Source: a virus
Length of the DNA stretch: 54,784 nucleotides
IMG/VR virus record: IMGVR_UViG_3300042197_004232
Location: 1-54,784 of that record
Reading direction: 5' to 3' (one strand)
Position numbers and translations under genes: made by a program. Shown here in pieces: positions 1 through 54,784 of the stretch (within the stretch, counting starts at the first letter, position 1; each line of letters begins with the position of its first letter). Below the pieces are notes generated by a model. It was given only the letters and a program-made list of their open reading frames with translations, was not told the origin of the DNA and ran no database searches.

Positions 1-2
1 TG

Positions 3-467
3 TTCTCCGTCCGCTGGGAGTATCCTCCTGTTGAGCCGCCGCAGTACCTGATGACGTTCAACCCCGAGTTGTACGCGCAGGAACAGGGCCGGATTCAGCA
101 GCGGTTTGAAGCAGCCGTCATGATGGCCGAAGACGCGTTTGCCACGCAGTTGCAAGAGATGGTGGAACACCTGATCGAGCGGCTGACAGACGAGCCGGAT
201 GGTACGAAGAAGACGTTCAAAGCCGGCGCTATCGAGAACTTCAAAGAGTTTTACGAAAACTTCCGGCACATGAACGTCCGGTCGAACGCGCAACTGGAAG
301 GACTGATCCGGCAAGCCAATGACCTCGTCTCGGGCGTCGATGTCACAGACCTGCGCAAGAACGCCGATCTTCGGCAGAACCTGTCTCAGCAGATGACTGA
401 AGTAAAGACAGCGCTTGACGGTCTGATCACCAACGCGCCGCGGCGGCGTGTCATGCCCATGGGTTAA
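3..467 (+). CDS. Unknown protein, C-terminal part (5' end outside window)
   Basis: The reading frame is open from base 3 without a start codon ahead of it, so the true start lies left of the window; an internal ATG at 51 is the first Met. The visible 154 residues are charged and predicted largely helical, with a middle segment (IENFKEFYENFRHMNVRSN) and a basic end (PRRRVMPMG). From memory this resembles the C-terminal part of a conserved planctomycete hypothetical protein; no function is known to me. The next gene follows after one base, which suggests translational coupling. Confidence 0.75.
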   Translation, partial: FSVRWEYPPVEPPQYLMTFNPELYAQEQGRIQQRFEAAVMMAEDAFATQLQEMVEHLIERLTDEPDGTKKTFKAGAIENFKEFYENFRHMNVRSNAQLEGLIRQANDLVSGVDVTDLRKNADLRQNLSQQMTEVKTALDGLITNAPRRRVMPMG

Positions 468-468
468 A

Positions 469-1470
469 ATGGATGAACTGGTACCACAACTGACTTCCGG
501 CCCGGCAGTTGCGCAACTGCCTGAGCCCACCAAGATAGTTAAGATCAGGAAGAAACGCGCACCCAAACATGATTTCAAAGACGGAATCGGCCGCGTGTTC
601 GCCCACCGCCACGCCAACGGAAACGGCTGGGTTGCCGATACGGCGCGCGTCGAAGAGCAAGTCTATATCGGCCCGCGGGCCCAAGTGTACAACTACGCCT
701 GCGTCCGCGGACAGGTTCGGCTCGAAGGGCGCGCGCGGGTGTTTGGCCACGCAACGCTCGACGGGCGCGCCAGCGGTCGCGACAGCGGTATTGTTGTCAA
801 AACCAACGCGCAGGTGTACGGCAACGCGCTTATTCGGGATACGACGATTATTGCCGACGACGCCAGCGTCACCGGCAACGCCAGAATCAGCGGTAATTCG
901 CGCATATTCGGCCACGCCCATGTGTATCAAAGCGCAGAACTCATTTCGTGCGTGTTGAACGGGCGCGCCGACGTAAACGGCAACGCTATGGCCATCCGCA
1001 GTACGATTGTAGATGCAATCGTTAACGGTAGTTGCACGCTCTATGCCTCAACAATCAACGCTGTTGCAACTATCGGCGGTTTTGCCACACTGATTGAAAC
1101 ATCTGTTTTTTCGCACTGGACGGAAAACCCTGTGCTGATTCGCGGGCACGCTACGCTGACAAAAACCAACGTGTACAGCCCGATTGTTCTCGATGGGCAC
1201 TGCATCTGCAGCCACGTTAATTTTTATCTCAGCGGCGGCGGCACGCCGCTGATCGTCGACGGCAACCACATTCTTCGTGGCCGCACGTTTCACGACGCTG
1301 ACTCGTTGACGCGTGCATTGCAAAATCAATCCGCGCCAGAACAACCTCCGCCGCCTACCAATACCCCGCATATTCCCGTTGTGGCGGCAGGCAATAATCG
1401 CCAGCCGGTGCCACTCCAACCAACCCGCGGCCGACGCGTGCAACGGCTGGTAGAAATGGTAGCCTCATGA
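469..1470 (+). CDS. Left-handed beta-helix repeat protein
   Basis: A 333-residue protein. After a basic 40-residue head, roughly residues 60-260 are built from hexapeptide-like repeats of the type ARVxGNA, with short hydrophobic and G/N/D positions recurring every six residues (for example ARVFGHA, AQVYGNA, ASVTGNA, ARISGNS). This pattern is typical of left-handed parallel beta-helices such as YdcK-like proteins and many phage proteins. The tail is Pro/Gln-rich and basic. No acyltransferase catalytic His is evident, so the fold is clear but the function is not. I chose ATG 469 over an in-frame GTG at 448 because it directly follows the upstream stop codon. Confidence 0.8.
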   Translation: MDELVPQLTSGPAVAQLPEPTKIVKIRKKRAPKHDFKDGIGRVFAHRHANGNGWVADTARVEEQVYIGPRAQVYNYACVRGQVRLEGRARVFGHATLDGRASGRDSGIVVKTNAQVYGNALIRDTTIIADDASVTGNARISGNSRIFGHAHVYQSAELISCVLNGRADVNGNAMAIRSTIVDAIVNGSCTLYASTINAVATIGGFATLIETSVFSHWTENPVLIRGHATLTKTNVYSPIVLDGHCICSHVNFYLSGGGTPLIVDGNHILRGRTFHDADSLTRALQNQSAPEQPPPPTNTPHIPVVAAGNNRQPVPLQPTRGRRVQRLVEMVAS

Positions 1471-1730
1471 ATATCTTTGTGCGCCCAAACGGTTCTGCCC
1501 AGTGCCTTTACGGCGAAGCAATCCCGCTGGGCACATTAGGTGGTCTTGACATCCGCCGCGCCAGCCACGTAGAACCCGATCCGGCGCAGCCCGGGCACTG
1601 GTATGCAGACCTGTCGCCCGTCGGCGGTCCGTTCCTGCGCGGGTTTGCGTCGCGAGCGTCGGCCTTGGCGGCCGAAGAAGCGTGGCTCAACGAGCGCATG
1701 CAAACCCAGCACGTGCAGGCGCAACCATGA
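1467..1730 (+). CDS. Small conserved planctomycete-type protein
   Basis: An 87-residue protein that overlaps the stop of the previous gene by four bases (ATGA). The central IRRASHVEPD and WYADLSPVGGP segments and a helix rich in Ala with LAAEEAWL look like a family of very small proteins that I recall from planctomycete chromosomes. The function is unknown. It has no signal peptide or membrane segment. Confidence 0.75.
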   Translation: MNIFVRPNGSAQCLYGEAIPLGTLGGLDIRRASHVEPDPAQPGHWYADLSPVGGPFLRGFASRASALAAEEAWLNERMQTQHVQAQP

Positions 1731-2089
1731 CAAACTGGATTCAGTGGGACATCGACGATTACGAAGCAGAAAATCCGCTGGGCATTCCGGCGAGTTTTGA
1801 CTTCAACATTTCGCTTGAATACGATCCCGGCGACCCCGGCTGTCAGTACGACGCAAACGGCGACGGATATCCGGGGCATAGCCCGAGCGCGGCAATTGCC
1901 GGTGCGGAATGCACGTCGATCGTGACAGAAGACGGCAAGACGCGGGCCCCGACCCGCGAAGAAAACACATTGCTGGAGCAGTGGTTGTTGTCAGTGCTTG
2001 ACATCGACAGAAAACTGCGACAGCAAATTGAGCAGTGCGGCCTTGACCAGTTATGTCTTGAGCCGGACTATGACGATTGGGACGATTGA
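1727..2089 (+). CDS. Unknown acidic protein
   Basis: A 120-residue acidic protein starting with MTNWIQWDIDDYE and ending with a run of Asp and Trp (DYDDWDD). The ATG overlaps the upstream stop (ATGA), which decides the start over the longer open frame from 1682. Four Cys are present (two near the end, CGLDQLC) but they do not form a clear metal site. I do not recognise the family. Confidence 0.65.
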   Translation: MTNWIQWDIDDYEAENPLGIPASFDFNISLEYDPGDPGCQYDANGDGYPGHSPSAAIAGAECTSIVTEDGKTRAPTREENTLLEQWLLSVLDIDRKLRQQIEQCGLDQLCLEPDYDDWDD

Positions 2090-2129
2090 CTGTGACCGAA
2101 AAGGTCACCTAACCATGGAAGAGGTTACG

Positions 2130-2435
2130 ATGCGTTTTGTTTTTGCTGCCCTGATTCTCAGCACGTTTAGTCTTGTTTGCGGCACGGAAGCCGGCGAGCA
2201 GCCTGTGAGCGTTCTCAACCACGGCCAGTCGACCCCGACTGCCGCCGTGGCTGCCAGTGAGGCCGCGCCACCTGCCGCCACGACCACGTGCCGGAACGGC
2301 CGCTGCTGCACAGGCCCGAATTGCCGGCTCTACAACGTAGAAGAGTCGGTGACCGAGTCGTGCCGCCCGCGAGTCTTTGGCGGCTACGTCAAGAAGAACA
2401 CGGCCCGGACGGTGTACCGCCCGGCTCGTCGGTAG
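2130..2435 (+). CDS. Small secreted Cys-rich protein
   Basis: A 101-residue protein with a hydrophobic N-terminal segment (residues 1-18) that looks like a signal peptide, probably cleaved near the CGTEA-GE region. Cys17 could be a lipobox Cys, but the preceding residues (SLV) are a poor match. The mature part has an Ala/Pro/Thr-rich linker and a Cys cluster (Cys54, 59, 60, 65, 78) before a basic tail. The start is set by a GGAAGAGG ribosome site before ATG 2130; the in-frame ATG at 2115 has none. A strong terminator follows. An export role outside the cytoplasm is inferred. Confidence 0.65.
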   Translation: MRFVFAALILSTFSLVCGTEAGEQPVSVLNHGQSTPTAAVAASEAAPPAATTTCRNGRCCTGPNCRLYNVEESVTESCRPRVFGGYVKKNTARTVYRPARR

Positions 2436-2463
2436 TTTTTGACGACTAAATAACTTTGCCACG

Positions 2464-2499
2464 GAGGGCATCGAGTGCGTACTCGGTGCCCTCTTTTTT
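2464..2499 (+). terminator. Rho-independent terminator
   Basis: A 13-bp stem (GAGGGCA-T-CGAGT pairing with ACTCG-G-TGCCCTC, with one T-G pair) closes on a four-base loop and is followed at once by TTTTTT. It ends the first operon after the small secreted protein. Confidence 0.9.
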
Positions 2500-2517
2500 C
2501 TTGTAAGAGATTTTGCC

Positions 2518-3027
2518 GTGTCTACGCCTCCTACTAATTTTAACGCCTATGACCTGCGCGCCCGGATCGAAACAGACACCGGCGCCCTTCGCGGACCAGA
2601 CCACATGACCCACGACGACGCCATTCAAACTGTTAAACAATTCTGCAAATTAGCGGCTTCCTACAACGTGATCACATTCTTCGGCTCGTACGACGGGTCT
2701 GGAGATTCGGGCGACATGGACATCAGCGTGACCACGCATGTGCCGGCGCCGCAAACTCCCGGCGCCAGCCGCAACGGCACAGGTGTCGAATCCGTCACCC
2801 AGCCATTTCGTCGGTGGCTCGATTATGTCACTGCCCTGCCCAACTCGCTTATCACAGAACAAGCCGGCACTCGCTTTGAGGCGGCCTGTTTTGAACTGTT
2901 GCCAATGGGCTGGGAAATCAACGACGGCAGTTACGGCGAATTGACCGTCCACGCCATAAACGAAGAGATCACGATCGAGCACAGTGAGCGATTTACTGAC
3001 GTGCGCCACGAAACCTTTAACTTCTAA
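2518..3027 (+). CDS. DUF6878-like protein
   Basis: A 169-residue protein starting at GTG 2518, the first start after the terminator. The segments FGSYDGSGDSGDMD, GWEINDGSYGELTV and the final IEHSERFTDV match, from memory, the DUF6878 family, where a GSGDSG turn and an INDGxYGE motif are characteristic. The family is found on plasmids and phages and its function is unknown. No catalytic residues can be named. Confidence 0.75.
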   Translation: MSTPPTNFNAYDLRARIETDTGALRGPDHMTHDDAIQTVKQFCKLAASYNVITFFGSYDGSGDSGDMDISVTTHVPAPQTPGASRNGTGVESVTQPFRRWLDYVTALPNSLITEQAGTRFEAACFELLPMGWEINDGSYGELTVHAINEEITIEHSERFTDVRHETFNF

Positions 3028-3040
3028 CTGGAGACAACCC

Positions 3041-3400
3041 ATGAAGTGGACTGACGTTCCTTCAACGATCGTGCTGGCCGCGGCAAACCTTTGCGACGGG
3101 CACAGCATCTTTGGCCCCGAACTTTTACTGGAAGCCGGCGTGCCCCAAGAACTGGTCGACCGGCACACGAGCAGTTACGAAAGCGATTTCAGCAATCCCA
3201 AGTATGTGATCTTTGACAACAAAACCGGCGAACCGGTCAAAGAGATGAAAGGCGTCTACGGCCTTGACGTACTGGCCGGCATCGTGCGCGATCTGGGCCT
3301 GTCTGCGCCGGAAAAGTTCGGTCGCGGCTTTCAGGCGCAGGTCTGGAAAGACGCGATTCAGGCGCATCTCAATCCAGAACCGGCGGCCACACAGTCATGA
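3041..3400 (+). CDS. Conserved planctomycete-type protein
   Basis: A 119-residue protein with a GGAG ribosome site before ATG 3041. It reads KWTDVPSTI, then LCDGHSIFGPELLLEAGVP, and ends with a helical FGRGFQAQVWKDAI segment. I recall similar proteins from planctomycete genomes, all unannotated. It overlaps the next gene by ATGA, so the two are likely co-translated. Confidence 0.7.
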   Translation: MKWTDVPSTIVLAAANLCDGHSIFGPELLLEAGVPQELVDRHTSSYESDFSNPKYVIFDNKTGEPVKEMKGVYGLDVLAGIVRDLGLSAPEKFGRGFQAQVWKDAIQAHLNPEPAATQS

Positions 3401-3645
3401 GCGAGCCAAAACACATTCCGATTCTTGACGAAGAAACCGACGCCGAGATGGCCCCCGGGGCTGAAAGTACGTGGGTCGGCGTCGGTGACGATTTTTCTGT
3501 CTATATCAAACGCACGGCAGACGGCGTGGTTGTCGACATCTACGCCCGCGGGGCCGAAGACTGCGACGCGCTGGCCAGTTGTTACGCGTTTACGGCAGAC
3601 GCAAAGTTTGTGTACGAAGAAGAAGCCAAGAAAGACGAAGAGTGA
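3397..3645 (+). CDS. Small acidic conserved protein
   Basis: An 82-residue protein. The middle (WVGVGDDFSVYIKRTADGVVVDIY) is a predicted beta-rich core that resembles a family of very short planctomycete proteins, and the C-terminus is a charged helix of Glu and Lys. It starts with an ATGA overlap on the upstream gene. The function is unknown. Confidence 0.7.
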   Translation: MSEPKHIPILDEETDAEMAPGAESTWVGVGDDFSVYIKRTADGVVVDIYARGAEDCDALASCYAFTADAKFVYEEEAKKDEE

Positions 3646-4112
3646 GAACAAGAAAAAATAACACAGTAAAAAAACTAGAACCAAAAACATGCTATGTCGG
3701 GCAGCATGTTTACTGGCTCATGTGGGTCGATCCAAGTGCACGCGGAGAAGAACGAATCGGGTGGTATGCGTACAAAAAAGGTCGAGAACCTGAAATATGG
3801 ACAGACACCGTCAAGCGTATCACGTCGAAAAAAATATGGGTGCAAAATCACCCCAAAACAAACGCTAGACTGTATTCGTGCGAGCAAGACGCCATTACAG
3901 GCGCATACGAATTGTTTTGCGACATGTATCTGTCTAGCGGTGGGTTTTCCGTCTTTCAATTTATCCCGCGGCCAACGCTCGGCGAAGCCAGCGTAGTGCT
4001 GCGCAAACTGGCAGAACTGGAATTTAATTTAAACAACTCAGACTGCCGCGTCATAGTTGTAAACCGAACAGAAACGAAAGTTGGAAAATTTGAAAGCCAT
4101 AAATCGAGGTAA
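3642..4112 (+). CDS. Unknown basic protein
   Basis: A 156-residue protein taken to start at GTG 3642, which overlaps the upstream stop as GTGA; the open frame continues to 3579 without a better start. It is basic, with many Lys, Tyr and Trp (CYVGQHVYWLMWVDPSARG near the start). A+T content is higher than in its neighbours, which may point to a separate origin. I do not recognise the family. Confidence 0.6.
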   Translation: MRTRKNNTVKKLEPKTCYVGQHVYWLMWVDPSARGEERIGWYAYKKGREPEIWTDTVKRITSKKIWVQNHPKTNARLYSCEQDAITGAYELFCDMYLSSGGFSVFQFIPRPTLGEASVVLRKLAELEFNLNNSDCRVIVVNRTETKVGKFESHKSR

Positions 4113-4115
4113 CAA

Positions 4116-4493
4116 ATGGCACACCCCTACCACCACTCCCTCTCTTCTGTGAAGAACTGGGGCGGCTGCGTGGATGACTACCAACGCATCCACGATTGGT
4201 TTGACGAATCCAAGGCCCACATGGCCGACTTTCGTCACCGCGCCCTCCGGCATCACTCGGAGGGTATTTTTATGGCCGAGAAAGTATTCGGCTCCACAAT
4301 CACCAATTCCGACGGCCGGGTCGTGCCGGTGCGCTACATCGCCGAACAGCACGTCAAGGAAGACTTGGGCTATATCCCGTCGATAGCCGACTGGTACGGC
4401 AACATCAAGCCGCAGCGCTGGATGCTGGGCCGAGGAAAGAATTTAGAAGACGAACTGGAGGAACAGAATGCCGACATGTGTGTTCAAAACTGA
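4116..4493 (+). CDS. DUF6915 family protein
   Basis: A 125-residue protein with a GAGGT ribosome site. The series HHSLSSVKNWGG, IHDWFDESKAHMADFRHRAL, RHHSEGIFMAE, FGSTITNSDGRVVPVRYIAEQH and VKEDLGYIPSIADW matches the DUF6915 family along its whole length. The family occurs in phages, plasmids and planctomycetes. It has many conserved His residues, which might bind metal, but no reaction is known. Confidence 0.85.
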   Translation: MAHPYHHSLSSVKNWGGCVDDYQRIHDWFDESKAHMADFRHRALRHHSEGIFMAEKVFGSTITNSDGRVVPVRYIAEQHVKEDLGYIPSIADWYGNIKPQRWMLGRGKNLEDELEEQNADMCVQN

Positions 4494-4890
4494 CGACGTT
4501 CGGCGCTGCATCGAACACGCGCTGAACTCAGAGAACTGGGGTACGACGTTTGCCGACGCCGAAGAACCGCGGCAGCCGGGGCTGTTCTTCGTACACGATC
4601 AAGGCGTATACCTGATGTCCAACGGCAACCCGGGCGACAACGCATCCGGCGACCCGAATAATTTCTATGCCTATGTCGCCTACGCCAAGCACTGCAACCC
4701 CAAAACCGACGAAGACTGGTGGCACAACGCAGCCGACCTCGTGGGCGGCGACGACTTTGCCGAACTCCTTCCCATCACGAAAACATGGCTCGAAAAATGC
4801 GGCAAGTACGAAGAACTCGAAATCACCATTCAGGGAAACGAGATCAGTTGGGCCTTTGTAAAACCAAAACGAATCGTACAGGTCATGTAA
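4468..4890 (+). CDS. DUF3085 domain protein
   Basis: A 140-residue protein with a GGAGGAA ribosome site inside the end of the previous gene (26-base overlap). The pattern PGLFFVHDQGVYLMSNG, YVAYAKHCNP, WWHNAADLVGGDDFAELLP matches DUF3085, a small domain common on plasmids and in phages beside other accessory genes. The function is unknown. Confidence 0.85.
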   Translation: MPTCVFKTDDVRRCIEHALNSENWGTTFADAEEPRQPGLFFVHDQGVYLMSNGNPGDNASGDPNNFYAYVAYAKHCNPKTDEDWWHNAADLVGGDDFAELLPITKTWLEKCGKYEELEITIQGNEISWAFVKPKRIVQVM

Positions 4891-5291
4891 AGCCAAAAGA
4901 TGTTTGGGCGCAAGCGGCGAAGAAGCCGCTATCGCGGACATCGCCCTGCGGGACCTATCAAGGGCCAATCGACCGAGGGTGCAATTATTTTGTCTTAATG
5001 CTGGAGCAGTTGGGCGCCGAGACGCACTACAGTTGCGAAGGCCATCCTGACAATTTCTACGTGTTGTTCGCCGCGTCGTACGAAACCGCACTGGCTATCG
5101 CCAACTGCGGCTACTTTATCGTCGAATTGGAAGGCGACTATTTGTGGAGCATCCGGATAAACCGGGCAGTCACAGACGCCGAACGCGTCTCCATCCTGAC
5201 GAACGCCGCCAAGGCGTGGGAAAAAGAACTGGGGCCATTAACAAATGCGTCGAGCAAGAAACTACCACGAAGCCGAGATGTTCATGCGTAG
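4848..5291 (+). CDS. Conserved hypothetical protein
   Basis: About 147 residues from a TTG at 4848; ATGs at 4785 and 4797 are in frame but would overlap the previous gene by about 100 bases, so the start is uncertain. The recognisable part begins near base 4894 and contains DRGCNYFVLMLEQLGAETHYSCEGHP followed by NFYVLF, similar to small planctomycete and phage proteins I recall without a function. A conserved SCEGHP motif might be an active or metal site, but this is a guess. Confidence 0.65.
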   Translation: MGLCKTKTNRTGHVKPKDVWAQAAKKPLSRTSPCGTYQGPIDRGCNYFVLMLEQLGAETHYSCEGHPDNFYVLFAASYETALAIANCGYFIVELEGDYLWSIRINRAVTDAERVSILTNAAKAWEKELGPLTNASSKKLPRSRDVHA

Positions 5292-5853
5292 CGGACTATT
5301 GTTTCGCTACGGACGCTACAACAACGGCTACCGCCTCTATTCACAAAAATTGTTTGCGGCGCCCGGCACATTTCTTTCTGGCCGACCGCAAACGTCGACG
5401 TACAATGTGTACTCATACGGCGAGCATTTTCCGTGCGCCATTGCTTTCTTTGCCGGTACGCCGCGTTATGACAGTAACCCGCGCGTAACATTTTTCAACA
5501 CGGGCACCTACAGCCAGACCACGGCCCGGCACATGAGCCTTGTGCGCGGCGTGTTCAGCGGCGGGCGTTCCGGGCAGACTATTCTCGCCGATAGCGAAGT
5601 CATGCAAGAACTCAGCGCTGAGTTGTTGCAAGAAAACTTCAAAACGGAACCTAATTTTGACGCGGTCTGCGAAACGTTTATTGGTCGCGCCCGTCTTCGC
5701 CGCAAACAGCGCGAACTTGACGACTACAACGCCGGACTGCACAAAGCTATTTCGCGGATTGTTCGGTCCCAGCCGCTAGCAATGCGACACGCATTTCTGC
5801 GTGCTGATATGGACGAAGCAAACCAACGATTGCAAAGAAGCCTGCCTGAATAA
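5245..5853 (+). CDS. Unknown protein
   Basis: A 202-residue basic protein that overlaps its upstream neighbour by 47 bases. The N-terminal half is rich in Tyr, Phe and Gly (RYGRYNNGYRLYSQKLF) and looks beta-rich; the C-terminal half is helical with many Arg and Glu. I see no known motif. Confidence 0.65.
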   Translation: MRRARNYHEAEMFMRSGLLFRYGRYNNGYRLYSQKLFAAPGTFLSGRPQTSTYNVYSYGEHFPCAIAFFAGTPRYDSNPRVTFFNTGTYSQTTARHMSLVRGVFSGGRSGQTILADSEVMQELSAELLQENFKTEPNFDAVCETFIGRARLRRKQRELDDYNAGLHKAISRIVRSQPLAMRHAFLRADMDEANQRLQRSLPE

Positions 5854-5874
5854 GTCACACCACAGAGTAATCTT

Positions 5875-6339
5875 GTGTCAACCAACCCGACAATCGACAA
5901 AATCGCCTACATGATGGACCGCATGAGCGGTGACGACGAACTGACCGCCGACGATATGGAAGCCATGATCATCAAGGTGTTCGTCGCCAGTTTCGAATAC
6001 GAGCACGGCTTCGAAGCCGACCTGATCGCCGCGCTCGTCAACGCGCGCTACGTGCTGCTCTGCGACGAAAATACAAGCGACGACGATGACCCGCCGACGC
6101 TGACGGCAGCAGAAGCCGAAGCATGGTACGTAGCCTGCCAGAAGAAAATGTACATGGAAACCGGCGCCAACGAGTCGTACGCCGAAGAGTCAGCGTCGTG
6201 GCCGGACACCTTGCCGTTGCGCGCTGACTGGGATAAAGATTTCCTGCGGACGCTGGCCCGCAAAGAAGTGGCCCACCACCTCGTCGTGATAGACCAAATC
6301 CGAGCCGAAATGGAAAAGCGCGCCAACCATGAGCCTTGA
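5875..6339 (+). CDS. Unknown acidic helical protein
   Basis: A 154-residue protein starting at GTG 5875 shortly after the previous stop. It is strongly acidic (DDELTADDMEAM, TSDDDDPP) and predicted mainly helical. Small acidic phage proteins of this kind sometimes mimic DNA or bind host proteins, but nothing specific is visible here. Confidence 0.6.
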   Translation: MSTNPTIDKIAYMMDRMSGDDELTADDMEAMIIKVFVASFEYEHGFEADLIAALVNARYVLLCDENTSDDDDPPTLTAAEAEAWYVACQKKMYMETGANESYAEESASWPDTLPLRADWDKDFLRTLARKEVAHHLVVIDQIRAEMEKRANHEP

Positions 6340-6700
6340 ATTCATCGCCCTGCTTTTAGACAACAATTCCGTCGTCAACGGGCGGCACGAAAGCGTGCGC
6401 GTTGCTGACACTATTCGAAACTGGGCGCGAGACCTGACCGAGTTTCAGGGGTTTCTTGCCGAAAAGAAGTTTCCCGCCGACTACAGCCTTTTCGTGCCGG
6501 ACTTTTGGCACATCGCCTATGGCGACGCCAAATGCCTGCCGGCTGAAGAAGCCGACGCGCTTTGGAGCAGCACCGTCAACGCGCGGGAGGCCGCCATGCC
6601 GTACCTCAAAGCCTACGAACTGGTTGTCACCCCGCACCCCGGCTCGCGGCTGCATTTGAGCCCAGACCCGGCCGAAAAACTAACAACGGAGCCCACATGA
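6329..6700 (+). CDS. Unknown protein
   Basis: A 123-residue protein overlapping the previous gene by 11 bases. It starts MSLEFIALLLDNNS and has an aromatic middle (YSLFVPDFWHIAYGD). It has no motif I recognise. The ATGA overlap with the next gene suggests coupled translation. Confidence 0.6.
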   Translation: MSLEFIALLLDNNSVVNGRHESVRVADTIRNWARDLTEFQGFLAEKKFPADYSLFVPDFWHIAYGDAKCLPAEEADALWSSTVNAREAAMPYLKAYELVVTPHPGSRLHLSPDPAEKLTTEPT

Positions 6701-7011
6701 AAGTTCTTGAAACAATCGGCGACACGGCCTACGTGCAGTACCGTCACGCGCTGGCAAAACCGCTCGACAAGCCACTGTACACCACGATTAACTGGTTCGA
6801 ATTGGCCCAGCAGAAAGATGACTTGCTGCGCATCCTTGGTGGCGAGATACCGTACGTCAGTGCGCTCAAGCGACTCGAAGGACTCGTAACACTCATCGAC
6901 GCCATCCAAGATGACGCCGAAGCCGCAGGGCACCCCGTCGTGTGGGCGTGCCCTGTCTCAGAAGTGGATGAATGGTTTTCAGAAGAATCGGAGGCACGAC
7001 CCCATGAGTAA
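6697..7011 (+). CDS. Unknown small protein
   Basis: A 104-residue protein starting in an ATGA overlap, with ACGGAG as ribosome site. It is predicted mixed alpha/beta (VLETIGDTAYVQYRHA, then a helix through LVTLIDAIQDDAEAAG). The family is not recognised. Confidence 0.6.
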   Translation: MKVLETIGDTAYVQYRHALAKPLDKPLYTTINWFELAQQKDDLLRILGGEIPYVSALKRLEGLVTLIDAIQDDAEAAGHPVVWACPVSEVDEWFSEESEARPHE

Positions 7012-7498
7012 TGCTCTCGCAAAAATCTACAATCGGCAGCAAGAGGCTATTGCTGTCAAAACCCAAAAAGAGCAGGCCGCCCGAGACAAACAGCAGCGCG
7101 AAATAACCGCGTTTCAAAACTCGGGTATTCCGGCGCTCTTTATCGAACTTGCTGACGTACCGCTCGTCGATAATCGCGCATGCAGAACACTAGGCGACAG
7201 GGTATACTCTTATGGGGACCCACGCCGCAACAGTCGTTCGCGAGAACTGGCGCTGCACAGCGGCAGCGGGCAACGATGGTGGTGCGAAGAAAGTCCGGAC
7301 AGCGGCCTCATGCGTTACGCCTACGGCGACAACGGCGGCACGAATTATTATTCAACCGCCGAGGGGCCGTGGTTTGACTCGTTTCTTGAATACGTCGCGC
7401 GCGTTTGTGCCCCCGCGGCGATCGCACAACTCCATGGAGCACCCGCCGCAGTACCGCCCGCCAAATCCGGCAAGCGAAAACTGCAGCCTATTCAGTAA
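7004..7498 (+). CDS. Unknown protein with N-terminal coiled coil
   Basis: A 164-residue protein with a clear GGAGG ribosome site before ATG 7004, eight bases inside the previous gene. Residues 8-40 are charged and heptad-like (KTQKEQAARDKQQREIT), a likely coiled coil. A Gly/Ser/Tyr-rich middle follows (YGDNGGTNYYSTAEGPWFDSFLEYV) and then a Pro/Ala tail. The function is unknown. Confidence 0.65.
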   Translation: MSNALAKIYNRQQEAIAVKTQKEQAARDKQQREITAFQNSGIPALFIELADVPLVDNRACRTLGDRVYSYGDPRRNSRSRELALHSGSGQRWWCEESPDSGLMRYAYGDNGGTNYYSTAEGPWFDSFLEYVARVCAPAAIAQLHGAPAAVPPAKSGKRKLQPIQ

Positions 7499-7746
7499 TG
7501 GTCGCGCTTAATTCCAACAACGTACCCCCAGAGCATATTCTCGAATGGTGCCGAAATCTGGTGCGCACGCTCACAGACGGCGGCGTCTGGGGCATTCCAC
7601 GGTCCGGCACCGTGTTCCGCGTCGACAAGACAAATCAAACACTGGTGCTACTCAACGCCGGCAACGACGACGACTCCGACTTCTTCGCCACACAAGAAGT
7701 TTTTGGTTACATCGGCTGGAACGTTGTCCGCCATAACGAGCGCTAA
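7498..7746 (+). CDS. Small conserved planctomycete-type protein
   Basis: An 82-residue protein that starts in a TAATG overlap. The segments NNVPPEHILEWCRNLVRTL and GGVWGIPRSGTVFRVDK resemble a small-protein family that I recall from planctomycete genomes, with a conserved WxxPRSGxxFR motif. The function is unknown. Confidence 0.65.
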   Translation: MVALNSNNVPPEHILEWCRNLVRTLTDGGVWGIPRSGTVFRVDKTNQTLVLLNAGNDDDSDFFATQEVFGYIGWNVVRHNER

Positions 7747-8273
7747 TGCAGCGCCGCTTGCACCTCTCGGCTCGGCGGGCTACATTCTCCCCCGGCGGCT
7801 TAGGCTACCTATGTTTACACACAACACCAGCAATGACTGCACGCACCACGGATGGACAAACGTCGGCGGCATCCTCTATTCCGCTCGCCGAATTTGAAGT
7901 TTTATGGTTTTCGTTAACGCCACTGCGCACCATTGCGCAAAAATTTAATACAACGCCTAACGGGTTGTACGCATTTGCCCGCCGGCATGGGCTGCCAACA
8001 GACCGCAGCGCGCAAACGCAGAATAATGTCATCAAAAAAGCGCGCAAAGCCCTTGCCAAAACGCGAAAAAAGCTAGACGATAGCGAAGATGACGCAGATG
8101 ATGACAGCGTCAATCCCTCACCTGAAGAGATCGAACGAATTACAGCCGAAATTCGCGACAGGTGGGACGAACACGATTTTCGCCGCAGCGTAGAACAAAC
8201 GCGCCGCCCGGTCAGTATGCGCACGTATTTGTTTGACGGACGCACCACATCGTTTGCTTTACTGGAGGACTAA
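7746..8273 (+). CDS. Possible helix-turn-helix DNA-binding protein
   Basis: A 175-residue basic protein starting in a TAATG overlap; ATG 7833 is an alternative start. Residues 57-84 (SLTPLRTIAQKFNTTPNGLYAFARRHGLP) read like a helix-turn-helix with a small residue at the turn, followed by a Lys/Arg-rich linker and an acidic stretch (DDSEDDADDDS). A regulator of phage or host genes is possible but rests only on this segment. Confidence 0.6.
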   Translation: MQRRLHLSARRATFSPGGLGYLCLHTTPAMTARTTDGQTSAASSIPLAEFEVLWFSLTPLRTIAQKFNTTPNGLYAFARRHGLPTDRSAQTQNNVIKKARKALAKTRKKLDDSEDDADDDSVNPSPEEIERITAEIRDRWDEHDFRRSVEQTRRPVSMRTYLFDGRTTSFALLED

Positions 8274-8276
8274 ACC

Positions 8277-8474
8277 ATGCAATATGTTATCGTCGAAAAC
8301 GACAAATACGGGCGCACACACGCGTACCGCGAAACAAAAGCGCACTTTCAAGAAGCTGAAAAAGTACGCAAAGAACTCGGCATGCGCCGGCTGGACCCGG
8401 CGCTGCTTGACGAAGAAAGCGACTTGTCAGACTACGGAAAAGGCTGTTACTTCGTGTTTCGTTGTAAAAAATAA
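8277..8474 (+). CDS. Unknown small protein
   Basis: A 65-residue charged protein with GGAGG upstream (the TGGAGG just before the previous stop). It begins MQYVIVENDKYGRTHAY and is predicted beta-helix-beta. Nothing further can be said. Confidence 0.6.
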   Translation: MQYVIVENDKYGRTHAYRETKAHFQEAEKVRKELGMRRLDPALLDEESDLSDYGKGCYFVFRCKK

Positions 8475-8485
8475 ACGGAGGCGCC

Positions 8486-10045
8486 ATGAGCGTCGACAGC
8501 GCAGGCTACGTCACCGAAGTGGCGTATATGCCGGGGTTTTACGAATACATGGCGCCCACGGCGCTGCACTACGTTGCCGGCCTGAACGGTGCCACGCCGC
8601 CGAGCATCCAACAACCGTTCCGTTACCTCGAACTTGGCTGCGGCCTTGGGCAGACGTTTACGACGCTTGCCGCGGCTAATCCTGCCGGCCAATTCGTCGG
8701 CGTCGACGTCAACCCGGCGCACATCGACAGCGCCGATAAAGACATCAAAGCCGGCGGGCTGACAAACGCCAGCGCCGTCCTGTCTGATTTTGCCAGCCTG
8801 TCGCCCGACTACGGTGAGTTTGACTTTATCGGAGTTCACGGCGTCTTGAGTTGGGTCACGCCGGCGGTGCAGCACCAGTTGCTAAACGCTGTCGATCGGC
8901 ATCTTAAACCGGGCGGGCTGCTGCTCGTCAGCTACAACGCGCTTCCGGGCTGGGCGCAACTTTCGCCAATTCGCGAAATGATTCGCCAGTACGCCGCCAA
9001 AACCTCCGGGTCGCCGTTGGAAAAGATTGCCGGCGCGCTGAAGTACTTAGAGTACGTCAGCGGACGCAAAAGCGAATATTTTGCCAAAAATGACGCCGCT
9101 CGGCAGCATGTCCAACATTTGTTTAAAAGCGACCGACGGTATCTTGTGCACGAATACCTCAACGAGCATTGGCGCGCGTTTTACTTTCACGAAGTCGCCG
9201 CACTCTGCCGGCCATATGGGTTCCAATTTGCCGGAACGCTGCCGGCAGTCACGAACCACTGGGCCATGTGCGTCGCGCCCGAACTTCACGATTTGTTTGC
9301 CACCGCGGCCGACCGGGCCACCATCGAAACGCACAAAGACTTTTGCGCTAACTTTATGTTTCGCTGGGATATTTACAGCAAAAACGCTCTCCGCACACCG
9401 ACTGCCGTCGACCGTGTGCGCGCCGGCACAGACCTGTATTTTTCTCTAACGGAATTGCGCGTACCGTATCACGTGCACCTAGGCTGTGGCGCCGTCGAGA
9501 TCAAGGGACCAGAATATGAACTGCTGCAGCTAATCTTGACAGAAAAAAGTCGAACCCTGCCGGAACTCATCGCCGCGGCTGGATTACCGGAGGCGCAGTG
9601 GCCAACGTTGGTCCAGGCGCTCGACCGCGGAGTGGCCACAGGTTTTGTCAGCATAAGCGCGGCACCTATTCCTGCAAAGCAACCAATTAACGCCGCGACG
9701 ACATACACGTTCAGCCACGCGTACAATCGTGCTGCCGCACACAAATCGGCGTTCAGCGGTGAACACGCAGCCGTCGCCAGCCCGCTGACAAGAACAGGCC
9801 ACATACTCAAAGAATTTGACGCCGGCATAGTTACCGCTTTGGTCGAACACGGACCAGACAACCTGCCGCAAGCCGTCGCACGCCTTATGGCGACAAAAAA
9901 TCGAACGTTGAAGCAAAACGGCGTACCCGTCACCAACCCTGTCGCGCAGAACGCGATTATTCAATCAGCCTGCGCTGAATTTTTCAAAAAAGTGCTACCA
10001 GAACTGGTGCAACTTAACATTCTTCAACCGCACTCGGGCGCGTAA
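8486..10045 (+). CDS. SAM-dependent methyltransferase with regulatory domain
   Basis: A 519-residue protein with a GGAGG ribosome site. Residues 44-200 form a class I Rossmann methyltransferase: motif I YLELGCGLGQ at 48-56, the acidic ribose-binding Asp74 in FVGVDVNP, and the post-motif DFIGVHGVLSWV and LKPGGLLLVSYNALPGW. The rest matches the layout of the methyltransferase regulatory domain family (MethyTransf_Reg), known from bacterial surface-polysaccharide loci and some phages. The substrate is unknown. A role in modifying a sugar, host surface or phage product is inferred, and a DNA methylase is less likely as no DPPY-type motif is present. Confidence 0.85.
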   Translation: MSVDSAGYVTEVAYMPGFYEYMAPTALHYVAGLNGATPPSIQQPFRYLELGCGLGQTFTTLAAANPAGQFVGVDVNPAHIDSADKDIKAGGLTNASAVLSDFASLSPDYGEFDFIGVHGVLSWVTPAVQHQLLNAVDRHLKPGGLLLVSYNALPGWAQLSPIREMIRQYAAKTSGSPLEKIAGALKYLEYVSGRKSEYFAKNDAARQHVQHLFKSDRRYLVHEYLNEHWRAFYFHEVAALCRPYGFQFAGTLPAVTNHWAMCVAPELHDLFATAADRATIETHKDFCANFMFRWDIYSKNALRTPTAVDRVRAGTDLYFSLTELRVPYHVHLGCGAVEIKGPEYELLQLILTEKSRTLPELIAAAGLPEAQWPTLVQALDRGVATGFVSISAAPIPAKQPINAATTYTFSHAYNRAAAHKSAFSGEHAAVASPLTRTGHILKEFDAGIVTALVEHGPDNLPQAVARLMATKNRTLKQNGVPVTNPVAQNAIIQSACAEFFKKVLPELVQLNILQPHSGA

Positions 10046-10051
10046 CTTCCT

Positions 10052-10384
10052 GTGAAAACAATCAAATACTTTGACAAATCGCTGCTCAAAACAATTAACT
10101 ATTTTTCGTCGAAAATCCTGCAGTACAACCGGACGCTGTCGCCCGCATTTATCGACACGTTGCCGGATGACAAGCTTTTTCCAGTCGTGTTTACCCTACT
10201 GCACGAGCACAAAGCCGGACAGCCTTGCGATCCCCATATGCGCTGCATGATCGCCGTCCAAGATTTGGCGGGTAATTTTCATCGCGTCATGCTCGACGTC
10301 GAAATGCGGCTCTATGAGCGGTTACCGACAGCAGAGGTGCCAGACACCCCAACCGAGCCCGCCGACGCTGTCGCCGGCTCCTAG
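10052..10384 (+). CDS. Unknown small protein
   Basis: A 110-residue protein starting at GTG 10052, six bases after the methyltransferase. The N-terminus is basic and Tyr-rich (KTIKYFDKSLLKTINYFSSKILQYNR); the C-terminus is a low-complexity acidic Pro/Thr/Ala tail. It is the last gene before a terminator. No family is recognised. Confidence 0.6.
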   Translation: MKTIKYFDKSLLKTINYFSSKILQYNRTLSPAFIDTLPDDKLFPVVFTLLHEHKAGQPCDPHMRCMIAVQDLAGNFHRVMLDVEMRLYERLPTAEVPDTPTEPADAVAGS

Positions 10385-10397
10385 AACGTCTGGGCGC

Positions 10398-10423
10398 GCC
10401 TGAGAAAGCTGTCAGGCTCTTTT
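10398..10423 (+). terminator. Probable rho-independent terminator
   Basis: GCCTGA and TCAGGC form a 6-bp stem around an 8-base loop, followed by TCTTTT. A second short hairpin (GGCCT / AGGCC) sits immediately downstream. It lies 14 bases after the stop of the last gene of the first accessory block. Confidence 0.6.
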
Positions 10424-10689
10424 GGCCTTTGACACAGGCCTGAGTTCTTTGCCCGCCATTTGGCTCACTCCGTGGCAAGCGTATGGCGCCTTTGGGCCAA
10501 CGCTGTCTGTCTTTCCTAATAAAACGGTTTCTACGTAGTAGTTCGGGTAAATGGGACATTTGGCCTATTTTTTGCGTCGTAACATATTGTCAGCAAAGAA
10601 CTTAAGTAGGCCTTGTATATTTGGGTAAGATTCGCCGTAACTGTTTGTCAAATATGGACTTACCCACTTCACGATTTTTCGTGTTTTTT
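10424..10689 (+). other. Non-coding regulatory gap with dyad repeats
   Basis: No convincing gene lies in 10385-10746. The stretch holds two widely spaced inverted repeats: GGCCTA (10562-10567) with TAGGCC (10607-10612), and GGGTAAG (10623-10629) with CTTACCC (10659-10665). A short hairpin CACGA-TTTT-TCGTG (10670-10683) is followed by TTTTTT. The dyads could be operators and the last hairpin a weak terminator that insulates the promoter at 10695. Confidence 0.5.
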
Positions 10690-10722
10690 GCGCCTTGACG
10701 CTGTGTCGAGGCGCAGTACCCT
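10690..10722 (+). promoter_or_regulatory. Likely sigma70-type promoter with overlapping palindrome
   Basis: TTGACG (10695-10700) and TACCCT (10717-10722) are spaced by 16 bases, 24 bases before the strong AAGGAGG ribosome site of the next gene. A 10-bp palindrome, GCGCCTTGAC and GTCGAGGCGC (10690-10714), covers the -35 box, so a repressor could block it. The -10 box is a weak match. Confidence 0.45.
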
Positions 10723-10746
10723 TACGGCTCGCGCAAGGAGGTGCTC

Positions 10747-11199
10747 ATGAGCGTTATTCGTCGGTCTCCCCGTCCCCCGAGAAACAGCCGCTGTCCGTGC
10801 GGGAGCGAGAAGAAATTCAAATACTGCTGCATTGCCGACGCGCAAGCACAGCCGCAGGTCGTCGCCCAGCAGGCTACGTATATCGACTCCGGCGAAGAAG
10901 CCGTGCGGTATGTCATCGTCGACAACAAGGGCACCGGCTTTTTTGTTGACAAAGACGGTCGCATCCTTGTGTTTGCAACGCGGGCAGACGCTATCGCTAT
11001 TGCTACGTTGGACGAGTTTGTTGCCGCTGCGCCGGGCGAGATCAATGTTGCGGGCGTCGGCGAAACCAAATGGCAGCACTTGCAGGCCACGTTGCCGTTC
11101 GTCGAAGTCACGGCAGAAACGGCCGCGGCGTTTGTGCGCGAGCGTATCGCGGCTCTAACGGCACCCGCGCCAGCCGAGGTTTCCGAAAGCGCTGAATGA
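10747..11199 (+). CDS. SEC-C motif zinc-binding protein
   Basis: A 150-residue protein. ATG 10747 is set by AAGGAGG five bases upstream rather than the in-frame GTG at 10741. Residues 13-28 (NSRCPCGSEKKFKYCC) are a SEC-C motif: CxC, eight residues, CC (Cys16, 18, 27, 28), which binds one zinc as in the SecA tail and many accessory proteins. The rest is alpha/beta (VRYVIVDNKGTGFFVDKDGRILVF) of unknown function. It opens a cassette of overlapping genes behind its own promoter. Confidence 0.85.
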   Translation: MSVIRRSPRPPRNSRCPCGSEKKFKYCCIADAQAQPQVVAQQATYIDSGEEAVRYVIVDNKGTGFFVDKDGRILVFATRADAIAIATLDEFVAAAPGEINVAGVGETKWQHLQATLPFVEVTAETAAAFVRERIAALTAPAPAEVSESAE

Positions 11200-12233
11200 G
11201 TTTCTTACAAGACGCGCTGGAGCCCGCGTACGCAACGGCGCGGGCATACGCGCTGTACGTTGTAAACACGCGGGACGCGTTGCCGTACCGGTTTGCCCGA
11301 GACGTCGTCTACGGCGCCGACGACCCCGACCTCGATGTTGTTTACGAAAAAATCAACGACGTTCGCCGGCTGACCATCGACCGGCTTTTCAATATGGCGC
11401 GGTTTGCGCTGCGGATGCCGGTTCGCGGGCTGATGCTCGACGAACGCTATTGCGACCAAGACCGCCTGCTGCGCGCGTTCATGCTCGGCATTTGGTGCCG
11501 GCCGACGTGCGTGGTTTATCCGCCCAAAACACAGACCCGTAAATTCAAGTCGTGCGGGTGCGCGAATTTTTGTCCGGCGTGCTGGGCGTCTGTCACGGCT
11601 CGGCAGTGCGAACAGTGCACCGATGTCATTACGGATTTGCTGGCCGCAAACGTTTCGACTATTGCGATTACGGCCCGCGTGTCAGAAGAGTTTGTACCTG
11701 CTCCGCAGATTTGTCCGACGGCGTACGCCGAACCGGAAACGCTTGTCGCCGCCGCCAATGTCGTTCACGGCATTGTCAAAACCTACAAGCGGCGACTTGA
11801 AGCGCGGCGAAAGCAAGTGCAGCGCAAGACGCTGGCGGCGTGTTGGCGGCTGGTGCTCGTTCCGGCCGAAGGTGGTTGGCGGTTGCAATGCCGGCAGTTT
11901 ATGTTGACAAAGCCGGCCGTCGCACCGCCGGTTTTGCGGATGCGAGACGCCACCGTGCCGTTTTCCAAAACTGTCTGCGTCCGCGACAGCGCCGACCCGG
12001 CAATCGTGCAACTGCTGCGGCCGTTTGCCGTATACCCGCGGGCGCTTCTGACCGAAGACGTCGATTTAACCGCCGCGGGTTTGAACGCTATTTCAACGCA
12101 GCGTATGCTTGGCGGCTCCGGCGCGTTTCGCCGGGTTGGAGATGGACTTGTTCGCGCTGCCCGGCGGATGGCTCCGCTTTTTGGAGGCGATACACATGAC
12201 GCCGGACAACCAGCCAAAACCAAAAGCAGATAG
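11196..12233 (+). CDS. Unknown protein with Cys cluster
   Basis: A 345-residue protein starting in an ATGA overlap. A Cys-rich segment at 120-141 (CGCANFCPACWASVTARQCEQC) has six Cys and probably binds zinc; such clusters occur in some plasmid and phage replication proteins. I see no HUH, primase or nuclease motif to support a replication role. The N-terminal 110 residues are helical and Arg-rich, and the C-terminal part has a basic linker and a Lys/Arg end. The function is unknown. Confidence 0.7.
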   Translation: MSFLQDALEPAYATARAYALYVVNTRDALPYRFARDVVYGADDPDLDVVYEKINDVRRLTIDRLFNMARFALRMPVRGLMLDERYCDQDRLLRAFMLGIWCRPTCVVYPPKTQTRKFKSCGCANFCPACWASVTARQCEQCTDVITDLLAANVSTIAITARVSEEFVPAPQICPTAYAEPETLVAAANVVHGIVKTYKRRLEARRKQVQRKTLAACWRLVLVPAEGGWRLQCRQFMLTKPAVAPPVLRMRDATVPFSKTVCVRDSADPAIVQLLRPFAVYPRALLTEDVDLTAAGLNAISTQRMLGGSGAFRRVGDGLVRAARRMAPLFGGDTHDAGQPAKTKSR

Positions 12234-13371
12234 CCGCAGGCATTGGCACGCGTACGAACCTATTTACGCGCGCTGGCGGTACATTTGTGACACTGTCTTT
12301 TCGGGCGACTACCGCCGCATGTCGCGGGCGGTTGCCGTCGACCAGCGTGATCTCCGGCGCGTAGCGCTGCGTCACTCGCACTTGACAGTGCGGCTGGCGG
12401 CCCATGTCGTCGCAAAACTCGGCTTGAACGCCGAGTGGTTGCTGTGTGGGTCGGGGTCTGTGTTCAAATCGCCGGCAACGACAAGCGAGTTTGTGCTGCC
12501 GCCGCGTTTGACGCCCACGTTCTCCGTGTTTGACACTGTCGAGCACGCCCCCGGTGTCGAGTTTTCTACAACGACGTTTGTCGCCGACATGAAAGTTCCG
12601 ACAGGCGATATTGACGATTTTTTAACAGGGGCCCGCGCCGTGTACGCGGCTCGGGTGCACTGCAAACCTGTCGGCGTTTTTGTGGGGCAGCAAGTGTTTT
12701 CGTGTTTTCCGCACAACACGGTGTTGCCGTTGTTCAAAGAGCAGCACGCCACGTTTCTGGTTGCAACACTCGGCGCCGCAGTTGCCGACATTGTGTTGGC
12801 CGGCTCTCCGCCCGGTTTTGACGTCAATACCGTGGCGCGTGAAGCAGCCATTCGCGGTGTCGGCTACGGCGAAACATTCGTCAAAACCATGCAACAAACC
12901 ACCGCGGCAGTCAAAAGTTTTTTTGCGGCAGTCAGCACACTTGACGTTCCCGTGTTGCTTTCCGTCGAATTCGGCGAGATTGGCCGGCATACCGCCCCGG
13001 CCGTTCGCGGCGCAGAAGCCGGCGCGGCCATCGGCGCCGCGGCGTACACAGACCTGCTTGTATTCACGGCGCAATTACAAAACTTTTTTGGCGAGCCCGG
13101 CGGCGTATTCATCGTTGTCGGCGATGAAGTCCGGGGCGTTCGCTTGTTGCTTGAACGCTTTGAAGCGTTGAAACTTGTGGCGCCAAACCAGACAGGATTT
13201 ACCGTTGTGATTTTTGCGGCGCACAACCGCTCGCTGGCGCAGGCTGTCAAGAACTGTGGCGGCACGGCGCTGTTTCTCTGCCCGCCAACTCCCGCGGCGT
13301 TGGCGTTATTCAAGACCGCGTGCACCGACGTGTACGCAGGGAAGGTACCTTATGACCAAACTCATGTTTGA
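12196..13371 (+). CDS. CI-repressor-like head fused to an unknown domain
   Basis: A 391-residue protein with GGAGG before ATG 12196, overlapping the Cys-cluster gene by 38 bases. Residues 20-90 resemble the helix-turn-helix of the phage CI repressor family, ending in the typical LNAEWLLCGSGSVF (compare the usual EWLLTGEGPM). There is no LexA-like peptidase pair (Ser/Lys) afterwards. Instead about 290 residues show repeated hydrophobic strands and Gly-rich turns (FLVATLGAAVADIVLAGSPPGFD, VPVLLSVEFGEIGR, GVFIVVGDEVRG, FTVVIFAAHNR), which suggests a Rossmann-like alpha/beta fold. The body is not recognised. Confidence 0.7.
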   Translation: MTPDNQPKPKADSRRHWHAYEPIYARWRYICDTVFSGDYRRMSRAVAVDQRDLRRVALRHSHLTVRLAAHVVAKLGLNAEWLLCGSGSVFKSPATTSEFVLPPRLTPTFSVFDTVEHAPGVEFSTTTFVADMKVPTGDIDDFLTGARAVYAARVHCKPVGVFVGQQVFSCFPHNTVLPLFKEQHATFLVATLGAAVADIVLAGSPPGFDVNTVAREAAIRGVGYGETFVKTMQQTTAAVKSFFAAVSTLDVPVLLSVEFGEIGRHTAPAVRGAEAGAAIGAAAYTDLLVFTAQLQNFFGEPGGVFIVVGDEVRGVRLLLERFEALKLVAPNQTGFTVVIFAAHNRSLAQAVKNCGGTALFLCPPTPAALALFKTACTDVYAGKVPYDQTHV

Positions 13372-14530
13372 TGTTGCTTCTCCGTTACAGACTTTTCTCG
13401 ATACGATTGGCAAGGACAGCACGCCGCAAGAACAACTGTTTTTGACCGCGGGGCTTATTGAACTCCTTCGCCGCACGAAGAATCGCACGCACGTGCTGGC
13501 CATGGCGGAACTTTTGGTGGAGAGCGCCGACGAGCCGTGGCAGTCGATTCCGTTTTCGTTGACCAAAACGCTTTTGTCATCGGAATACAAATCCTTGGTG
13601 ACGGCGGCTGGTGTTTCTGCGGACCGCGTACCGCAAACGCTCTTGGTGGCGCTGCAGTTGTTTCTATGCCAAGGCGGGGAGGTTTCGGAGCCCGCTTTGC
13701 GCGAGGCTGTTGAAACCGTGTGCGAAACGATGACCGGGGCGGATACTGGCGGGCACTCCCCGGCCGCCGAGGAGCCGCCGCCAAAAAAAGATAGGGCGCC
13801 CGGCGTCGAAGTTTTCAACGCCAATCTTTTGCGCCGAGGGTTTGCGCCGCAGCCATTGACGGCTGAACTGGCTAAACAACTCGGAGTGCGGTTGGTGACG
13901 TACCGGGCGCCGTTACCGCAGGACAGGCTGAGCCCTACACTGCGGGCCATCGCTTTTCCCGCCGGCGAGGCAGCGCACGCGTTGCTGCTCGAAACCGGCG
14001 AGTATGTCATCGTCGCCAACGACGCGGCGCATCTGGAGTTCACTGAGACGCCGGCCGATTTTAAAGCCGTGTCGCCGGTGCTATTGGCCAATGTCGTGGC
14101 GGCACACGAGCGCTTGCAAGCACTCGGCCTGTTGTCCGAGCAGGCGTCAACACATATTGCCACTGGTTGCCTTGGCAAGATAACCAAGATGCATTTTCAG
14201 GGTGAGTATGACGGGCTTGAAGACCTGCAACCGTTGACGGAGGTCTTCTCAGGCTCGCGGCCGTCTGGTATGCTGCGCGGCTCTCGCACCGCCCAAAACG
14301 TTGTGTACGTTCCCGTCATGGGCACGAACATGTTTATCGGTCTCTTCGCCGCACTCGACGATACTGGCCCATATGGCACGGCGCGCATTGTGCAAGACCG
14401 CACGGACGCCGAGCCCGGCCGCGTGCTTATTCGGCACGACACGCCCCGGCAGATTACGCCGCAAGGCGTGTACTTGTTTCCTACCTCTGAGTGTTTCGTT
14501 TCTTTCACTGCTATTTTTGACACACCATGA
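13352..14530 (+). CDS. Unknown protein of the 10.7-15.4 kb cassette
   Basis: A 392-residue protein with GGGAAGG before ATG 13352, overlapping the previous gene by 20 bases. The N-terminal 140 residues are helical; a Pro/Glu/Lys-rich linker follows (AAEEPPPKKDRAPG, near 145-158) and then a 230-residue predicted mixed domain with a Gly-rich, beta-rich end (VVYVPVMGTNMFIGLFAALDD). No motif is recognised. It is probably cytoplasmic. Confidence 0.7.
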   Translation: MTKLMFDVASPLQTFLDTIGKDSTPQEQLFLTAGLIELLRRTKNRTHVLAMAELLVESADEPWQSIPFSLTKTLLSSEYKSLVTAAGVSADRVPQTLLVALQLFLCQGGEVSEPALREAVETVCETMTGADTGGHSPAAEEPPPKKDRAPGVEVFNANLLRRGFAPQPLTAELAKQLGVRLVTYRAPLPQDRLSPTLRAIAFPAGEAAHALLLETGEYVIVANDAAHLEFTETPADFKAVSPVLLANVVAAHERLQALGLLSEQASTHIATGCLGKITKMHFQGEYDGLEDLQPLTEVFSGSRPSGMLRGSRTAQNVVYVPVMGTNMFIGLFAALDDTGPYGTARIVQDRTDAEPGRVLIRHDTPRQITPQGVYLFPTSECFVSFTAIFDTP

Positions 14531-14805
14531 CACCATCTGACTTTGCCGATTTTGATGACGACGACATGCTCGACGACATCGAGCACCAAGAGCCCCAGCC
14601 GTGGGAAGTAATGTTGAACGTCCGCGGGTTGCTGTGCACGAGGTACGGCAAGGAGCGCGGCGAAGACATCTATGGGCTGCTGTTCAGCGCCGCGCAACAC
14701 GCGGCAAACAACACACCTGTCGAAACCCAGCCGGGCATCTTGTTTACCGAAGACGGCGGGGAGTTCGTCGGGTTTGAAGCCGAAGACATGCGCGAGGAGT
14801 TTTAG
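14527..14805 (+). CDS. Unknown small acidic protein
   Basis: A 92-residue protein starting in an ATGA overlap. It is very acidic at both ends (DFADFDDDDMLDDIEHQE, EAEDMREEF) around a helical centre. Its position suggests it is translated together with its neighbours; the function is unknown. Confidence 0.6.
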   Translation: MTPSDFADFDDDDMLDDIEHQEPQPWEVMLNVRGLLCTRYGKERGEDIYGLLFSAAQHAANNTPVETQPGILFTEDGGEFVGFEAEDMREEF

Positions 14806-14813
14806 ACAACATT

Positions 14814-15398
14814 ATGTACTTGTTTGTTGACACGGAAACCGGCGGCCTGACACCCGAGCACAGCCTGCTGACGGTGTCCTGCATCATCGTGGACGAGCAC
14901 TTCAACATTATCCCCGTCGCGGCCGAGGACGGGCGCCCGGGTCTGTATCTCGACATCAAGCACGACGAGTACTCACTGACGTCGGGCGCGCTTTCTGTCA
15001 ACAAAATCAATTTGGTTGAGCACGACAAACACGCTACGGCTATTCCCGAGGCCCGTTCAATGCTGCGAGCATTTTTGAATCGGGGGCTGCAAGCCATGAA
15101 CAAGAAGCGTTTCGTGCCAGCCGGGCACAACGTCGGTTTCGACGTGCGGTTTCTCCAGGCGTACTTACTGTCCCCCGAAGAGTGGGACCAGTATTTTACG
15201 TATCCCGCGTTGGATACAGCCGCCGTTGCAAGGTTCTTCAACGCGGCTGGGATTCATGCCGGCGGATATTCGCTTGGGCGCCTGCGCGACAAATTCATTC
15301 CTCATGCGTCAGGCGGAGACTTGCACAACGCCGAAATCGACAACCTGACGGCAATAGAACTGGCCAAGAAGTTCGTGTCGTTGGTGCCCAGACAATAA
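14814..15398 (+). CDS. DEDDh 3'-5' exonuclease (DnaQ-like)
   Basis: A 194-residue protein of the RNase T / DnaQ fold. ExoI is DTETGG with Asp6 and Glu8, ExoII is GHNVGFDVRFL with Asp110, and ExoIII is HNAEIDNLTA with His171 and Asp176, so all DEDDh metal and general-base residues are present. It would remove nucleotides from 3' ends of DNA or RNA. Since the phage polymerase has its own exonuclease domain, this stand-alone enzyme may serve repair, RNA trimming or host DNA breakdown. Confidence 0.9.
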   Translation: MYLFVDTETGGLTPEHSLLTVSCIIVDEHFNIIPVAAEDGRPGLYLDIKHDEYSLTSGALSVNKINLVEHDKHATAIPEARSMLRAFLNRGLQAMNKKRFVPAGHNVGFDVRFLQAYLLSPEEWDQYFTYPALDTAAVARFFNAAGIHAGGYSLGRLRDKFIPHASGGDLHNAEIDNLTAIELAKKFVSLVPRQ

Positions 15399-15570
15399 CA
15401 ATTCAGTGGGCAGGCTGGTGCCCGTACTTGCAAAAACCGCTGCCTTCATCGGCGGTCCAGCACCCCAGTCGGCCGTGGGTTCGTAACGCCGAAGCCGACA
15501 ACATCTAAACTAAGAAGACTCCTACTGGGTGTGGGTCGGAAGTCGTCAATGCAAGGATGCAAGCGCGGAG
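15399..15570 (+). other. Non-coding stretch with nested hairpins before tRNA
   Basis: No start codon opens a credible gene here. Several stems can form: GGGCA/TGCCC (15408-15423), ACCGC/GCGGT (15436-15456) directly enclosed by GCTGG/CCAGC (15414-15418 with 15457-15461), and GTCGGC/GCCGAC (15468-15499) with an inner TTCG/CGAA. The first and third of these compete. This could be a tRNA leader, a small RNA or chance pairing. Confidence 0.35.
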
Positions 15571-15641
15571 TGCCCGATGGTGTAACGGTAGCACAAGGGA
15601 TTTTGGTTCCCTTTGTCTAGGTTCGAATCCTAGTCGGGCAT
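15571..15641 (+). tRNA. tRNA-Gln (anticodon TTG)
   Basis: A complete cloverleaf: acceptor TGCCCGA/TCGGGCA, D arm GTG/CAC with a TAACGGTAG loop, anticodon stem AGGGA/TCCCT with loop TTTTGGT (anticodon TTG, reads CAA/CAG), and T arm CTAGG/CCTAG with TTCGAAT. No CCA is encoded after the discriminator base, so the host must add it. It is the only tRNA I find in the window. Confidence 0.93.
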
Positions 15642-15675
15642 TGAATTGGTTTGGTTTTTATGGGGGGAGTAAACA

Positions 15676-15906
15676 ATGGGTTATGCAAAAGATCAGTTAG
15701 ACGAAGAACAGGCGCGCGCACATGAAGAATATGTGAAAGAAAGTATTTGTCCAGAATGCGGAGAAGAGCGCGAAGAAATTACGCTAGACCACAATACGTT
15801 TTGGCTTTGCGATACGTGCGACGGCGATGACGAAAGCTACGACGATATCGGTGACGAGCCGCCGGAAGAAGAAGACGAGTTGTGGGGTTCGGCAGATTGC
15901 TTGTAG
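15676..15906 (+). CDS. Small acidic zinc-ribbon protein
   Basis: A 76-residue protein with a GGGGGGAG ribosome site. CPEC (25-28) and CDTC (45-48) form a zinc ribbon; the rest is very acidic, especially the end (DDESYDDIGDEPPEEEDE). Such proteins may bind nucleic-acid enzymes, but no function is known. Confidence 0.7.
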   Translation: MGYAKDQLDEEQARAHEEYVKESICPECGEEREEITLDHNTFWLCDTCDGDDESYDDIGDEPPEEEDELWGSADCL

Positions 15907-15916
15907 CAAAAACATT

Positions 15917-15953
15917 TAGGTGGTGTGTACACTAAACAGTGTATTCACCCCTA
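15917..15953 (+). promoter_or_regulatory. Imperfect hairpin upstream of HNH gene
   Basis: TAGG-T-GGTG-TG-TACACT pairs with AGTGTA-TT-CACC-CCTA around an AAAC loop, giving 14 pairs with a bulge and a small internal loop. It has no T-run after it on the + strand, so it is more likely an operator or RNA control element than a terminator. It lies 16 bases before the HNH start. Confidence 0.4.
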
Positions 15954-15969
15954 AACTCGGGAGGCACGG

Positions 15970-16338
15970 ATGCCTTACACCGATTCCGAAAAGCGCAAGG
16001 AGGCTTCTCGCCGACATTACCAAAAGCACAAAGCCAAGTATATTGCGCGGACCAAGGCGTACTCCCAAAAACATCGTGAAAAAGTTTATGAGTACAAAAA
16101 AACAACACCATGTAAAGATTGCGGGCAGCAGCATCCGCATTACGTGATGGAGTTTGATCACGTGCGCGGCAAAAAAGTTAGCAACATCGCCGACATATTG
16201 CACAGGAATCACGCGGGTGGTATTTGGAAAGAAATTGCAAAGTGCGAACTGGTGTGCGCGAATTGCCACCGGTATCGCACCTACAAACGGTTGCAGCAGA
16301 AGAAAAAAGGAGCTGCGAAGCAAACGCGCGCGAAATGA
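15970..16338 (+). CDS. HNH endonuclease
   Basis: A 122-residue protein with GGGAGG before the ATG. After a basic Lys/Arg-rich helix (1-45), residues 48-51 (CKDC), EFDHVRG with Asp63-His64, and CANCH with Cys96, Cys99 and His100 form the zinc-bound beta-beta-alpha HNH site. It would cut or nick DNA. Stand-alone HNH enzymes in phages are often homing endonucleases, and this one sits 330 bases after a tRNA gene, a common insertion area. A packaging nuclease is less likely, as no terminase is adjacent. Confidence 0.88.
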   Translation: MPYTDSEKRKEASRRHYQKHKAKYIARTKAYSQKHREKVYEYKKTTPCKDCGQQHPHYVMEFDHVRGKKVSNIADILHRNHAGGIWKEIAKCELVCANCHRYRTYKRLQQKKKGAAKQTRAK

Positions 16339-16598
16339 ACACAGAACCTTTTGCCTACGGCATACAGGCGCCTATCGGCAGCGTCACGCCGCTGTTTCAC
16401 AAACGCAACGACGCCGAAGACTATATTGCCAAATTAACCGACAGCCGTGCCGCGGCGAAGATTATTCCGCTGTATCGGGCACCAACGCTCACCGACGCGG
16501 AGCGGGAGGCGGTGGCGACGGCCGCAGCATCCTGCGAGGGGATTGGATTTGATCAACTGCCCGCCGCGCTTCGCGGGCTGCTGGAGCGACTGAAGTGA
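16335..16598 (+). CDS. Planctomycete-type LTDAEREAV module protein
   Basis: An 87-residue protein starting in an ATGA overlap. The C-terminal half, PLYRAPTLTDAEREAVATAA and then LRGLLERLK, is a sequence type that I recall in very many small planctomycete proteins. The same tail recurs at 17310-17633 with near-identical DNA. The N-terminus (MNTEPFAYGIQAP) differs. The function is unknown. Confidence 0.7.
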   Translation: MNTEPFAYGIQAPIGSVTPLFHKRNDAEDYIAKLTDSRAAAKIIPLYRAPTLTDAEREAVATAAASCEGIGFDQLPAALRGLLERLK

Positions 16599-16600
16599 AA

Positions 16601-16636
16601 CAGAACGCCAAAGATCAACAGCCGCGAACGAAGGAG
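16601..16636 (+). repeat. Linker repeat, copy A (divergent)
   Basis: It contains GATCAACAGCCGCGAACGA, a diverged form of the 18-base core found exactly in copies B and C, preceded by the shared AACGC-like bases and followed by AAGGAGG. It lies between two module genes and supplies the ribosome site of the second. Confidence 0.55.
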
Positions 16637-16645
16637 GCGGCCAAC

Positions 16646-16942
16646 ATGAACGACGAGAATGAGCGGTCTGTTGCATCGGCTGGTTCTGTGGCTGGCGAGC
16701 CTGTGGCGTGGGCCGTCTTGGATTCACGCGGCACAGTTTGCGTTGCATACACATGCCGCGAGGCAGCGGAGGCGTACTGTGAGGCAACTTTCAATAGGCT
16801 GGCACCGCTGTACCGCCAGCCGCAAAACGGAGTGGTGCGGTTGCCGCCACTTGACCCGAACGGCGCGCCGGGCTGGAACGCTGCCATTGGTGCCGTGCGA
16901 GAGGCGTTGGCTGATGCTGGAGTCGATTGGGATACTGAGTAG
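16646..16942 (+). CDS. Planctomycete-type module protein
   Basis: A 98-residue protein. ATG 16646 has AAGGAGG upstream and is preferred over a GTG at 16595 that overlaps the previous stop. The head (NDENERSVASAGSVAGEPVAWAVLD) resembles that of the gene at 17310 and, from memory, heads of planctomycete small proteins. LAPLYRQPQ in the middle echoes the PLYRAP of the gene at 16335. The function is unknown. Confidence 0.6.
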   Translation: MNDENERSVASAGSVAGEPVAWAVLDSRGTVCVAYTCREAAEAYCEATFNRLAPLYRQPQNGVVRLPPLDPNGAPGWNAAIGAVREALADAGVDWDTE

Positions 16943-16945
16943 CCA

Positions 16946-16980
16946 CAGAACACGCGAGATCAGCGGCGGCGACGACGGCG
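16946..16980 (+). repeat. Linker repeat, copy B
   Basis: It holds the 18-base core GATCAGCGGCGGCGACGA (16958-16975), identical to copy C at 17281-17298, preceded by an AACACGCGA variant of the shared flank. It follows the stop of one module gene and precedes the next start. Confidence 0.7.
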
Positions 16981-17009
16981 GACGTGGAGCGCAGAAAGGA
17001 CTCTGGATT

Positions 17010-17264
17010 ATGAGCAAAGCATTGAACGTAAAACGGGGCGCGGATTCGCAGCAGCGCCGGGTTATGCCAACGGTCGAAGAACTCAACCGTAACTTCGCAA
17101 CGGCTTTCGAAATCCGACTACATGAAGAATACCTGCGCGGAAAGATGGACGGGCTGCGAATCGCAAAACTCATACGCGGCCGGCTCACGCGACAGCCTGA
17201 CCGGGCGTGGCAGAAGCAAGTCCGTGAATGGGCGGACAAGGCAATTGCAAATGCAGAGCGCTAG
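17010..17264 (+). CDS. Unknown small basic protein
   Basis: An 84-residue protein with AAAGGA upstream of ATG 17010. It is basic and helical, with LHEEYLRGKMDGLRIAKLIRGRL in the middle and a Trp/Lys-rich end. It sits between linker repeats B and C but lacks the LTDAEREAV tail. The function is unknown. Confidence 0.6.
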   Translation: MSKALNVKRGADSQQRRVMPTVEELNRNFATAFEIRLHEEYLRGKMDGLRIAKLIRGRLTRQPDRAWQKQVREWADKAIANAER

Positions 17265-17271
17265 TTGGCAT

Positions 17272-17303
17272 AACGCGCAGGATCAGCGGCGGCGACGAAA
17301 GGA
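17272..17303 (+). repeat. Linker repeat, copy C
   Basis: The exact 18-base core GATCAGCGGCGGCGACGA (17281-17298) is preceded by AACGCGCAG and followed by AAGGAC before the next ATG. It shares its position, directly upstream of a module start, with copies A and B. Confidence 0.7.
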
Positions 17304-17309
17304 CGAACT

Positions 17310-17633
17310 ATGACGAACGACAACGAGGAGCCGTCCGCTGCATCCGCTGGTCCTGTGGCAGAGCGGCCACTGGGCGACCCCGAGATCGCGGTGGAGATTC
17401 TGCGGCTGCGAGTCGCGGAACTGGAGGAGGCTATCCGCCGACTCGCGGAGGAGGACGCCACGCTGTCGCTCCTGTGCAAGCGTGACGGCAGCCAAGTGGT
17501 GACGGTGACGATGGACGCCCCGCTCACTGACGCGGAGAGGGAGGCGGTGGCGTGGGCGGAATACGCTGCCGAGAAATGGTGCGAGCACACCGCTGCAGCC
17601 ACGCTTCGCGGCCTGCTGGAGCGACTCAAATGA
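17310..17633 (+). CDS. Planctomycete-type module protein with head and tail
   Basis: A 107-residue protein that has both halves: head NDNEEPSAASAGPVAERP (similar to the gene at 16646) and tail LTDAEREAVAWAEYAA followed by TLRGLLERLK (like the gene at 16335). Between them lies a helical stretch ILRLRVAELEEAIRRLAEE that is probably a coiled coil. DNA of the tail matches the 16335 gene almost base for base over GACGCGGAG...GGCGGTGGCG. The function is unknown. Confidence 0.65.
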   Translation: MTNDNEEPSAASAGPVAERPLGDPEIAVEILRLRVAELEEAIRRLAEEDATLSLLCKRDGSQVVTVTMDAPLTDAEREAVAWAEYAAEKWCEHTAAATLRGLLERLK

Positions 17634-17815
17634 CAACTCTCGACGACGGCGAAGACCCGTTTATTCCAGCGCCAAGAATTCCGAGCAATAGACAGAAAAG
17701 CCGGACGGCTAAACTCGGTTTATTTTGGTGCTACAAGTGCGACAAAAACAAAGTCGGGCAGGTCGGGAAATGCTCGGTTTGCGGACACAGAGAAAACAGG
17801 AAGAAAACAAAGTGA
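17630..17815 (+). CDS. Small zinc-ribbon protein
   Basis: A 61-residue basic protein starting in an ATGA overlap. CYKC (34-37) and CSVC (48-51) form a zinc ribbon near the end, followed by RENRKKTK. It may bind nucleic acid; nothing more is visible. Confidence 0.65.
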   Translation: MTTLDDGEDPFIPAPRIPSNRQKSRTAKLGLFWCYKCDKNKVGQVGKCSVCGHRENRKKTK

Positions 17816-17817
17816 TT

Positions 17818-18129
17818 ATGAACGCGACAATAACAGATGACGCCACTATTCCTGACGCCCGGCACCTGATCTGGGTCGCTAGAAATTTACTGTGGCAAGC
17901 CCACGCCGGGTTTATTGAAATGACAAGCCAGCGGCCCGAGCAGGTTGGGGCCAGTGTGGTGTGCGACGAATTGCAAAAACTCACCGAGTCAATCGATCAA
18001 ATGCGTGAGCAGTTGAAGCGCTATGACAAAGTGCCGTGTCAAAATACCACGATGCCCCCGTGCACAGAAAACGCGTGGCAGCATTTCTTAGAGCATGTAC
18101 AGACGTGTTATTTACCTCATCAAAAATAG
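17818..18129 (+). CDS. Unknown small protein
   Basis: A 103-residue, mostly helical protein. ATG 17818 has GGAAGAAA upstream; a GTG at 17812 overlapping the previous stop is an alternative start. It has three Cys late (CQN, PPC, TCYLPHQK). The family is not recognised. Confidence 0.55.
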   Translation: MNATITDDATIPDARHLIWVARNLLWQAHAGFIEMTSQRPEQVGASVVCDELQKLTESIDQMREQLKRYDKVPCQNTTMPPCTENAWQHFLEHVQTCYLPHQK

Positions 18130-18171
18130 GGCAAATCAAAATGCCGGGCGCTTATTTAAAGAGGAGAGGAA

Positions 18172-18351
18172 ATGGCCGACAACACGACTGCGCAACAAGC
18201 GGTCGAGTTTACGTTTCATAACGCTAATGAAGAGATGACGCCAGACGAGTTGAATCGGATGATCGCGGAGACTATCTGGATGGCAGACCGCCCGCGAACA
18301 TGGTGGGAATGGTGGAGTTGGCAGTGGCGGTCGTTGTGGGGCAGGAATTGA
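18172..18351 (+). CDS. Unknown 59-residue Trp-rich protein
   Basis: A short gene with a strong ribosome site (AAAGAGGAGAGGAA) directly before ATG 18172. The first 35 residues are polar and acidic (TPDELNRMIAETIW); the end is rich in Trp and Arg (TWWEWWSWQWRSLWG), which could lie on a membrane surface or bind a partner. No family is known to me. Confidence 0.55.
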   Translation: MADNTTAQQAVEFTFHNANEEMTPDELNRMIAETIWMADRPRTWWEWWSWQWRSLWGRN

Positions 18352-18358
18352 GGGGACA

Positions 18359-18571
18359 ATGCCAAGAGTCACGTTAACTTTCGACCTACCCGACGAACGC
18401 GGCAGCATGCAGGCGGCGCTGGCTGGCCAAGACGCCCTGCTCGCGCTGTGGGATATTGACAACAAATGCCGCGGGTTGCTCAAGCACGGCAACCTGCCCG
18501 AAGAAACCGATCAACTTATCGAAGAAATCCGGCGGCTGGTCCCGATGGAACTGTTAGACCTGCTTGAGTAA
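18359..18571 (+). CDS. Unknown small protein
   Basis: A 70-residue protein after AGGGGA. It begins with a strand-like VTLTFDLPDE and continues as a Leu-rich helix with acidic patches. From memory, similar small proteins (TLTFDLPEE start) occur widely in phages, without a function. Confidence 0.6.
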   Translation: MPRVTLTFDLPDERGSMQAALAGQDALLALWDIDNKCRGLLKHGNLPEETDQLIEEIRRLVPMELLDLLE

Positions 18572-18575
18572 TGCT

Positions 18576-18794
18576 ATGGACATCGTAAAACGACTGACGC
18601 TTGCCGCCGCTGAGGACCCGCGCTCAAAGTTGGCACAAGTGGCGCTAGACGCTATAGCCCACATCGAATCGTTGCGGACAGAGATTCGCACGCAGCGCAA
18701 CGAGATCGCGCAACACATCAGCGTGCGTAATGCGGTATTGGATATGGATCGACCACCAGAAATGAACCCTCACGGAATAGAAGATTTAAAATGA
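18576..18794 (+). CDS. Unknown small helical protein
   Basis: A 72-residue protein from ATG 18576 (an in-frame TTG at 18564 is possible). It is helical, with a coiled-coil-like IESLRTEIRTQRNEIAQHI. It overlaps the MazG-like gene by four bases (ATGA). The function is unknown. Confidence 0.55.
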   Translation: MDIVKRLTLAAAEDPRSKLAQVALDAIAHIESLRTEIRTQRNEIAQHISVRNAVLDMDRPPEMNPHGIEDLK

Positions 18795-19126
18795 CATTTG
18801 CACCTGTAACGTTCGACGAACTTGAAAACCTTGTGGCCGAGTGGGCCGAAGCCCGCAGGATTATTCCAAACAGCAACCCTATGGCGCAGTTGCTAAAAAC
18901 TATGTCCGAACTAGGCGAACTAGCGGACGCGACGCTCAAAGACGATCGTGATGGTATCGTCGACGGAATTGGCGACGTGTTGGTGACGTTGATTTTATAT
19001 TGTCGTCTTGCCGGCGTGCATCCAATTGATTGTTTGCGCGGCGCATACGGTATGATCAAAGACCGCAAGGGCACACTGACGCCCGACGGTATCTTTGTGA
19101 AAGAAGAAGATTTAACGGACGCCTGA
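18791..19126 (+). CDS. MazG-like nucleotide pyrophosphohydrolase
   Basis: A 111-residue all-alpha protein. Glu40-x2-Glu43 in MSELGELAD and the Asp pair in VDGIGDVLV (Asp58, Asp62) match the metal-binding ExxE...(E/D)xxD pattern of the MazG family, and the size is that of the short phage type. It would split NTPs or dNTPs to NMP and pyrophosphate, or lower alarmone levels during infection. The start forms an ATGA overlap. Confidence 0.8.
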   Translation: MTFAPVTFDELENLVAEWAEARRIIPNSNPMAQLLKTMSELGELADATLKDDRDGIVDGIGDVLVTLILYCRLAGVHPIDCLRGAYGMIKDRKGTLTPDGIFVKEEDLTDA

Positions 19127-19138
19127 GGCGCAATACGG

Positions 19139-19167
19139 TCGTCAAACTGTAAGAAATGTGATACGCT
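19139..19167 (+). promoter_or_regulatory. Possible promoter for the replication block
   Basis: TCGTCA and TACGCT are spaced by 17 bases in the 75-base gap before the gene at 19202. The -35 box matches four of six consensus bases and the -10 box three. The position, at the start of the replication module, is the main support. Confidence 0.25.
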
Positions 19168-19201
19168 ACGCGAATCCTCGCAAACACGCGGCAACGCAAT
19201 T

Positions 19202-19840
19202 ATGGTGGATTTCGCGGGCATGTCGGCGATCGAGCGGCAGTTTGTGCGTATGTACGTACATTCTTTGCGGCGGAACTACGCGCTTTTTCGTTCAGTAACC
19301 GACTTAATGAATCCGGCTGGGTTGGGCGTCAGAAACGTCGTAGACGCGACGCGTTTGGCGGACGGACTGGCAGACTTGCACGACGAGTTCGAGACCCGCC
19401 TGCGAAGAATCCAGAAAAAAATAGGCGTGAAACCAAAAATTGTCGGCGGCGCCGAGCCGACGTTGGACGACTTAGCCGACGTGTTCTCACTGTCTTTCTT
19501 CAAAGTCGTGACGACGCTGGAGTCGGACACCGGCGCGAAAGAAGTGGATAACAACGGCTGGTTTAGCGGCAAACCAGCAGAGTGGAAAAAGTCGTTTTTG
19601 GCGTTTCAGGCCGCGGCCAAAAACAACCCGGCGGTGCCGCTGCCGCAAGTGCTGTCTGAAATTTTTTCGGCCGCCTTAAAGTTGTTTCATATATACGACA
19701 AAAAGTGGTCAGATAACCCGTCGGCGCCGCCGAAGACGTGGCCGCCGATTGCCGCGGGCGACGACGACACCTACGCCGACGACGAAGATGAGACGTCGTC
19801 TGAGGGGCCGTGGGACTGGTTTTTTGACGACGAGTCATAG
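19202..19840 (+). CDS. Unknown protein preceding the replication genes
   Basis: A 212-residue protein without a clear ribosome site. The N-terminal half is helical and basic; the C-terminal 45 residues are Pro-rich then very acidic (DDDTYADDEDETSSEGPWDWFFDDES). An acidic aromatic tail is typical of SSB proteins, so a protein-interaction role in replication is conceivable, but no OB-fold motif is visible. Confidence 0.65.
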   Translation: MVDFAGMSAIERQFVRMYVHSLRRNYALFRSVTDLMNPAGLGVRNVVDATRLADGLADLHDEFETRLRRIQKKIGVKPKIVGGAEPTLDDLADVFSLSFFKVVTTLESDTGAKEVDNNGWFSGKPAEWKKSFLAFQAAAKNNPAVPLPQVLSEIFSAALKLFHIYDKKWSDNPSAPPKTWPPIAAGDDDTYADDEDETSSEGPWDWFFDDES

Positions 19841-19849
19841 GAGGCTTTT

Positions 19850-21025
19850 GTGCAGCCGCTCTTTGTGTTCTGTGCCGACCTCCATTTAGAGGACGGCGCA
19901 TGGTCGACGCGTCCCGGCATCTACGGCGACGCTTACTACAGTTTTGCGCAGATTATTGATTACTGCATTGCGCACAGCCTGCCGTTAATTTTGGGCGGCG
20001 ACGTGCTGGAGAAGAAACAGAATCTTGCACGCCCGATCGCCAAACTTTGTGCGGGTCTTTCGCGCATGGAGGCTGCGGGTGTGCCGGTTTACTACATTCA
20101 GGGTAACCACGAGTACGACAGAAATGCGCCGTGGTTGAGCGTGCACACGTGGCCGCAGCATATTCATCAGCAGACGGTCACGATTAACGGCGCGGCGGTT
20201 TATGGCCTTGACTGGCTGCCCAAGGGCGAGATTCAAGACGCCTTTGCCGCGGTGCCACCCGACACGGATATTTTGATCACGCATCAAGTCTGGAAGGATT
20301 TCATGGGTAACGTCGGGCGCACCGAGTGCGAACTGACCGACGTCCATCATGTGCAGGTCGTGCTGGCGGGCGACTTTCACGTGACCAAGGTTGTCGAGAG
20401 CGTCAACGCGCAGAGCAAACCGATCAAGATGCTATCTCCCGGGTCCACGGCTATGCAGGACATGGGCGAAGACCAAGAAAAGTCTTTTTTCGTCATTGCC
20501 AAGCAAGCCGGGGCCGTGGTGTTCGACCGTCAAATGTTGAAGACGCGTGGCGCGCTCAATTATGTTGTCAAAGACGTCGACACGTTGGACCAGTTGTGCG
20601 CCGGCGAACTGATGCAGGAGATTGCCCGATTGGCGCAGGCGGCACAAGACAACGGAGCGCATCCGGACGTGCACAAACCGCTGGTCAAGGTCAAGTTCGA
20701 CAAGCAACTTCCTGATGCGTATTTGCGCATTACGACGACTGTTGGCGAGGCCGCGCACCTGTTTTGTGAGGCACTGGCAGACCGCGGCGGCGATCGGCAG
20801 ACACAGTCAAGGGACACCGGCAAGAATGACTTGTTGTCGGCGTTGGCGGAATTGCTGGGTGACACCACGCCCGCCTACAAGTTGGCGGCGGGTTTGTTGT
20901 CGACAGATGACCCGGGCAAAGAGTTGGACGCGCAGTTTAAAACCTACATGGGCGAGGACCCACACAATGCAACTTCTGAAACTGGAAGTGAAGAACTGGG
21001 TGCACCATCGGCAGCGAACGTGTGA
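19850..21025 (+). CDS. SbcD/gp47-like nuclease subunit
   Basis: A 391-residue calcineurin-like phosphoesterase with GGAGG before GTG 19850. Metal-site motifs appear in order: DLH (Asp10, His12), GGD (Asp51), GNHEYD (Asn86, His87), THQ (His145) and GDFH (His177). Paired with the ATPase encoded next, it should form the Mre11/SbcD-type nuclease that trims DNA ends and hairpins, as T4 gp47 does in recombination and host DNA breakdown. The C-terminal 150 residues would hold the capping and ATPase-binding regions. It overlaps the ATPase gene by 59 bases. Confidence 0.92.
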   Translation: MQPLFVFCADLHLEDGAWSTRPGIYGDAYYSFAQIIDYCIAHSLPLILGGDVLEKKQNLARPIAKLCAGLSRMEAAGVPVYYIQGNHEYDRNAPWLSVHTWPQHIHQQTVTINGAAVYGLDWLPKGEIQDAFAAVPPDTDILITHQVWKDFMGNVGRTECELTDVHHVQVVLAGDFHVTKVVESVNAQSKPIKMLSPGSTAMQDMGEDQEKSFFVIAKQAGAVVFDRQMLKTRGALNYVVKDVDTLDQLCAGELMQEIARLAQAAQDNGAHPDVHKPLVKVKFDKQLPDAYLRITTTVGEAAHLFCEALADRGGDRQTQSRDTGKNDLLSALAELLGDTTPAYKLAAGLLSTDDPGKELDAQFKTYMGEDPHNATSETGSEELGAPSAANV

Positions 21026-23123
21026 GTTCACGCGCGGGCTGGTGGCCATCTTGGGCGAAAACGGCTCCGGCAAGAGCAGTCTGTTTGGCGCCATTCGCTG
21101 GTTACTGACCGGCGAGAACCCCAATTACGGCGTCAAAGCCGACAATATTTCGCAATACGCCAAAGAAGGCGAACCGTCGAACGCCACACTGGAGTTCGAA
21201 CACAACGGCCACGTAGCGCTCGTGACGCGGCATCTGCTGCCAGAAAAAGAGCAGGCGACGCTGATCGTTGACGGCAAAGAAGTAGCCCGCGGCGACAAAG
21301 CCGTGACGGCCGGTGTGGAAAAACTATTGGGCGTCGATGCCAAGTTTATTTCTCGGTTTATCATCGTGGCGCAGACCGAGATTTTCTCGTTCATCGATGA
21401 CAGTCAGACCGAGACCGACAAATTTTTTCAGCGGTTGTTCAACACGTCTGCGGCCAACAAGTGTCAGGATGTGATTGGTAAAGCGCTGCTCAAGACGACG
21501 ATTCCCGAGATCGTCAAGTCGAGCAATCAGTTGCTGCAGGAACAAGCGCAGATTACCGAGCAGATTGACGAACTGGACGCGCAAATTTCTACGCTGCCGA
21601 CGTTGGACGCGTTTTTACAGACGCAGCAAACCGATCAGGCCACGTTGCAATCGTGGGCTCAGCGCGAAAAAGCCGGCGTCGAATTGTATGCGCTGCAGCA
21701 GCAGGCGGCGGACTACGAGAAGAAGATCGCCGCCGACAACGCCGTAATTTTGCAGTATGACGAAGATTTAAAAGCGTTCACGGAAGCGATTGCCGGCAAG
21801 GAAGAAGCCCACCGTGCGGCCAAGATCGCGCTGGGGCACTGGGAGAATTACAAAAATATTGCGCGCATGCGGGAGAAGTTTCAAGGCCAGCGCGACGACA
21901 TCGCGACGGCTCAAGCAGCCAACCCGGAGCCGCCGTTACCGGGCGAGCCCTCTGCCGAGCAGTTGCGCAGTGAAATTGCGGCGCTCAAGCGAGAGGTCGC
22001 CGAGGCGCAGCGGTTTGTGGACATGTTCTCAGAAAGCGGCGTTGCCGAGTGTCCTACGTGTCATACGCCGTCGGGACAACTTGCCGAGCAGGTGTCGGCG
22101 AAACAGTCGGCTATCGCGGTGTATCGAGAACTGATTGCGACCAAGCAGACGTTGGCGGATGAACAGGCCGCGGCGGAAACCGCGCATCACCGGTGGCAGG
22201 TTGAAAACGAAAAACTGCTGGCCAAAATAAAGCACTTAGATGACGCGGAGCACGATCTGACCGCCGTTAAACCGCCAGAGACGACTGAAGAGGAGTTGCA
22301 ACAGGCCGTGTCTGATTTTGAAGACTTCGAGGCTGCGCAGAACGAGTTGCAGCCGCTTGTGCAGTCAGCCCGCGATCAGGCGGCCAAAACGAGCGGTCAA
22401 CTTGCCGCCGTGCGCGACCGCATCGCCCGGTTGACCGACGAGATTAAAGACATCAAAACGACGCAGGCTGATGCGGCATTAGCGACAGCGCGCCTTGACG
22501 CCATGCGCACACGATGCGCGCAGCGGCAACTTTTGGAGCAGCAGCGGGCGCAACTGATGTTCGACCGGCAGCGACTGCAAGAACAAAGCGAGATTGCGCA
22601 GGCGCAAGAAACCGCCGCAGTGAAATTGCGGTCATGGACGGCGGTCGCCGAGCAGGCTCGCGACGCGCTTAAAAATGCGCCGCGGATTGTCGCGCAGCGA
22701 AACCTGCAGCGTCTGGAAACAGCCGTGAACGAATTGTTGCAGATTTTTCGTGTAAATTTCACAGTCAAGGTGGCCAACGATGGATCGCCGACATTTATTG
22801 CCGAGTTTTACGACGGCCGACGACAGCCAGCGCAGCGCCTGTCTATCGGTCAAAAGACAGTCTTGGCTCTTGCGTTTCGAGTTGCCGTCAACGCCATGTT
22901 CGCCGAAGAGATTGGGTTGTTGGCGTTGGATGAGCCGACTGCATCATTGGACCAACCGCGCATTCAGGCTTTGGCTCCGGTACTTGAAAAACTGAGAGAC
23001 CTCTCGACCGCGAAGGGACTACAATGTCTGCTTGTAACCCACGCGTCGAGTCTCTCACATCTTTTTGAGTCTACAATTGAATTAGAGCCGCCGGAGTTGC
23101 GCAATGTTCGGAACGCAGGATGA
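20967..23123 (+). CDS. SbcC/gp46-like ATPase subunit
   Basis: A 718-residue SMC-like ATPase. Walker A is GENGSGKSS at 30-38. Two long coiled-coil arms (about 200-345 and 375-560) flank a zinc hook CPTC at 362-365. The ABC signature SIGQKTVLALAF and Walker B LLALDEPTASLD (Asp655) are near the end. It would drive the nuclease partner encoded just upstream; T4 gp46 is the functional model. The start is inside the nuclease gene, which supports fixed-ratio synthesis. Confidence 0.93.
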   Translation: MQLLKLEVKNWVHHRQRTCEFTRGLVAILGENGSGKSSLFGAIRWLLTGENPNYGVKADNISQYAKEGEPSNATLEFEHNGHVALVTRHLLPEKEQATLIVDGKEVARGDKAVTAGVEKLLGVDAKFISRFIIVAQTEIFSFIDDSQTETDKFFQRLFNTSAANKCQDVIGKALLKTTIPEIVKSSNQLLQEQAQITEQIDELDAQISTLPTLDAFLQTQQTDQATLQSWAQREKAGVELYALQQQAADYEKKIAADNAVILQYDEDLKAFTEAIAGKEEAHRAAKIALGHWENYKNIARMREKFQGQRDDIATAQAANPEPPLPGEPSAEQLRSEIAALKREVAEAQRFVDMFSESGVAECPTCHTPSGQLAEQVSAKQSAIAVYRELIATKQTLADEQAAAETAHHRWQVENEKLLAKIKHLDDAEHDLTAVKPPETTEEELQQAVSDFEDFEAAQNELQPLVQSARDQAAKTSGQLAAVRDRIARLTDEIKDIKTTQADAALATARLDAMRTRCAQRQLLEQQRAQLMFDRQRLQEQSEIAQAQETAAVKLRSWTAVAEQARDALKNAPRIVAQRNLQRLETAVNELLQIFRVNFTVKVANDGSPTFIAEFYDGRRQPAQRLSIGQKTVLALAFRVAVNAMFAEEIGLLALDEPTASLDQPRIQALAPVLEKLRDLSTAKGLQCLLVTHASSLSHLFESTIELEPPELRNVRNAG

Positions 23124-24051
23124 GACGGTTATTAAACTTCACACTGCCGCGAACGGGCACGTGTGGTACAGCCGTGGAATTGGCCCCACGAAAAACTCGC
23201 AGCAAATCGTCGACAGTTTTTTGCTGTCGCCGTTTATCGCGGGAGTTGGGCTGACGTTTCGCATATTAGGCCTGCCACAGAACGCTGAACTGATTTGTTC
23301 AATGTACGAGCGGCGGTACAAGGGAGAAGTGCGGTCTGTGGAGATCGCCGGCCCAAACGTATTGCATAGTCCGGACGAGTTACAGGACCCGGCGCTGACC
23401 GTATCGCGCATGCGGAGCGTGGCGTCATCGCCAGCCTGCGGCGGCTGGCACGAACTGACGATGAAAGACTATCCGACGTACGCCATGCTGTCGCGGATGA
23501 CACGGAATAACTTTGTTTTTGATGACACCGCCAATTCGTACTTTCATCTCCATCCCGCGTATCGGGCGCTGTCGTTTATCCCCACGATGCAGGCGGCCCA
23601 GGCGGCGCGCATGTTGATTTCGATCGTCGACCCGCGCTGGTATGTGGAGCGCCGGCGACCCGACAGGGCTAAAAAACTGGAACTGTACATGGGCCTGACG
23701 CCGACAGTGCAGCGCCGCGTATCGGACTCGGAGGTATTGCTGACAAAATCACGCGATCTGCGCTGCAATTCTGTGCTGTGCAGTTGGCAGGGCGAAACGC
23801 CCGAAGACGTGGACCTCAAAAATCCGGCCAATTTTTTGTATCGGATTTACGCCGCAGCGGGCGGCGGGTATCGTGGCGACCTGCGGGCGTCGCAGGCGTT
23901 TTTGCGCTACGTAAACAGCAACTGGTTGTCCGCACTGGAATCGCGCAAAGGCGCCAAGGACGGGTTGTTTGCGCCTAACCTGTTTTTTAAATCGCCGGCC
24001 GAGGTTGAGGCGTATACTCGGCACATGCAAAAACCGCCGGAAGGGCACTAG
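23104..24051 (+). CDS. Conserved unknown, replication block
   Basis: A 315-residue protein that overlaps the ATPase gene by 20 bases. It has a predicted alpha/beta start (IKLHTAANGHVWYSRGIGP) and a basic middle (WYVERRRPDRAKKLELYMGL). Its place between SbcC and the helicase suggests work on DNA. No motif is recognised. Confidence 0.65.
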   Translation: MFGTQDETVIKLHTAANGHVWYSRGIGPTKNSQQIVDSFLLSPFIAGVGLTFRILGLPQNAELICSMYERRYKGEVRSVEIAGPNVLHSPDELQDPALTVSRMRSVASSPACGGWHELTMKDYPTYAMLSRMTRNNFVFDDTANSYFHLHPAYRALSFIPTMQAAQAARMLISIVDPRWYVERRRPDRAKKLELYMGLTPTVQRRVSDSEVLLTKSRDLRCNSVLCSWQGETPEDVDLKNPANFLYRIYAAAGGGYRGDLRASQAFLRYVNSNWLSALESRKGAKDGLFAPNLFFKSPAEVEAYTRHMQKPPEGH

Positions 24052-24059
24052 GTCGGGTC

Positions 24060-24557
24060 ATGCAAGAGATCACGGTGACGGTGCGCTTTAATCGCGTGTG
24101 TCTCGGTGCGGCCAAGCGCCGGCGTAACGGTCAAATCGTTTTCTGTTTCGACCGCGACCCCGGACAGCGTGTCATGTTTATGCCTGCGGCGTGGCTGGCC
24201 GGCATGCGGTATGCGGCCAAGTTGGCCAATCGGCACCACAGTGCCGTCAAGAAAATCGACTGGTGTCCGGTGATTATGGGCGAGCCGCGGACCGATTGGC
24301 GCCGCAACATCGTCACGCACAACGCCGAGACCGGCGCAGCCCGGACGCATTATGCGCTGCACGAGGCGTTTCGCCCCGGCGACACAATTGTCGTATCGGT
24401 CGTGCTACCCGACGAGATACCGATTGCCGATTTCAATTACCTGCTGTCGCTGGTCGGCAAATATCGCGGCTTCTCTCCGTTCAACAACAATCAAGAAAAA
24501 TATGGGACATTTGAAGTCATATCAATCGAACCGGTCGCCGGTCCCGGGACAGACTAG
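24060..24557 (+). CDS. Conserved phage-type protein, replication block
   Basis: A 165-residue protein, beta-rich at both ends. The elements VRFNRVCLGAAK, MPAAWLAGMRYAAKL and GKYRGFSPF look like a conserved family that I recall from phage and metagenomic replication regions without function. It ends two bases before the helicase gene. Confidence 0.65.
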   Translation: MQEITVTVRFNRVCLGAAKRRRNGQIVFCFDRDPGQRVMFMPAAWLAGMRYAAKLANRHHSAVKKIDWCPVIMGEPRTDWRRNIVTHNAETGAARTHYALHEAFRPGDTIVVSVVLPDEIPIADFNYLLSLVGKYRGFSPFNNNQEKYGTFEVISIEPVAGPGTD

Positions 24558-24558
24558 C

Positions 24559-27111
24559 ATGAGTTTTGCTGGCTACCCGGTCGTGATTCAGAAAACAGCC
24601 AATGTGCTCAAGATTACGGGCGCTGGCGGAACAGCCCTCAACCCTGATCTGATCAAGCATCTGACCAAGGGGCTGCATTACTCGCACGTCGAGCAGTTGC
24701 ACGGGCAGTCCCGCAAGAATCCAGTGACGGGGCAGCGGCTGTATTTTCAGACGCGCGAGTTCAAACTGTTTCGCGTCGAGAACGGCCACGTCGTCTTGTT
24801 GGCGGGTTACATGGCGCGGATGATCAACCGGCTGCGGAAACTGGGATGTAATTTTACGCTGGTGGATTCGACGCCTTCCCGCAAGCGAGAACAGTGCTAT
24901 ACGCCGCGCTGGGAAAATTTAGAAGGCAAAATCGAGTTTCGTCCGCGGCAGGAAGAATGCCTTCGGTTGCTTTCGCGAGTCCCGTGCGGGATTATCAAGG
25001 CCGTGACCGGGTTCGGGAAAGCCCAACCGATTACCGAAACGGTTTATACCGATATCGGGCCTATTCCAATTGGCGGCATTCAGGTCGGCGATTACGTTAT
25101 CGGTTCAAACGGTTATCCGACTGAAGTAACCGGCGTATATCCGCAAGGTGTCAAAGATATCGTTGAAGTCGAATTTTCTGACCGCACAAAAGTCAGGTGC
25201 TGCAAAGAACATTTGTGGAATGTTCGCACAAAAGCCCAAAAGCATCGAGACAAACCGTATCGCACTGTGCAGATTGCCGATATCGCAGACGACTTGTACG
25301 ACAATCAGGGTAACGCAAAATGGTTTGTGCCTGTTGTTGAACCTGTGCATTTCCGGCAACGAGTATTGCCGGTCGATCCGTATTTGCTCGGCGTATTGCT
25401 TGGCGACGGCGGTTTAACGCAGACGAGCATTCGATTCAGTTCTGCGGATCGAGAAATAGTCGATCGTGTGGACAGTCTTGTGCAACCGTTCGGCCTCTCC
25501 GTGCGCTATATTGCGCAGTATGACTGGGGCATAACGCACGGCATGAAAAATTTGGAAAATTCGCTTAAAAGGGCGCTGAATAAACTTGGTGTATGTGTCC
25601 TGTCGAAGGACAAAAAAATTCCAGACTGCTACAAGCATTCAAGTTATGAGCAGCGGTTAGAACTATTGCGCGGTTTAATGGACACAGACGGCACCATACG
25701 TAAAAATTGTTACCACGTTGAATTTGGTGCCGTAGCGTCCAAGCAGTTGGCCGAAGACGTCTGCGATCTTGTTCGCTCCTTGGGCGGCGTAACTCGCGTT
25801 AAAGAACAAACGTATACAGCGCAACCCGGCAAGACGTATTATCGCGTTGCCGTTAACTTGCCTGTAAATCCTTTTTGGTTGCCCAGAAAAGCCGATTTGT
25901 GGCGAAGCAAAACCAAACAAGGCAAAACAAAAGCGATTACGGCTGTACGCGCTGTCGGCCAAGAATCGTGCGTATGTATTTCCGTATCTGCGGAGGACGG
26001 GTTATATGTGACCAAAGATTACACAGTCACGCATAACACAACCCTCATCGGCGCGGCGTCACAATTGTTTCCTGACGCGCGCATCGACGTGGTTACCAAG
26101 AGCGTCGACGTGGCCGAGCGCATCGTGCGAAGTCTGCGGCGGTTTGTGCCGAAAGTCGGCATGATCGGCGACGGCTGGAAACAGCGTGAACGCGTCACGG
26201 TTATCACAGCGGGCAGTCTGCAGCACGCCGACGGCGAGGCTGACTTTATGTTTGCCGACGAAGTGCACCAACTGGCCACGATCAACTTTTCGACCGCGCT
26301 TGCCGCGCGGTACCGCAACTCTCGAAACTTTGGCCTGAGCGCCACGCCATACGCGCGCATGGACAATGCGCACGCCATTCTGGAGCCGCTTTTTGGCCCG
26401 ATGATTTTTGATCTGCCGTATCAGGAGGCTGTGGAACTTGGGCTGGTTGTACCTGTTCGTGTGAAGTGGCTGCCGATTCGTTTGCAGCACAATCCAGCCG
26501 AGCGGTATCGCAACAGAGTCGCACGAAAAAAACACGGCATCTGGACAAACTATGGTCGCAACAGTATGATCGCCGCCGCCGTGCGGGAGTATCCGGCAGA
26601 TCGCCAGATACTCATTCTCGTCGAGACGATCGAGCACGCCGTGCATCTGGGCTCGCTGCTGCCAGAGTTCACGCTCATGTACTCCAATATGATGCCGTCG
26701 GATTGCGCGGCGTATAAGCGGGCAAAGTTATTGCCGCAGGATTACACCCCGCTAACCAGTTTGCAGAAGCACGACATGCGGTCGGCGTTTGAAACCGGCA
26801 CGTTGCGCCGCGTCATCGCCACCGACGTGTGGGCGACCGGCGTAGACTTTGAACAGTTGAACGTCTTGGTTCGCGCCGATGACCGCGACAGCGATATCGT
26901 GGACGTACAGGGCCCCGGGCGTGTGAGTCGAACGTATACGGCACCTGACGGCACAGTAAAAGAATTTGGCGAAGTGATTGATTGCATGGACACATTTGAC
27001 CCGACGTTTTATCGCAAAAGCACGGGTCGGCGAGACAGTTACAAACTTCTCGGATGGGAGCAAAATTGGAATGAGGCTGCAAGAAGTTGGCGGTCTAGCG
27101 GAAGTCAATGA
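24559..27111 (+). CDS. SF2 DNA helicase (UvsW-like) with intein
   Basis: An 850-residue precursor; without its 339-residue intein the helicase is 511 residues. ATG 24559 directly follows the previous stop. The N-terminal 130 residues are a likely DNA-binding region (RENGHVVLLAGYMARMINRL). After FRPRQEECLRLL (Q-motif-like) the Walker A VTGFGK-TT is split by the intein. Then follow DEVH (near 567), SATP (near 594), TDVWATGVDF and QGPGRVSR (near 784). This order fits the UvsW/RadD type that unwinds branched DNA. It sits between end-processing and replication genes. Confidence 0.9.
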   Translation: MSFAGYPVVIQKTANVLKITGAGGTALNPDLIKHLTKGLHYSHVEQLHGQSRKNPVTGQRLYFQTREFKLFRVENGHVVLLAGYMARMINRLRKLGCNFTLVDSTPSRKREQCYTPRWENLEGKIEFRPRQEECLRLLSRVPCGIIKAVTGFGKAQPITETVYTDIGPIPIGGIQVGDYVIGSNGYPTEVTGVYPQGVKDIVEVEFSDRTKVRCCKEHLWNVRTKAQKHRDKPYRTVQIADIADDLYDNQGNAKWFVPVVEPVHFRQRVLPVDPYLLGVLLGDGGLTQTSIRFSSADREIVDRVDSLVQPFGLSVRYIAQYDWGITHGMKNLENSLKRALNKLGVCVLSKDKKIPDCYKHSSYEQRLELLRGLMDTDGTIRKNCYHVEFGAVASKQLAEDVCDLVRSLGGVTRVKEQTYTAQPGKTYYRVAVNLPVNPFWLPRKADLWRSKTKQGKTKAITAVRAVGQESCVCISVSAEDGLYVTKDYTVTHNTTLIGAASQLFPDARIDVVTKSVDVAERIVRSLRRFVPKVGMIGDGWKQRERVTVITAGSLQHADGEADFMFADEVHQLATINFSTALAARYRNSRNFGLSATPYARMDNAHAILEPLFGPMIFDLPYQEAVELGLVVPVRVKWLPIRLQHNPAERYRNRVARKKHGIWTNYGRNSMIAAAVREYPADRQILILVETIEHAVHLGSLLPEFTLMYSNMMPSDCAAYKRAKLLPQDYTPLTSLQKHDMRSAFETGTLRRVIATDVWATGVDFEQLNVLVRADDRDSDIVDVQGPGRVSRTYTAPDGTVKEFGEVIDCMDTFDPTFYRKSTGRRDSYKLLGWEQNWNEAARSWRSSGSQ
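25021..26037 (+). other. Class 3 intein with LAGLIDADG endonuclease
   Basis: It spans precursor residues 155-493 between Lys (GFGK) and Thr (TTLIG). It starts with Ala and ends in VTHN, with Thr as the +1 residue. Block B has HLW (His64, Trp66), block F CVCISV (Cys319 at position F:4) and block G Thr337-His338-Asn339, giving the Trp-Cys-Thr triplet of class 3 inteins. Two homing-endonuclease motifs, LLGVLLGDGG (from 122) and LLRGLMDTDG (ending near 222), lie in the middle. Splicing is needed to rebuild the ATP-binding loop. Confidence 0.9.
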
Positions 27112-27823
27112 TGTCACTCTGGACCCAGAATGGTTTCAGAATTTGACAGCAAAACAGTTGGCCGCCTACGTGCGGTATCTGTTTATTTATTTACAAGAGG
27201 GCGTCGCGGACTGGAACTCCTCGGCACATAGCGAGCCGCGCCCGCATTGGGACGGCGGAAAAACGACGGACGGCGTCAAGCACAAGTCCATTTGGGACAA
27301 GGTTATCCGCGGGATTCGCCAAATAGGCGCCCATCCCGGTCTGTGGGTTTCCGCCCATTTTTCGTCGTCGGTGTACGCGGTCCGAATCGCGCAGGGAAAA
27401 GGCGTGATTGAAGGCCGGCCGGAACTTCTGTGCAGCAGCATCTCGCCCGACGTGTACGAAAATTACCTCGCGCACTTTGACGATACATTTGCGCAGCGGT
27501 TCGCCGCGGCACAAGCGTCGATCACCACGCGTTTTAACATCACAAAAGCAATTGGGCTGCCACCCGACGACCATTTTTTCGTGGTCATTTGCGACAAGAC
27601 GCACGTGAACGCCTCGCCGTTTCTTCGCCACGGATTCGCTGCAGAATCAAACTGTCAGCGCGCCGTCAATAGATATCTGCCGTTTGCCGCGCTGGAGTAC
27701 GAAATCAAGCAGCCGCTCTACGACAGATTTATCGCAGCCAACCCGGAATACGGCTGGCTCGTACCACCACATTTAAAACAGGCTGTGAAAGAGTTGCGGC
27801 AACATTGGAGGCGGTATGCTTAA
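27071..27823 (+). CDS. Conserved unknown, replication block
   Basis: A 250-residue protein overlapping the helicase end by 41 bases. Segments such as LTAKQLAAYVRYLFIYLQEG, HKSIWDKVIRGI and the final VKELRQHWRRYA form a pattern that I associate with a family found beside phage helicases. It is helical with conserved aromatic residues and has no catalytic motif. A helicase partner is a reasonable guess. Confidence 0.65.
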   Translation: MRLQEVGGLAEVNDVTLDPEWFQNLTAKQLAAYVRYLFIYLQEGVADWNSSAHSEPRPHWDGGKTTDGVKHKSIWDKVIRGIRQIGAHPGLWVSAHFSSSVYAVRIAQGKGVIEGRPELLCSSISPDVYENYLAHFDDTFAQRFAAAQASITTRFNITKAIGLPPDDHFFVVICDKTHVNASPFLRHGFAAESNCQRAVNRYLPFAALEYEIKQPLYDRFIAANPEYGWLVPPHLKQAVKELRQHWRRYA

Positions 27824-29528
27824 TCAGGGAGGGTTTTCCGGTTCACGCCAACCGGTCGACGATACGCCGCTGACGTTTGAGGAAATGAAGACGCTCGTCC
27901 GCGGGCTGGTTCGGTTCCCCACGACATATCGGTCAGCCCGCAAAGTCGGGCTAGAGGCTGGTCACTTTAATGGGCTGAACGAGAGCCCGTTGCGCGTGTT
28001 TGTGGCGATTTATGACGCGTTGTTTCAGCAGCACGACGGCGTCGTCACAAAAGACATGTTTCTGAGCGAGTTGGCGGCTCGGGCAGAAGACAACCACGTA
28101 GGCATGACGCAGCACGACGCGGACTTCCTGTTCGGCGCCGAGACCGACGGCTTTATTGACTTCGTATTCGACGTCAGCCCGGAAGCGGCACAACCAGAAC
28201 AGCGCCGCGCCGACCGCTCTTATGTCGAAAACATTCTTCGGCGGTTTCTGAACGCGCGGTTGATCCGGCAGGAATTGAAGCGGGCGATGGGCGTCAGCCC
28301 AGACAATACGGCGCCTGCGGATATGGCGCAGATCATCGAGCAGTTCAATAAACGCGTAAACGCGGTAAAGTTTGTCGGTAATGAGGCGATTAATGCCTCG
28401 CCTATGCCGGAGTTCGGGGCTGACATCGTGCTGCCGCCCGATCCGCAGCCGACGACGATCGCGTGGATTGACAACTATATCGGCGGGTTCCGCCCGGGTG
28501 ACATTATTGGCCTCTTAGGGCCATATGCCGGCGGTAAGACGACAATTTTGACAACTGTGTCCGTACGTCTCGCTCAACAGTACGCCGCTTTAAACCAGAA
28601 CAAACTGGCGGTCTACATCTGCTACGAAGACGGCGCGCAAAAAATGAACTACACGCTGTACTCGGCGGCCGCGCACATCGAGCGTGCCGCGTTTATCGGC
28701 AAGAGTTCTACGGAAGAGTTCTGGGAAAGTCTCTCGACGCGGGACACGCTCAAGCCGTACGAGCGCAACCTGCCGGTCAACCAGAATGGCGAGATTTTGT
28801 TATCTGAACGCGATCGTTGGATGGCGGCTGCTCCGTGGTTCAACCGGAATTTCGTGTTCTTGGACTTTTCGGCGGACAAGGCCACTGGCGGCCGCGGGAA
28901 CGGCGGTGTGCACGAAATCGTGGCAACGCTTGAAAATCTTGTCGAGAGCACCGGCATGGAGATCGGGTGCATCTTCCTCGATTACGCCATGATCATAGTC
29001 AATCGTGAGATGTCGCAGCAGGCGAGTACCAAGTATCAGGAGCAGGTGTGGCGTCCGCTGCAGATGCTTCCCGAAGACTTGAAGACTCAGGTGGCGAAGC
29101 CGTTTAATTGCTCGGTGATGCTGGCGCACCAGTTGGCGCAGGGCGACATCAAGCACATCCCTGCGTATCGGCACGTTTCGCACGCCGACGCGCAGGGCTC
29201 CAAGGCGTTTGCTGAAAATTTGCACGCCTGTATGTGCCTGAACGCACCCGATCCGGAAACCAAGGTTTCGACGATCAACTGGTCAAAGATTCGTTACGGC
29301 CGGCCGCAGACACCGTACGGGCTCGTGCGTATCGATGAGCACGTGGTCGACGTCCGAGACGTGAGCGACGAGTTTTACGTCAACGAGTTAGGGCGTCGAA
29401 TCATGCAGCGGAACGAACTGGCGCCGACGGCGCACAGCGGTGTCGTGGCTCCGCCGTCCGCTCGTGCGCGCCGTGTCATGCGGAATCAATCACAGGCGGC
29501 TGACACGTTTGGCCAAGATTTACTTTAG
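27816..29528 (+). CDS. Replicative DNA helicase, DnaB-like
   Basis: A 570-residue protein with GGAGG before ATG 27816. The N-terminal 200 residues are helical and would bind primase. The RecA-fold motor follows: Walker A GPYAGGKTT at 235-243, YICYEDGAQ, Walker B CIFLDYAM (Asp389) and the sensor-like MLAHQLAQG. It is longer and more divergent than bacterial DnaB. It overlaps its upstream gene by eight bases and precedes the primase, so it should unwind the phage fork. Confidence 0.87.
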   Translation: MLNQGGFSGSRQPVDDTPLTFEEMKTLVRGLVRFPTTYRSARKVGLEAGHFNGLNESPLRVFVAIYDALFQQHDGVVTKDMFLSELAARAEDNHVGMTQHDADFLFGAETDGFIDFVFDVSPEAAQPEQRRADRSYVENILRRFLNARLIRQELKRAMGVSPDNTAPADMAQIIEQFNKRVNAVKFVGNEAINASPMPEFGADIVLPPDPQPTTIAWIDNYIGGFRPGDIIGLLGPYAGGKTTILTTVSVRLAQQYAALNQNKLAVYICYEDGAQKMNYTLYSAAAHIERAAFIGKSSTEEFWESLSTRDTLKPYERNLPVNQNGEILLSERDRWMAAAPWFNRNFVFLDFSADKATGGRGNGGVHEIVATLENLVESTGMEIGCIFLDYAMIIVNREMSQQASTKYQEQVWRPLQMLPEDLKTQVAKPFNCSVMLAHQLAQGDIKHIPAYRHVSHADAQGSKAFAENLHACMCLNAPDPETKVSTINWSKIRYGRPQTPYGLVRIDEHVVDVRDVSDEFYVNELGRRIMQRNELAPTAHSGVVAPPSARARRVMRNQSQAADTFGQDLL

Positions 29529-29539
29529 TAGGAGTATTT

Positions 29540-30622
29540 ATGGCAATGGCCACTCCGTCCATGCCAAGTATCAATCCGTTAAACCCAACGCTGTATGCGC
29601 TGCTCGAACACAAATTTGGTGAGGTGCGTGTTGCGAACGCCGGATCGCCGGCGCAGATTCGTCGCTTTCGCGACCCTACCCGCCCCGGCCGCGTAATCAC
29701 GCAGGCCGACAGTTGGGGCGAGTATTACTGCGTATGCTGCCCGTTTTGCAATGACGTTGGCAACAAGTTGTGGATCAACCACACCTACGGCGCCGACTAT
29801 GACGACAAAACGGGGCGACGTTCCGACACGTATCTCGCCTGCTGCTATAAAAATTCTTGCCTGCAAAAACCGGGTATGTTTGAGCAATTAGAGAATTTAA
29901 TTTTTGGTCCCGGGCGTCCGGTAATTAAACGCACGGCTATTCGCGTCGTTGACGCCGATCCCGCCGCGACGGTATTGCACCTGCCCGGCACGATTGTCCC
30001 GATTGACGAGATGCCGCACACGCATCGCGCCGTCGAGTACGTCATTGGTCGTGGATTTGATCCGCACGAATTGGCGGCCGTGTTTAATGTCGGTGTCTGC
30101 ACCGAGGCCACGCCGCGGTATCGGATTATGACCGGGCGGATTTTTATTCCGTCGTACTTCAACAAGAAGCTGGTCGCATGGCAAGGGCGCATGACCCGGG
30201 ACGCCGACAAGGGCGAGATCAAGTACTACACGCAAGGCAGCAAAAGCCGGGCGTTATACAACTACGACGTCGCCGCGGCGCAGCCGTTCGCCGTGTTGGT
30301 TGAGGGTGCGCCGAGCGTGTGGCGGCTTGGTTCGATTGGCGTGTGTCTATTCGGCAAAACCCTTTCGCACTGGCAGGCTAATACGGTCGGGACAACGTGG
30401 GCTGGAAAGCCGGTCTTCGTCATGCTAGATTGCGACGCCCGCCGGGAAATGGACGCCGCTGTGGTTCAGTTATCGCAACATAATCTGGCCGTGATTCCCG
30501 TTTTGTTGCCAGACCAGCGCGATCCGGCCGACTACTCTCGGGCCGACCTTCGCGCCATTCTTGAAGCCTCCGCAGCGCATGCGGGCGTGGCTGTTGATTT
30601 GACCTCTTTAGGTGGACAATGA
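29540..30622 (+). CDS. DNA primase (TOPRIM, DnaG-like)
   Basis: A 360-residue protein with TAGGAG before ATG 29540. A zinc site is formed from CPFC (67-70) and CCYKNSC (101-107). The TOPRIM domain has Glu255 in VLVEGAPS and the DxD pair Asp297/Asp299 in MLDCDARRE. It would lay RNA primers for the polymerase encoded next, in contact with the DnaB-like helicase. Compared with bacterial DnaG (about 600 residues) it lacks the C-terminal helicase-binding domain. Confidence 0.88.
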   Translation: MAMATPSMPSINPLNPTLYALLEHKFGEVRVANAGSPAQIRRFRDPTRPGRVITQADSWGEYYCVCCPFCNDVGNKLWINHTYGADYDDKTGRRSDTYLACCYKNSCLQKPGMFEQLENLIFGPGRPVIKRTAIRVVDADPAATVLHLPGTIVPIDEMPHTHRAVEYVIGRGFDPHELAAVFNVGVCTEATPRYRIMTGRIFIPSYFNKKLVAWQGRMTRDADKGEIKYYTQGSKSRALYNYDVAAAQPFAVLVEGAPSVWRLGSIGVCLFGKTLSHWQANTVGTTWAGKPVFVMLDCDARREMDAAVVQLSQHNLAVIPVLLPDQRDPADYSRADLRAILEASAAHAGVAVDLTSLGGQ

Positions 30623-33600
30623 TTCCGGCTGTGTCTTTAGCCCATCTGCTGGTTCGCGCGATCTATGATGAAGACTCCGCAAAACTCGCGGCAGAGTTGT
30701 ATCCAATGGTGCCGATGGACGCTGTTGGAATGCCACCAGCGGGCGCAAACTTTATCGCGCACGCCATCGACTTGGGCGATGATCCTGATTTAGCGACGAT
30801 GCGTAAAAACCGCAAAGTCCTCCCGGTTGGTGAAAAACTGACCGGTATTTATCGTGCGGCGTTGTACTCGCCAGACTATTCGATGCCGATTCGGCTCAAG
30901 AGCGGCATTGAAACTGTGCAATTTTTGCCGGGTCATGTGCGGCGAAATCTTTACCGTTCCGAGCCGGTCTATGGACCGAAGCCGGCGCGCGTGATGGTGG
31001 TTGCAAAGATTCCCGGTTACAAAGAAATGGAAAACGGTGACGCGTTGGCCGGCCCCGGAATGGCGCCGTTTCACGCGGCACTGGACGCCTGCGGCTTCGA
31101 CCGCGACGACTGGGAAACGTGGTACTTCACGTTTGCCTGTAAGTTTTCATCGCCCACGCCCGACACGGCTGCCGTGCCCGCCGCGTGGATTAAAGATTGC
31201 GCGCCGCTTTTGGCGCAGGAAATACGGCTTGTGCAGCCGGACTATATTTTGTGTCTTGGAAACGAGGCGACCAAGGCTGTTTTGAACACCAACGCCAACG
31301 TCACCGATTTGGCCGGGCGGGCTACCACACTGCCGACGTACGACGCCGCCGGGAACAGCCGTGAAGTGCAGGTCATGTCGATTATGCACCCGGCTTACGT
31401 GGCCCGAAAGCCGGAGTTCTCTGAAGATTTTTTCGGGCAGATGTCGCGGTTCAAAGAAATGCTTGAAAATCGTGAATCAGCGGCTGAAGAAGTCGACCAC
31501 GCCGATATTTATACGGAAGAAGCCTTGATCGAGATGGTCGACGAGATGCTCGCCGACACGGACCCGAACGCCAACATAATCGCGATCGACTGCGAGTGGC
31601 ACGGCGATTACCCGACAGAGGACGGCGCGTATCTGCGTACCGTGCAGGTGTCGAATCGAGACAAGTGGGCGCGCACAATCGTGCTGCGGCACCAAGGCGG
31701 TGAGGTGGCGTTTAAACCCGGTTTAGACGCCGTACGGCAGCAACTGCTGCGGTTACTCAAAAGCACGCCGGAGCGGCACGTACGAGTGGGCGGCCACTTC
31801 TTCCGTGCCGACCTTCCGTGGCTGATCCACTTTGGCGTCGACATCCGCCCGGAGTACGCCCCGGCGGCCGACATGCACGACCGCACGCATGGCGGCTGGG
31901 ACACGAGCCTCATGTATCACGCGGTTAACGAATGCGCCAAGTACGGGCTTGATGTCTGCGCCATGCGGTTCACGAATGCGCCGACATACTGGGATGAATT
32001 GAACCGCTGGATCAAAAAGCATCGAGCGGACAACAAACTTAAAGCCGGCGAGGTAGGTGGATACGGCGAATGCCCGCCGCATGTTCTGCATCCGTATGGC
32101 GCGTACGACGTGGACGTGACCCGGCGGATCATGATGCATTTCTACGGCACCGACGGCGCCGACGGGTTTCTGGCCAACGACAATCAGGGTCACGACTGTT
32201 GGCAGCCGTACTGGACGGCGCATAGCGCGTCATTGGCGTTTCTGGAGATGGAGTTGACGGGGCTCGTTGTTGACCGACAGCGGGCCGACGAATTGACAAC
32301 ATTATTCATGAACACCCAAGACCGGTTGTTGGGAGAGATTCGAGAAGAACTGCGCTGGCCAGAATTTAACCCCAAGTCGCAGCCGCAATTAGCTGTGGCC
32401 TTGTTTGGGCGGAACTATCTGGCTCGCTACACCAACGCTCCAAATATTCCCGAGAACGTCGTGTTGCTCGATCTTGAACCTGTGAAAACAACCGGCAAGC
32501 GTCCGGTCTTGTGGACAGAGTTGCGCTGGCGCGGCGTCAACGAATCGGCGGCCGTCCCGAGCACCGACAAGGAAAGCCTTGGTATTCTGGGGCGAAAAAA
32601 TCCAACCGCAGCCAAGATTCGCGACTACAAGTTTATTAGTCAAGTGCTGCAGTCGGTGCTGCGTAAGCCCAACACGGACGACGAAGGAGAGTTTGAAGTC
32701 GATGACAACGGTAATTTCGCGTATGAAAAAGGCCTTGTGGGCTGCGCTCATTCCGACGGCCGGGTTCGCACGCACTTCTTTCAGACGAAGGAAACCGGTC
32801 GCGCCAGTTCGTCCCGGCCTCCGCTACAAAATCTTTCATCGCGGCGTGAAAACGACTACGCCCGCATCCTCGGCGATCAACACCAGCACCCCGTCCGCTC
32901 AATCCTTCGTGTCCCTGAAGGGTACGTCGGCATTGAGACAGACCTCACTGGTGCGGAATTGGCGGTCCTCGCGTGGTTGAGTCAAGACCAGAACTTTATT
33001 GAACACGTGCGGCGGAACTTGCTGCCGGAAAGCCATCCCGACCACTACGACATCCACAGCCAGCAGGCCATCAAAACGTTCAATATCACCGACGTGGAGC
33101 CGACCAAGAAGGGGCTGGAAAAGTCGGGCAAAAAAGGCTTACGTATTGCGGCAAAAAACGTAAATTTCGGGATTCCGTATGGTCGCGGCGCCGAAGCCCT
33201 TGCCCGCCAGTGCAAAGAAGAAGGCGTAGAAGTTTCGGCAGATGAGTGCCACGCGATGATCGACGCGTACTTTGAGTCATATCCGGGTACGAAAACGTTT
33301 CTGGCCGAATGCCGCGCCCGGTCGCAAAACCCGGGGTGGATCGTCGGCCCATATGGGCGGTATCGGCGGTTTGTTCCCTCAAACGACAAAGCCGTCCGCG
33401 GCGAACAGGAGCGGCAGGCGCAAAACTTCCCGATTCAGGGCGGTGTTGCGGATGCCGTGTCTATCGCCTTGTCTAATTTTTACCGGTATCGGGAAGAGCA
33501 TTCCGATATCGATTACAAGATTCTCCTGCAGATTCATGACGCCGTGGTTCTCCTCGTGCCGATTGAGCATGCAGAGCGCGTGTACAAGGAAGTCATTCCA

Positions 33601-33771
33601 AAGTGCATGGTGGAGGATGTGCCGTTCTATCCGCGTAGGCTGGACGGCACGCTCATCAACGCAGGCCCTTATCACTTCGGCTCGTCCAGAGAGGTGTTCG
33701 TCCACTGGGGCGAAACCTTGAAGCCAAAGGAAGCCGCCGCCCTCGGGCTGCATTTTTTGGCTGAAGAATAG
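30619..33771 (+). CDS. Uracil-DNA glycosylase / DNA polymerase A fusion
   Basis: A 1050-residue protein in ATGA overlap with primase. Residues 110-285 are a UDG-superfamily domain (AKIPGYKEMENGDALAGPGM as motif 1, CLGNEATKAVL, and HPAYVAR as the final motif); it keeps two Cys (174, 194) but not the N-terminal pair of iron-sulfur UDGs. Then comes a 3'-5' exonuclease (AIDCEWHGD with Asp324, Glu326; GGHFFRADLPW). The family A polymerase follows: motif A with Asp775 in TDLTGAELAVLAW, motif B RIAAKNVNFGIPYG (Arg842, Lys846), motif C IHDAVV (His973, Asp974). SPO1-type phages have a similar fusion. Confidence 0.93.
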   Translation: MIPAVSLAHLLVRAIYDEDSAKLAAELYPMVPMDAVGMPPAGANFIAHAIDLGDDPDLATMRKNRKVLPVGEKLTGIYRAALYSPDYSMPIRLKSGIETVQFLPGHVRRNLYRSEPVYGPKPARVMVVAKIPGYKEMENGDALAGPGMAPFHAALDACGFDRDDWETWYFTFACKFSSPTPDTAAVPAAWIKDCAPLLAQEIRLVQPDYILCLGNEATKAVLNTNANVTDLAGRATTLPTYDAAGNSREVQVMSIMHPAYVARKPEFSEDFFGQMSRFKEMLENRESAAEEVDHADIYTEEALIEMVDEMLADTDPNANIIAIDCEWHGDYPTEDGAYLRTVQVSNRDKWARTIVLRHQGGEVAFKPGLDAVRQQLLRLLKSTPERHVRVGGHFFRADLPWLIHFGVDIRPEYAPAADMHDRTHGGWDTSLMYHAVNECAKYGLDVCAMRFTNAPTYWDELNRWIKKHRADNKLKAGEVGGYGECPPHVLHPYGAYDVDVTRRIMMHFYGTDGADGFLANDNQGHDCWQPYWTAHSASLAFLEMELTGLVVDRQRADELTTLFMNTQDRLLGEIREELRWPEFNPKSQPQLAVALFGRNYLARYTNAPNIPENVVLLDLEPVKTTGKRPVLWTELRWRGVNESAAVPSTDKESLGILGRKNPTAAKIRDYKFISQVLQSVLRKPNTDDEGEFEVDDNGNFAYEKGLVGCAHSDGRVRTHFFQTKETGRASSSRPPLQNLSSRRENDYARILGDQHQHPVRSILRVPEGYVGIETDLTGAELAVLAWLSQDQNFIEHVRRNLLPESHPDHYDIHSQQAIKTFNITDVEPTKKGLEKSGKKGLRIAAKNVNFGIPYGRGAEALARQCKEEGVEVSADECHAMIDAYFESYPGTKTFLAECRARSQNPGWIVGPYGRYRRFVPSNDKAVRGEQERQAQNFPIQGGVADAVSIALSNFYRYREEHSDIDYKILLQIHDAVVLLVPIEHAERVYKEVIPKCMVEDVPFYPRRLDGTLINAGPYHFGSSREVFVHWGETLKPKEAAALGLHFLAEE

Positions 33772-33775
33772 GGGC

Positions 33776-33803
33776 TGGACTTTTCTCCGCGGCGTGCTAC
33801 ACT
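33776..33803 (+). promoter_or_regulatory. Likely promoter upstream of gene at 33862
   Basis: TGGACT (33776-33781) and TACACT (33798-33803) are spaced by 16 bases, each matching four of six consensus bases. They lie in the 90-base gap after the polymerase gene, about 60 bases before the next start. Confidence 0.45.
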
Positions 33804-33861
33804 GCGGTCAGATGAGTCGAGCAACAGGGTTCGACAATTACACAACTAGAAAGGGTTTGCC

Positions 33862-35247
33862 ATGCCACGCTATGCGTCGCAAAATTTGGCGGCACTCGAT
33901 CCTGAGTACCGCAAGGCCAATAACATCTCTCTCAGCGGCAACAACAACAAGTCCAGCCGCTACAGTTACGGGAAGCAAAACAACGTTTTCATCGCCTCTG
34001 GGCGTGAACTGACTGAAAACGGCCTGTGCTTCCGCCTCTTGCCCATGTACGAGGGCGAAGGCGATAAAAAGGAGTTCGCGCAATTCCGGCAGGGACGTGA
34101 AGACGTTGCCGCCGGTGACTGGTGCCGACTGGTGACTTGCGCGCACTGGGTCGGCAATCCGGGTGTGTGCTACATCGTTCACGACGGGAACCCGGCGCTG
34201 AACCTGTACGAAAGCCCGCTCCACGTGCTTCGAAAGGCGGCGTGGGACAACAAGGAAACGCCCGGTATCGGCCGGCTGTTCTCTGAGTTGCTCTTGAACC
34301 AGTTCACGCGTGACTCGCATATCGGCACGCTGCGCAAGCCGGAGGAGACACTGTTTATCTCGGCAAGCGCGGTGTACGTGAAGGACAACCAGATTACGCT
34401 CGGCGCCTTTGACGACAATCGGTCGAAGGAAGAGCGTGATCGTGGCGCTCGGATTATCGGGCTCAAGAAGAGTGCGGCACAGGCGCTGCTGTCGGCGCTC
34501 CGTGTCCGCGACGAGAACGGCGAGTTCTTGGTTGACGATATGTTGTCATTTGGTCCGGCCAAACTGGTCACGTTCCTCCCGAACGGTTACCAGAGCGGCG
34601 GCCAGAAGTTAATGGGCGTTGGTGTCGACGGTCCTGAGGCGTTCCATTGCCCCAAGTACGTGCGGAGCAGCAACAAGGGTGCGCAGTTTGTCGTGGGGTA
34701 TCCGCAGTCGCGGACCGACGTCACGCACTTTGCTATCGTGCACGACACGTACATGGACCAGCAGGTGACGCTGGAGCCGTACGCCGACCGCATCGTCGCC
34801 GAGACGCAGACGTTCGACGACTACCTGTGGGTGCCCACGTACGAAGAGCAGGCCGAGATGCTTGCCAACGCGTTCCCGCGCGAAGCGCTGGAGTTTGCGT
34901 GGCAGGAGTTCCCGGAATACATGCGTACGATTCCGAAGGGCACGACGACGTCGGCCGGCTCGGTGCGCGTCGAGGAAATGCCGGAAGAGTCGCCGGCAAT
35001 CCGTCGGCCGCCTGTCGCGCAGTCTCGCCCGATCGTGAAGCCCCCGAAGGCTGCTGACCCCGTCGGCGCTCCGTGGGGCGACGCGCCGACCGGCGAGATT
35101 TCCGAAGAGGAAGCCGCCGGCGTCGCCGATATGTTTGCCAGTGCGGAACCGGCTCGCCCGGCTTCGGCTGCCGTTTCTGGGGACACGCTGAACCCCGCTG
35201 AAATTCTTGAGCGAGCCAAGGCAAAACTGGCCGCCAAGAAGAAGTGA
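33862..35247 (+). CDS. Unknown, candidate ssDNA-binding protein
   Basis: A 461-residue protein behind its own likely promoter and a terminator-like hairpin, AAAGGG upstream of ATG. The body is beta-rich and polar (YSYGKQNNVFIASGREL, GDWCRLVTCAHWVGNPGVCYIVHDG). Residues 370-460 are a Pro/Glu/Ala-rich linker ending in a basic helix (ERAKAKLAAKKK). The position between polymerase and RecA and the separate, probably strong expression fit the missing single-strand binding protein, but no OB-fold signature can be read, so this is inference only. Confidence 0.65.
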   Translation: MPRYASQNLAALDPEYRKANNISLSGNNNKSSRYSYGKQNNVFIASGRELTENGLCFRLLPMYEGEGDKKEFAQFRQGREDVAAGDWCRLVTCAHWVGNPGVCYIVHDGNPALNLYESPLHVLRKAAWDNKETPGIGRLFSELLLNQFTRDSHIGTLRKPEETLFISASAVYVKDNQITLGAFDDNRSKEERDRGARIIGLKKSAAQALLSALRVRDENGEFLVDDMLSFGPAKLVTFLPNGYQSGGQKLMGVGVDGPEAFHCPKYVRSSNKGAQFVVGYPQSRTDVTHFAIVHDTYMDQQVTLEPYADRIVAETQTFDDYLWVPTYEEQAEMLANAFPREALEFAWQEFPEYMRTIPKGTTTSAGSVRVEEMPEESPAIRRPPVAQSRPIVKPPKAADPVGAPWGDAPTGEISEEEAAGVADMFASAEPARPASAAVSGDTLNPAEILERAKAKLAAKKK

Positions 35248-35254
35248 CTTTTCG

Positions 35255-35304
35255 GCGCCTCAGCGCCGCGGGCTGCGCGCGCTTTTGCCCCGGCGTTGAG
35301 GCGC
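35255..35304 (+). terminator. Long hairpin, possible terminator
   Basis: GCGCCTCAGCGCC (35255-35267) pairs with GGCGTTGAGGCGC (35292-35304): 13 pairs including one G-T, with a 24-base loop. It is followed by TAATTATTT rather than a clean T-run, so termination may be partial. It separates the gene at 33862 from recA. Confidence 0.5.
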
Positions 35305-35350
35305 TAATTATTTACACGCGGATAAATACCGCGGCAACATAGAGGAAATT

Positions 35351-36724
35351 ATGGGTCGCAAACGAAAAGACGAACAATCGGTCGACGTGTTCTCCGCCAA
35401 CGGCGAGCACCCAGTTATTACGGAGGTCCTCAAGGCGACCGCAGAGGACCAAGACCCGCTTATCGGGCTCCCACTGCCGACGCTGGCCGCCCGGTACCTC
35501 CTGCAGGCCAACATCTTTCCGCTGTCGCGTTTTACGCAACTGCGGGGTGAGTTCAGCGCCGGCAAGTCGGCCATGCTGCTGGAGATTATGCGGTGGTTTC
35601 ACGTGTACGGCGGCGGCGGCATTCTTATTGACACCGAGAACAAGGGGTCGGAGACGATGCTCCGCGGCATGTTCGGGCACAATCCGCAATATGTCGCCCG
35701 CACCAAGGTCACGACGGCCGCCAGCGTCGAAGAATGGCAGGGCAAGTACATGGGGTACTGCAAGGCTATTCACGCGCAGATCGACGCCGCCAACGCCCCT
35801 GAGCGGGTGATCCCGATCTGCATCGGCGTTGACTCTATCTCGGCGGTCGAGGTCGACCGGCGCGTTGAGAAGGTGGCGGAAGAGGGTCACGCCGCGGCCG
35901 GCCACCCCTACTTGGCCCGCAATCTGTCTGACTTTATGCGGACGGCGTTGGTGCCCACGTTGCGGCATTACCCCATCGCGCTGGTGGCCACCAACCACCT
36001 CAAGGAAGAGATTAATTCGATGGGCTTCGGCCCGCCCAAGAAGTACGCCCCGGGCGGAGCGTCACTGGACTACTATCCGACGCTAATCATCGACATGCAG
36101 AAGGCGTCTCGCAGCAACATGACTGCGGGTCGGGCAGAGGGCCAGTCGGTGCGGCTGATTGCGACCAAGAACAATCTTGGGGCTCCGGGCCGCCGGTTGG
36201 TCGTAAACCTCATGTGGTACAACGAAATCGTCTCCAGCAAGGATGCAGAAGGAAATGACTCGTATCGAAATCAACAGCACCATTATTGGGATTGGCACAC
36301 GGCTACGATCCGGCTGCTTATGGATTTACAAGCGGCTGACAAAAAGCCACAGCCCGGCGTTGATCCCAAGTTGCCGGCGCTCGTCAAGCAGGTGTGCGAT
36401 CTTGAGTACAAGCACGGCACCAAGAACGCCGAAGTCCCGCTCGTTTACTCTACGGCTCTCGGCATCTCGAAGCAGAGCGCGCTCTCCGAAGTGGAGGCGT
36501 CCATAGCGCTGGAAGAGAACAAAAAGGTACTGGGTGTGCTGCACGGGTTGCTCGGCGTCAACGAGTACACCGTCTGCAATCCGGCCAAGAAATTCCGGGA
36601 GCAGGTCATGGAGCAGTTGAAGTCGCAGCAGATGACCGACGTGCCCGAACTCATGGCCGCAACCAGCAAGTCTGGCAGTTCGTTGCTGCCCGAAGACTTT
36701 GACCCGCTTGGACAGGTTGATTGA
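35351..36724 (+). CDS. RecA-like recombinase
   Basis: A 457-residue RecA/UvsX-type ATPase with GAGGA upstream. Walker A is GEFSAGKS (66-73), the catalytic Glu96 lies in ILIDTENKG, Walker B is ICIGVDSIS (Asp161), and LVATNHLKEE (Asn215) matches motif 4, followed by the DNA-binding L2 region. It would form filaments on ssDNA for strand exchange and recombination-dependent replication. The 150-residue C-terminal region is longer than in bacterial RecA. Confidence 0.9.
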   Translation: MGRKRKDEQSVDVFSANGEHPVITEVLKATAEDQDPLIGLPLPTLAARYLLQANIFPLSRFTQLRGEFSAGKSAMLLEIMRWFHVYGGGGILIDTENKGSETMLRGMFGHNPQYVARTKVTTAASVEEWQGKYMGYCKAIHAQIDAANAPERVIPICIGVDSISAVEVDRRVEKVAEEGHAAAGHPYLARNLSDFMRTALVPTLRHYPIALVATNHLKEEINSMGFGPPKKYAPGGASLDYYPTLIIDMQKASRSNMTAGRAEGQSVRLIATKNNLGAPGRRLVVNLMWYNEIVSSKDAEGNDSYRNQQHHYWDWHTATIRLLMDLQAADKKPQPGVDPKLPALVKQVCDLEYKHGTKNAEVPLVYSTALGISKQSALSEVEASIALEENKKVLGVLHGLLGVNEYTVCNPAKKFREQVMEQLKSQQMTDVPELMAATSKSGSSLLPEDFDPLGQVD

Positions 36725-36726
36725 GC

Positions 36727-37035
36727 ATGGACGAACCGTTTGGCGGTTACAAATTAAACGACGACGATATCGTGCTGCACGGCTGCCGACTGATTTGCAC
36801 GTGTTCGGCCTGTCCAGAGCAATATGACGTTTTTGACGAGAAAACCGGCCGGCAGATTGCGTACCTGCGGCTGCGGCACGGTTGGTTCCGGGCCGACGTT
36901 CCGGAGTGCGGCGGCGAAACCGTGTACGAATCCAACCCCCGCGGTGACGGCGTGTTCGATGACGACGAGCGCATGTCCGAATTGGGGGCGGCTATTGCAG
37001 CCGTGCGCGCGCATATGGCGGAGGGCGCCAGATGA
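36727..37035 (+). CDS. Conserved planctomycete-type protein
   Basis: A 102-residue protein, ATG two bases after recA. CTCSACPEQYDVFDEKTG, YLRLRHGWFRADVPECGGETVYE and the acidic DGVFDDDER match a small family I recall from planctomycete genomes. The Cys pair and later Cys could hold a metal. The function is unknown. ATGA overlap with the next gene. Confidence 0.7.
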   Translation: MDEPFGGYKLNDDDIVLHGCRLICTCSACPEQYDVFDEKTGRQIAYLRLRHGWFRADVPECGGETVYESNPRGDGVFDDDERMSELGAAIAAVRAHMAEGAR

Positions 37036-37628
37036 CCGACAGCCGAGATCAGTTTTTCGGCGATTTGTTCAACGAAGGGGCGGAACAAACGCACCACTTT
37101 TACCGGCAGTTGTCGTTTGAGCACCGGGCTGTGAAGCGCGTCTTAAACGAGTGTGGCGTCAAGGTGCGCAGCATGGGCCGGTTGGTCAACCTTTGCCGCG
37201 ACGCCACGGGCAATCCTGAATTCAGTTTCTCGTGGTTTAATGGGTATTTTCCTGCGTTCCCGGCGCAACTGGGCGGTAAGAAAATTACGTACGTGGGGAA
37301 ACGCACGAACGAGCAAACGGGGCAGAAAGAAAACGCGTACCTCTATCAACTGACGATCTTGGACGTGTTTCGAGAAAAGTACAACAAGTTATTGACAACA
37401 TTGTCGCGAGCCATGCACCGGGCGGGCGTGGATACACAGCGGCCGTTTGTGTTTCTTTTTCCTGTTGTCAGAACGATGTTTTGCGCGCATAATCTGGATG
37501 TCGTCGGCACCGCCACTGCCGATAAGCCGCGGGCGCAGATGCTTTTTGAATACGAGAAGACGCGATTAGTGATTGAACGCTCGGCGTCACTTTTTGAAGC
37601 AATAGGGCCCGAGTGGTACGACGAGTGA
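37032..37628 (+). CDS. Unknown protein
   Basis: A 198-residue protein in ATGA overlap. It is basic in the middle (VGKRTNEQTGQKENAYLYQLTILDVFREKYNKLL) with aromatic-rich segments (FSFSWFNGYFPAFPAQLGG). It could be nucleic-acid binding, but no motif is recognised. Confidence 0.6.
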   Translation: MTDSRDQFFGDLFNEGAEQTHHFYRQLSFEHRAVKRVLNECGVKVRSMGRLVNLCRDATGNPEFSFSWFNGYFPAFPAQLGGKKITYVGKRTNEQTGQKENAYLYQLTILDVFREKYNKLLTTLSRAMHRAGVDTQRPFVFLFPVVRTMFCAHNLDVVGTATADKPRAQMLFEYEKTRLVIERSASLFEAIGPEWYDE

Positions 37629-37646
37629 CATTGCGGAGCCGCGGCT

Positions 37647-38786
37647 GTGTTCCCGTCTATGCGTCAAAAATCGCGCGGCGTATTTGCCCCAGTGGCGGCA
37701 CTGGCGTTTAACGCCAAGCAGCGCGACGCGTGCCGCGACTTTTTGGCGCACCGCAGCGAAGACACGGAAGCGCTTCCTATTGTGGACGAAGCGCAACTGC
37801 TGATGGCGGCTGACGGGCGTCTTGTCGAGTCTGGGTACAGGTTTAACGCTGTTGGGTTTTCCGCGCTGGCGACAGCATTAAGCCCGGGGTTAAACAGTGT
37901 GTTTAACGATCTCAGCGGAGAGTCGCGGCGTACCCCGGCGACGAAAGACACCACGGCTGCTGCCGCCGGCGTCTACAACACGGTGCTGAAAGCAAAATTT
38001 GAGTCGTTACGGGAGCGTACGCTCCTGCTCAATCACCGCGAGAAGTCGATTGAAGGCTTTCTTGGGCTTGAGCACCGGATGATGGACAACGTCGTGTTCT
38101 TTGATCTGGTGGCAGAGGAGATCGCCAGCCGACAGGACACGGCGGAATTCCACCGTGCCGAATTGATTGGCCGCGAGTTACGGCTGTATTACTTGGATAC
38201 ACGAACGAAGCGAAGCACCGTACACACAGACCCGTCGCACACGTTTGCGGCTGGCTGGTATTTCTCAAACCGCGAAGACACCGGCGTTGCCATGCGGGCG
38301 ACAACATGCCTTTTCACGAAATTCGGGGCGGCTACAGAACCGCGGTCGCCAGAGACAAGCGTGCGGCACACCGGCGCCGACCTGTCGGGCCGGGCTGGTG
38401 TTTTGATAGCAAAATGCGTAGGCCGCACGCTGAACATGGACGACGTCACCACGGCCGTCCGGCGGTTGGCTGGTATTTCTCTCGGGTTTTCGTCGTCTAA
38501 AAAGGCTGTCGAAGCCTCGACAAAAAAATTGGTTGAGTATCTCGTACGGTTCAAAGTCAACCGCGAAGAGGCAAAACACATCTGCAAGAATGCTGCAATT
38601 GTCGGCTCCGATCTCGTGCCGCGCAGTTTAATCGACGCCTACGACCCGAAAATTCTGGAGGCGCGGTCGCTGTACGATCTGTTCTGTTCAACACTCCGCC
38701 ACGCCAAAAATCAGTATCATGTCACGAGAGATTTGCTGCAGGGCGCGGCAATGCAGATGCTCAATATTGAAGGGATGCAAAAATGA
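37647..38786 (+). CDS. Unknown protein, possibly DUF932-like
   Basis: A 379-residue protein from GTG 37647 with GGAG upstream (ATG 37659 is an alternative). The middle, with HTFAAGWYFSNREDTGVAMRATTCLFTKFG, recalls the DUF932 / phage-plasmid-like protein pattern, where a GxxxxNSEVG segment is followed by a Cys and a Gly-rich turn. The match is partial. The C-terminal third is helical and basic. The function is unknown. Confidence 0.6.
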   Translation: MFPSMRQKSRGVFAPVAALAFNAKQRDACRDFLAHRSEDTEALPIVDEAQLLMAADGRLVESGYRFNAVGFSALATALSPGLNSVFNDLSGESRRTPATKDTTAAAAGVYNTVLKAKFESLRERTLLLNHREKSIEGFLGLEHRMMDNVVFFDLVAEEIASRQDTAEFHRAELIGRELRLYYLDTRTKRSTVHTDPSHTFAAGWYFSNREDTGVAMRATTCLFTKFGAATEPRSPETSVRHTGADLSGRAGVLIAKCVGRTLNMDDVTTAVRRLAGISLGFSSSKKAVEASTKKLVEYLVRFKVNREEAKHICKNAAIVGSDLVPRSLIDAYDPKILEARSLYDLFCSTLRHAKNQYHVTRDLLQGAAMQMLNIEGMQK

Positions 38787-38893
38787 AAGCCTTAAACGCT
38801 TTTATGTTCTTTGTGATGGTTATGGGTCTTGTGCTCTCAACTGTTTTTGTATGGATTTCACTCTACTGGCGGGCCGTACCCGTCGTACCTTAA
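38783..38893 (+). CDS. Small single-pass membrane protein
   Basis: A 36-residue peptide starting in an ATGA overlap. Residues 6-29 (AFMFFVMVMGLVLSTVFVWISLYW) are one hydrophobic membrane helix with a Lys before it and Arg after. It could be a membrane-anchored phage regulator or an inhibitor peptide. A holin is unlikely this far from lysis genes. No family is known to me. Confidence 0.55.
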   Translation: MKALNAFMFFVMVMGLVLSTVFVWISLYWRAVPVVP

Positions 38894-38902
38894 GGAGGAT
38901 TT

Positions 38903-39808
38903 ATGGCTCGCAAAAATTCAGCGACGGCTATCTTAGCCCAGCATTTTGACACGGATGCCGCAGCGGGTCAGCCAGAAACACGTCTGGCCGAGCACGCGAT
39001 GACCGACGAAATGCGCGATGTCGTGTCGGAGATTGACCAGATTTTCGGCGACGTGCAGGTTGCTAGTTTGACGGCGTTCTGGCGGGTTGGAAAGTTGATT
39101 ACGGACGTGAAGAACGCGCCCGAGCGGTATCTGACGCCGGAGCAGCAGGCTGCTCACGTTGACGGCGCATCGCTCATCATCGCGATTTTTGCGCCTGTGT
39201 ACACTGCCGACCAGTTGCGTAGCGCCGTTATGTTTTACGACCGGTACTCCAGCGAGGCCGACATTACCCGGCTGTTGTCGCTCCGAAACCCTGAGCGGCC
39301 GCGCTGGCGACTGACCGTGTCGCACGTACAGTTGTTGTCGCAGGTCGAGGACGAGGATAAGCGGCAGACGCTGGAAGAGCGGTGCGCCGAAGAGGCGATT
39401 ACTGCGCGGAACTTGTCATTAGAACTGCAGGAGATGCGCGGCAAGCAAAAGAATAGCGGCCGGACGCATCAGGCGCCCAAGGGGCTCAAGCAGCAGTTGA
39501 TGGACCTGTTGCAGCATCAGCGCCGGTTTATTGGTCGCTCAGAAAAACTTTGGCTGAACGAAAAAGAAGACAACATTTACGACGACATCGCAAATGCCGC
39601 CCCGGTCAGGATTGACACCACGGTGCGCAGTTATTTCGCCGAAATTCGCGAGAACTTCGACCGCATGTCCGACATGGTCGCCGATCATGTGGCGATGTGT
39701 CGGAAGATCGGCGAAGAAGTCATTGATCGCGACGACGAAGACGCCGAAGAGATTGACGACGAAACGGCCGGCACACGCAACAAGAAACAGTCTGATATCA
39801 CCCGCTGA
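38903..39808 (+). CDS. DUF1016_N-like (YhcG head) protein
   Basis: A 301-residue protein with AAGGAGG upstream. Residues 55-175 follow the pattern of the DUF1016 N-terminal winged helix: FWRVGKLITD, DQLRSAVMFYDRY, RWRLTVSHVQLLSQVEDEDKRQ and EEAITARNLSLELQEM (compare WxIGxxI, LRxMRxFY, LSWSHYxxLL, EGWSVRELxxxI). The PDDEXK nuclease half of YhcG is absent; instead there is a helical acidic C-terminus. It may bind DNA or partition/regulate, but this is inferred from fold similarity. Confidence 0.65.
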   Translation: MARKNSATAILAQHFDTDAAAGQPETRLAEHAMTDEMRDVVSEIDQIFGDVQVASLTAFWRVGKLITDVKNAPERYLTPEQQAAHVDGASLIIAIFAPVYTADQLRSAVMFYDRYSSEADITRLLSLRNPERPRWRLTVSHVQLLSQVEDEDKRQTLEERCAEEAITARNLSLELQEMRGKQKNSGRTHQAPKGLKQQLMDLLQHQRRFIGRSEKLWLNEKEDNIYDDIANAAPVRIDTTVRSYFAEIRENFDRMSDMVADHVAMCRKIGEEVIDRDDEDAEEIDDETAGTRNKKQSDITR

Positions 39809-39816
39809 GGTACACC

Positions 39817-40365
39817 ATGTTTTCTGTCCGAAATATTCCGATTGTCATCGAGCCGGGAGTTGGGGCTATTGAAGCCGAATTCTCGGTCGCTGAAGCCAAG
39901 CATAAGCCGCGCGTGTTTCCTGTGCAGTTGTTTCGCGTACAACTAAACGAACACGAAGCGGAGAAGTTGCCGTTCATTCCTTCGGTCAAGCGTCCGCATG
40001 TTTTTGCGCTGACGCACGATCCTGAGGAGTCGGCGGCGTTAATCGTGTATGATTCCGCCGGCCGGTTGTGTGTCGTCTATACGCGAGACGACACGGGTAA
40101 GGCGTGGGAAAAGCGCGAAGTGGCTGCGGAGCACGCTGGCAAGACGATTGCGCAGTTTTCGGTTCGGTTTTCGTTTTCATCCGCCAAGACGCGCGATAAG
40201 TTCATGGAACTGGTCGACAATGTTTTGGCGCAAATGCATAACGACCAGAAACCAAACCACAACGACGTAATGGCGGCGTTTGCGCTCTTGTCCCGTTCGC
40301 GCGTGTCACCGGTGCTGCTGCCGATCGCAGTGGCCAAGAGCAGTTTAAAGAGCGTGAGACTGTAA
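39817..40365 (+). CDS. Unknown protein
   Basis: A 182-residue protein with GAGG upstream. The first 120 residues are beta-rich (IPIVIEPGVGAIEAEFSV, ALIVYDSAGRLCVVYTRDD) and the rest helical (KTRDKFMELVDNVLAQM). The family is not recognised. Confidence 0.6.
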   Translation: MFSVRNIPIVIEPGVGAIEAEFSVAEAKHKPRVFPVQLFRVQLNEHEAEKLPFIPSVKRPHVFALTHDPEESAALIVYDSAGRLCVVYTRDDTGKAWEKREVAAEHAGKTIAQFSVRFSFSSAKTRDKFMELVDNVLAQMHNDQKPNHNDVMAAFALLSRSRVSPVLLPIAVAKSSLKSVRL

Positions 40366-40829
40366 TGAAAAAGACAGTGGCTGAAAAGTGGGTAAACGCC
40401 CTGCGGTCCAAGAAATACAAGCAGGGCCGCAACGCACTAAAGATGAAAAACAACAAGACTGGCACCGTGCGGCACTGCTGTCTCGGCGTTCTGTGCGAGT
40501 TGTATCAGCAGGATCGTCGGGCTAATCACGCCAAACCGCTTGCGACAAAAACGGCGTTGTCGAAATATGTTGACGTTGAGTTGCCCAAAAACCGCACGAT
40601 TTACATGTTCGGTGAGTCGCCCGCGGACAAAGACCCTGCCTGCCCGTTGCAGTTGCCGAAAGCCGTCGCGCGTTGGGCCGGTATGGGTCGCGAGTGTTAT
40701 AGCGGCGAACTGAGCGAAATTGTTTATTTTGACGGCGAGCCTCTTCGCGATTTGGCCGGCTTGAACGACGCCGGCTGTTCGTTTGAGGAAATTGCCAACA
40801 TAATCGAGGATCGAGTTAAAGAACTGTAG
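40365..40829 (+). CDS. Conserved phage protein of unknown function
   Basis: A 154-residue protein in TAATG overlap. EKWVNALRSKKYKQGRNALK, HCCLGVLCELY and LAGLNDAGCSFEEIANIIED match a family very common in phages and plasmids (KWxxALRSGKYxQ...YCCLGVLC...LNDxGxSFxEIAxxIE). Its role is unknown to me. Confidence 0.8.
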   Translation: MKKTVAEKWVNALRSKKYKQGRNALKMKNNKTGTVRHCCLGVLCELYQQDRRANHAKPLATKTALSKYVDVELPKNRTIYMFGESPADKDPACPLQLPKAVARWAGMGRECYSGELSEIVYFDGEPLRDLAGLNDAGCSFEEIANIIEDRVKEL

Positions 40830-40850
40830 TCCGACGAGAACGGAGTCGCC

Positions 40851-41549
40851 ATGGCGGACGGAGCCGCTGAAGCCTGTATCTGCGTTTTGTTTTACGGCGC
40901 AGACGACAAGTACTTCAAACTTGCGCAGCGGGTTTTGAACGAACCAATGCGTTGTCTAGCCGGCCGGAATATTGAATTCCGCTTCGGCTGCAACGCGGTT
41001 GGCCCGGCGACGCACGACTTTCTTCAGCAGCAGATTGCCGACTATTTTCATGACGCGCTTGTGGTAAACAAGCCCGAGAACATCATGAAGTACCCGATTA
41101 TGCGGCATATGTTTCATGACACGCCGATTACCGCTCCGGTTACCATTTGGTTTGACCACGATTCGTGCATTGCGCCCGATGCCGACGCAAATCGGTGGTT
41201 AAATCGTGTGCTGACGCAATTAGGCGGCTGCGACATGCTTGGGTCGATTTATCGTTCGAAACTATCCGAAGCGCAAATTCATTGGATGATTGAGCAGCCG
41301 TGGTTTACCAGCAAACCCGCTGGATCGTACGTGTCGCACGCGCTGGGTGGGTGGTGGGCGATCCGGACGAGTGTACTGTACGAATTTAACTGGCCAGACC
41401 ACACGTTGCGACAAAAAGACGGCGACGTCATTATCGGCGAACTGTGCCGGCAGCAGGGGCTATCCGTCTGCCACTTCCGAGACGACGTCAAAATTAACGT
41501 CAACGACGCCGGCGTCGAGGCGGCTGCGGCGCGGACAATTACGGCGTAA
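40851..41549 (+). CDS. GT-A type glycosyltransferase
   Basis: A 232-residue protein with ACGGAG upstream. It starts with a strand ICVLFYGADDKYFKLAQRVL, has KYPIMRHMFHD and a DxD motif WFDHDSC (Asp102, Asp104) for metal and sugar-nucleotide binding, and ALGGWWAIRTSVLY later. This is the layout of family 2-like transferases in phages. It would add a sugar to a virion protein, host surface or DNA; the acceptor is unknown. Confidence 0.8.
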   Translation: MADGAAEACICVLFYGADDKYFKLAQRVLNEPMRCLAGRNIEFRFGCNAVGPATHDFLQQQIADYFHDALVVNKPENIMKYPIMRHMFHDTPITAPVTIWFDHDSCIAPDADANRWLNRVLTQLGGCDMLGSIYRSKLSEAQIHWMIEQPWFTSKPAGSYVSHALGGWWAIRTSVLYEFNWPDHTLRQKDGDVIIGELCRQQGLSVCHFRDDVKINVNDAGVEAAAARTITA

Positions 41550-41553
41550 ACGT

Positions 41554-41958
41554 ATGGACATTCAAATCTCCCGTTTAGACATGAAAAAGACGGCAGAACG
41601 GTGGCCGCGCGACCTCCCGTTTGCGCCAGCCCTGTTAGTTAAACAACCAACGGTGGCGCCGAGCCCGTGGATCGTAATCGACGCCCCGATCGTGGCTGGG
41701 CAGGCGCTTAGTACGGCATTCGCGCACAGCGATCAGTACGTGCGCGTGCCGTTGTTTCCGTACCAATTGAGCCCGCAGGCAGACGTGGCGTTCGCGCAGG
41801 TGATCGAATTAGCTATGGCGTGTGTCGGGCAGTTTATCCGCCCGGTAAAGAAACTGCACATCGTGACCGGGAGTCCGGTTGACCTCTTTTACGACGACGA
41901 TATAACTACGGCGACGGGCCTGCGGTATTGGTTTGGGTTGGCATTTGTACTGGAATAA
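41554..41958 (+). CDS. Unknown protein
   Basis: A 134-residue protein, four bases after the glycosyltransferase. It is alpha/beta with SPWIVIDAPIVAGQALSTAF and VDLFYDDDITTATGL. No motif is recognised. A tie to the glycosyltransferase is possible from the spacing only. Confidence 0.6.
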   Translation: MDIQISRLDMKKTAERWPRDLPFAPALLVKQPTVAPSPWIVIDAPIVAGQALSTAFAHSDQYVRVPLFPYQLSPQADVAFAQVIELAMACVGQFIRPVKKLHIVTGSPVDLFYDDDITTATGLRYWFGLAFVLE

Positions 41959-41967
41959 GGAACTATC

Positions 41968-42639
41968 ATGGCAAGTCAGGTAAAAATCGTGGACGCGCTT
42001 AAAACAGAACCGCTCGGACCTACGGGCGTGCAGGTCCCTGTTAAATTTGACACGACAAGCATCAATCAGGCGTTGCAAAAAATGGTGGAACAGGCCACGA
42101 AGACCGCCGCGGCTTCGTACGCTCAGTCGCCTACACCACCCCAGTCGACAACGACAAATCGGATTAACCCGTCGGTGTACATGCGCGACATCGTGACGGA
42201 AATGGAAAAATTGTATGCGCGGTTTGACCGGCTGAAGAAATTAGCGACAGAATTTCACGGGTTGCAAGTCGATACGCCGGTGCCAGATCACGTCAAAATT
42301 CACAGCGTAACGCTCAAGTTTTCGGTCACAAAAAACGGTGAAACGGAAGAGTGCGAAGCGGAAATCCACAATGTGCCGCTCGTGGGCGATTTGTCAAACT
42401 TGATTACGACCGAGTTTGGTTTTTTGATTTCGGCTTTGAAAGACTATTCAGCGCAAATGGTCGACATCTCGACAAAGACAAATGAACGTTGCGGTACGGC
42501 GTTGCAGGACTGGGAGAAACAACACAACCGGCGCATTTTGTCTTCAGGGGAAGCGGCCGTGACAACCGACGCCGCCGCTGACGCCGCCGGCGTCGAATCA
42601 TCCGCGGCTACCACGCCGGTAACGCTGGGGAACGCATGA
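41968..42639 (+). CDS. Unknown protein
   Basis: A 223-residue protein with AAGGA upstream. A Pro/Thr/Ser/Gln linker (QSPTPPQSTTTN, about 52-64) is followed by a helix, a beta segment (VKIHSVTLKFSVTKNGETEECE) and a low-complexity Ala/Asp end (TDAAADAAGVESSAATT). The function is unknown. Confidence 0.6.
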   Translation: MASQVKIVDALKTEPLGPTGVQVPVKFDTTSINQALQKMVEQATKTAAASYAQSPTPPQSTTTNRINPSVYMRDIVTEMEKLYARFDRLKKLATEFHGLQVDTPVPDHVKIHSVTLKFSVTKNGETEECEAEIHNVPLVGDLSNLITTEFGFLISALKDYSAQMVDISTKTNERCGTALQDWEKQHNRRILSSGEAAVTTDAAADAAGVESSAATTPVTLGNA

Positions 42640-43481
42640 CGCTAAAGAAATTTAGCCGCAAGCAGGTTTTTAATCGGCGCGCGCGGTTATTTTCTGCGCT
42701 CGCACCCTACATAAACACGGTTATCGCCGGCGACCTCATTCGCGGCGCTGTTAGTGATTTGCTTGTCGCGTTGCCGCCTGCGGTATCGCAAAATGCCGTG
42801 TTTGAATCGGTTCGGGCAATTGCCGGGACGACGTTATCGCAAAAAACAGCCGCTCGGCTTGCGTGGCGGCTGGCCGGCAATATCGACAGATTAATTGACG
42901 GATTTTCGGTGGTACCGTGGCGGTCTCAAGTCGAAGACGAGGTCGTGCCGATTTGCGTAGAAAGCGTCGTGCCCACTCGGCGGCGTGACTGTCACGGCTA
43001 CGTGTTGTATTGCCGCGCGCTCGCCGGTTCGCCGGCAGCAGAACTTATTCCGCAGTTTTTTACGGCAAACAGTCTTCGGGCGATTTCACGCGTCGTCGGG
43101 TTTTCGCCCAACACCCGCGGGTCGTTGCAGTACGCGGGCGTTGCGCAGCATTTCGTCAACTTAATGTTTTTTGCCCATGTGGAAGCGGAACGCAGTCGGG
43201 AGCGTCCAGCTTTTCACAATGTGAGTGTCAGCAGCGGCATGTTAAAAGCCAACAAAGAGTTGCTGGCCGTGCGATGCCGTACAGAACCGTGCCCGGACAA
43301 TTTTGAGCACTTCTGCACGAATTGTTTCAAGGGCTACACCGACTGTCGGTTCGCCACGCACCTCAAGACGTATAACGAAGCCCATTGCAAAACCTGCGAT
43401 TCTGTGTCATTCTTTGATCCAGAAGGCCCCGGGTTAATATGTGTTAACTGCAGCCGGGCGACGCAACATGTATCACAGTAG
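42636..43481 (+). CDS. Protein with C-terminal Cys-rich zinc region
   Basis: A 281-residue protein in ATGA overlap. The first 200 residues are helical and basic. Nine Cys follow at 214-272, among them CTNC (227-230), CKTC (251-254) and CVNC (269-272), probably two or more zinc sites. Similar arrays appear in transcription or replication factors, but the family is not recognised. Confidence 0.65.
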   Translation: MTLKKFSRKQVFNRRARLFSALAPYINTVIAGDLIRGAVSDLLVALPPAVSQNAVFESVRAIAGTTLSQKTAARLAWRLAGNIDRLIDGFSVVPWRSQVEDEVVPICVESVVPTRRRDCHGYVLYCRALAGSPAAELIPQFFTANSLRAISRVVGFSPNTRGSLQYAGVAQHFVNLMFFAHVEAERSRERPAFHNVSVSSGMLKANKELLAVRCRTEPCPDNFEHFCTNCFKGYTDCRFATHLKTYNEAHCKTCDSVSFFDPEGPGLICVNCSRATQHVSQ

Positions 43482-43496
43482 TTCACGGAGGAACAC

Positions 43497-44153
43497 ATGG
43501 CTGACATCGGCTACCGCAGGAAGGGCGACACGGGGCCGCTGTACCACCCGGAGCGCGATTACGCGTACATTACGCCCACACTGATGCGCGCCGCTATCGA
43601 GCGGCTGGAGGCCAACGAGCCGGAAGAATGGTACGCGTGGCGGCAAGAGCAAAAAATTACGCAAGAAGAAATTTTGAGGATTGCGGAAGCGCTGGCAGAA
43701 GCGCAACGAGATTTTGTCAACGCTGCCGACCCGGTCTCGTCGTTTGACGCGGCATTGCAGCGGCACGGCTTTCTAGATTGTCGATTTGTAGTGCGGCAAT
43801 ATCTGTTTGCCGCGCTTGGCGAAATCTGCTGCGCGGCGTGGTTTCACGCCGTCCGTGAAGTATCCGTGATGGGTGAAGAATCTCCAGCGCAGACGGACAT
43901 GGCCCGGTTTAGCGCCGCCGTCCGTGAATTCGTCAATAAACATCGCTCGTCCGTGTACGACGTTTCATTTCTGGCCGAAAATCTTCGCATGCGAAACGAT
44001 GTTTTGCGCGCAAGAGAACAGGCGCTGACAAAGCAGTGTCACGCGCAAGCGCTGGAACTGGCTCGCTGCCGTGACGAAGTAGTCCGCGGCAAACACGCCG
44101 CAAACTGTGGATTGTTTACTCGGCTGTGGCGCAGACTTCGCGGGCGCGCGTAA
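43497..44153 (+). CDS. Unknown protein
   Basis: A 218-residue protein with a clear GGAGG ribosome site. It starts MADIGYRRKGDTGPLYHPERDYA, has a mostly helical body and a coiled-coil-like segment LRMRNDVLRAREQALTKQC, then a basic end (RLWRRLRGRA). The function is unknown. Confidence 0.6.
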   Translation: MADIGYRRKGDTGPLYHPERDYAYITPTLMRAAIERLEANEPEEWYAWRQEQKITQEEILRIAEALAEAQRDFVNAADPVSSFDAALQRHGFLDCRFVVRQYLFAALGEICCAAWFHAVREVSVMGEESPAQTDMARFSAAVREFVNKHRSSVYDVSFLAENLRMRNDVLRAREQALTKQCHAQALELARCRDEVVRGKHAANCGLFTRLWRRLRGRA

Positions 44154-44176
44154 CGCGAGCACACTAGAAAGCAAAA

Positions 44177-44821
44177 ATGCCAAAATACAGGATGTACAAA
44201 GATGCTGAAACGTTTGCCGCAAAAGTCGGCAAATGTCCGGCGGGCGCCACGCGATTCCTTGGATTAGATTTAGGGAGCAATTGCGGCGTGGCGGTGTACG
44301 ACCACACCCCCGGAAAAAGACTCTTGCAGGACAAACTGCAATTGTTTCAGTGGGATTTGTCGCCGCAGGGACTGGAATCTGGCGCGGCGCGGTTTGTTCG
44401 TTTGCGCGCGTTTTTAAACGTGACGCGCCCCGAGGTCGTCGGGTACGAGGACGTTAAATACTCTCCGCCCCGAGAGTTTTTTGTCAACAAAAAATTCGGC
44501 ATTCCGGCCGTGTTGTCGCGGGTGGCGACAGCGTCGGAGGTTCTGGGCGGGATGAAGGTGACCGTCGCCACGTGGGCGGAAGAAAACAATCTGGTGTCTA
44601 ACGGGTACGCAATTGCCACAATCAAGAAATACGCAACGGGCAACGGCAAGGCTAGTAAAGAAGAAATGATCGTCGCAGCGAACAAAGCGTTTGGCGCGGC
44701 GTTTGACACTGCGAAATACAAATCGACCGGAATCGACAACGTCGTAGATGCAGCGTTCGTGCTGCTTTTACTGCTACAGAAAATCAGCGCTGGAATGCCT
44801 GCGCCGCCAAATAAACCATGA
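44177..44821 (+). CDS. RuvC-like Holliday junction resolvase
   Basis: A 214-residue RNase H-fold nuclease. FLGLDLGSNCGVAV (Asp31), VGYEDVKY (Glu91) and DNVVDAAFVLLL (Asp187, Asp191) provide the four acidic metal ligands, and TIKKYATGNGKASKEEM is the typical RuvC segment before them. It should cut branched DNA after recombination, fitting the RecA, UvsW-like and SbcCD-like genes upstream. A transposase can be excluded by its size. Confidence 0.85.
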   Translation: MPKYRMYKDAETFAAKVGKCPAGATRFLGLDLGSNCGVAVYDHTPGKRLLQDKLQLFQWDLSPQGLESGAARFVRLRAFLNVTRPEVVGYEDVKYSPPREFFVNKKFGIPAVLSRVATASEVLGGMKVTVATWAEENNLVSNGYAIATIKKYATGNGKASKEEMIVAANKAFGAAFDTAKYKSTGIDNVVDAAFVLLLLLQKISAGMPAPPNKP

Positions 44822-45471
44822 CCCGGCCGTCGTCTTTTATTCAAGTTGACGCAGTCACAAACGCCGATCGCGTCTTGTCTTTATCGTGCGCGGACGTATT
44901 GCGCCAAGCCGGACCCGACATCGCGTTATTCACGCCGGCGCTCCTCGTCACGCACGGCGGCTTTGACCGCGATCCGGTCATGGAATTTTGCGCACGCTTT
45001 CCGCACGAGGCTGAAAACGACAAGCCGTTTTGCATCGACCTTAAACCGTCTACATCCGAACTGTTTTTTGCCGGGCTGGGTGTGAAAGCCATCCCCGGCG
45101 TCGGAGAGTCAGTGCACTGGGGGAAACGCTTATATGGTGTACCAAAAACTCGCGAAGAAGACTGTTTCGCTTTTTTGCACGGCATCATGTTTTCGGAGAA
45201 AGACCGCGGGTTTTTTGCCAGTGTTTTTTCGTACGACATGCGGGTCATTGATCCGACTGGGTGGGTTGGCGAGACCCTGCTCGTAAAAGTATTTGGTGTT
45301 GTGTCTAATCAATTTATCGCGCTGCTCGCTGACAATCCTGCCGGGCCGCCGTATGCGCAGTACGTACCGGTGACGTCGCCGACGGCCGCCATGCAGTTTT
45401 TGCAGCAGCGCAATATTGTGAGTTCGTTCACAGCGGAAGACCCCCTCGATATGCGAGAGCAAGATGAGTGA
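44818..45471 (+). CDS. Unknown protein
   Basis: A 217-residue protein in ATGA overlap with the resolvase. It is alpha/beta with many Phe and Gly (PSTSELFFAGLGVKAIPGVG, FLHGIMFSEKDRGFFASVFSYDM). The family is not recognised. Confidence 0.6.
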   Translation: MTRPSSFIQVDAVTNADRVLSLSCADVLRQAGPDIALFTPALLVTHGGFDRDPVMEFCARFPHEAENDKPFCIDLKPSTSELFFAGLGVKAIPGVGESVHWGKRLYGVPKTREEDCFAFLHGIMFSEKDRGFFASVFSYDMRVIDPTGWVGETLLVKVFGVVSNQFIALLADNPAGPPYAQYVPVTSPTAAMQFLQQRNIVSSFTAEDPLDMREQDE

Positions 45472-45883
45472 GGCTGTAGCTGCCACGCCCGCCGGGCTGG
45501 CGTGGCACGTCGTTATTCTGGACACGTACGGCACGTTTTCGACCGAGACGTACGAGACGGCTGACGCGCTGGCGTTGCGGTTGAAAGACCTTGTCGACCG
45601 AGACGTGTCTGTGTCCTGTTTTTGTGGCGCACGCGTACAGATATCAAAACCACCGCTGCGCTACCTGATGACGCCGCAGGGAAACATCCCGCTCTTTGAC
45701 GAACAACCAGACATCGAACCTGACGACACGGGGTATCTTGGCGTTGACCCCAAGCATTTAGAAGACCCGCCTGTGCTGCAGCCGCCAAGAGCGGCAACCG
45801 GTACGGCTGATGAGTTTTTTTCAGACGACGATGGAGATGCCATCAATATTTTTGACAGCGCTCTTCCCGACTCAGATGCCTAA
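45464..45883 (+). CDS. Unknown acidic protein
   Basis: A 139-residue protein overlapping the previous gene by eight bases. The N-terminal 65 residues are alpha/beta (WHVVILDTYGTFSTETYETAD); the remainder is Pro/Asp-rich and disordered (FFSDDDGDAINIFDSALPDSDA). The function is unknown. Confidence 0.6.
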   Translation: MSEAVAATPAGLAWHVVILDTYGTFSTETYETADALALRLKDLVDRDVSVSCFCGARVQISKPPLRYLMTPQGNIPLFDEQPDIEPDDTGYLGVDPKHLEDPPVLQPPRAATGTADEFFSDDDGDAINIFDSALPDSDA

Positions 45884-45933
45884 ATTTTTGCTTATATCGC
45901 GGCATATTTAATGCTCCCGCTTTTGCTAGTGGG

Positions 45934-45955
45934 GCATAGAAAGAAGGGTCTATGC
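45934..45955 (+). promoter_or_regulatory. Hairpin covering a ribosome site and start codon
   Basis: GCATAG (45934-45939) pairs with CTATGC (45950-45955) around a 10-base loop that holds AAGAAGGG. The ATG at 45952 lies in the 3' arm. Folding would limit ribosome access, so the next gene may be translationally controlled. The stem is only six pairs. Confidence 0.4.
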
Positions 45956-46137
45956 GTGTTGTTACATTTCGTGGTGTCGCGGTCAAGCGACAGCGAAAGA
46001 TCGCCGACGATAAGATTCTGCTCGTGTTTTACTCCCGGCCGCCGATTGTCGTTACGGCCGCCGAGTGGGAAACCGAGAAACAAAACATGTATTACGACGC
46101 GAGCGTCAAGCGCAGCGACGTAGTACGCAGCCTTTAA
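45952..46137 (+). CDS. Unknown small basic protein
   Basis: A 61-residue protein with GAAGGG before ATG 45952. It is beta-rich and basic at first (RVVTFRGVAVKRQRKIADDKILLVFYS) and ends in a charged helix. The function is unknown. Confidence 0.6.
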   Translation: MRVVTFRGVAVKRQRKIADDKILLVFYSRPPIVVTAAEWETEKQNMYYDASVKRSDVVRSL

Positions 46138-46146
46138 AGGAACTAC

Positions 46147-47178
46147 ATGGCTACAGCAGTGGACAATACGAATATGGGCGCAGAGTCCAAGGTGCACTCG
46201 GTTATCGAGCAGCAAAAACGGCTGCTCAAGCGGTTAGACGATGTGAGCCACTATCTTGGTGGTGTAGGCGCCGGGCTTTACCTCCCCGGTATTAACTGCA
46301 CCTTTGACAACCCGTTCCGCCGCGTCGATGGGCGTCGGCCTCCGATCGTCACGCTTGAAGTGTGCGACGACGGGTCTTTGAAATTCACGGGCGCGATCAG
46401 TCGCCCGCGCAACGGAAAACTGACGTACTCGCCAATTTTCAGTTACGACGTGTCGCGGCCGTACACGCCGCGAGGCGACGGGCAGTCATTGCCGGCGAAT
46501 AACATTGTGCTCGCGCGGCGGGCCAATGAGTTGCTGGCGGCGCTGTCCGGCTATGGTCGTCGGGTTAGTTTCGGTATGCACGAGGCGCTGCCGGCACTGG
46601 CGTTTCCGGAAGTGATCCGCGAGCACGGCCGCATCGTGGCCGAGAACTACACGTGTGTTCTCGGCTTCGAAGTCGACAATCCGGCAGTACAACTTGACAC
46701 GGTTTTGGTCCGTCGGCGCAATCCCGCTGAGAAGATTCTGGCGCGCCACGGGATCGAATACCCGATGTCGGTCGGACCGGTCGAACTGGAAAACCTCGTT
46801 ACTGAACTGCGGGCTGAGTTTCCGACAGACGACATTGACTGGGTCGCCGGCGTAGAGGCGCTGTTGTTTAAGCAGCCGCACTTCTCGTTCTCGGTTTCCC
46901 GCGCGCAGGCTCTTGTGACGGACCCGGACGCCGTCGTCAGCGCCATGCGCGCGCTGCTGCCCAAGCGCTATCAGTTTGAGGCCGCGTACTCGGACCTTTT
47001 GATCGCAGCCCGAAATCCGGAGCAGCCGTTGAAGATCAGCCGACTGTCCGCAATTCAGTTGTTTCCGATCGAGACGGCGTACGATCTGCCAGACGGCTAC
47101 GGCGGCAGCGTACTGACTCGAATCAACATGGTGGCCCCGTCGAGCACCCGACAGGACGTGGTGCAGGTAACTGCGTAA
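46147..47178 (+). CDS. Unknown protein
   Basis: A 343-residue protein with AAAGGA upstream. It is alpha/beta with a soluble profile: a helical start (SKVHSVIEQQKRLLKRLDDV), then beta segments such as RRPPIVTLEVCDDGSLKFTG. It stands shortly before the terminator that closes the middle genes. No motif is recognised. Confidence 0.65.
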   Translation: MATAVDNTNMGAESKVHSVIEQQKRLLKRLDDVSHYLGGVGAGLYLPGINCTFDNPFRRVDGRRPPIVTLEVCDDGSLKFTGAISRPRNGKLTYSPIFSYDVSRPYTPRGDGQSLPANNIVLARRANELLAALSGYGRRVSFGMHEALPALAFPEVIREHGRIVAENYTCVLGFEVDNPAVQLDTVLVRRRNPAEKILARHGIEYPMSVGPVELENLVTELRAEFPTDDIDWVAGVEALLFKQPHFSFSVSRAQALVTDPDAVVSAMRALLPKRYQFEAAYSDLLIAARNPEQPLKISRLSAIQLFPIETAYDLPDGYGGSVLTRINMVAPSSTRQDVVQVTA

Positions 47179-47180
47179 CA

Positions 47181-47462
47181 ATGCGTTACTTCCTCAAGCC
47201 TGAACAATCCGTGCTGGACTGGCTGCTGTCTCACGACGCAGAACCGCACATCCTTCCCGTCTTCCCAGAAGACGAACACTCAGGCTTGGTGGTGGCTCAC
47301 CTACTTTCCGGTGGAGTATTTGCAGAGGTAATCCCAACCGCGGCGCATGTCGCAACGGCGTGTGGGGCCGGGCTTCCGCTCGGAAGGCTGTATTTTCAGG
47401 TTCCCAAAAATCTGTTATACAGCGTCTGCGAGAATCTCCAGCCGGGAGACTTTGGGGGTTAG
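47181..47462 (+). CDS. Unknown small protein
   Basis: A 93-residue protein starting two bases after the previous gene. Ala/Gly/His-rich stretches (SGLVVAHLLSGGVFAEVI, AAHVATACGAGLPLG) could be buried strands. Its stop lies inside the stem of the terminator that follows. Confidence 0.6.
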   Translation: MRYFLKPEQSVLDWLLSHDAEPHILPVFPEDEHSGLVVAHLLSGGVFAEVIPTAAHVATACGAGLPLGRLYFQVPKNLLYSVCENLQPGDFGG

Positions 47463-47488
47463 CGCTATACAGCGCGCCCCCTTTTTTT
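47454..47488 (+). terminator. Rho-independent terminator
   Basis: GGGGG (47454-47458) pairs with CCCCC (47477-47481), enclosing a GCGC/GCGC inner stem, followed by TTTTTTT. It separates the middle genes from the virion region and overlaps the stop codon of the previous gene. Confidence 0.9.
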
Positions 47489-47505
47489 AGATATCAGAGG
47501 TCTGC

Positions 47506-48426
47506 ATGCCAGCGTATCAAGACCCGTCACAAGTAAAGATGGAAGACGGCCGGTCTATGGCCGATTTTATGCGCCGCGGGCCGCAAGGCATTCGTGGCGT
47601 CGTGGTGTCGCCAGCCACGGCGGGCGGCACGCCTGTGAATTTCGATCCGCACGACATGTCGAAAACATCGATTAATGTGATCGACCCGGACGGCAAACAA
47701 TTACACAATCTTGCGCTATCGCAGTTGACGCAAGACCGGGTAAACGCTGCTATTGCCGCCGCGGCAGAAACAGTACCGGGTGACGACATTAATTCCATTA
47801 GGGAGCGGGCAGCCATGGTTTTTGAAGAGTTGGCAAAAACAGCCGGTAACGGTGTGCAGCGGGTGCCGGTAAAGACAACAAAACAACCCAAACAACCAGC
47901 GCCCGCGCCGGTTACCTTGCCGGAAGATGAAGAAGAGATCGTGCAGGAGTTGCGGGAAGAGGTGGAGCAGTCTGTTCCGCTGCTGGAGAAGATCGACCGC
48001 ACGTACAGCCCGATGGCGGCTTTTGGGCTTAAAAAGCGCGCAGCCGCGCCAGCGATTGCTGGCGGCAGCCCCGTTTCGTCGTCGGCGCGAGTCGGTCCGC
48101 CGCAGAAACTGGTCTATTTTGAGAAAGAAGGTATCGGCACAGTCCCTGCGTTTTTTCACGACATTATCGTGTCGGTCTCGCTCCCCGATGACGACGCGAT
48201 CGATGAAAGCGGGTTTATGGTTCTTATTTACGACTTGCGGTTTGAACAAAATGCAGCGCGTTGGTTTCCGCCGTCAAACGATCCGTATCAGCGGCCGTGG
48301 GCGGTACAAATCAGCGATGACTCCAAGTTGTATCTTGTGCATACGACTGGTTTTCAGTATGTTTATGATCACCGCGAGTACTGCATTTTATTGGTTGAAA
48401 AAGCCGTTATGGCGCCCGGAATGTAA
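47506..48426 (+). CDS. Unknown protein, start of virion region
   Basis: A 306-residue protein that opens the block after the terminator. A Pro/Lys linker (KTTKQPKQPAPAPVTLPEDEEE, about 122-145) separates a helical N-terminal half from a beta-rich C-terminal half (VPAFFHDIIVSVSLPDDDAID, YLVHTTGFQYVYDHREY). Its place just before the portal gene suggests a virion or assembly protein, which is inference. Confidence 0.65.
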   Translation: MPAYQDPSQVKMEDGRSMADFMRRGPQGIRGVVVSPATAGGTPVNFDPHDMSKTSINVIDPDGKQLHNLALSQLTQDRVNAAIAAAAETVPGDDINSIRERAAMVFEELAKTAGNGVQRVPVKTTKQPKQPAPAPVTLPEDEEEIVQELREEVEQSVPLLEKIDRTYSPMAAFGLKKRAAAPAIAGGSPVSSSARVGPPQKLVYFEKEGIGTVPAFFHDIIVSVSLPDDDAIDESGFMVLIYDLRFEQNAARWFPPSNDPYQRPWAVQISDDSKLYLVHTTGFQYVYDHREYCILLVEKAVMAPGM

Positions 48427-48428
48427 CC

Positions 48429-48587
48429 ATGGAAAAACAAGGCGTTATTCGCGAGGGGCTAACTCCGCCAGAAACCGCGCCGGAGAAGACGGCCGGCGTT
48501 ATTGACAGCAAAACGCCGACGGCGGCCGAACTCGACCGGGACTTCCGCAAGCGGGCGGCCGAGGTTGTGCGCGCATCTGAAAAATAA
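48429..48587 (+). CDS. Unknown 52-residue protein
   Basis: A short gene between the protein at 47506 and the portal, starting two bases after the upstream stop. It is charged with a Pro/Thr-rich start (REGLTPPETAPEKTAG) and a helical end (ELDRDFRKRAAEVVRASEK). It has no motif. Confidence 0.55.
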   Translation: MEKQGVIREGLTPPETAPEKTAGVIDSKTPTAAELDRDFRKRAAEVVRASEK

Positions 48588-48598
48588 GGGGTGTTCTG

Positions 48599-50536
48599 GT
48601 GACGCTGACTCCATCCTCCAATCTGGGCTACAACTCACTCGGCAAGGGCGTACAGTCAGACGAGCGGTTTCCAGACCCGTTCTGCGACATTGCCAGTCTT
48701 TCCATGCCGGAAAGTATTCAGACAGCCTTGCGCTGGGTTGAATACATCATGAACGCCAACGGGCCGTACCGGCAGGCCATCGACCGTGTGGTGTCGTACT
48801 TCATCACGGACATCGAGGTTTACGACATCGGCGAGAACACCACCGGCCGCGAAGAGAAAGAAAAGTTTCGCGTGTTCTTGGACGACACGCTGAGCGTCAA
48901 AAATGTCTTGCATACCGTAGCGCTTGATTACATGACGTATGGCAACGCGTTTACAAGTCTGCTCGTGCCGTTTCGGCGATATCTGTCGTGCCAGTCGTGC
49001 GGGTTGGAAATGCCGCTGGAGCAGGTATACAACTCGAAACAATGTGCGTTTAAATGGCAGGAATTCCAGTTTCACGCCACGTGCCCGAAGTGCAAGAAAA
49101 CAGGAGAGTGGCGGCACATCGACCGGCGAAGCGGTGACAACAACTCCATGCACGTCAAGCGCTGGAGTCCACACGAGATCGATATCTTGTGGGACCCCTA
49201 TACCGACGAGTGCTCGTATGTCTGGAAGATTCCGCAAGATTATCGGGCGCTGATCAAGGCGGGGCATTTACACCATCTGGAGCGGGCCAGTTGGGAGGTG
49301 ATTCAAGCGATCAAGAACGAACAAAATCTGATGTTCGACAAGGGCGTCATTTATCACCTGAAAGAAGACGCGCTGGCTGGCATGCGTAACCGTGGCTGGG
49401 GCATTTCTCGTGTGCTCGCTAATTTCAGGCAGGCGTGGTACTACCAGATTCTGCACCGGTACAACGAGGCGATTGCGCTCGATTACGTTATTCCGTTTCG
49501 GGTTATCACGCCGGCGCCCAGAGGCGGCGACGCCCAATCGGCGGACCCGGTGCACACAATTAATCTGTCAAACTTCTCCGCCCGCGTACAGGCGATGCTG
49601 CGCGCCCGGCGGACCGACCCGGCGCGCTGGAATGTGCTGCCGTTTCCCGTGAACTATCAGGCCCTTGGCGGCGACGCGTCCCAACTGGCGCCGAAGGACT
49701 TGTTGGATCAGGCGTTGGAGACATTGCTCAAATGCATCGGCATGCCGGTTGAGTTGTTTAACGGCACGCTGACGCTGCAGGCGGCCCCGGCAGCCCTGCG
49801 GCTTTTTGAAGCAAATTGGGGTCATCTGCCGCACAACCTTAATCGGTTTTTAACAGAATTGGCGGCGCACATCGCCAAGGTCATGTCGTGGGAGCCGGTC
49901 GGTGTCAAACTGACTCGGGTCACACATGCAGACGACCTCAACCGCCAGATGGCAAAACTGCAGTTGATGCAGGGCCAGATGATCAGCAAGACGACAGGGC
50001 TCAAGAGCGTCGGCGTCGACTACGAAGAAGAAGCCAAACGGATGCTCGAAGAGGAGCGGATTTACGCGGAAGAACAAGAGCGCATGCAGAAAGAGATGGA
50101 GCAGGCGCAGCAGATGAAAGACCTGTCACAAAGCGGCAACATGACGCTTAACATGGGGCAGGCCGGCGCGGGCGCAACGGGCATGCCTCCGGCCGCCGGC
50201 GCCGCACCAGCGCCTGCGGGCGGGCAACCCGGCGGTCCGATGGCCCCGGGACAGCCCACCGCCGTCGATCAATTCCTGATGCAGCGCACGAACGCGCCAA
50301 ACATTCCGCGGACGCCCGAAGATTTGCAGCAGCAGGCGCAACTGATCGCGCATCAATTGTTGTCATTACCGGAAACGCTCAAAGATTCTGAACTCATCAA
50401 ACTCAAGCGCGGCGACGCTACGATGCACGCGCTGGTAACCAGCATTATCGACGACATCCGGCAGCAGGCCCGGTCGCAAGGCGGCGCAATGGTCATGGCG
50501 CAGCAATACGGACAGCCCACCGCCGTCGGCATGTAA
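48599..50536 (+). CDS. Portal protein
   Basis: A 645-residue protein from GTG 48599. MNANGPYRQAIDRVVSYFITDIEV and LHRYNEAIALDYVIPFRVITPAPRG with the later KCIGMPVELFNGTL are typical of a large-phage portal family. A zinc-ribbon-like insertion, CQSC (131-134) and CPKC (162-165), lies near the start. A coiled coil (about 480-520) and a Gly/Ala/Pro-rich linker precede a final helical region with RGDATMHALVTSIIDDIRQQ. It should form the dodecameric ring at the capsid vertex for DNA entry. Confidence 0.85.
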   Translation: MTLTPSSNLGYNSLGKGVQSDERFPDPFCDIASLSMPESIQTALRWVEYIMNANGPYRQAIDRVVSYFITDIEVYDIGENTTGREEKEKFRVFLDDTLSVKNVLHTVALDYMTYGNAFTSLLVPFRRYLSCQSCGLEMPLEQVYNSKQCAFKWQEFQFHATCPKCKKTGEWRHIDRRSGDNNSMHVKRWSPHEIDILWDPYTDECSYVWKIPQDYRALIKAGHLHHLERASWEVIQAIKNEQNLMFDKGVIYHLKEDALAGMRNRGWGISRVLANFRQAWYYQILHRYNEAIALDYVIPFRVITPAPRGGDAQSADPVHTINLSNFSARVQAMLRARRTDPARWNVLPFPVNYQALGGDASQLAPKDLLDQALETLLKCIGMPVELFNGTLTLQAAPAALRLFEANWGHLPHNLNRFLTELAAHIAKVMSWEPVGVKLTRVTHADDLNRQMAKLQLMQGQMISKTTGLKSVGVDYEEEAKRMLEEERIYAEEQERMQKEMEQAQQMKDLSQSGNMTLNMGQAGAGATGMPPAAGAAPAPAGGQPGGPMAPGQPTAVDQFLMQRTNAPNIPRTPEDLQQQAQLIAHQLLSLPETLKDSELIKLKRGDATMHALVTSIIDDIRQQARSQGGAMVMAQQYGQPTAVGM

Positions 50537-50541
50537 CAACT

Positions 50542-51585
50542 ATGAGCGTCGGTATCTACACGCACTACGCGCACTGCGATCAGGCGTATTTTGCGGTCCG
50601 GCTGGCCGATTTTCTGCGCGACCACGGCGTTGACTGTTCGATATACGCGGACAATCCCCCGGCAAAACTTCGGACGGGTTACGACAACTCCGTCATGCAC
50701 AAACGCCGGCTCCCGTTTACCGAGTGGGCCGAATTTGCCCAAACGATTGTGTGGACGCACGTGCCCCGCATCGAGCAGATTACGTACGCCAAGCGCATGG
50801 GCATCCGTACGGTGTTGGTGCCCATGTGGCAAGAGTTGCAGCCGCCCTTTAAAAAAGCGATACGGCAGGCCGATCATTTAATTGCGCTGTCTACGGAATG
50901 CCGGGAACTGTACCACGCGGTGTATAAGTTTCGAAATGTCACGATGATTCCGTTTGATGCCGGGCTGCCGGTCGTCAAAAAAGACAGCAATATCGACCCC
51001 AAATCGGTCAAACTGCTGCTGCCGTGGTTTGACCGGAATGCGCGCTGCACGCAAAGTGACTTTTTGTCGCACCTCGCCTACCTGCTGCCGAACATGCCCG
51101 AAGCCCGGCTGACCGTAGGTATTTCGTCCAGTAAGTTTTCGCCGGCCATTGCGCAGTTTTTCCGGCGGTTGAGCCACAAAACACAGGGCCGCGTCGTGCT
51201 GCGGCGAAATGTCCCGGTTACGGCGCGGCCCGGCTTATTCGCAGAACACGACCTGACCATCTTCCCGGCCGAGTGTGACAACTACGGGTTTTGCAACCTT
51301 GTGTCTATCAATTCTGGTACGCCGGTCCTGACATTCGCTGTTCCGCCCCAGACCGATTTCGTATATCCTGACGCCAACGGTGTGCTGGTCCGGACGAAGG
51401 TAGATTACGACGAAAACGGCGTGCCACATGCCGCTCCGCGCTACGAACTGTTTGCGGCAGCATTGCAGACAATGATTGCCGAACCCGAGCACATCAACGC
51501 GTTAAACAAAAAAATCAACTACAACCTGCATTCGCGGCGGAAATCGTTTGATTTGGGCTGGCAATCGATCTTGCGCCTGACTTGA
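50542..51585 (+). CDS. GT-B type glycosyltransferase
   Basis: A 347-residue protein, five bases after the portal. It has two Rossmann-like halves: GIYTHYAHCDQAYFAVRLADFLRDHG at the start and the donor-binding C-terminal half with FAEHDLTIFPAECDNYGFCNLVSINSGTPVL, whose ExxNxxxL-like run is the family 4/1 signature. It would transfer a sugar from a nucleotide donor. Its place among virion genes suggests glycosylation of a structural protein. Confidence 0.8.
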   Translation: MSVGIYTHYAHCDQAYFAVRLADFLRDHGVDCSIYADNPPAKLRTGYDNSVMHKRRLPFTEWAEFAQTIVWTHVPRIEQITYAKRMGIRTVLVPMWQELQPPFKKAIRQADHLIALSTECRELYHAVYKFRNVTMIPFDAGLPVVKKDSNIDPKSVKLLLPWFDRNARCTQSDFLSHLAYLLPNMPEARLTVGISSSKFSPAIAQFFRRLSHKTQGRVVLRRNVPVTARPGLFAEHDLTIFPAECDNYGFCNLVSINSGTPVLTFAVPPQTDFVYPDANGVLVRTKVDYDENGVPHAAPRYELFAAALQTMIAEPEHINALNKKINYNLHSRRKSFDLGWQSILRLT

Positions 51586-51606
51586 CGCTAGTGCATGGAG
51601 GCACTT

Positions 51607-52377
51607 GTGAAAAAAACAGATCAGTTGTCGCTTGAAAAAACGATCGCGTTTGCCAAGCAGTGTTACGCCACGCGCCAGACCGCCACAAGCGAAGACTTGT
51701 ACGCCCATTGCTGGGCTGTCGCAAGCCAAGCCGAGAAGATGGCGATTAAGTTTTACCAAGACTTGCGCGAAGAGTATGTGCCAGAAAATTTGGAAGAGAC
51801 GCTGGCGGTAATTACGCATTGTGGGCTTTTGCATGATGTGTTGAACGTGAGCGCCTGCGCGTTTGAGAACATTGCCGAAATTACCAACGTGCAGGTCGCG
51901 GCCATGGTTGCCGCCATCAGCCGCGACTACCGCCTTGTCGAAACAAAACGCGATATGGAGTTCCGCGGTCGCCTGAGCCAAAGCGCGGTAAGCACGCAGA
52001 TTGTCGCCGTTGCCGATATTATCTGTTCCGCAAAAGCCATTTCCGCCGCCGTCGACGCGCAGGGGCTGGCAGTGGCGACAAAAGCCAAAAAACTGCTCGG
52101 ACAACTCGACGGCGATTTGATGGCCATCCACGCCGCGAATAAATACTACGTGCTGCGCCTGTATGTCCACGCCGCCCGAAACTTGTTGGTGACCGTCAGC
52201 AAAAACATAAAAGCCTGCCGGCAGCGCGCAAAAATCGAAAAACTGGTCTTGCAAAATACCCAAACTTTGCGAGAATCCGACGCTGCCGCCGCTAAAGGCA
52301 CTGCGCGTAAAAAACCTGTTCGCAAAAAGAAAGAAGTGCGTTATGCAAGAAAACGAACTCCTAAAACAAATCCTTGA
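51607..52377 (+). CDS. HD-domain phosphohydrolase (Rsh-like)
   Basis: A 256-residue protein; GGAGG lies five bases before GTG 51607, preferred over ATG 51595. Helices carry His34 (YAHCWAVA), the His76-Asp77 pair (GLLHDVL) and Asp137 (VAVADIIC), the HD metal site. The spacing recalls the (p)ppGpp hydrolase domain of RelA/SpoT homologues, though nucleotide phosphatases are equally possible. The tail is Lys/Arg-rich (KKPVRKKKEVRYARKR). Confidence 0.7.
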   Translation: MKKTDQLSLEKTIAFAKQCYATRQTATSEDLYAHCWAVASQAEKMAIKFYQDLREEYVPENLEETLAVITHCGLLHDVLNVSACAFENIAEITNVQVAAMVAAISRDYRLVETKRDMEFRGRLSQSAVSTQIVAVADIICSAKAISAAVDAQGLAVATKAKKLLGQLDGDLMAIHAANKYYVLRLYVHAARNLLVTVSKNIKACRQRAKIEKLVLQNTQTLRESDAAAAKGTARKKPVRKKKEVRYARKRTPKTNP

Positions 52378-52666
52378 TGCCTACTGCGACGCCCGTGATT
52401 TGACGCCCGAGCAAAAAAGCGCGTGCGATTCTTTTTATGCGTACGCTGCCCAATGGATCGCCGACAGCGGCGTTGTCGGTGTCGGTCAGACATCTGACGG
52501 TATTGCGCTGCGGTTCAAAAACGGCGATGAGCGCGTGTTTTTTACTGCTGTCGGCGCCGGTATCCCGGTTGTCGAAAACAATGCGGTGAGCATTACAGGC
52601 AATTCAGGCGGCAGCGTTCGCGGAAGCGCGCCGATTGCCGACGCATCTGTGAACATTACCGGGTAA
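52343..52666 (+). CDS. Unknown small protein
   Basis: A 107-residue protein overlapping the HD gene by 35 bases. A helical start (LLKQILDAYCDARDLTPEQKSACD) is followed by a beta-rich, Gly/Ser/Asn-rich end (VVENNAVSITGNSGGSVRG) that looks like an extracellular or virion type sequence. The function is unknown. Confidence 0.6.
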   Translation: MQENELLKQILDAYCDARDLTPEQKSACDSFYAYAAQWIADSGVVGVGQTSDGIALRFKNGDERVFFTAVGAGIPVVENNAVSITGNSGGSVRGSAPIADASVNITG

Positions 52667-52692
52667 TTGTTTCGGGGCATGGAGGCCGGCAG

Positions 52693-53361
52693 GTGTTTAT
52701 CTGCTTTGAGGGAATTGACGGCGCGGGCAAAACGACGCAAGCCCGCATGCTGCAGCAGCGTTTGACCGCGGCTGGGTACAAAACAGAATTGGTCGCCGAT
52801 CCCGGTACCACAAAAATTGGTACGGCTATCCGGCAGTTGCTGCTGGACAACGACGGGCCTATTACGCCGCTGGCCCAGATGTTGCTGTTCTCGGCCGCCC
52901 GAGCAGAACTCGCGGCCTACATGCGGAAGCGCTTACAGAGCTACATCATAATTTGTGATCGCTGGCTGTTGTCGACGCTAGTGTATCAAGGCGTACTGAA
53001 TAAGATCAGCCAGAAGTTAATCGTGGACGTCTTTGACGCCACGACCGGTATTGATCCCGACATCTGTTTCCTGCTCGACCTATCTCCGGTGGCGGCCAAA
53101 AAACGCATGGGGAAACCACGAGATCGGTACGAGCGTCGCTGTATGGCCGAGCGCAAAAAGATGCGCCGCGAGTATTTGCATTTTGCAAACTGTGATTACG
53201 CGGACGTGACGCACGTTATCAACGCGACCGCCGCGGCTGAAAAAACACACGGGTTGATCTATGACGTCGTTAAGTCGGCGATCAACGCGCGTGGGATTGT
53301 TCCTAAAAGAAAGGATTCTTTGCGTGCTCGCCAGCGTTCAGGCTCAAAAACAAGAACGTGA
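52693..53361 (+). CDS. tmk: Thymidylate kinase
   Basis: A 222-residue P-loop kinase with GGAGG before GTG 52693. The P-loop is FEGIDGAGKTT (5-15), and the DRW motif (Asp89-Arg90-Trp91) and the LID segment around RDRYERRCMAERKKM are present. It phosphorylates dTMP to dTDP for DNA synthesis. The usual DR(Y/W) plus S/T-rich helix follows. A basic tail of about 25 residues after VVKSAINARG is extra. Confidence 0.85.
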   Translation: MFICFEGIDGAGKTTQARMLQQRLTAAGYKTELVADPGTTKIGTAIRQLLLDNDGPITPLAQMLLFSAARAELAAYMRKRLQSYIIICDRWLLSTLVYQGVLNKISQKLIVDVFDATTGIDPDICFLLDLSPVAAKKRMGKPRDRYERRCMAERKKMRREYLHFANCDYADVTHVINATAAAEKTHGLIYDVVKSAINARGIVPKRKDSLRARQRSGSKTRT

Positions 53362-53818
53362 TTATGTTGTCTTTGCCGCTCAAGAAGAGGTTCGCGCGCT
53401 TGAGCGGCGGTTGTTGGTCAGCCCGGAAAATAAGACTGTAAATACGGCGTTTCGCAAGGTGTGCTACTTGCTGCTGCAGTTAGCCCAAAAACACGTTCCA
53501 AGTTCTGTGGGCACGCACGCCGACTACGTTTTACTGCTGCACTGTATCCGGCTGCTGCAGGACATGGGGTTCAAACCGGACATCGAGCCTGAAATTGACG
53601 CAGACGCCGGGCAAATTTCGCCAGAAATCGCCCGAAGTTCTTTTGAGTATCGCCGCCTACGCAATAAAATAATGGCAAGTTTGTCGTTGATTGCGGATTT
53701 GCCGGAAAAGCCCGTGTCTCCCGGAACGCCAGATTTTCAGGCGGGTGTTCGGGAGGGGTATCGACGCGCCAGCGACATCGCCGTTTTGTTTCTCGAAGAC
53801 ATTGACTGCGGGAGTTGA
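53324..53818 (+). CDS. Unknown helical protein
   Basis: About 164 residues from GTG 53324 (AAAGGA upstream), overlapping tmk by 38 bases; the start is not certain. It is mainly helical (FAAQEEVRALERRLLVSP, LLLHCIRLLQDMGFKPD). The family is not recognised. Confidence 0.55.
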   Translation: MLASVQAQKQERDYVVFAAQEEVRALERRLLVSPENKTVNTAFRKVCYLLLQLAQKHVPSSVGTHADYVLLLHCIRLLQDMGFKPDIEPEIDADAGQISPEIARSSFEYRRLRNKIMASLSLIADLPEKPVSPGTPDFQAGVREGYRRASDIAVLFLEDIDCGS

Positions 53819-53819
53819 C

Positions 53820-54086
53820 ATGCGCACAGAAACAATCGTAGCTGAACTAAACGACCGAAATCCAGATGCGTATCTTTTTGAAAACATGGATAACGCGCTT
53901 GTGGGTTTTGGAAATGCCGGGCATCAAGACCCGGTAGCGGTGTATAGCAAAACCAAGATTTATGAAAAACTGGCGGCTGACGGACTCTCTCAAGAAGACG
54001 TCGATGAGTATTTTTTGGGGAAATTTGTTGCGACATGGTGCGGCAAGAATACGCCGATAATTTTAGACGACCTTTTGGAGCAGTAA
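53820..54086 (+). CDS. Conserved small phage protein
   Basis: An 88-residue protein with GGGAG upstream. ELNDRNPDAYLFENMDNALVGFG, DPVAVYSKTKIYEKL and EDVDEYFLGKFVATWCGKNTPIILDD match a very common family of short phage proteins (NPDALxxDGxDxAIIG...VAVYD...EEAxEYxxFNV...GEHTP). Its role is unknown. Confidence 0.8.
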   Translation: MRTETIVAELNDRNPDAYLFENMDNALVGFGNAGHQDPVAVYSKTKIYEKLAADGLSQEDVDEYFLGKFVATWCGKNTPIILDDLLEQ

Positions 54087-54091
54087 TTTTC

Positions 54092-54394
54092 GTGGCCACT
54101 GTAGTTGTGAATACGCCAGACGCAATTGAGTTTGCCAATATCTCCGAAAACGCCAAACAAAATCAACCGACGTTATCAGTGCAAGTCGGCGAGTGGGAAG
54201 CAGACAATCGGGTTGATGTCGGCGTCGTTGTCGATACATATGGCAGCCAGTTGCCAATACTAACGTCAAACGATGCAAGAAAATTAGCCAAATGGCTGGT
54301 TCGGGCTGCCGATATTTTGGATGGCGTTAAAAATTCTGCTAAAAAGAGTAGGCCGCGGACACATTACGAGGTTGACGACCCAGACGACTATTAA
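54092..54394 (+). CDS. Unknown small protein
   Basis: A 100-residue protein from GTG 54092, the first start after the previous stop; TTGGAG is 11 bases upstream. It is beta-rich at first (VATVVVNTPDAIEFANIS) with a helix ARKLAKWLVRAADIL and an acidic end. The function is unknown. Confidence 0.6.
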   Translation: MATVVVNTPDAIEFANISENAKQNQPTLSVQVGEWEADNRVDVGVVVDTYGSQLPILTSNDARKLAKWLVRAADILDGVKNSAKKSRPRTHYEVDDPDDY

Positions 54395-54403
54395 CGGTGA
54401 TTC

Positions 54404-54784
54404 ATGGCTGATAAGAAAATTTCTGAATTACCATTAAAGTCAAACCCAACAAGCGCAGACCTTGTACCAATTGTTGACACGGCTGTTGCGCCGTATACCA
54501 CAAAAAAAGCCACAATTGGTTCGCTTCTCCTAGTCGGCCCGACCGGCCCAGCGGGCAGTGCTGGTTTGACTGGTGCTACTGGGCCGCAAGGCAGTGCTGG
54601 TGTTACTGGGGCTACTGGCCCGGCGGGCAGTGCTGGTTTGACTGGTGCTACTGGGCCGCAAGGCACTCAGGGCGTAACAGGTGCTACTGGCCCAGCGGGC
54701 AGTGCTGGTGTTACCGGAGCCACGGGCCCAGCGGGCAGTGCTGGTGTTACCGGAGCCGCGGGCCCAGCGGGCAGTGCTGGTGTT
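54404..54784 (+). CDS. Tail fibre protein with collagen-like repeats (3' end outside window)
   Basis: Open from ATG 54404 to the right edge. The first 40 residues ([24 protein letters not shown]) are a typical phage fibre head that attaches to the virion. From codon 45 on it consists of Gly-X-Y triplets such as [12 protein letters not shown]. Such collagen-like segments form triple helices and link the tail to a receptor-binding tip, which here would lie beyond the window. Confidence 0.85.
54545..54784 (+). repeat. 36-base tandem repeats encoding Gly-X-Y triplets
   Basis: About six and a half units of 36 bases, each coding GPA/Q-GSA-GLT/VT-GAT. Unit variants are GPQ for GPA, GTQ for GSA and GAA for GAT. 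The array continues past the window edge. Confidence 0.85.

Follow-up and report, generated by a model that had tools for sequence, protein, structure and literature searches.

The window analysed here is a stretch of 54,784 nucleotides from a viral record (IMGVR_UViG_3300042197_004232), and the gene of interest lies at 24559-27111 on its plus strand, as do all the features described for it below. The gene is read as a single open frame from ATG to stop and encodes an 850-aa precursor, an SF2 helicase with an in-frame intein. The N-extein (24559-25020, 154 aa) ends with GFGK, one half of the Walker A motif. It is followed by the 339-aa intein (25021-26037, Ala1 to Asn339) and by the C-extein (26038-27108, 357 aa), which opens with the Thr-Thr of Walker A and carries the remaining helicase motifs. 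The intein sits between Lys154 and Thr494 of the precursor, GFGK/TT (the slash marks the splice point), flanked by AVTGFGK and TTLIGA, with precursor residue 155 (Ala) at 25021-25023 and residue 493 (Asn) at 26035-26037; the predicted spliced helicase has 511 aa. The start ATG stands 154 codons before the insertion site, likewise in the closest relatives (e.g., L008-L010 and L012-L014). Translation of the frame and its flanks confirmed to the base the coordinates, the intein length and the 511-aa product given in a first-pass annotation of this DNA.

The junctions could be placed with the help of natural alleles. The C-extein, used as query against viral contigs, found 37 loci, and in 33 of them GFGK reads straight into TT with no insert, while an intein ending in VTHN/TT was found at the same point in the other four. 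Natural alleles, and not motif guesses, thus set the splice points, a misplaced intein boundary is ruled out, and the earlier claim that the intein interrupts Walker A between Lys and Thr is borne out. The occupied loci L011, L021, L032 and L044 lie on the contigs that the intein search had found as L004, L002, L001 and L003, whose inteins share 93%, 76%, 81% and 73% identity, respectively, with that of the window.

The extein translation contains the SF2 motifs GFGK/TT, DEVH, SATP and QGPGRVSR. The window C-extein matched ResIII and Helicase_C weakly, XPBII with E = 2.7e-6, and the DNA helicase families phrog_16 and phrog_9690. ResIII and Helicase_C (Pfam) were present in 22/22 natural empty relatives, and the profile of these relatives had archaeal XPB (XPBII, E = 5.6e-13) as its best match and also found the phrog_16 DNA helicase. 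XPB was ranked above UvsW for the extein, and T4 UvsW (2oca) was among the fold matches (E = 5.9e-10) of a model of an empty homologue; this model is poor (pLDDT 61), so the fold ranking serves as support only. Sequence identity of the extein to XPB and T4 UvsW is low, about 14%. Judged from these matches, XPB/UvsW-type SF2 helicase is the safest name for the host protein, its subfamily being tentative because of the pLDDT of that model. The UvsW-like helicase of the first-pass annotation thus holds as regards SF2 and the XPB/UvsW group, while the best matches are to archaeal XPB, and UvsW came up only on the low-confidence model.

Genes for SbcC/SbcD-like proteins, a DnaB-like helicase, a DNA polymerase and a UvsX-like recombinase lie near the helicase gene, and by its gene content the neighbourhood reads as a module for replication and recombination of the phage. 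The source record is a virus fragment, and several relatives are found on contigs of 203-205 kb, which suggests a phage genome of about that size. With window positions 20000-44000 as query, a nucleotide search of cultured phages found nothing, so there is no close relative in that collection, and Pfam scans of 20 other ORFs of the window found no second intein. Elsewhere in the window, we noted a protein of 519 aa at 8486-10042 that combines a class I methyltransferase domain with a predicted methyltransferase regulatory domain (PF10119), a lone tRNA-Gln (TTG) gene at 15570-15642, and, at 38903-39805, a similarity to DUF1016_N that is weak (E 6.8e-6) and does not reach the Pfam cut-off.

The class of the intein was derived from its junctions and conserved blocks. 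Position 1, as placed by the empty alleles, is the non-nucleophilic Ala, which excludes a class 1 start, and the C-terminal junction is THN/T, a His-Asn end followed by a nucleophilic +1 Thr. The block B region (25180-25221) contains CCKEHLW with His64 (B:10) and Trp66 (B:12); Cys319 (F:4), the putative initiating nucleophile, is encoded at 25975-25977; and block G (26029-26040) brings together Thr337 (G:5), His338, Asn339 and the +1 Thr. Among 63 distinct intein homologues collected from viral contigs, His64, Cys319, Thr337, His338 and Asn339 are invariant (63/63), while Thr stands at +1 in 58 of them and Ser in the other 5. Trp66 is kept in 62/63, as is the joint Trp-Cys-Thr (WCT) set, a count that is partly biased for Trp66 because one of the search patterns contained Trp, whereas Cys319 and Thr337 were in no search pattern. 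Residues 155-493 matched LAGLIDADG_3 with E = 1.2e-11 and Hint weakly, and intein-containing NCBI families were among the best matches. PDB profile matches were obtained to the gp41-1 intein with an engineered WCT set (6riz, 2.6e-21), PI-SceI (9e-21), and the class 3 DnaB inteins 6rix and 6bs8 (2.8e-16, 4e-16). The WCT positions align with those of 6riz, and CCKEHLW aligns with its EHLW. Chance resemblance is ruled out by the profile matches, the fold and the homologues.

An intein beginning with Ala might also be sought in class 2, as KlbA-like inteins begin in this way and let the +1 residue attack the N-terminal junction directly, without a block F intermediate. Class 2 inteins are, however, KlbA orthologues with Ser at G:6, Cys at +1 and Asp at F:4 (PMC4031507), whereas here these positions are His, Thr and Cys, in addition to Trp at B:12 and Thr at G:5. 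Class 2 is excluded on these grounds, and we give it a next to negligible chance. At the level of sequence, 25021-26037 has every feature that defines class 3, and the residues named in the first-pass annotation (W66, C319, T337, H338, N339 and Thr+1) stand where it had put them.

The AlphaFold model of the intein, built from an alignment of 44 sequences, comprises Hint and endonuclease parts with high confidence (pLDDT 94.3, pTM 0.92); such a model gives the fold and is no test of catalysis. It was superposed on PI-SceI with Z 27.3 over 322-332 residues, covering residues 1-339. Among endonuclease-free inteins the class 3 intein of M. smegmatis DnaB (6bs8) came first, with Z 20.0 and an rmsd of 1.5 over 123 residues; next were 6riy/6rix (Z 19.5), and class 1 mini-inteins reached Z 18 at most.

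Two LAGLIDADG motifs are nested in the intein, LLGVLLGDG in block C (25384-25410, intein residues 122-130) and LLRGLMDTDG in block E (25663-25692, residues 215-224). Asp129 and Asp223 align with the PI-SceI motifs LLGLWIGDG and FLAGLIDSDG, so that both motifs, as claimed earlier, are intact with both catalytic Asp accounted for. Comparison of the window with its occupied relative L004 gave dN 0.042 and dS 0.84 for the intein, dN 0.053 and dS 0.77 for the endonuclease part, and dS 1.9-2.4 for the exteins. Identity at fourfold sites was 0.64 (0.56-0.72) for the intein and 0.43 (0.35-0.51) for the C-extein, intervals that do not overlap. From the dN/dS values and the fourfold-site identities, the intein, including its endonuclease part, is judged to be under purifying selection and, in this pair, to be younger than its host gene.

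These values bear on the reading that the insert is a relic which no longer splices and leaves the helicase inactive. Precedents exist: one pseudogene of a class 3 intein is on record (PMC3196547), and in one relative (L117, 3001-4049) the intein has in-frame stops, from a frameshift, in its C-terminal part, possibly a decaying copy or a sequencing error. In the window, however, no catalytic residue is lost, the frame is uninterrupted, the intein shows a dN/dS of about 0.05, and purifying selection acts on the C-extein too, which leaves the relic a very slim chance.

Evidence for movement came from the close relatives. L001 and L003 share 91% of their DNA positions across the C-extein and 96% in the stretch downstream, against no more than 68% within the intein, and a tree uniting their two inteins was rejected (p-AU 8e-7). 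One of the two phages thus had its intein replaced, and we regard the intein as exchanged between closely related phages on the strength of these comparisons. The five intein carriers require five changes on the extein tree, no fewer than with shuffled labels; this scatter also fits repeated loss, while the replacement and the age results argue for transfer. Scattered over the extein tree and exchanged between close phages, the intein looks mobile, and selection, age, replacement and scatter together would fit homing between co-infecting phages. It might still be that the insert splices but has lost its cutting activity, and that it passes on by vertical descent or, where it moves, by ordinary recombination alone; a sequence cannot demonstrate endonuclease activity. 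Yet both catalytic Asp positions are intact, dN/dS of the endonuclease part is about 0.07, the distribution is scattered, and the recent replacement and transfer are limited to the intein, so a silent endonuclease seems unlikely.

Taken together, we assign a probability of about 0.95 to the reading that a full-length intein of class 3, consisting of a Hint splicing domain and a homing endonuclease of the LAGLIDADG type nested in it, interrupts Walker A in an SF2 helicase of XPB/UvsW type from a phage, with splicing and homing as the presumed activities of the intein. In such a mechanism, the Lys154-Ala1 peptide bond would be attacked by Cys319, which would form the catalytic triad together with His64 and Thr337, Trp66 belonging to this site as well; the product would be the branched thioester of block F. 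From there the N-extein would pass to the hydroxyl of Thr+1, Asn339 would cyclise, and GFGK would be joined to TT by an acyl shift, so that the 511-aa helicase regains its ATP-binding loop. The freed intein would act as a homing endonuclease that cuts intein-free GFGK/TT helicase alleles of co-infecting phages, into which the intein would then be copied. Splicing itself, DNA cleavage and the order of these steps are what we infer; sequence, junctions, family membership, predicted fold, conservation, selection and horizontal exchange are read from the data.

The codons at the insertion site may hold a further trace. All five intein-bearing alleles read GGG TTY GGN AAA / ACA (window 25003-25020 and 26038-26055; L008-L044), and the third-codon bases of GGG, AAA and ACA are shared by 5/5 occupied alleles versus 2/28 distinct empty alleles. 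Clade-matched draws gave P of about 0.009 when the six codons around the site were counted and of 0.08 when twelve were; with these values, and having been picked after looking, the pattern is only suggestive. It may represent target preference, co-converted flanks or nothing.

How common is such an element? The first-pass annotation considered a class 3 intein in a phage helicase P-loop uncommon and perhaps new, and this does not hold. In 6/6 annotated cultured-phage genes examined (Vibrio phage 424E50-1, PhiPA3, Colt, Domovoi, LucasX and BS-TP3), an intein with W, C and T lies at GK/T or GK/S. These six resemble the window intein in having both LAGLIDADG motifs and 31-39% identity over the matched stretch and differ in their host P-loop proteins, which are unrelated or distant, most records saying only 'helicase'; residue 1 of the Domovoi intein is Met rather than Ala. 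Two class 3 inteins at such junctions are laboratory-tested, those of Deinococcus radiodurans Snf2 (DraSnf2) and M. smegmatis DnaB1 (Msm DnaB1), whose cloning primers (PMC7664689), translated by eye, read GK/A...THN/T or S. DraSnf2, likened here by its junctions, shares with the window class 3, Ala1-Gln2, the GK/T position in an SF2 helicase, the THN/T junction and a nested endonuclease domain, its host being a bacterial Snf2 protein. The Mycobacterium DnaB1 inteins (Msm 6bs8, Mch 6rix/6riy) are also class 3 with WCT but lie in DnaB, measure about 140 residues in the solved chains and have no endonuclease, and Msm DnaB1 has the same GK/A junction, followed at the other end by THN/S, i.e., Ser+1. 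PI-SceI, the yeast VMA1 intein, has the same Hint plus two-motif LAGLIDADG endonuclease and matches the fold over the whole length; unlike the window intein, it is class 1 (Cys1), has 454 aa and resides in another host protein. Insertion between Lys and Thr of the P-loop has even been termed 'classic' (PMC5050341), and class 3 inteins at GK/T or GK/S are common in phages and bacteria, with many phage helicase, DnaB and terminase genes among the hosts.

What is new, accordingly, is the host protein and the uncultured phage lineage, in a kind of element already known, and existing knowledge of inteins is left unchanged. The value of the locus lies mainly in its use as a tractable homing system. 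It provides a clean full-length class 3 example with natural empty alleles, and since empty and occupied phages are close and show signs of recent exchange, it offers a convenient system for P-loop homing and for class 3 splicing with Thr+1.

The residues preceding the intein in the homologues are mostly GK, and the hosts, named from their translations, include PhoH-like (L005) and SbcC-like (L006) proteins. It is conceivable, though on balance doubtful, that one class 3 lineage colonised the GK/T or GK/S codons of many unrelated P-loop NTPases, its endonuclease reading a short core DNA motif common to Walker A codons; the shared wobble bases would then be a trace of target choice or of flanking-DNA copying during homing. 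The related class 3 intein in the SbcC-like gene (L006, 6001-6990) lies at GVGK/TT and retains W, C and T, but of its LAGLIDADG motifs only the degenerate forms LACGS and FNDARGE are left, for which reason its endonuclease is probably dead. In the mycobacterial and Gordonia PhoH-like genes (L126-L130, 2501-3577), a related intein is found at MRGR/TLN, outside the P-loop, and their own P-loop GTGKT is uninterrupted.
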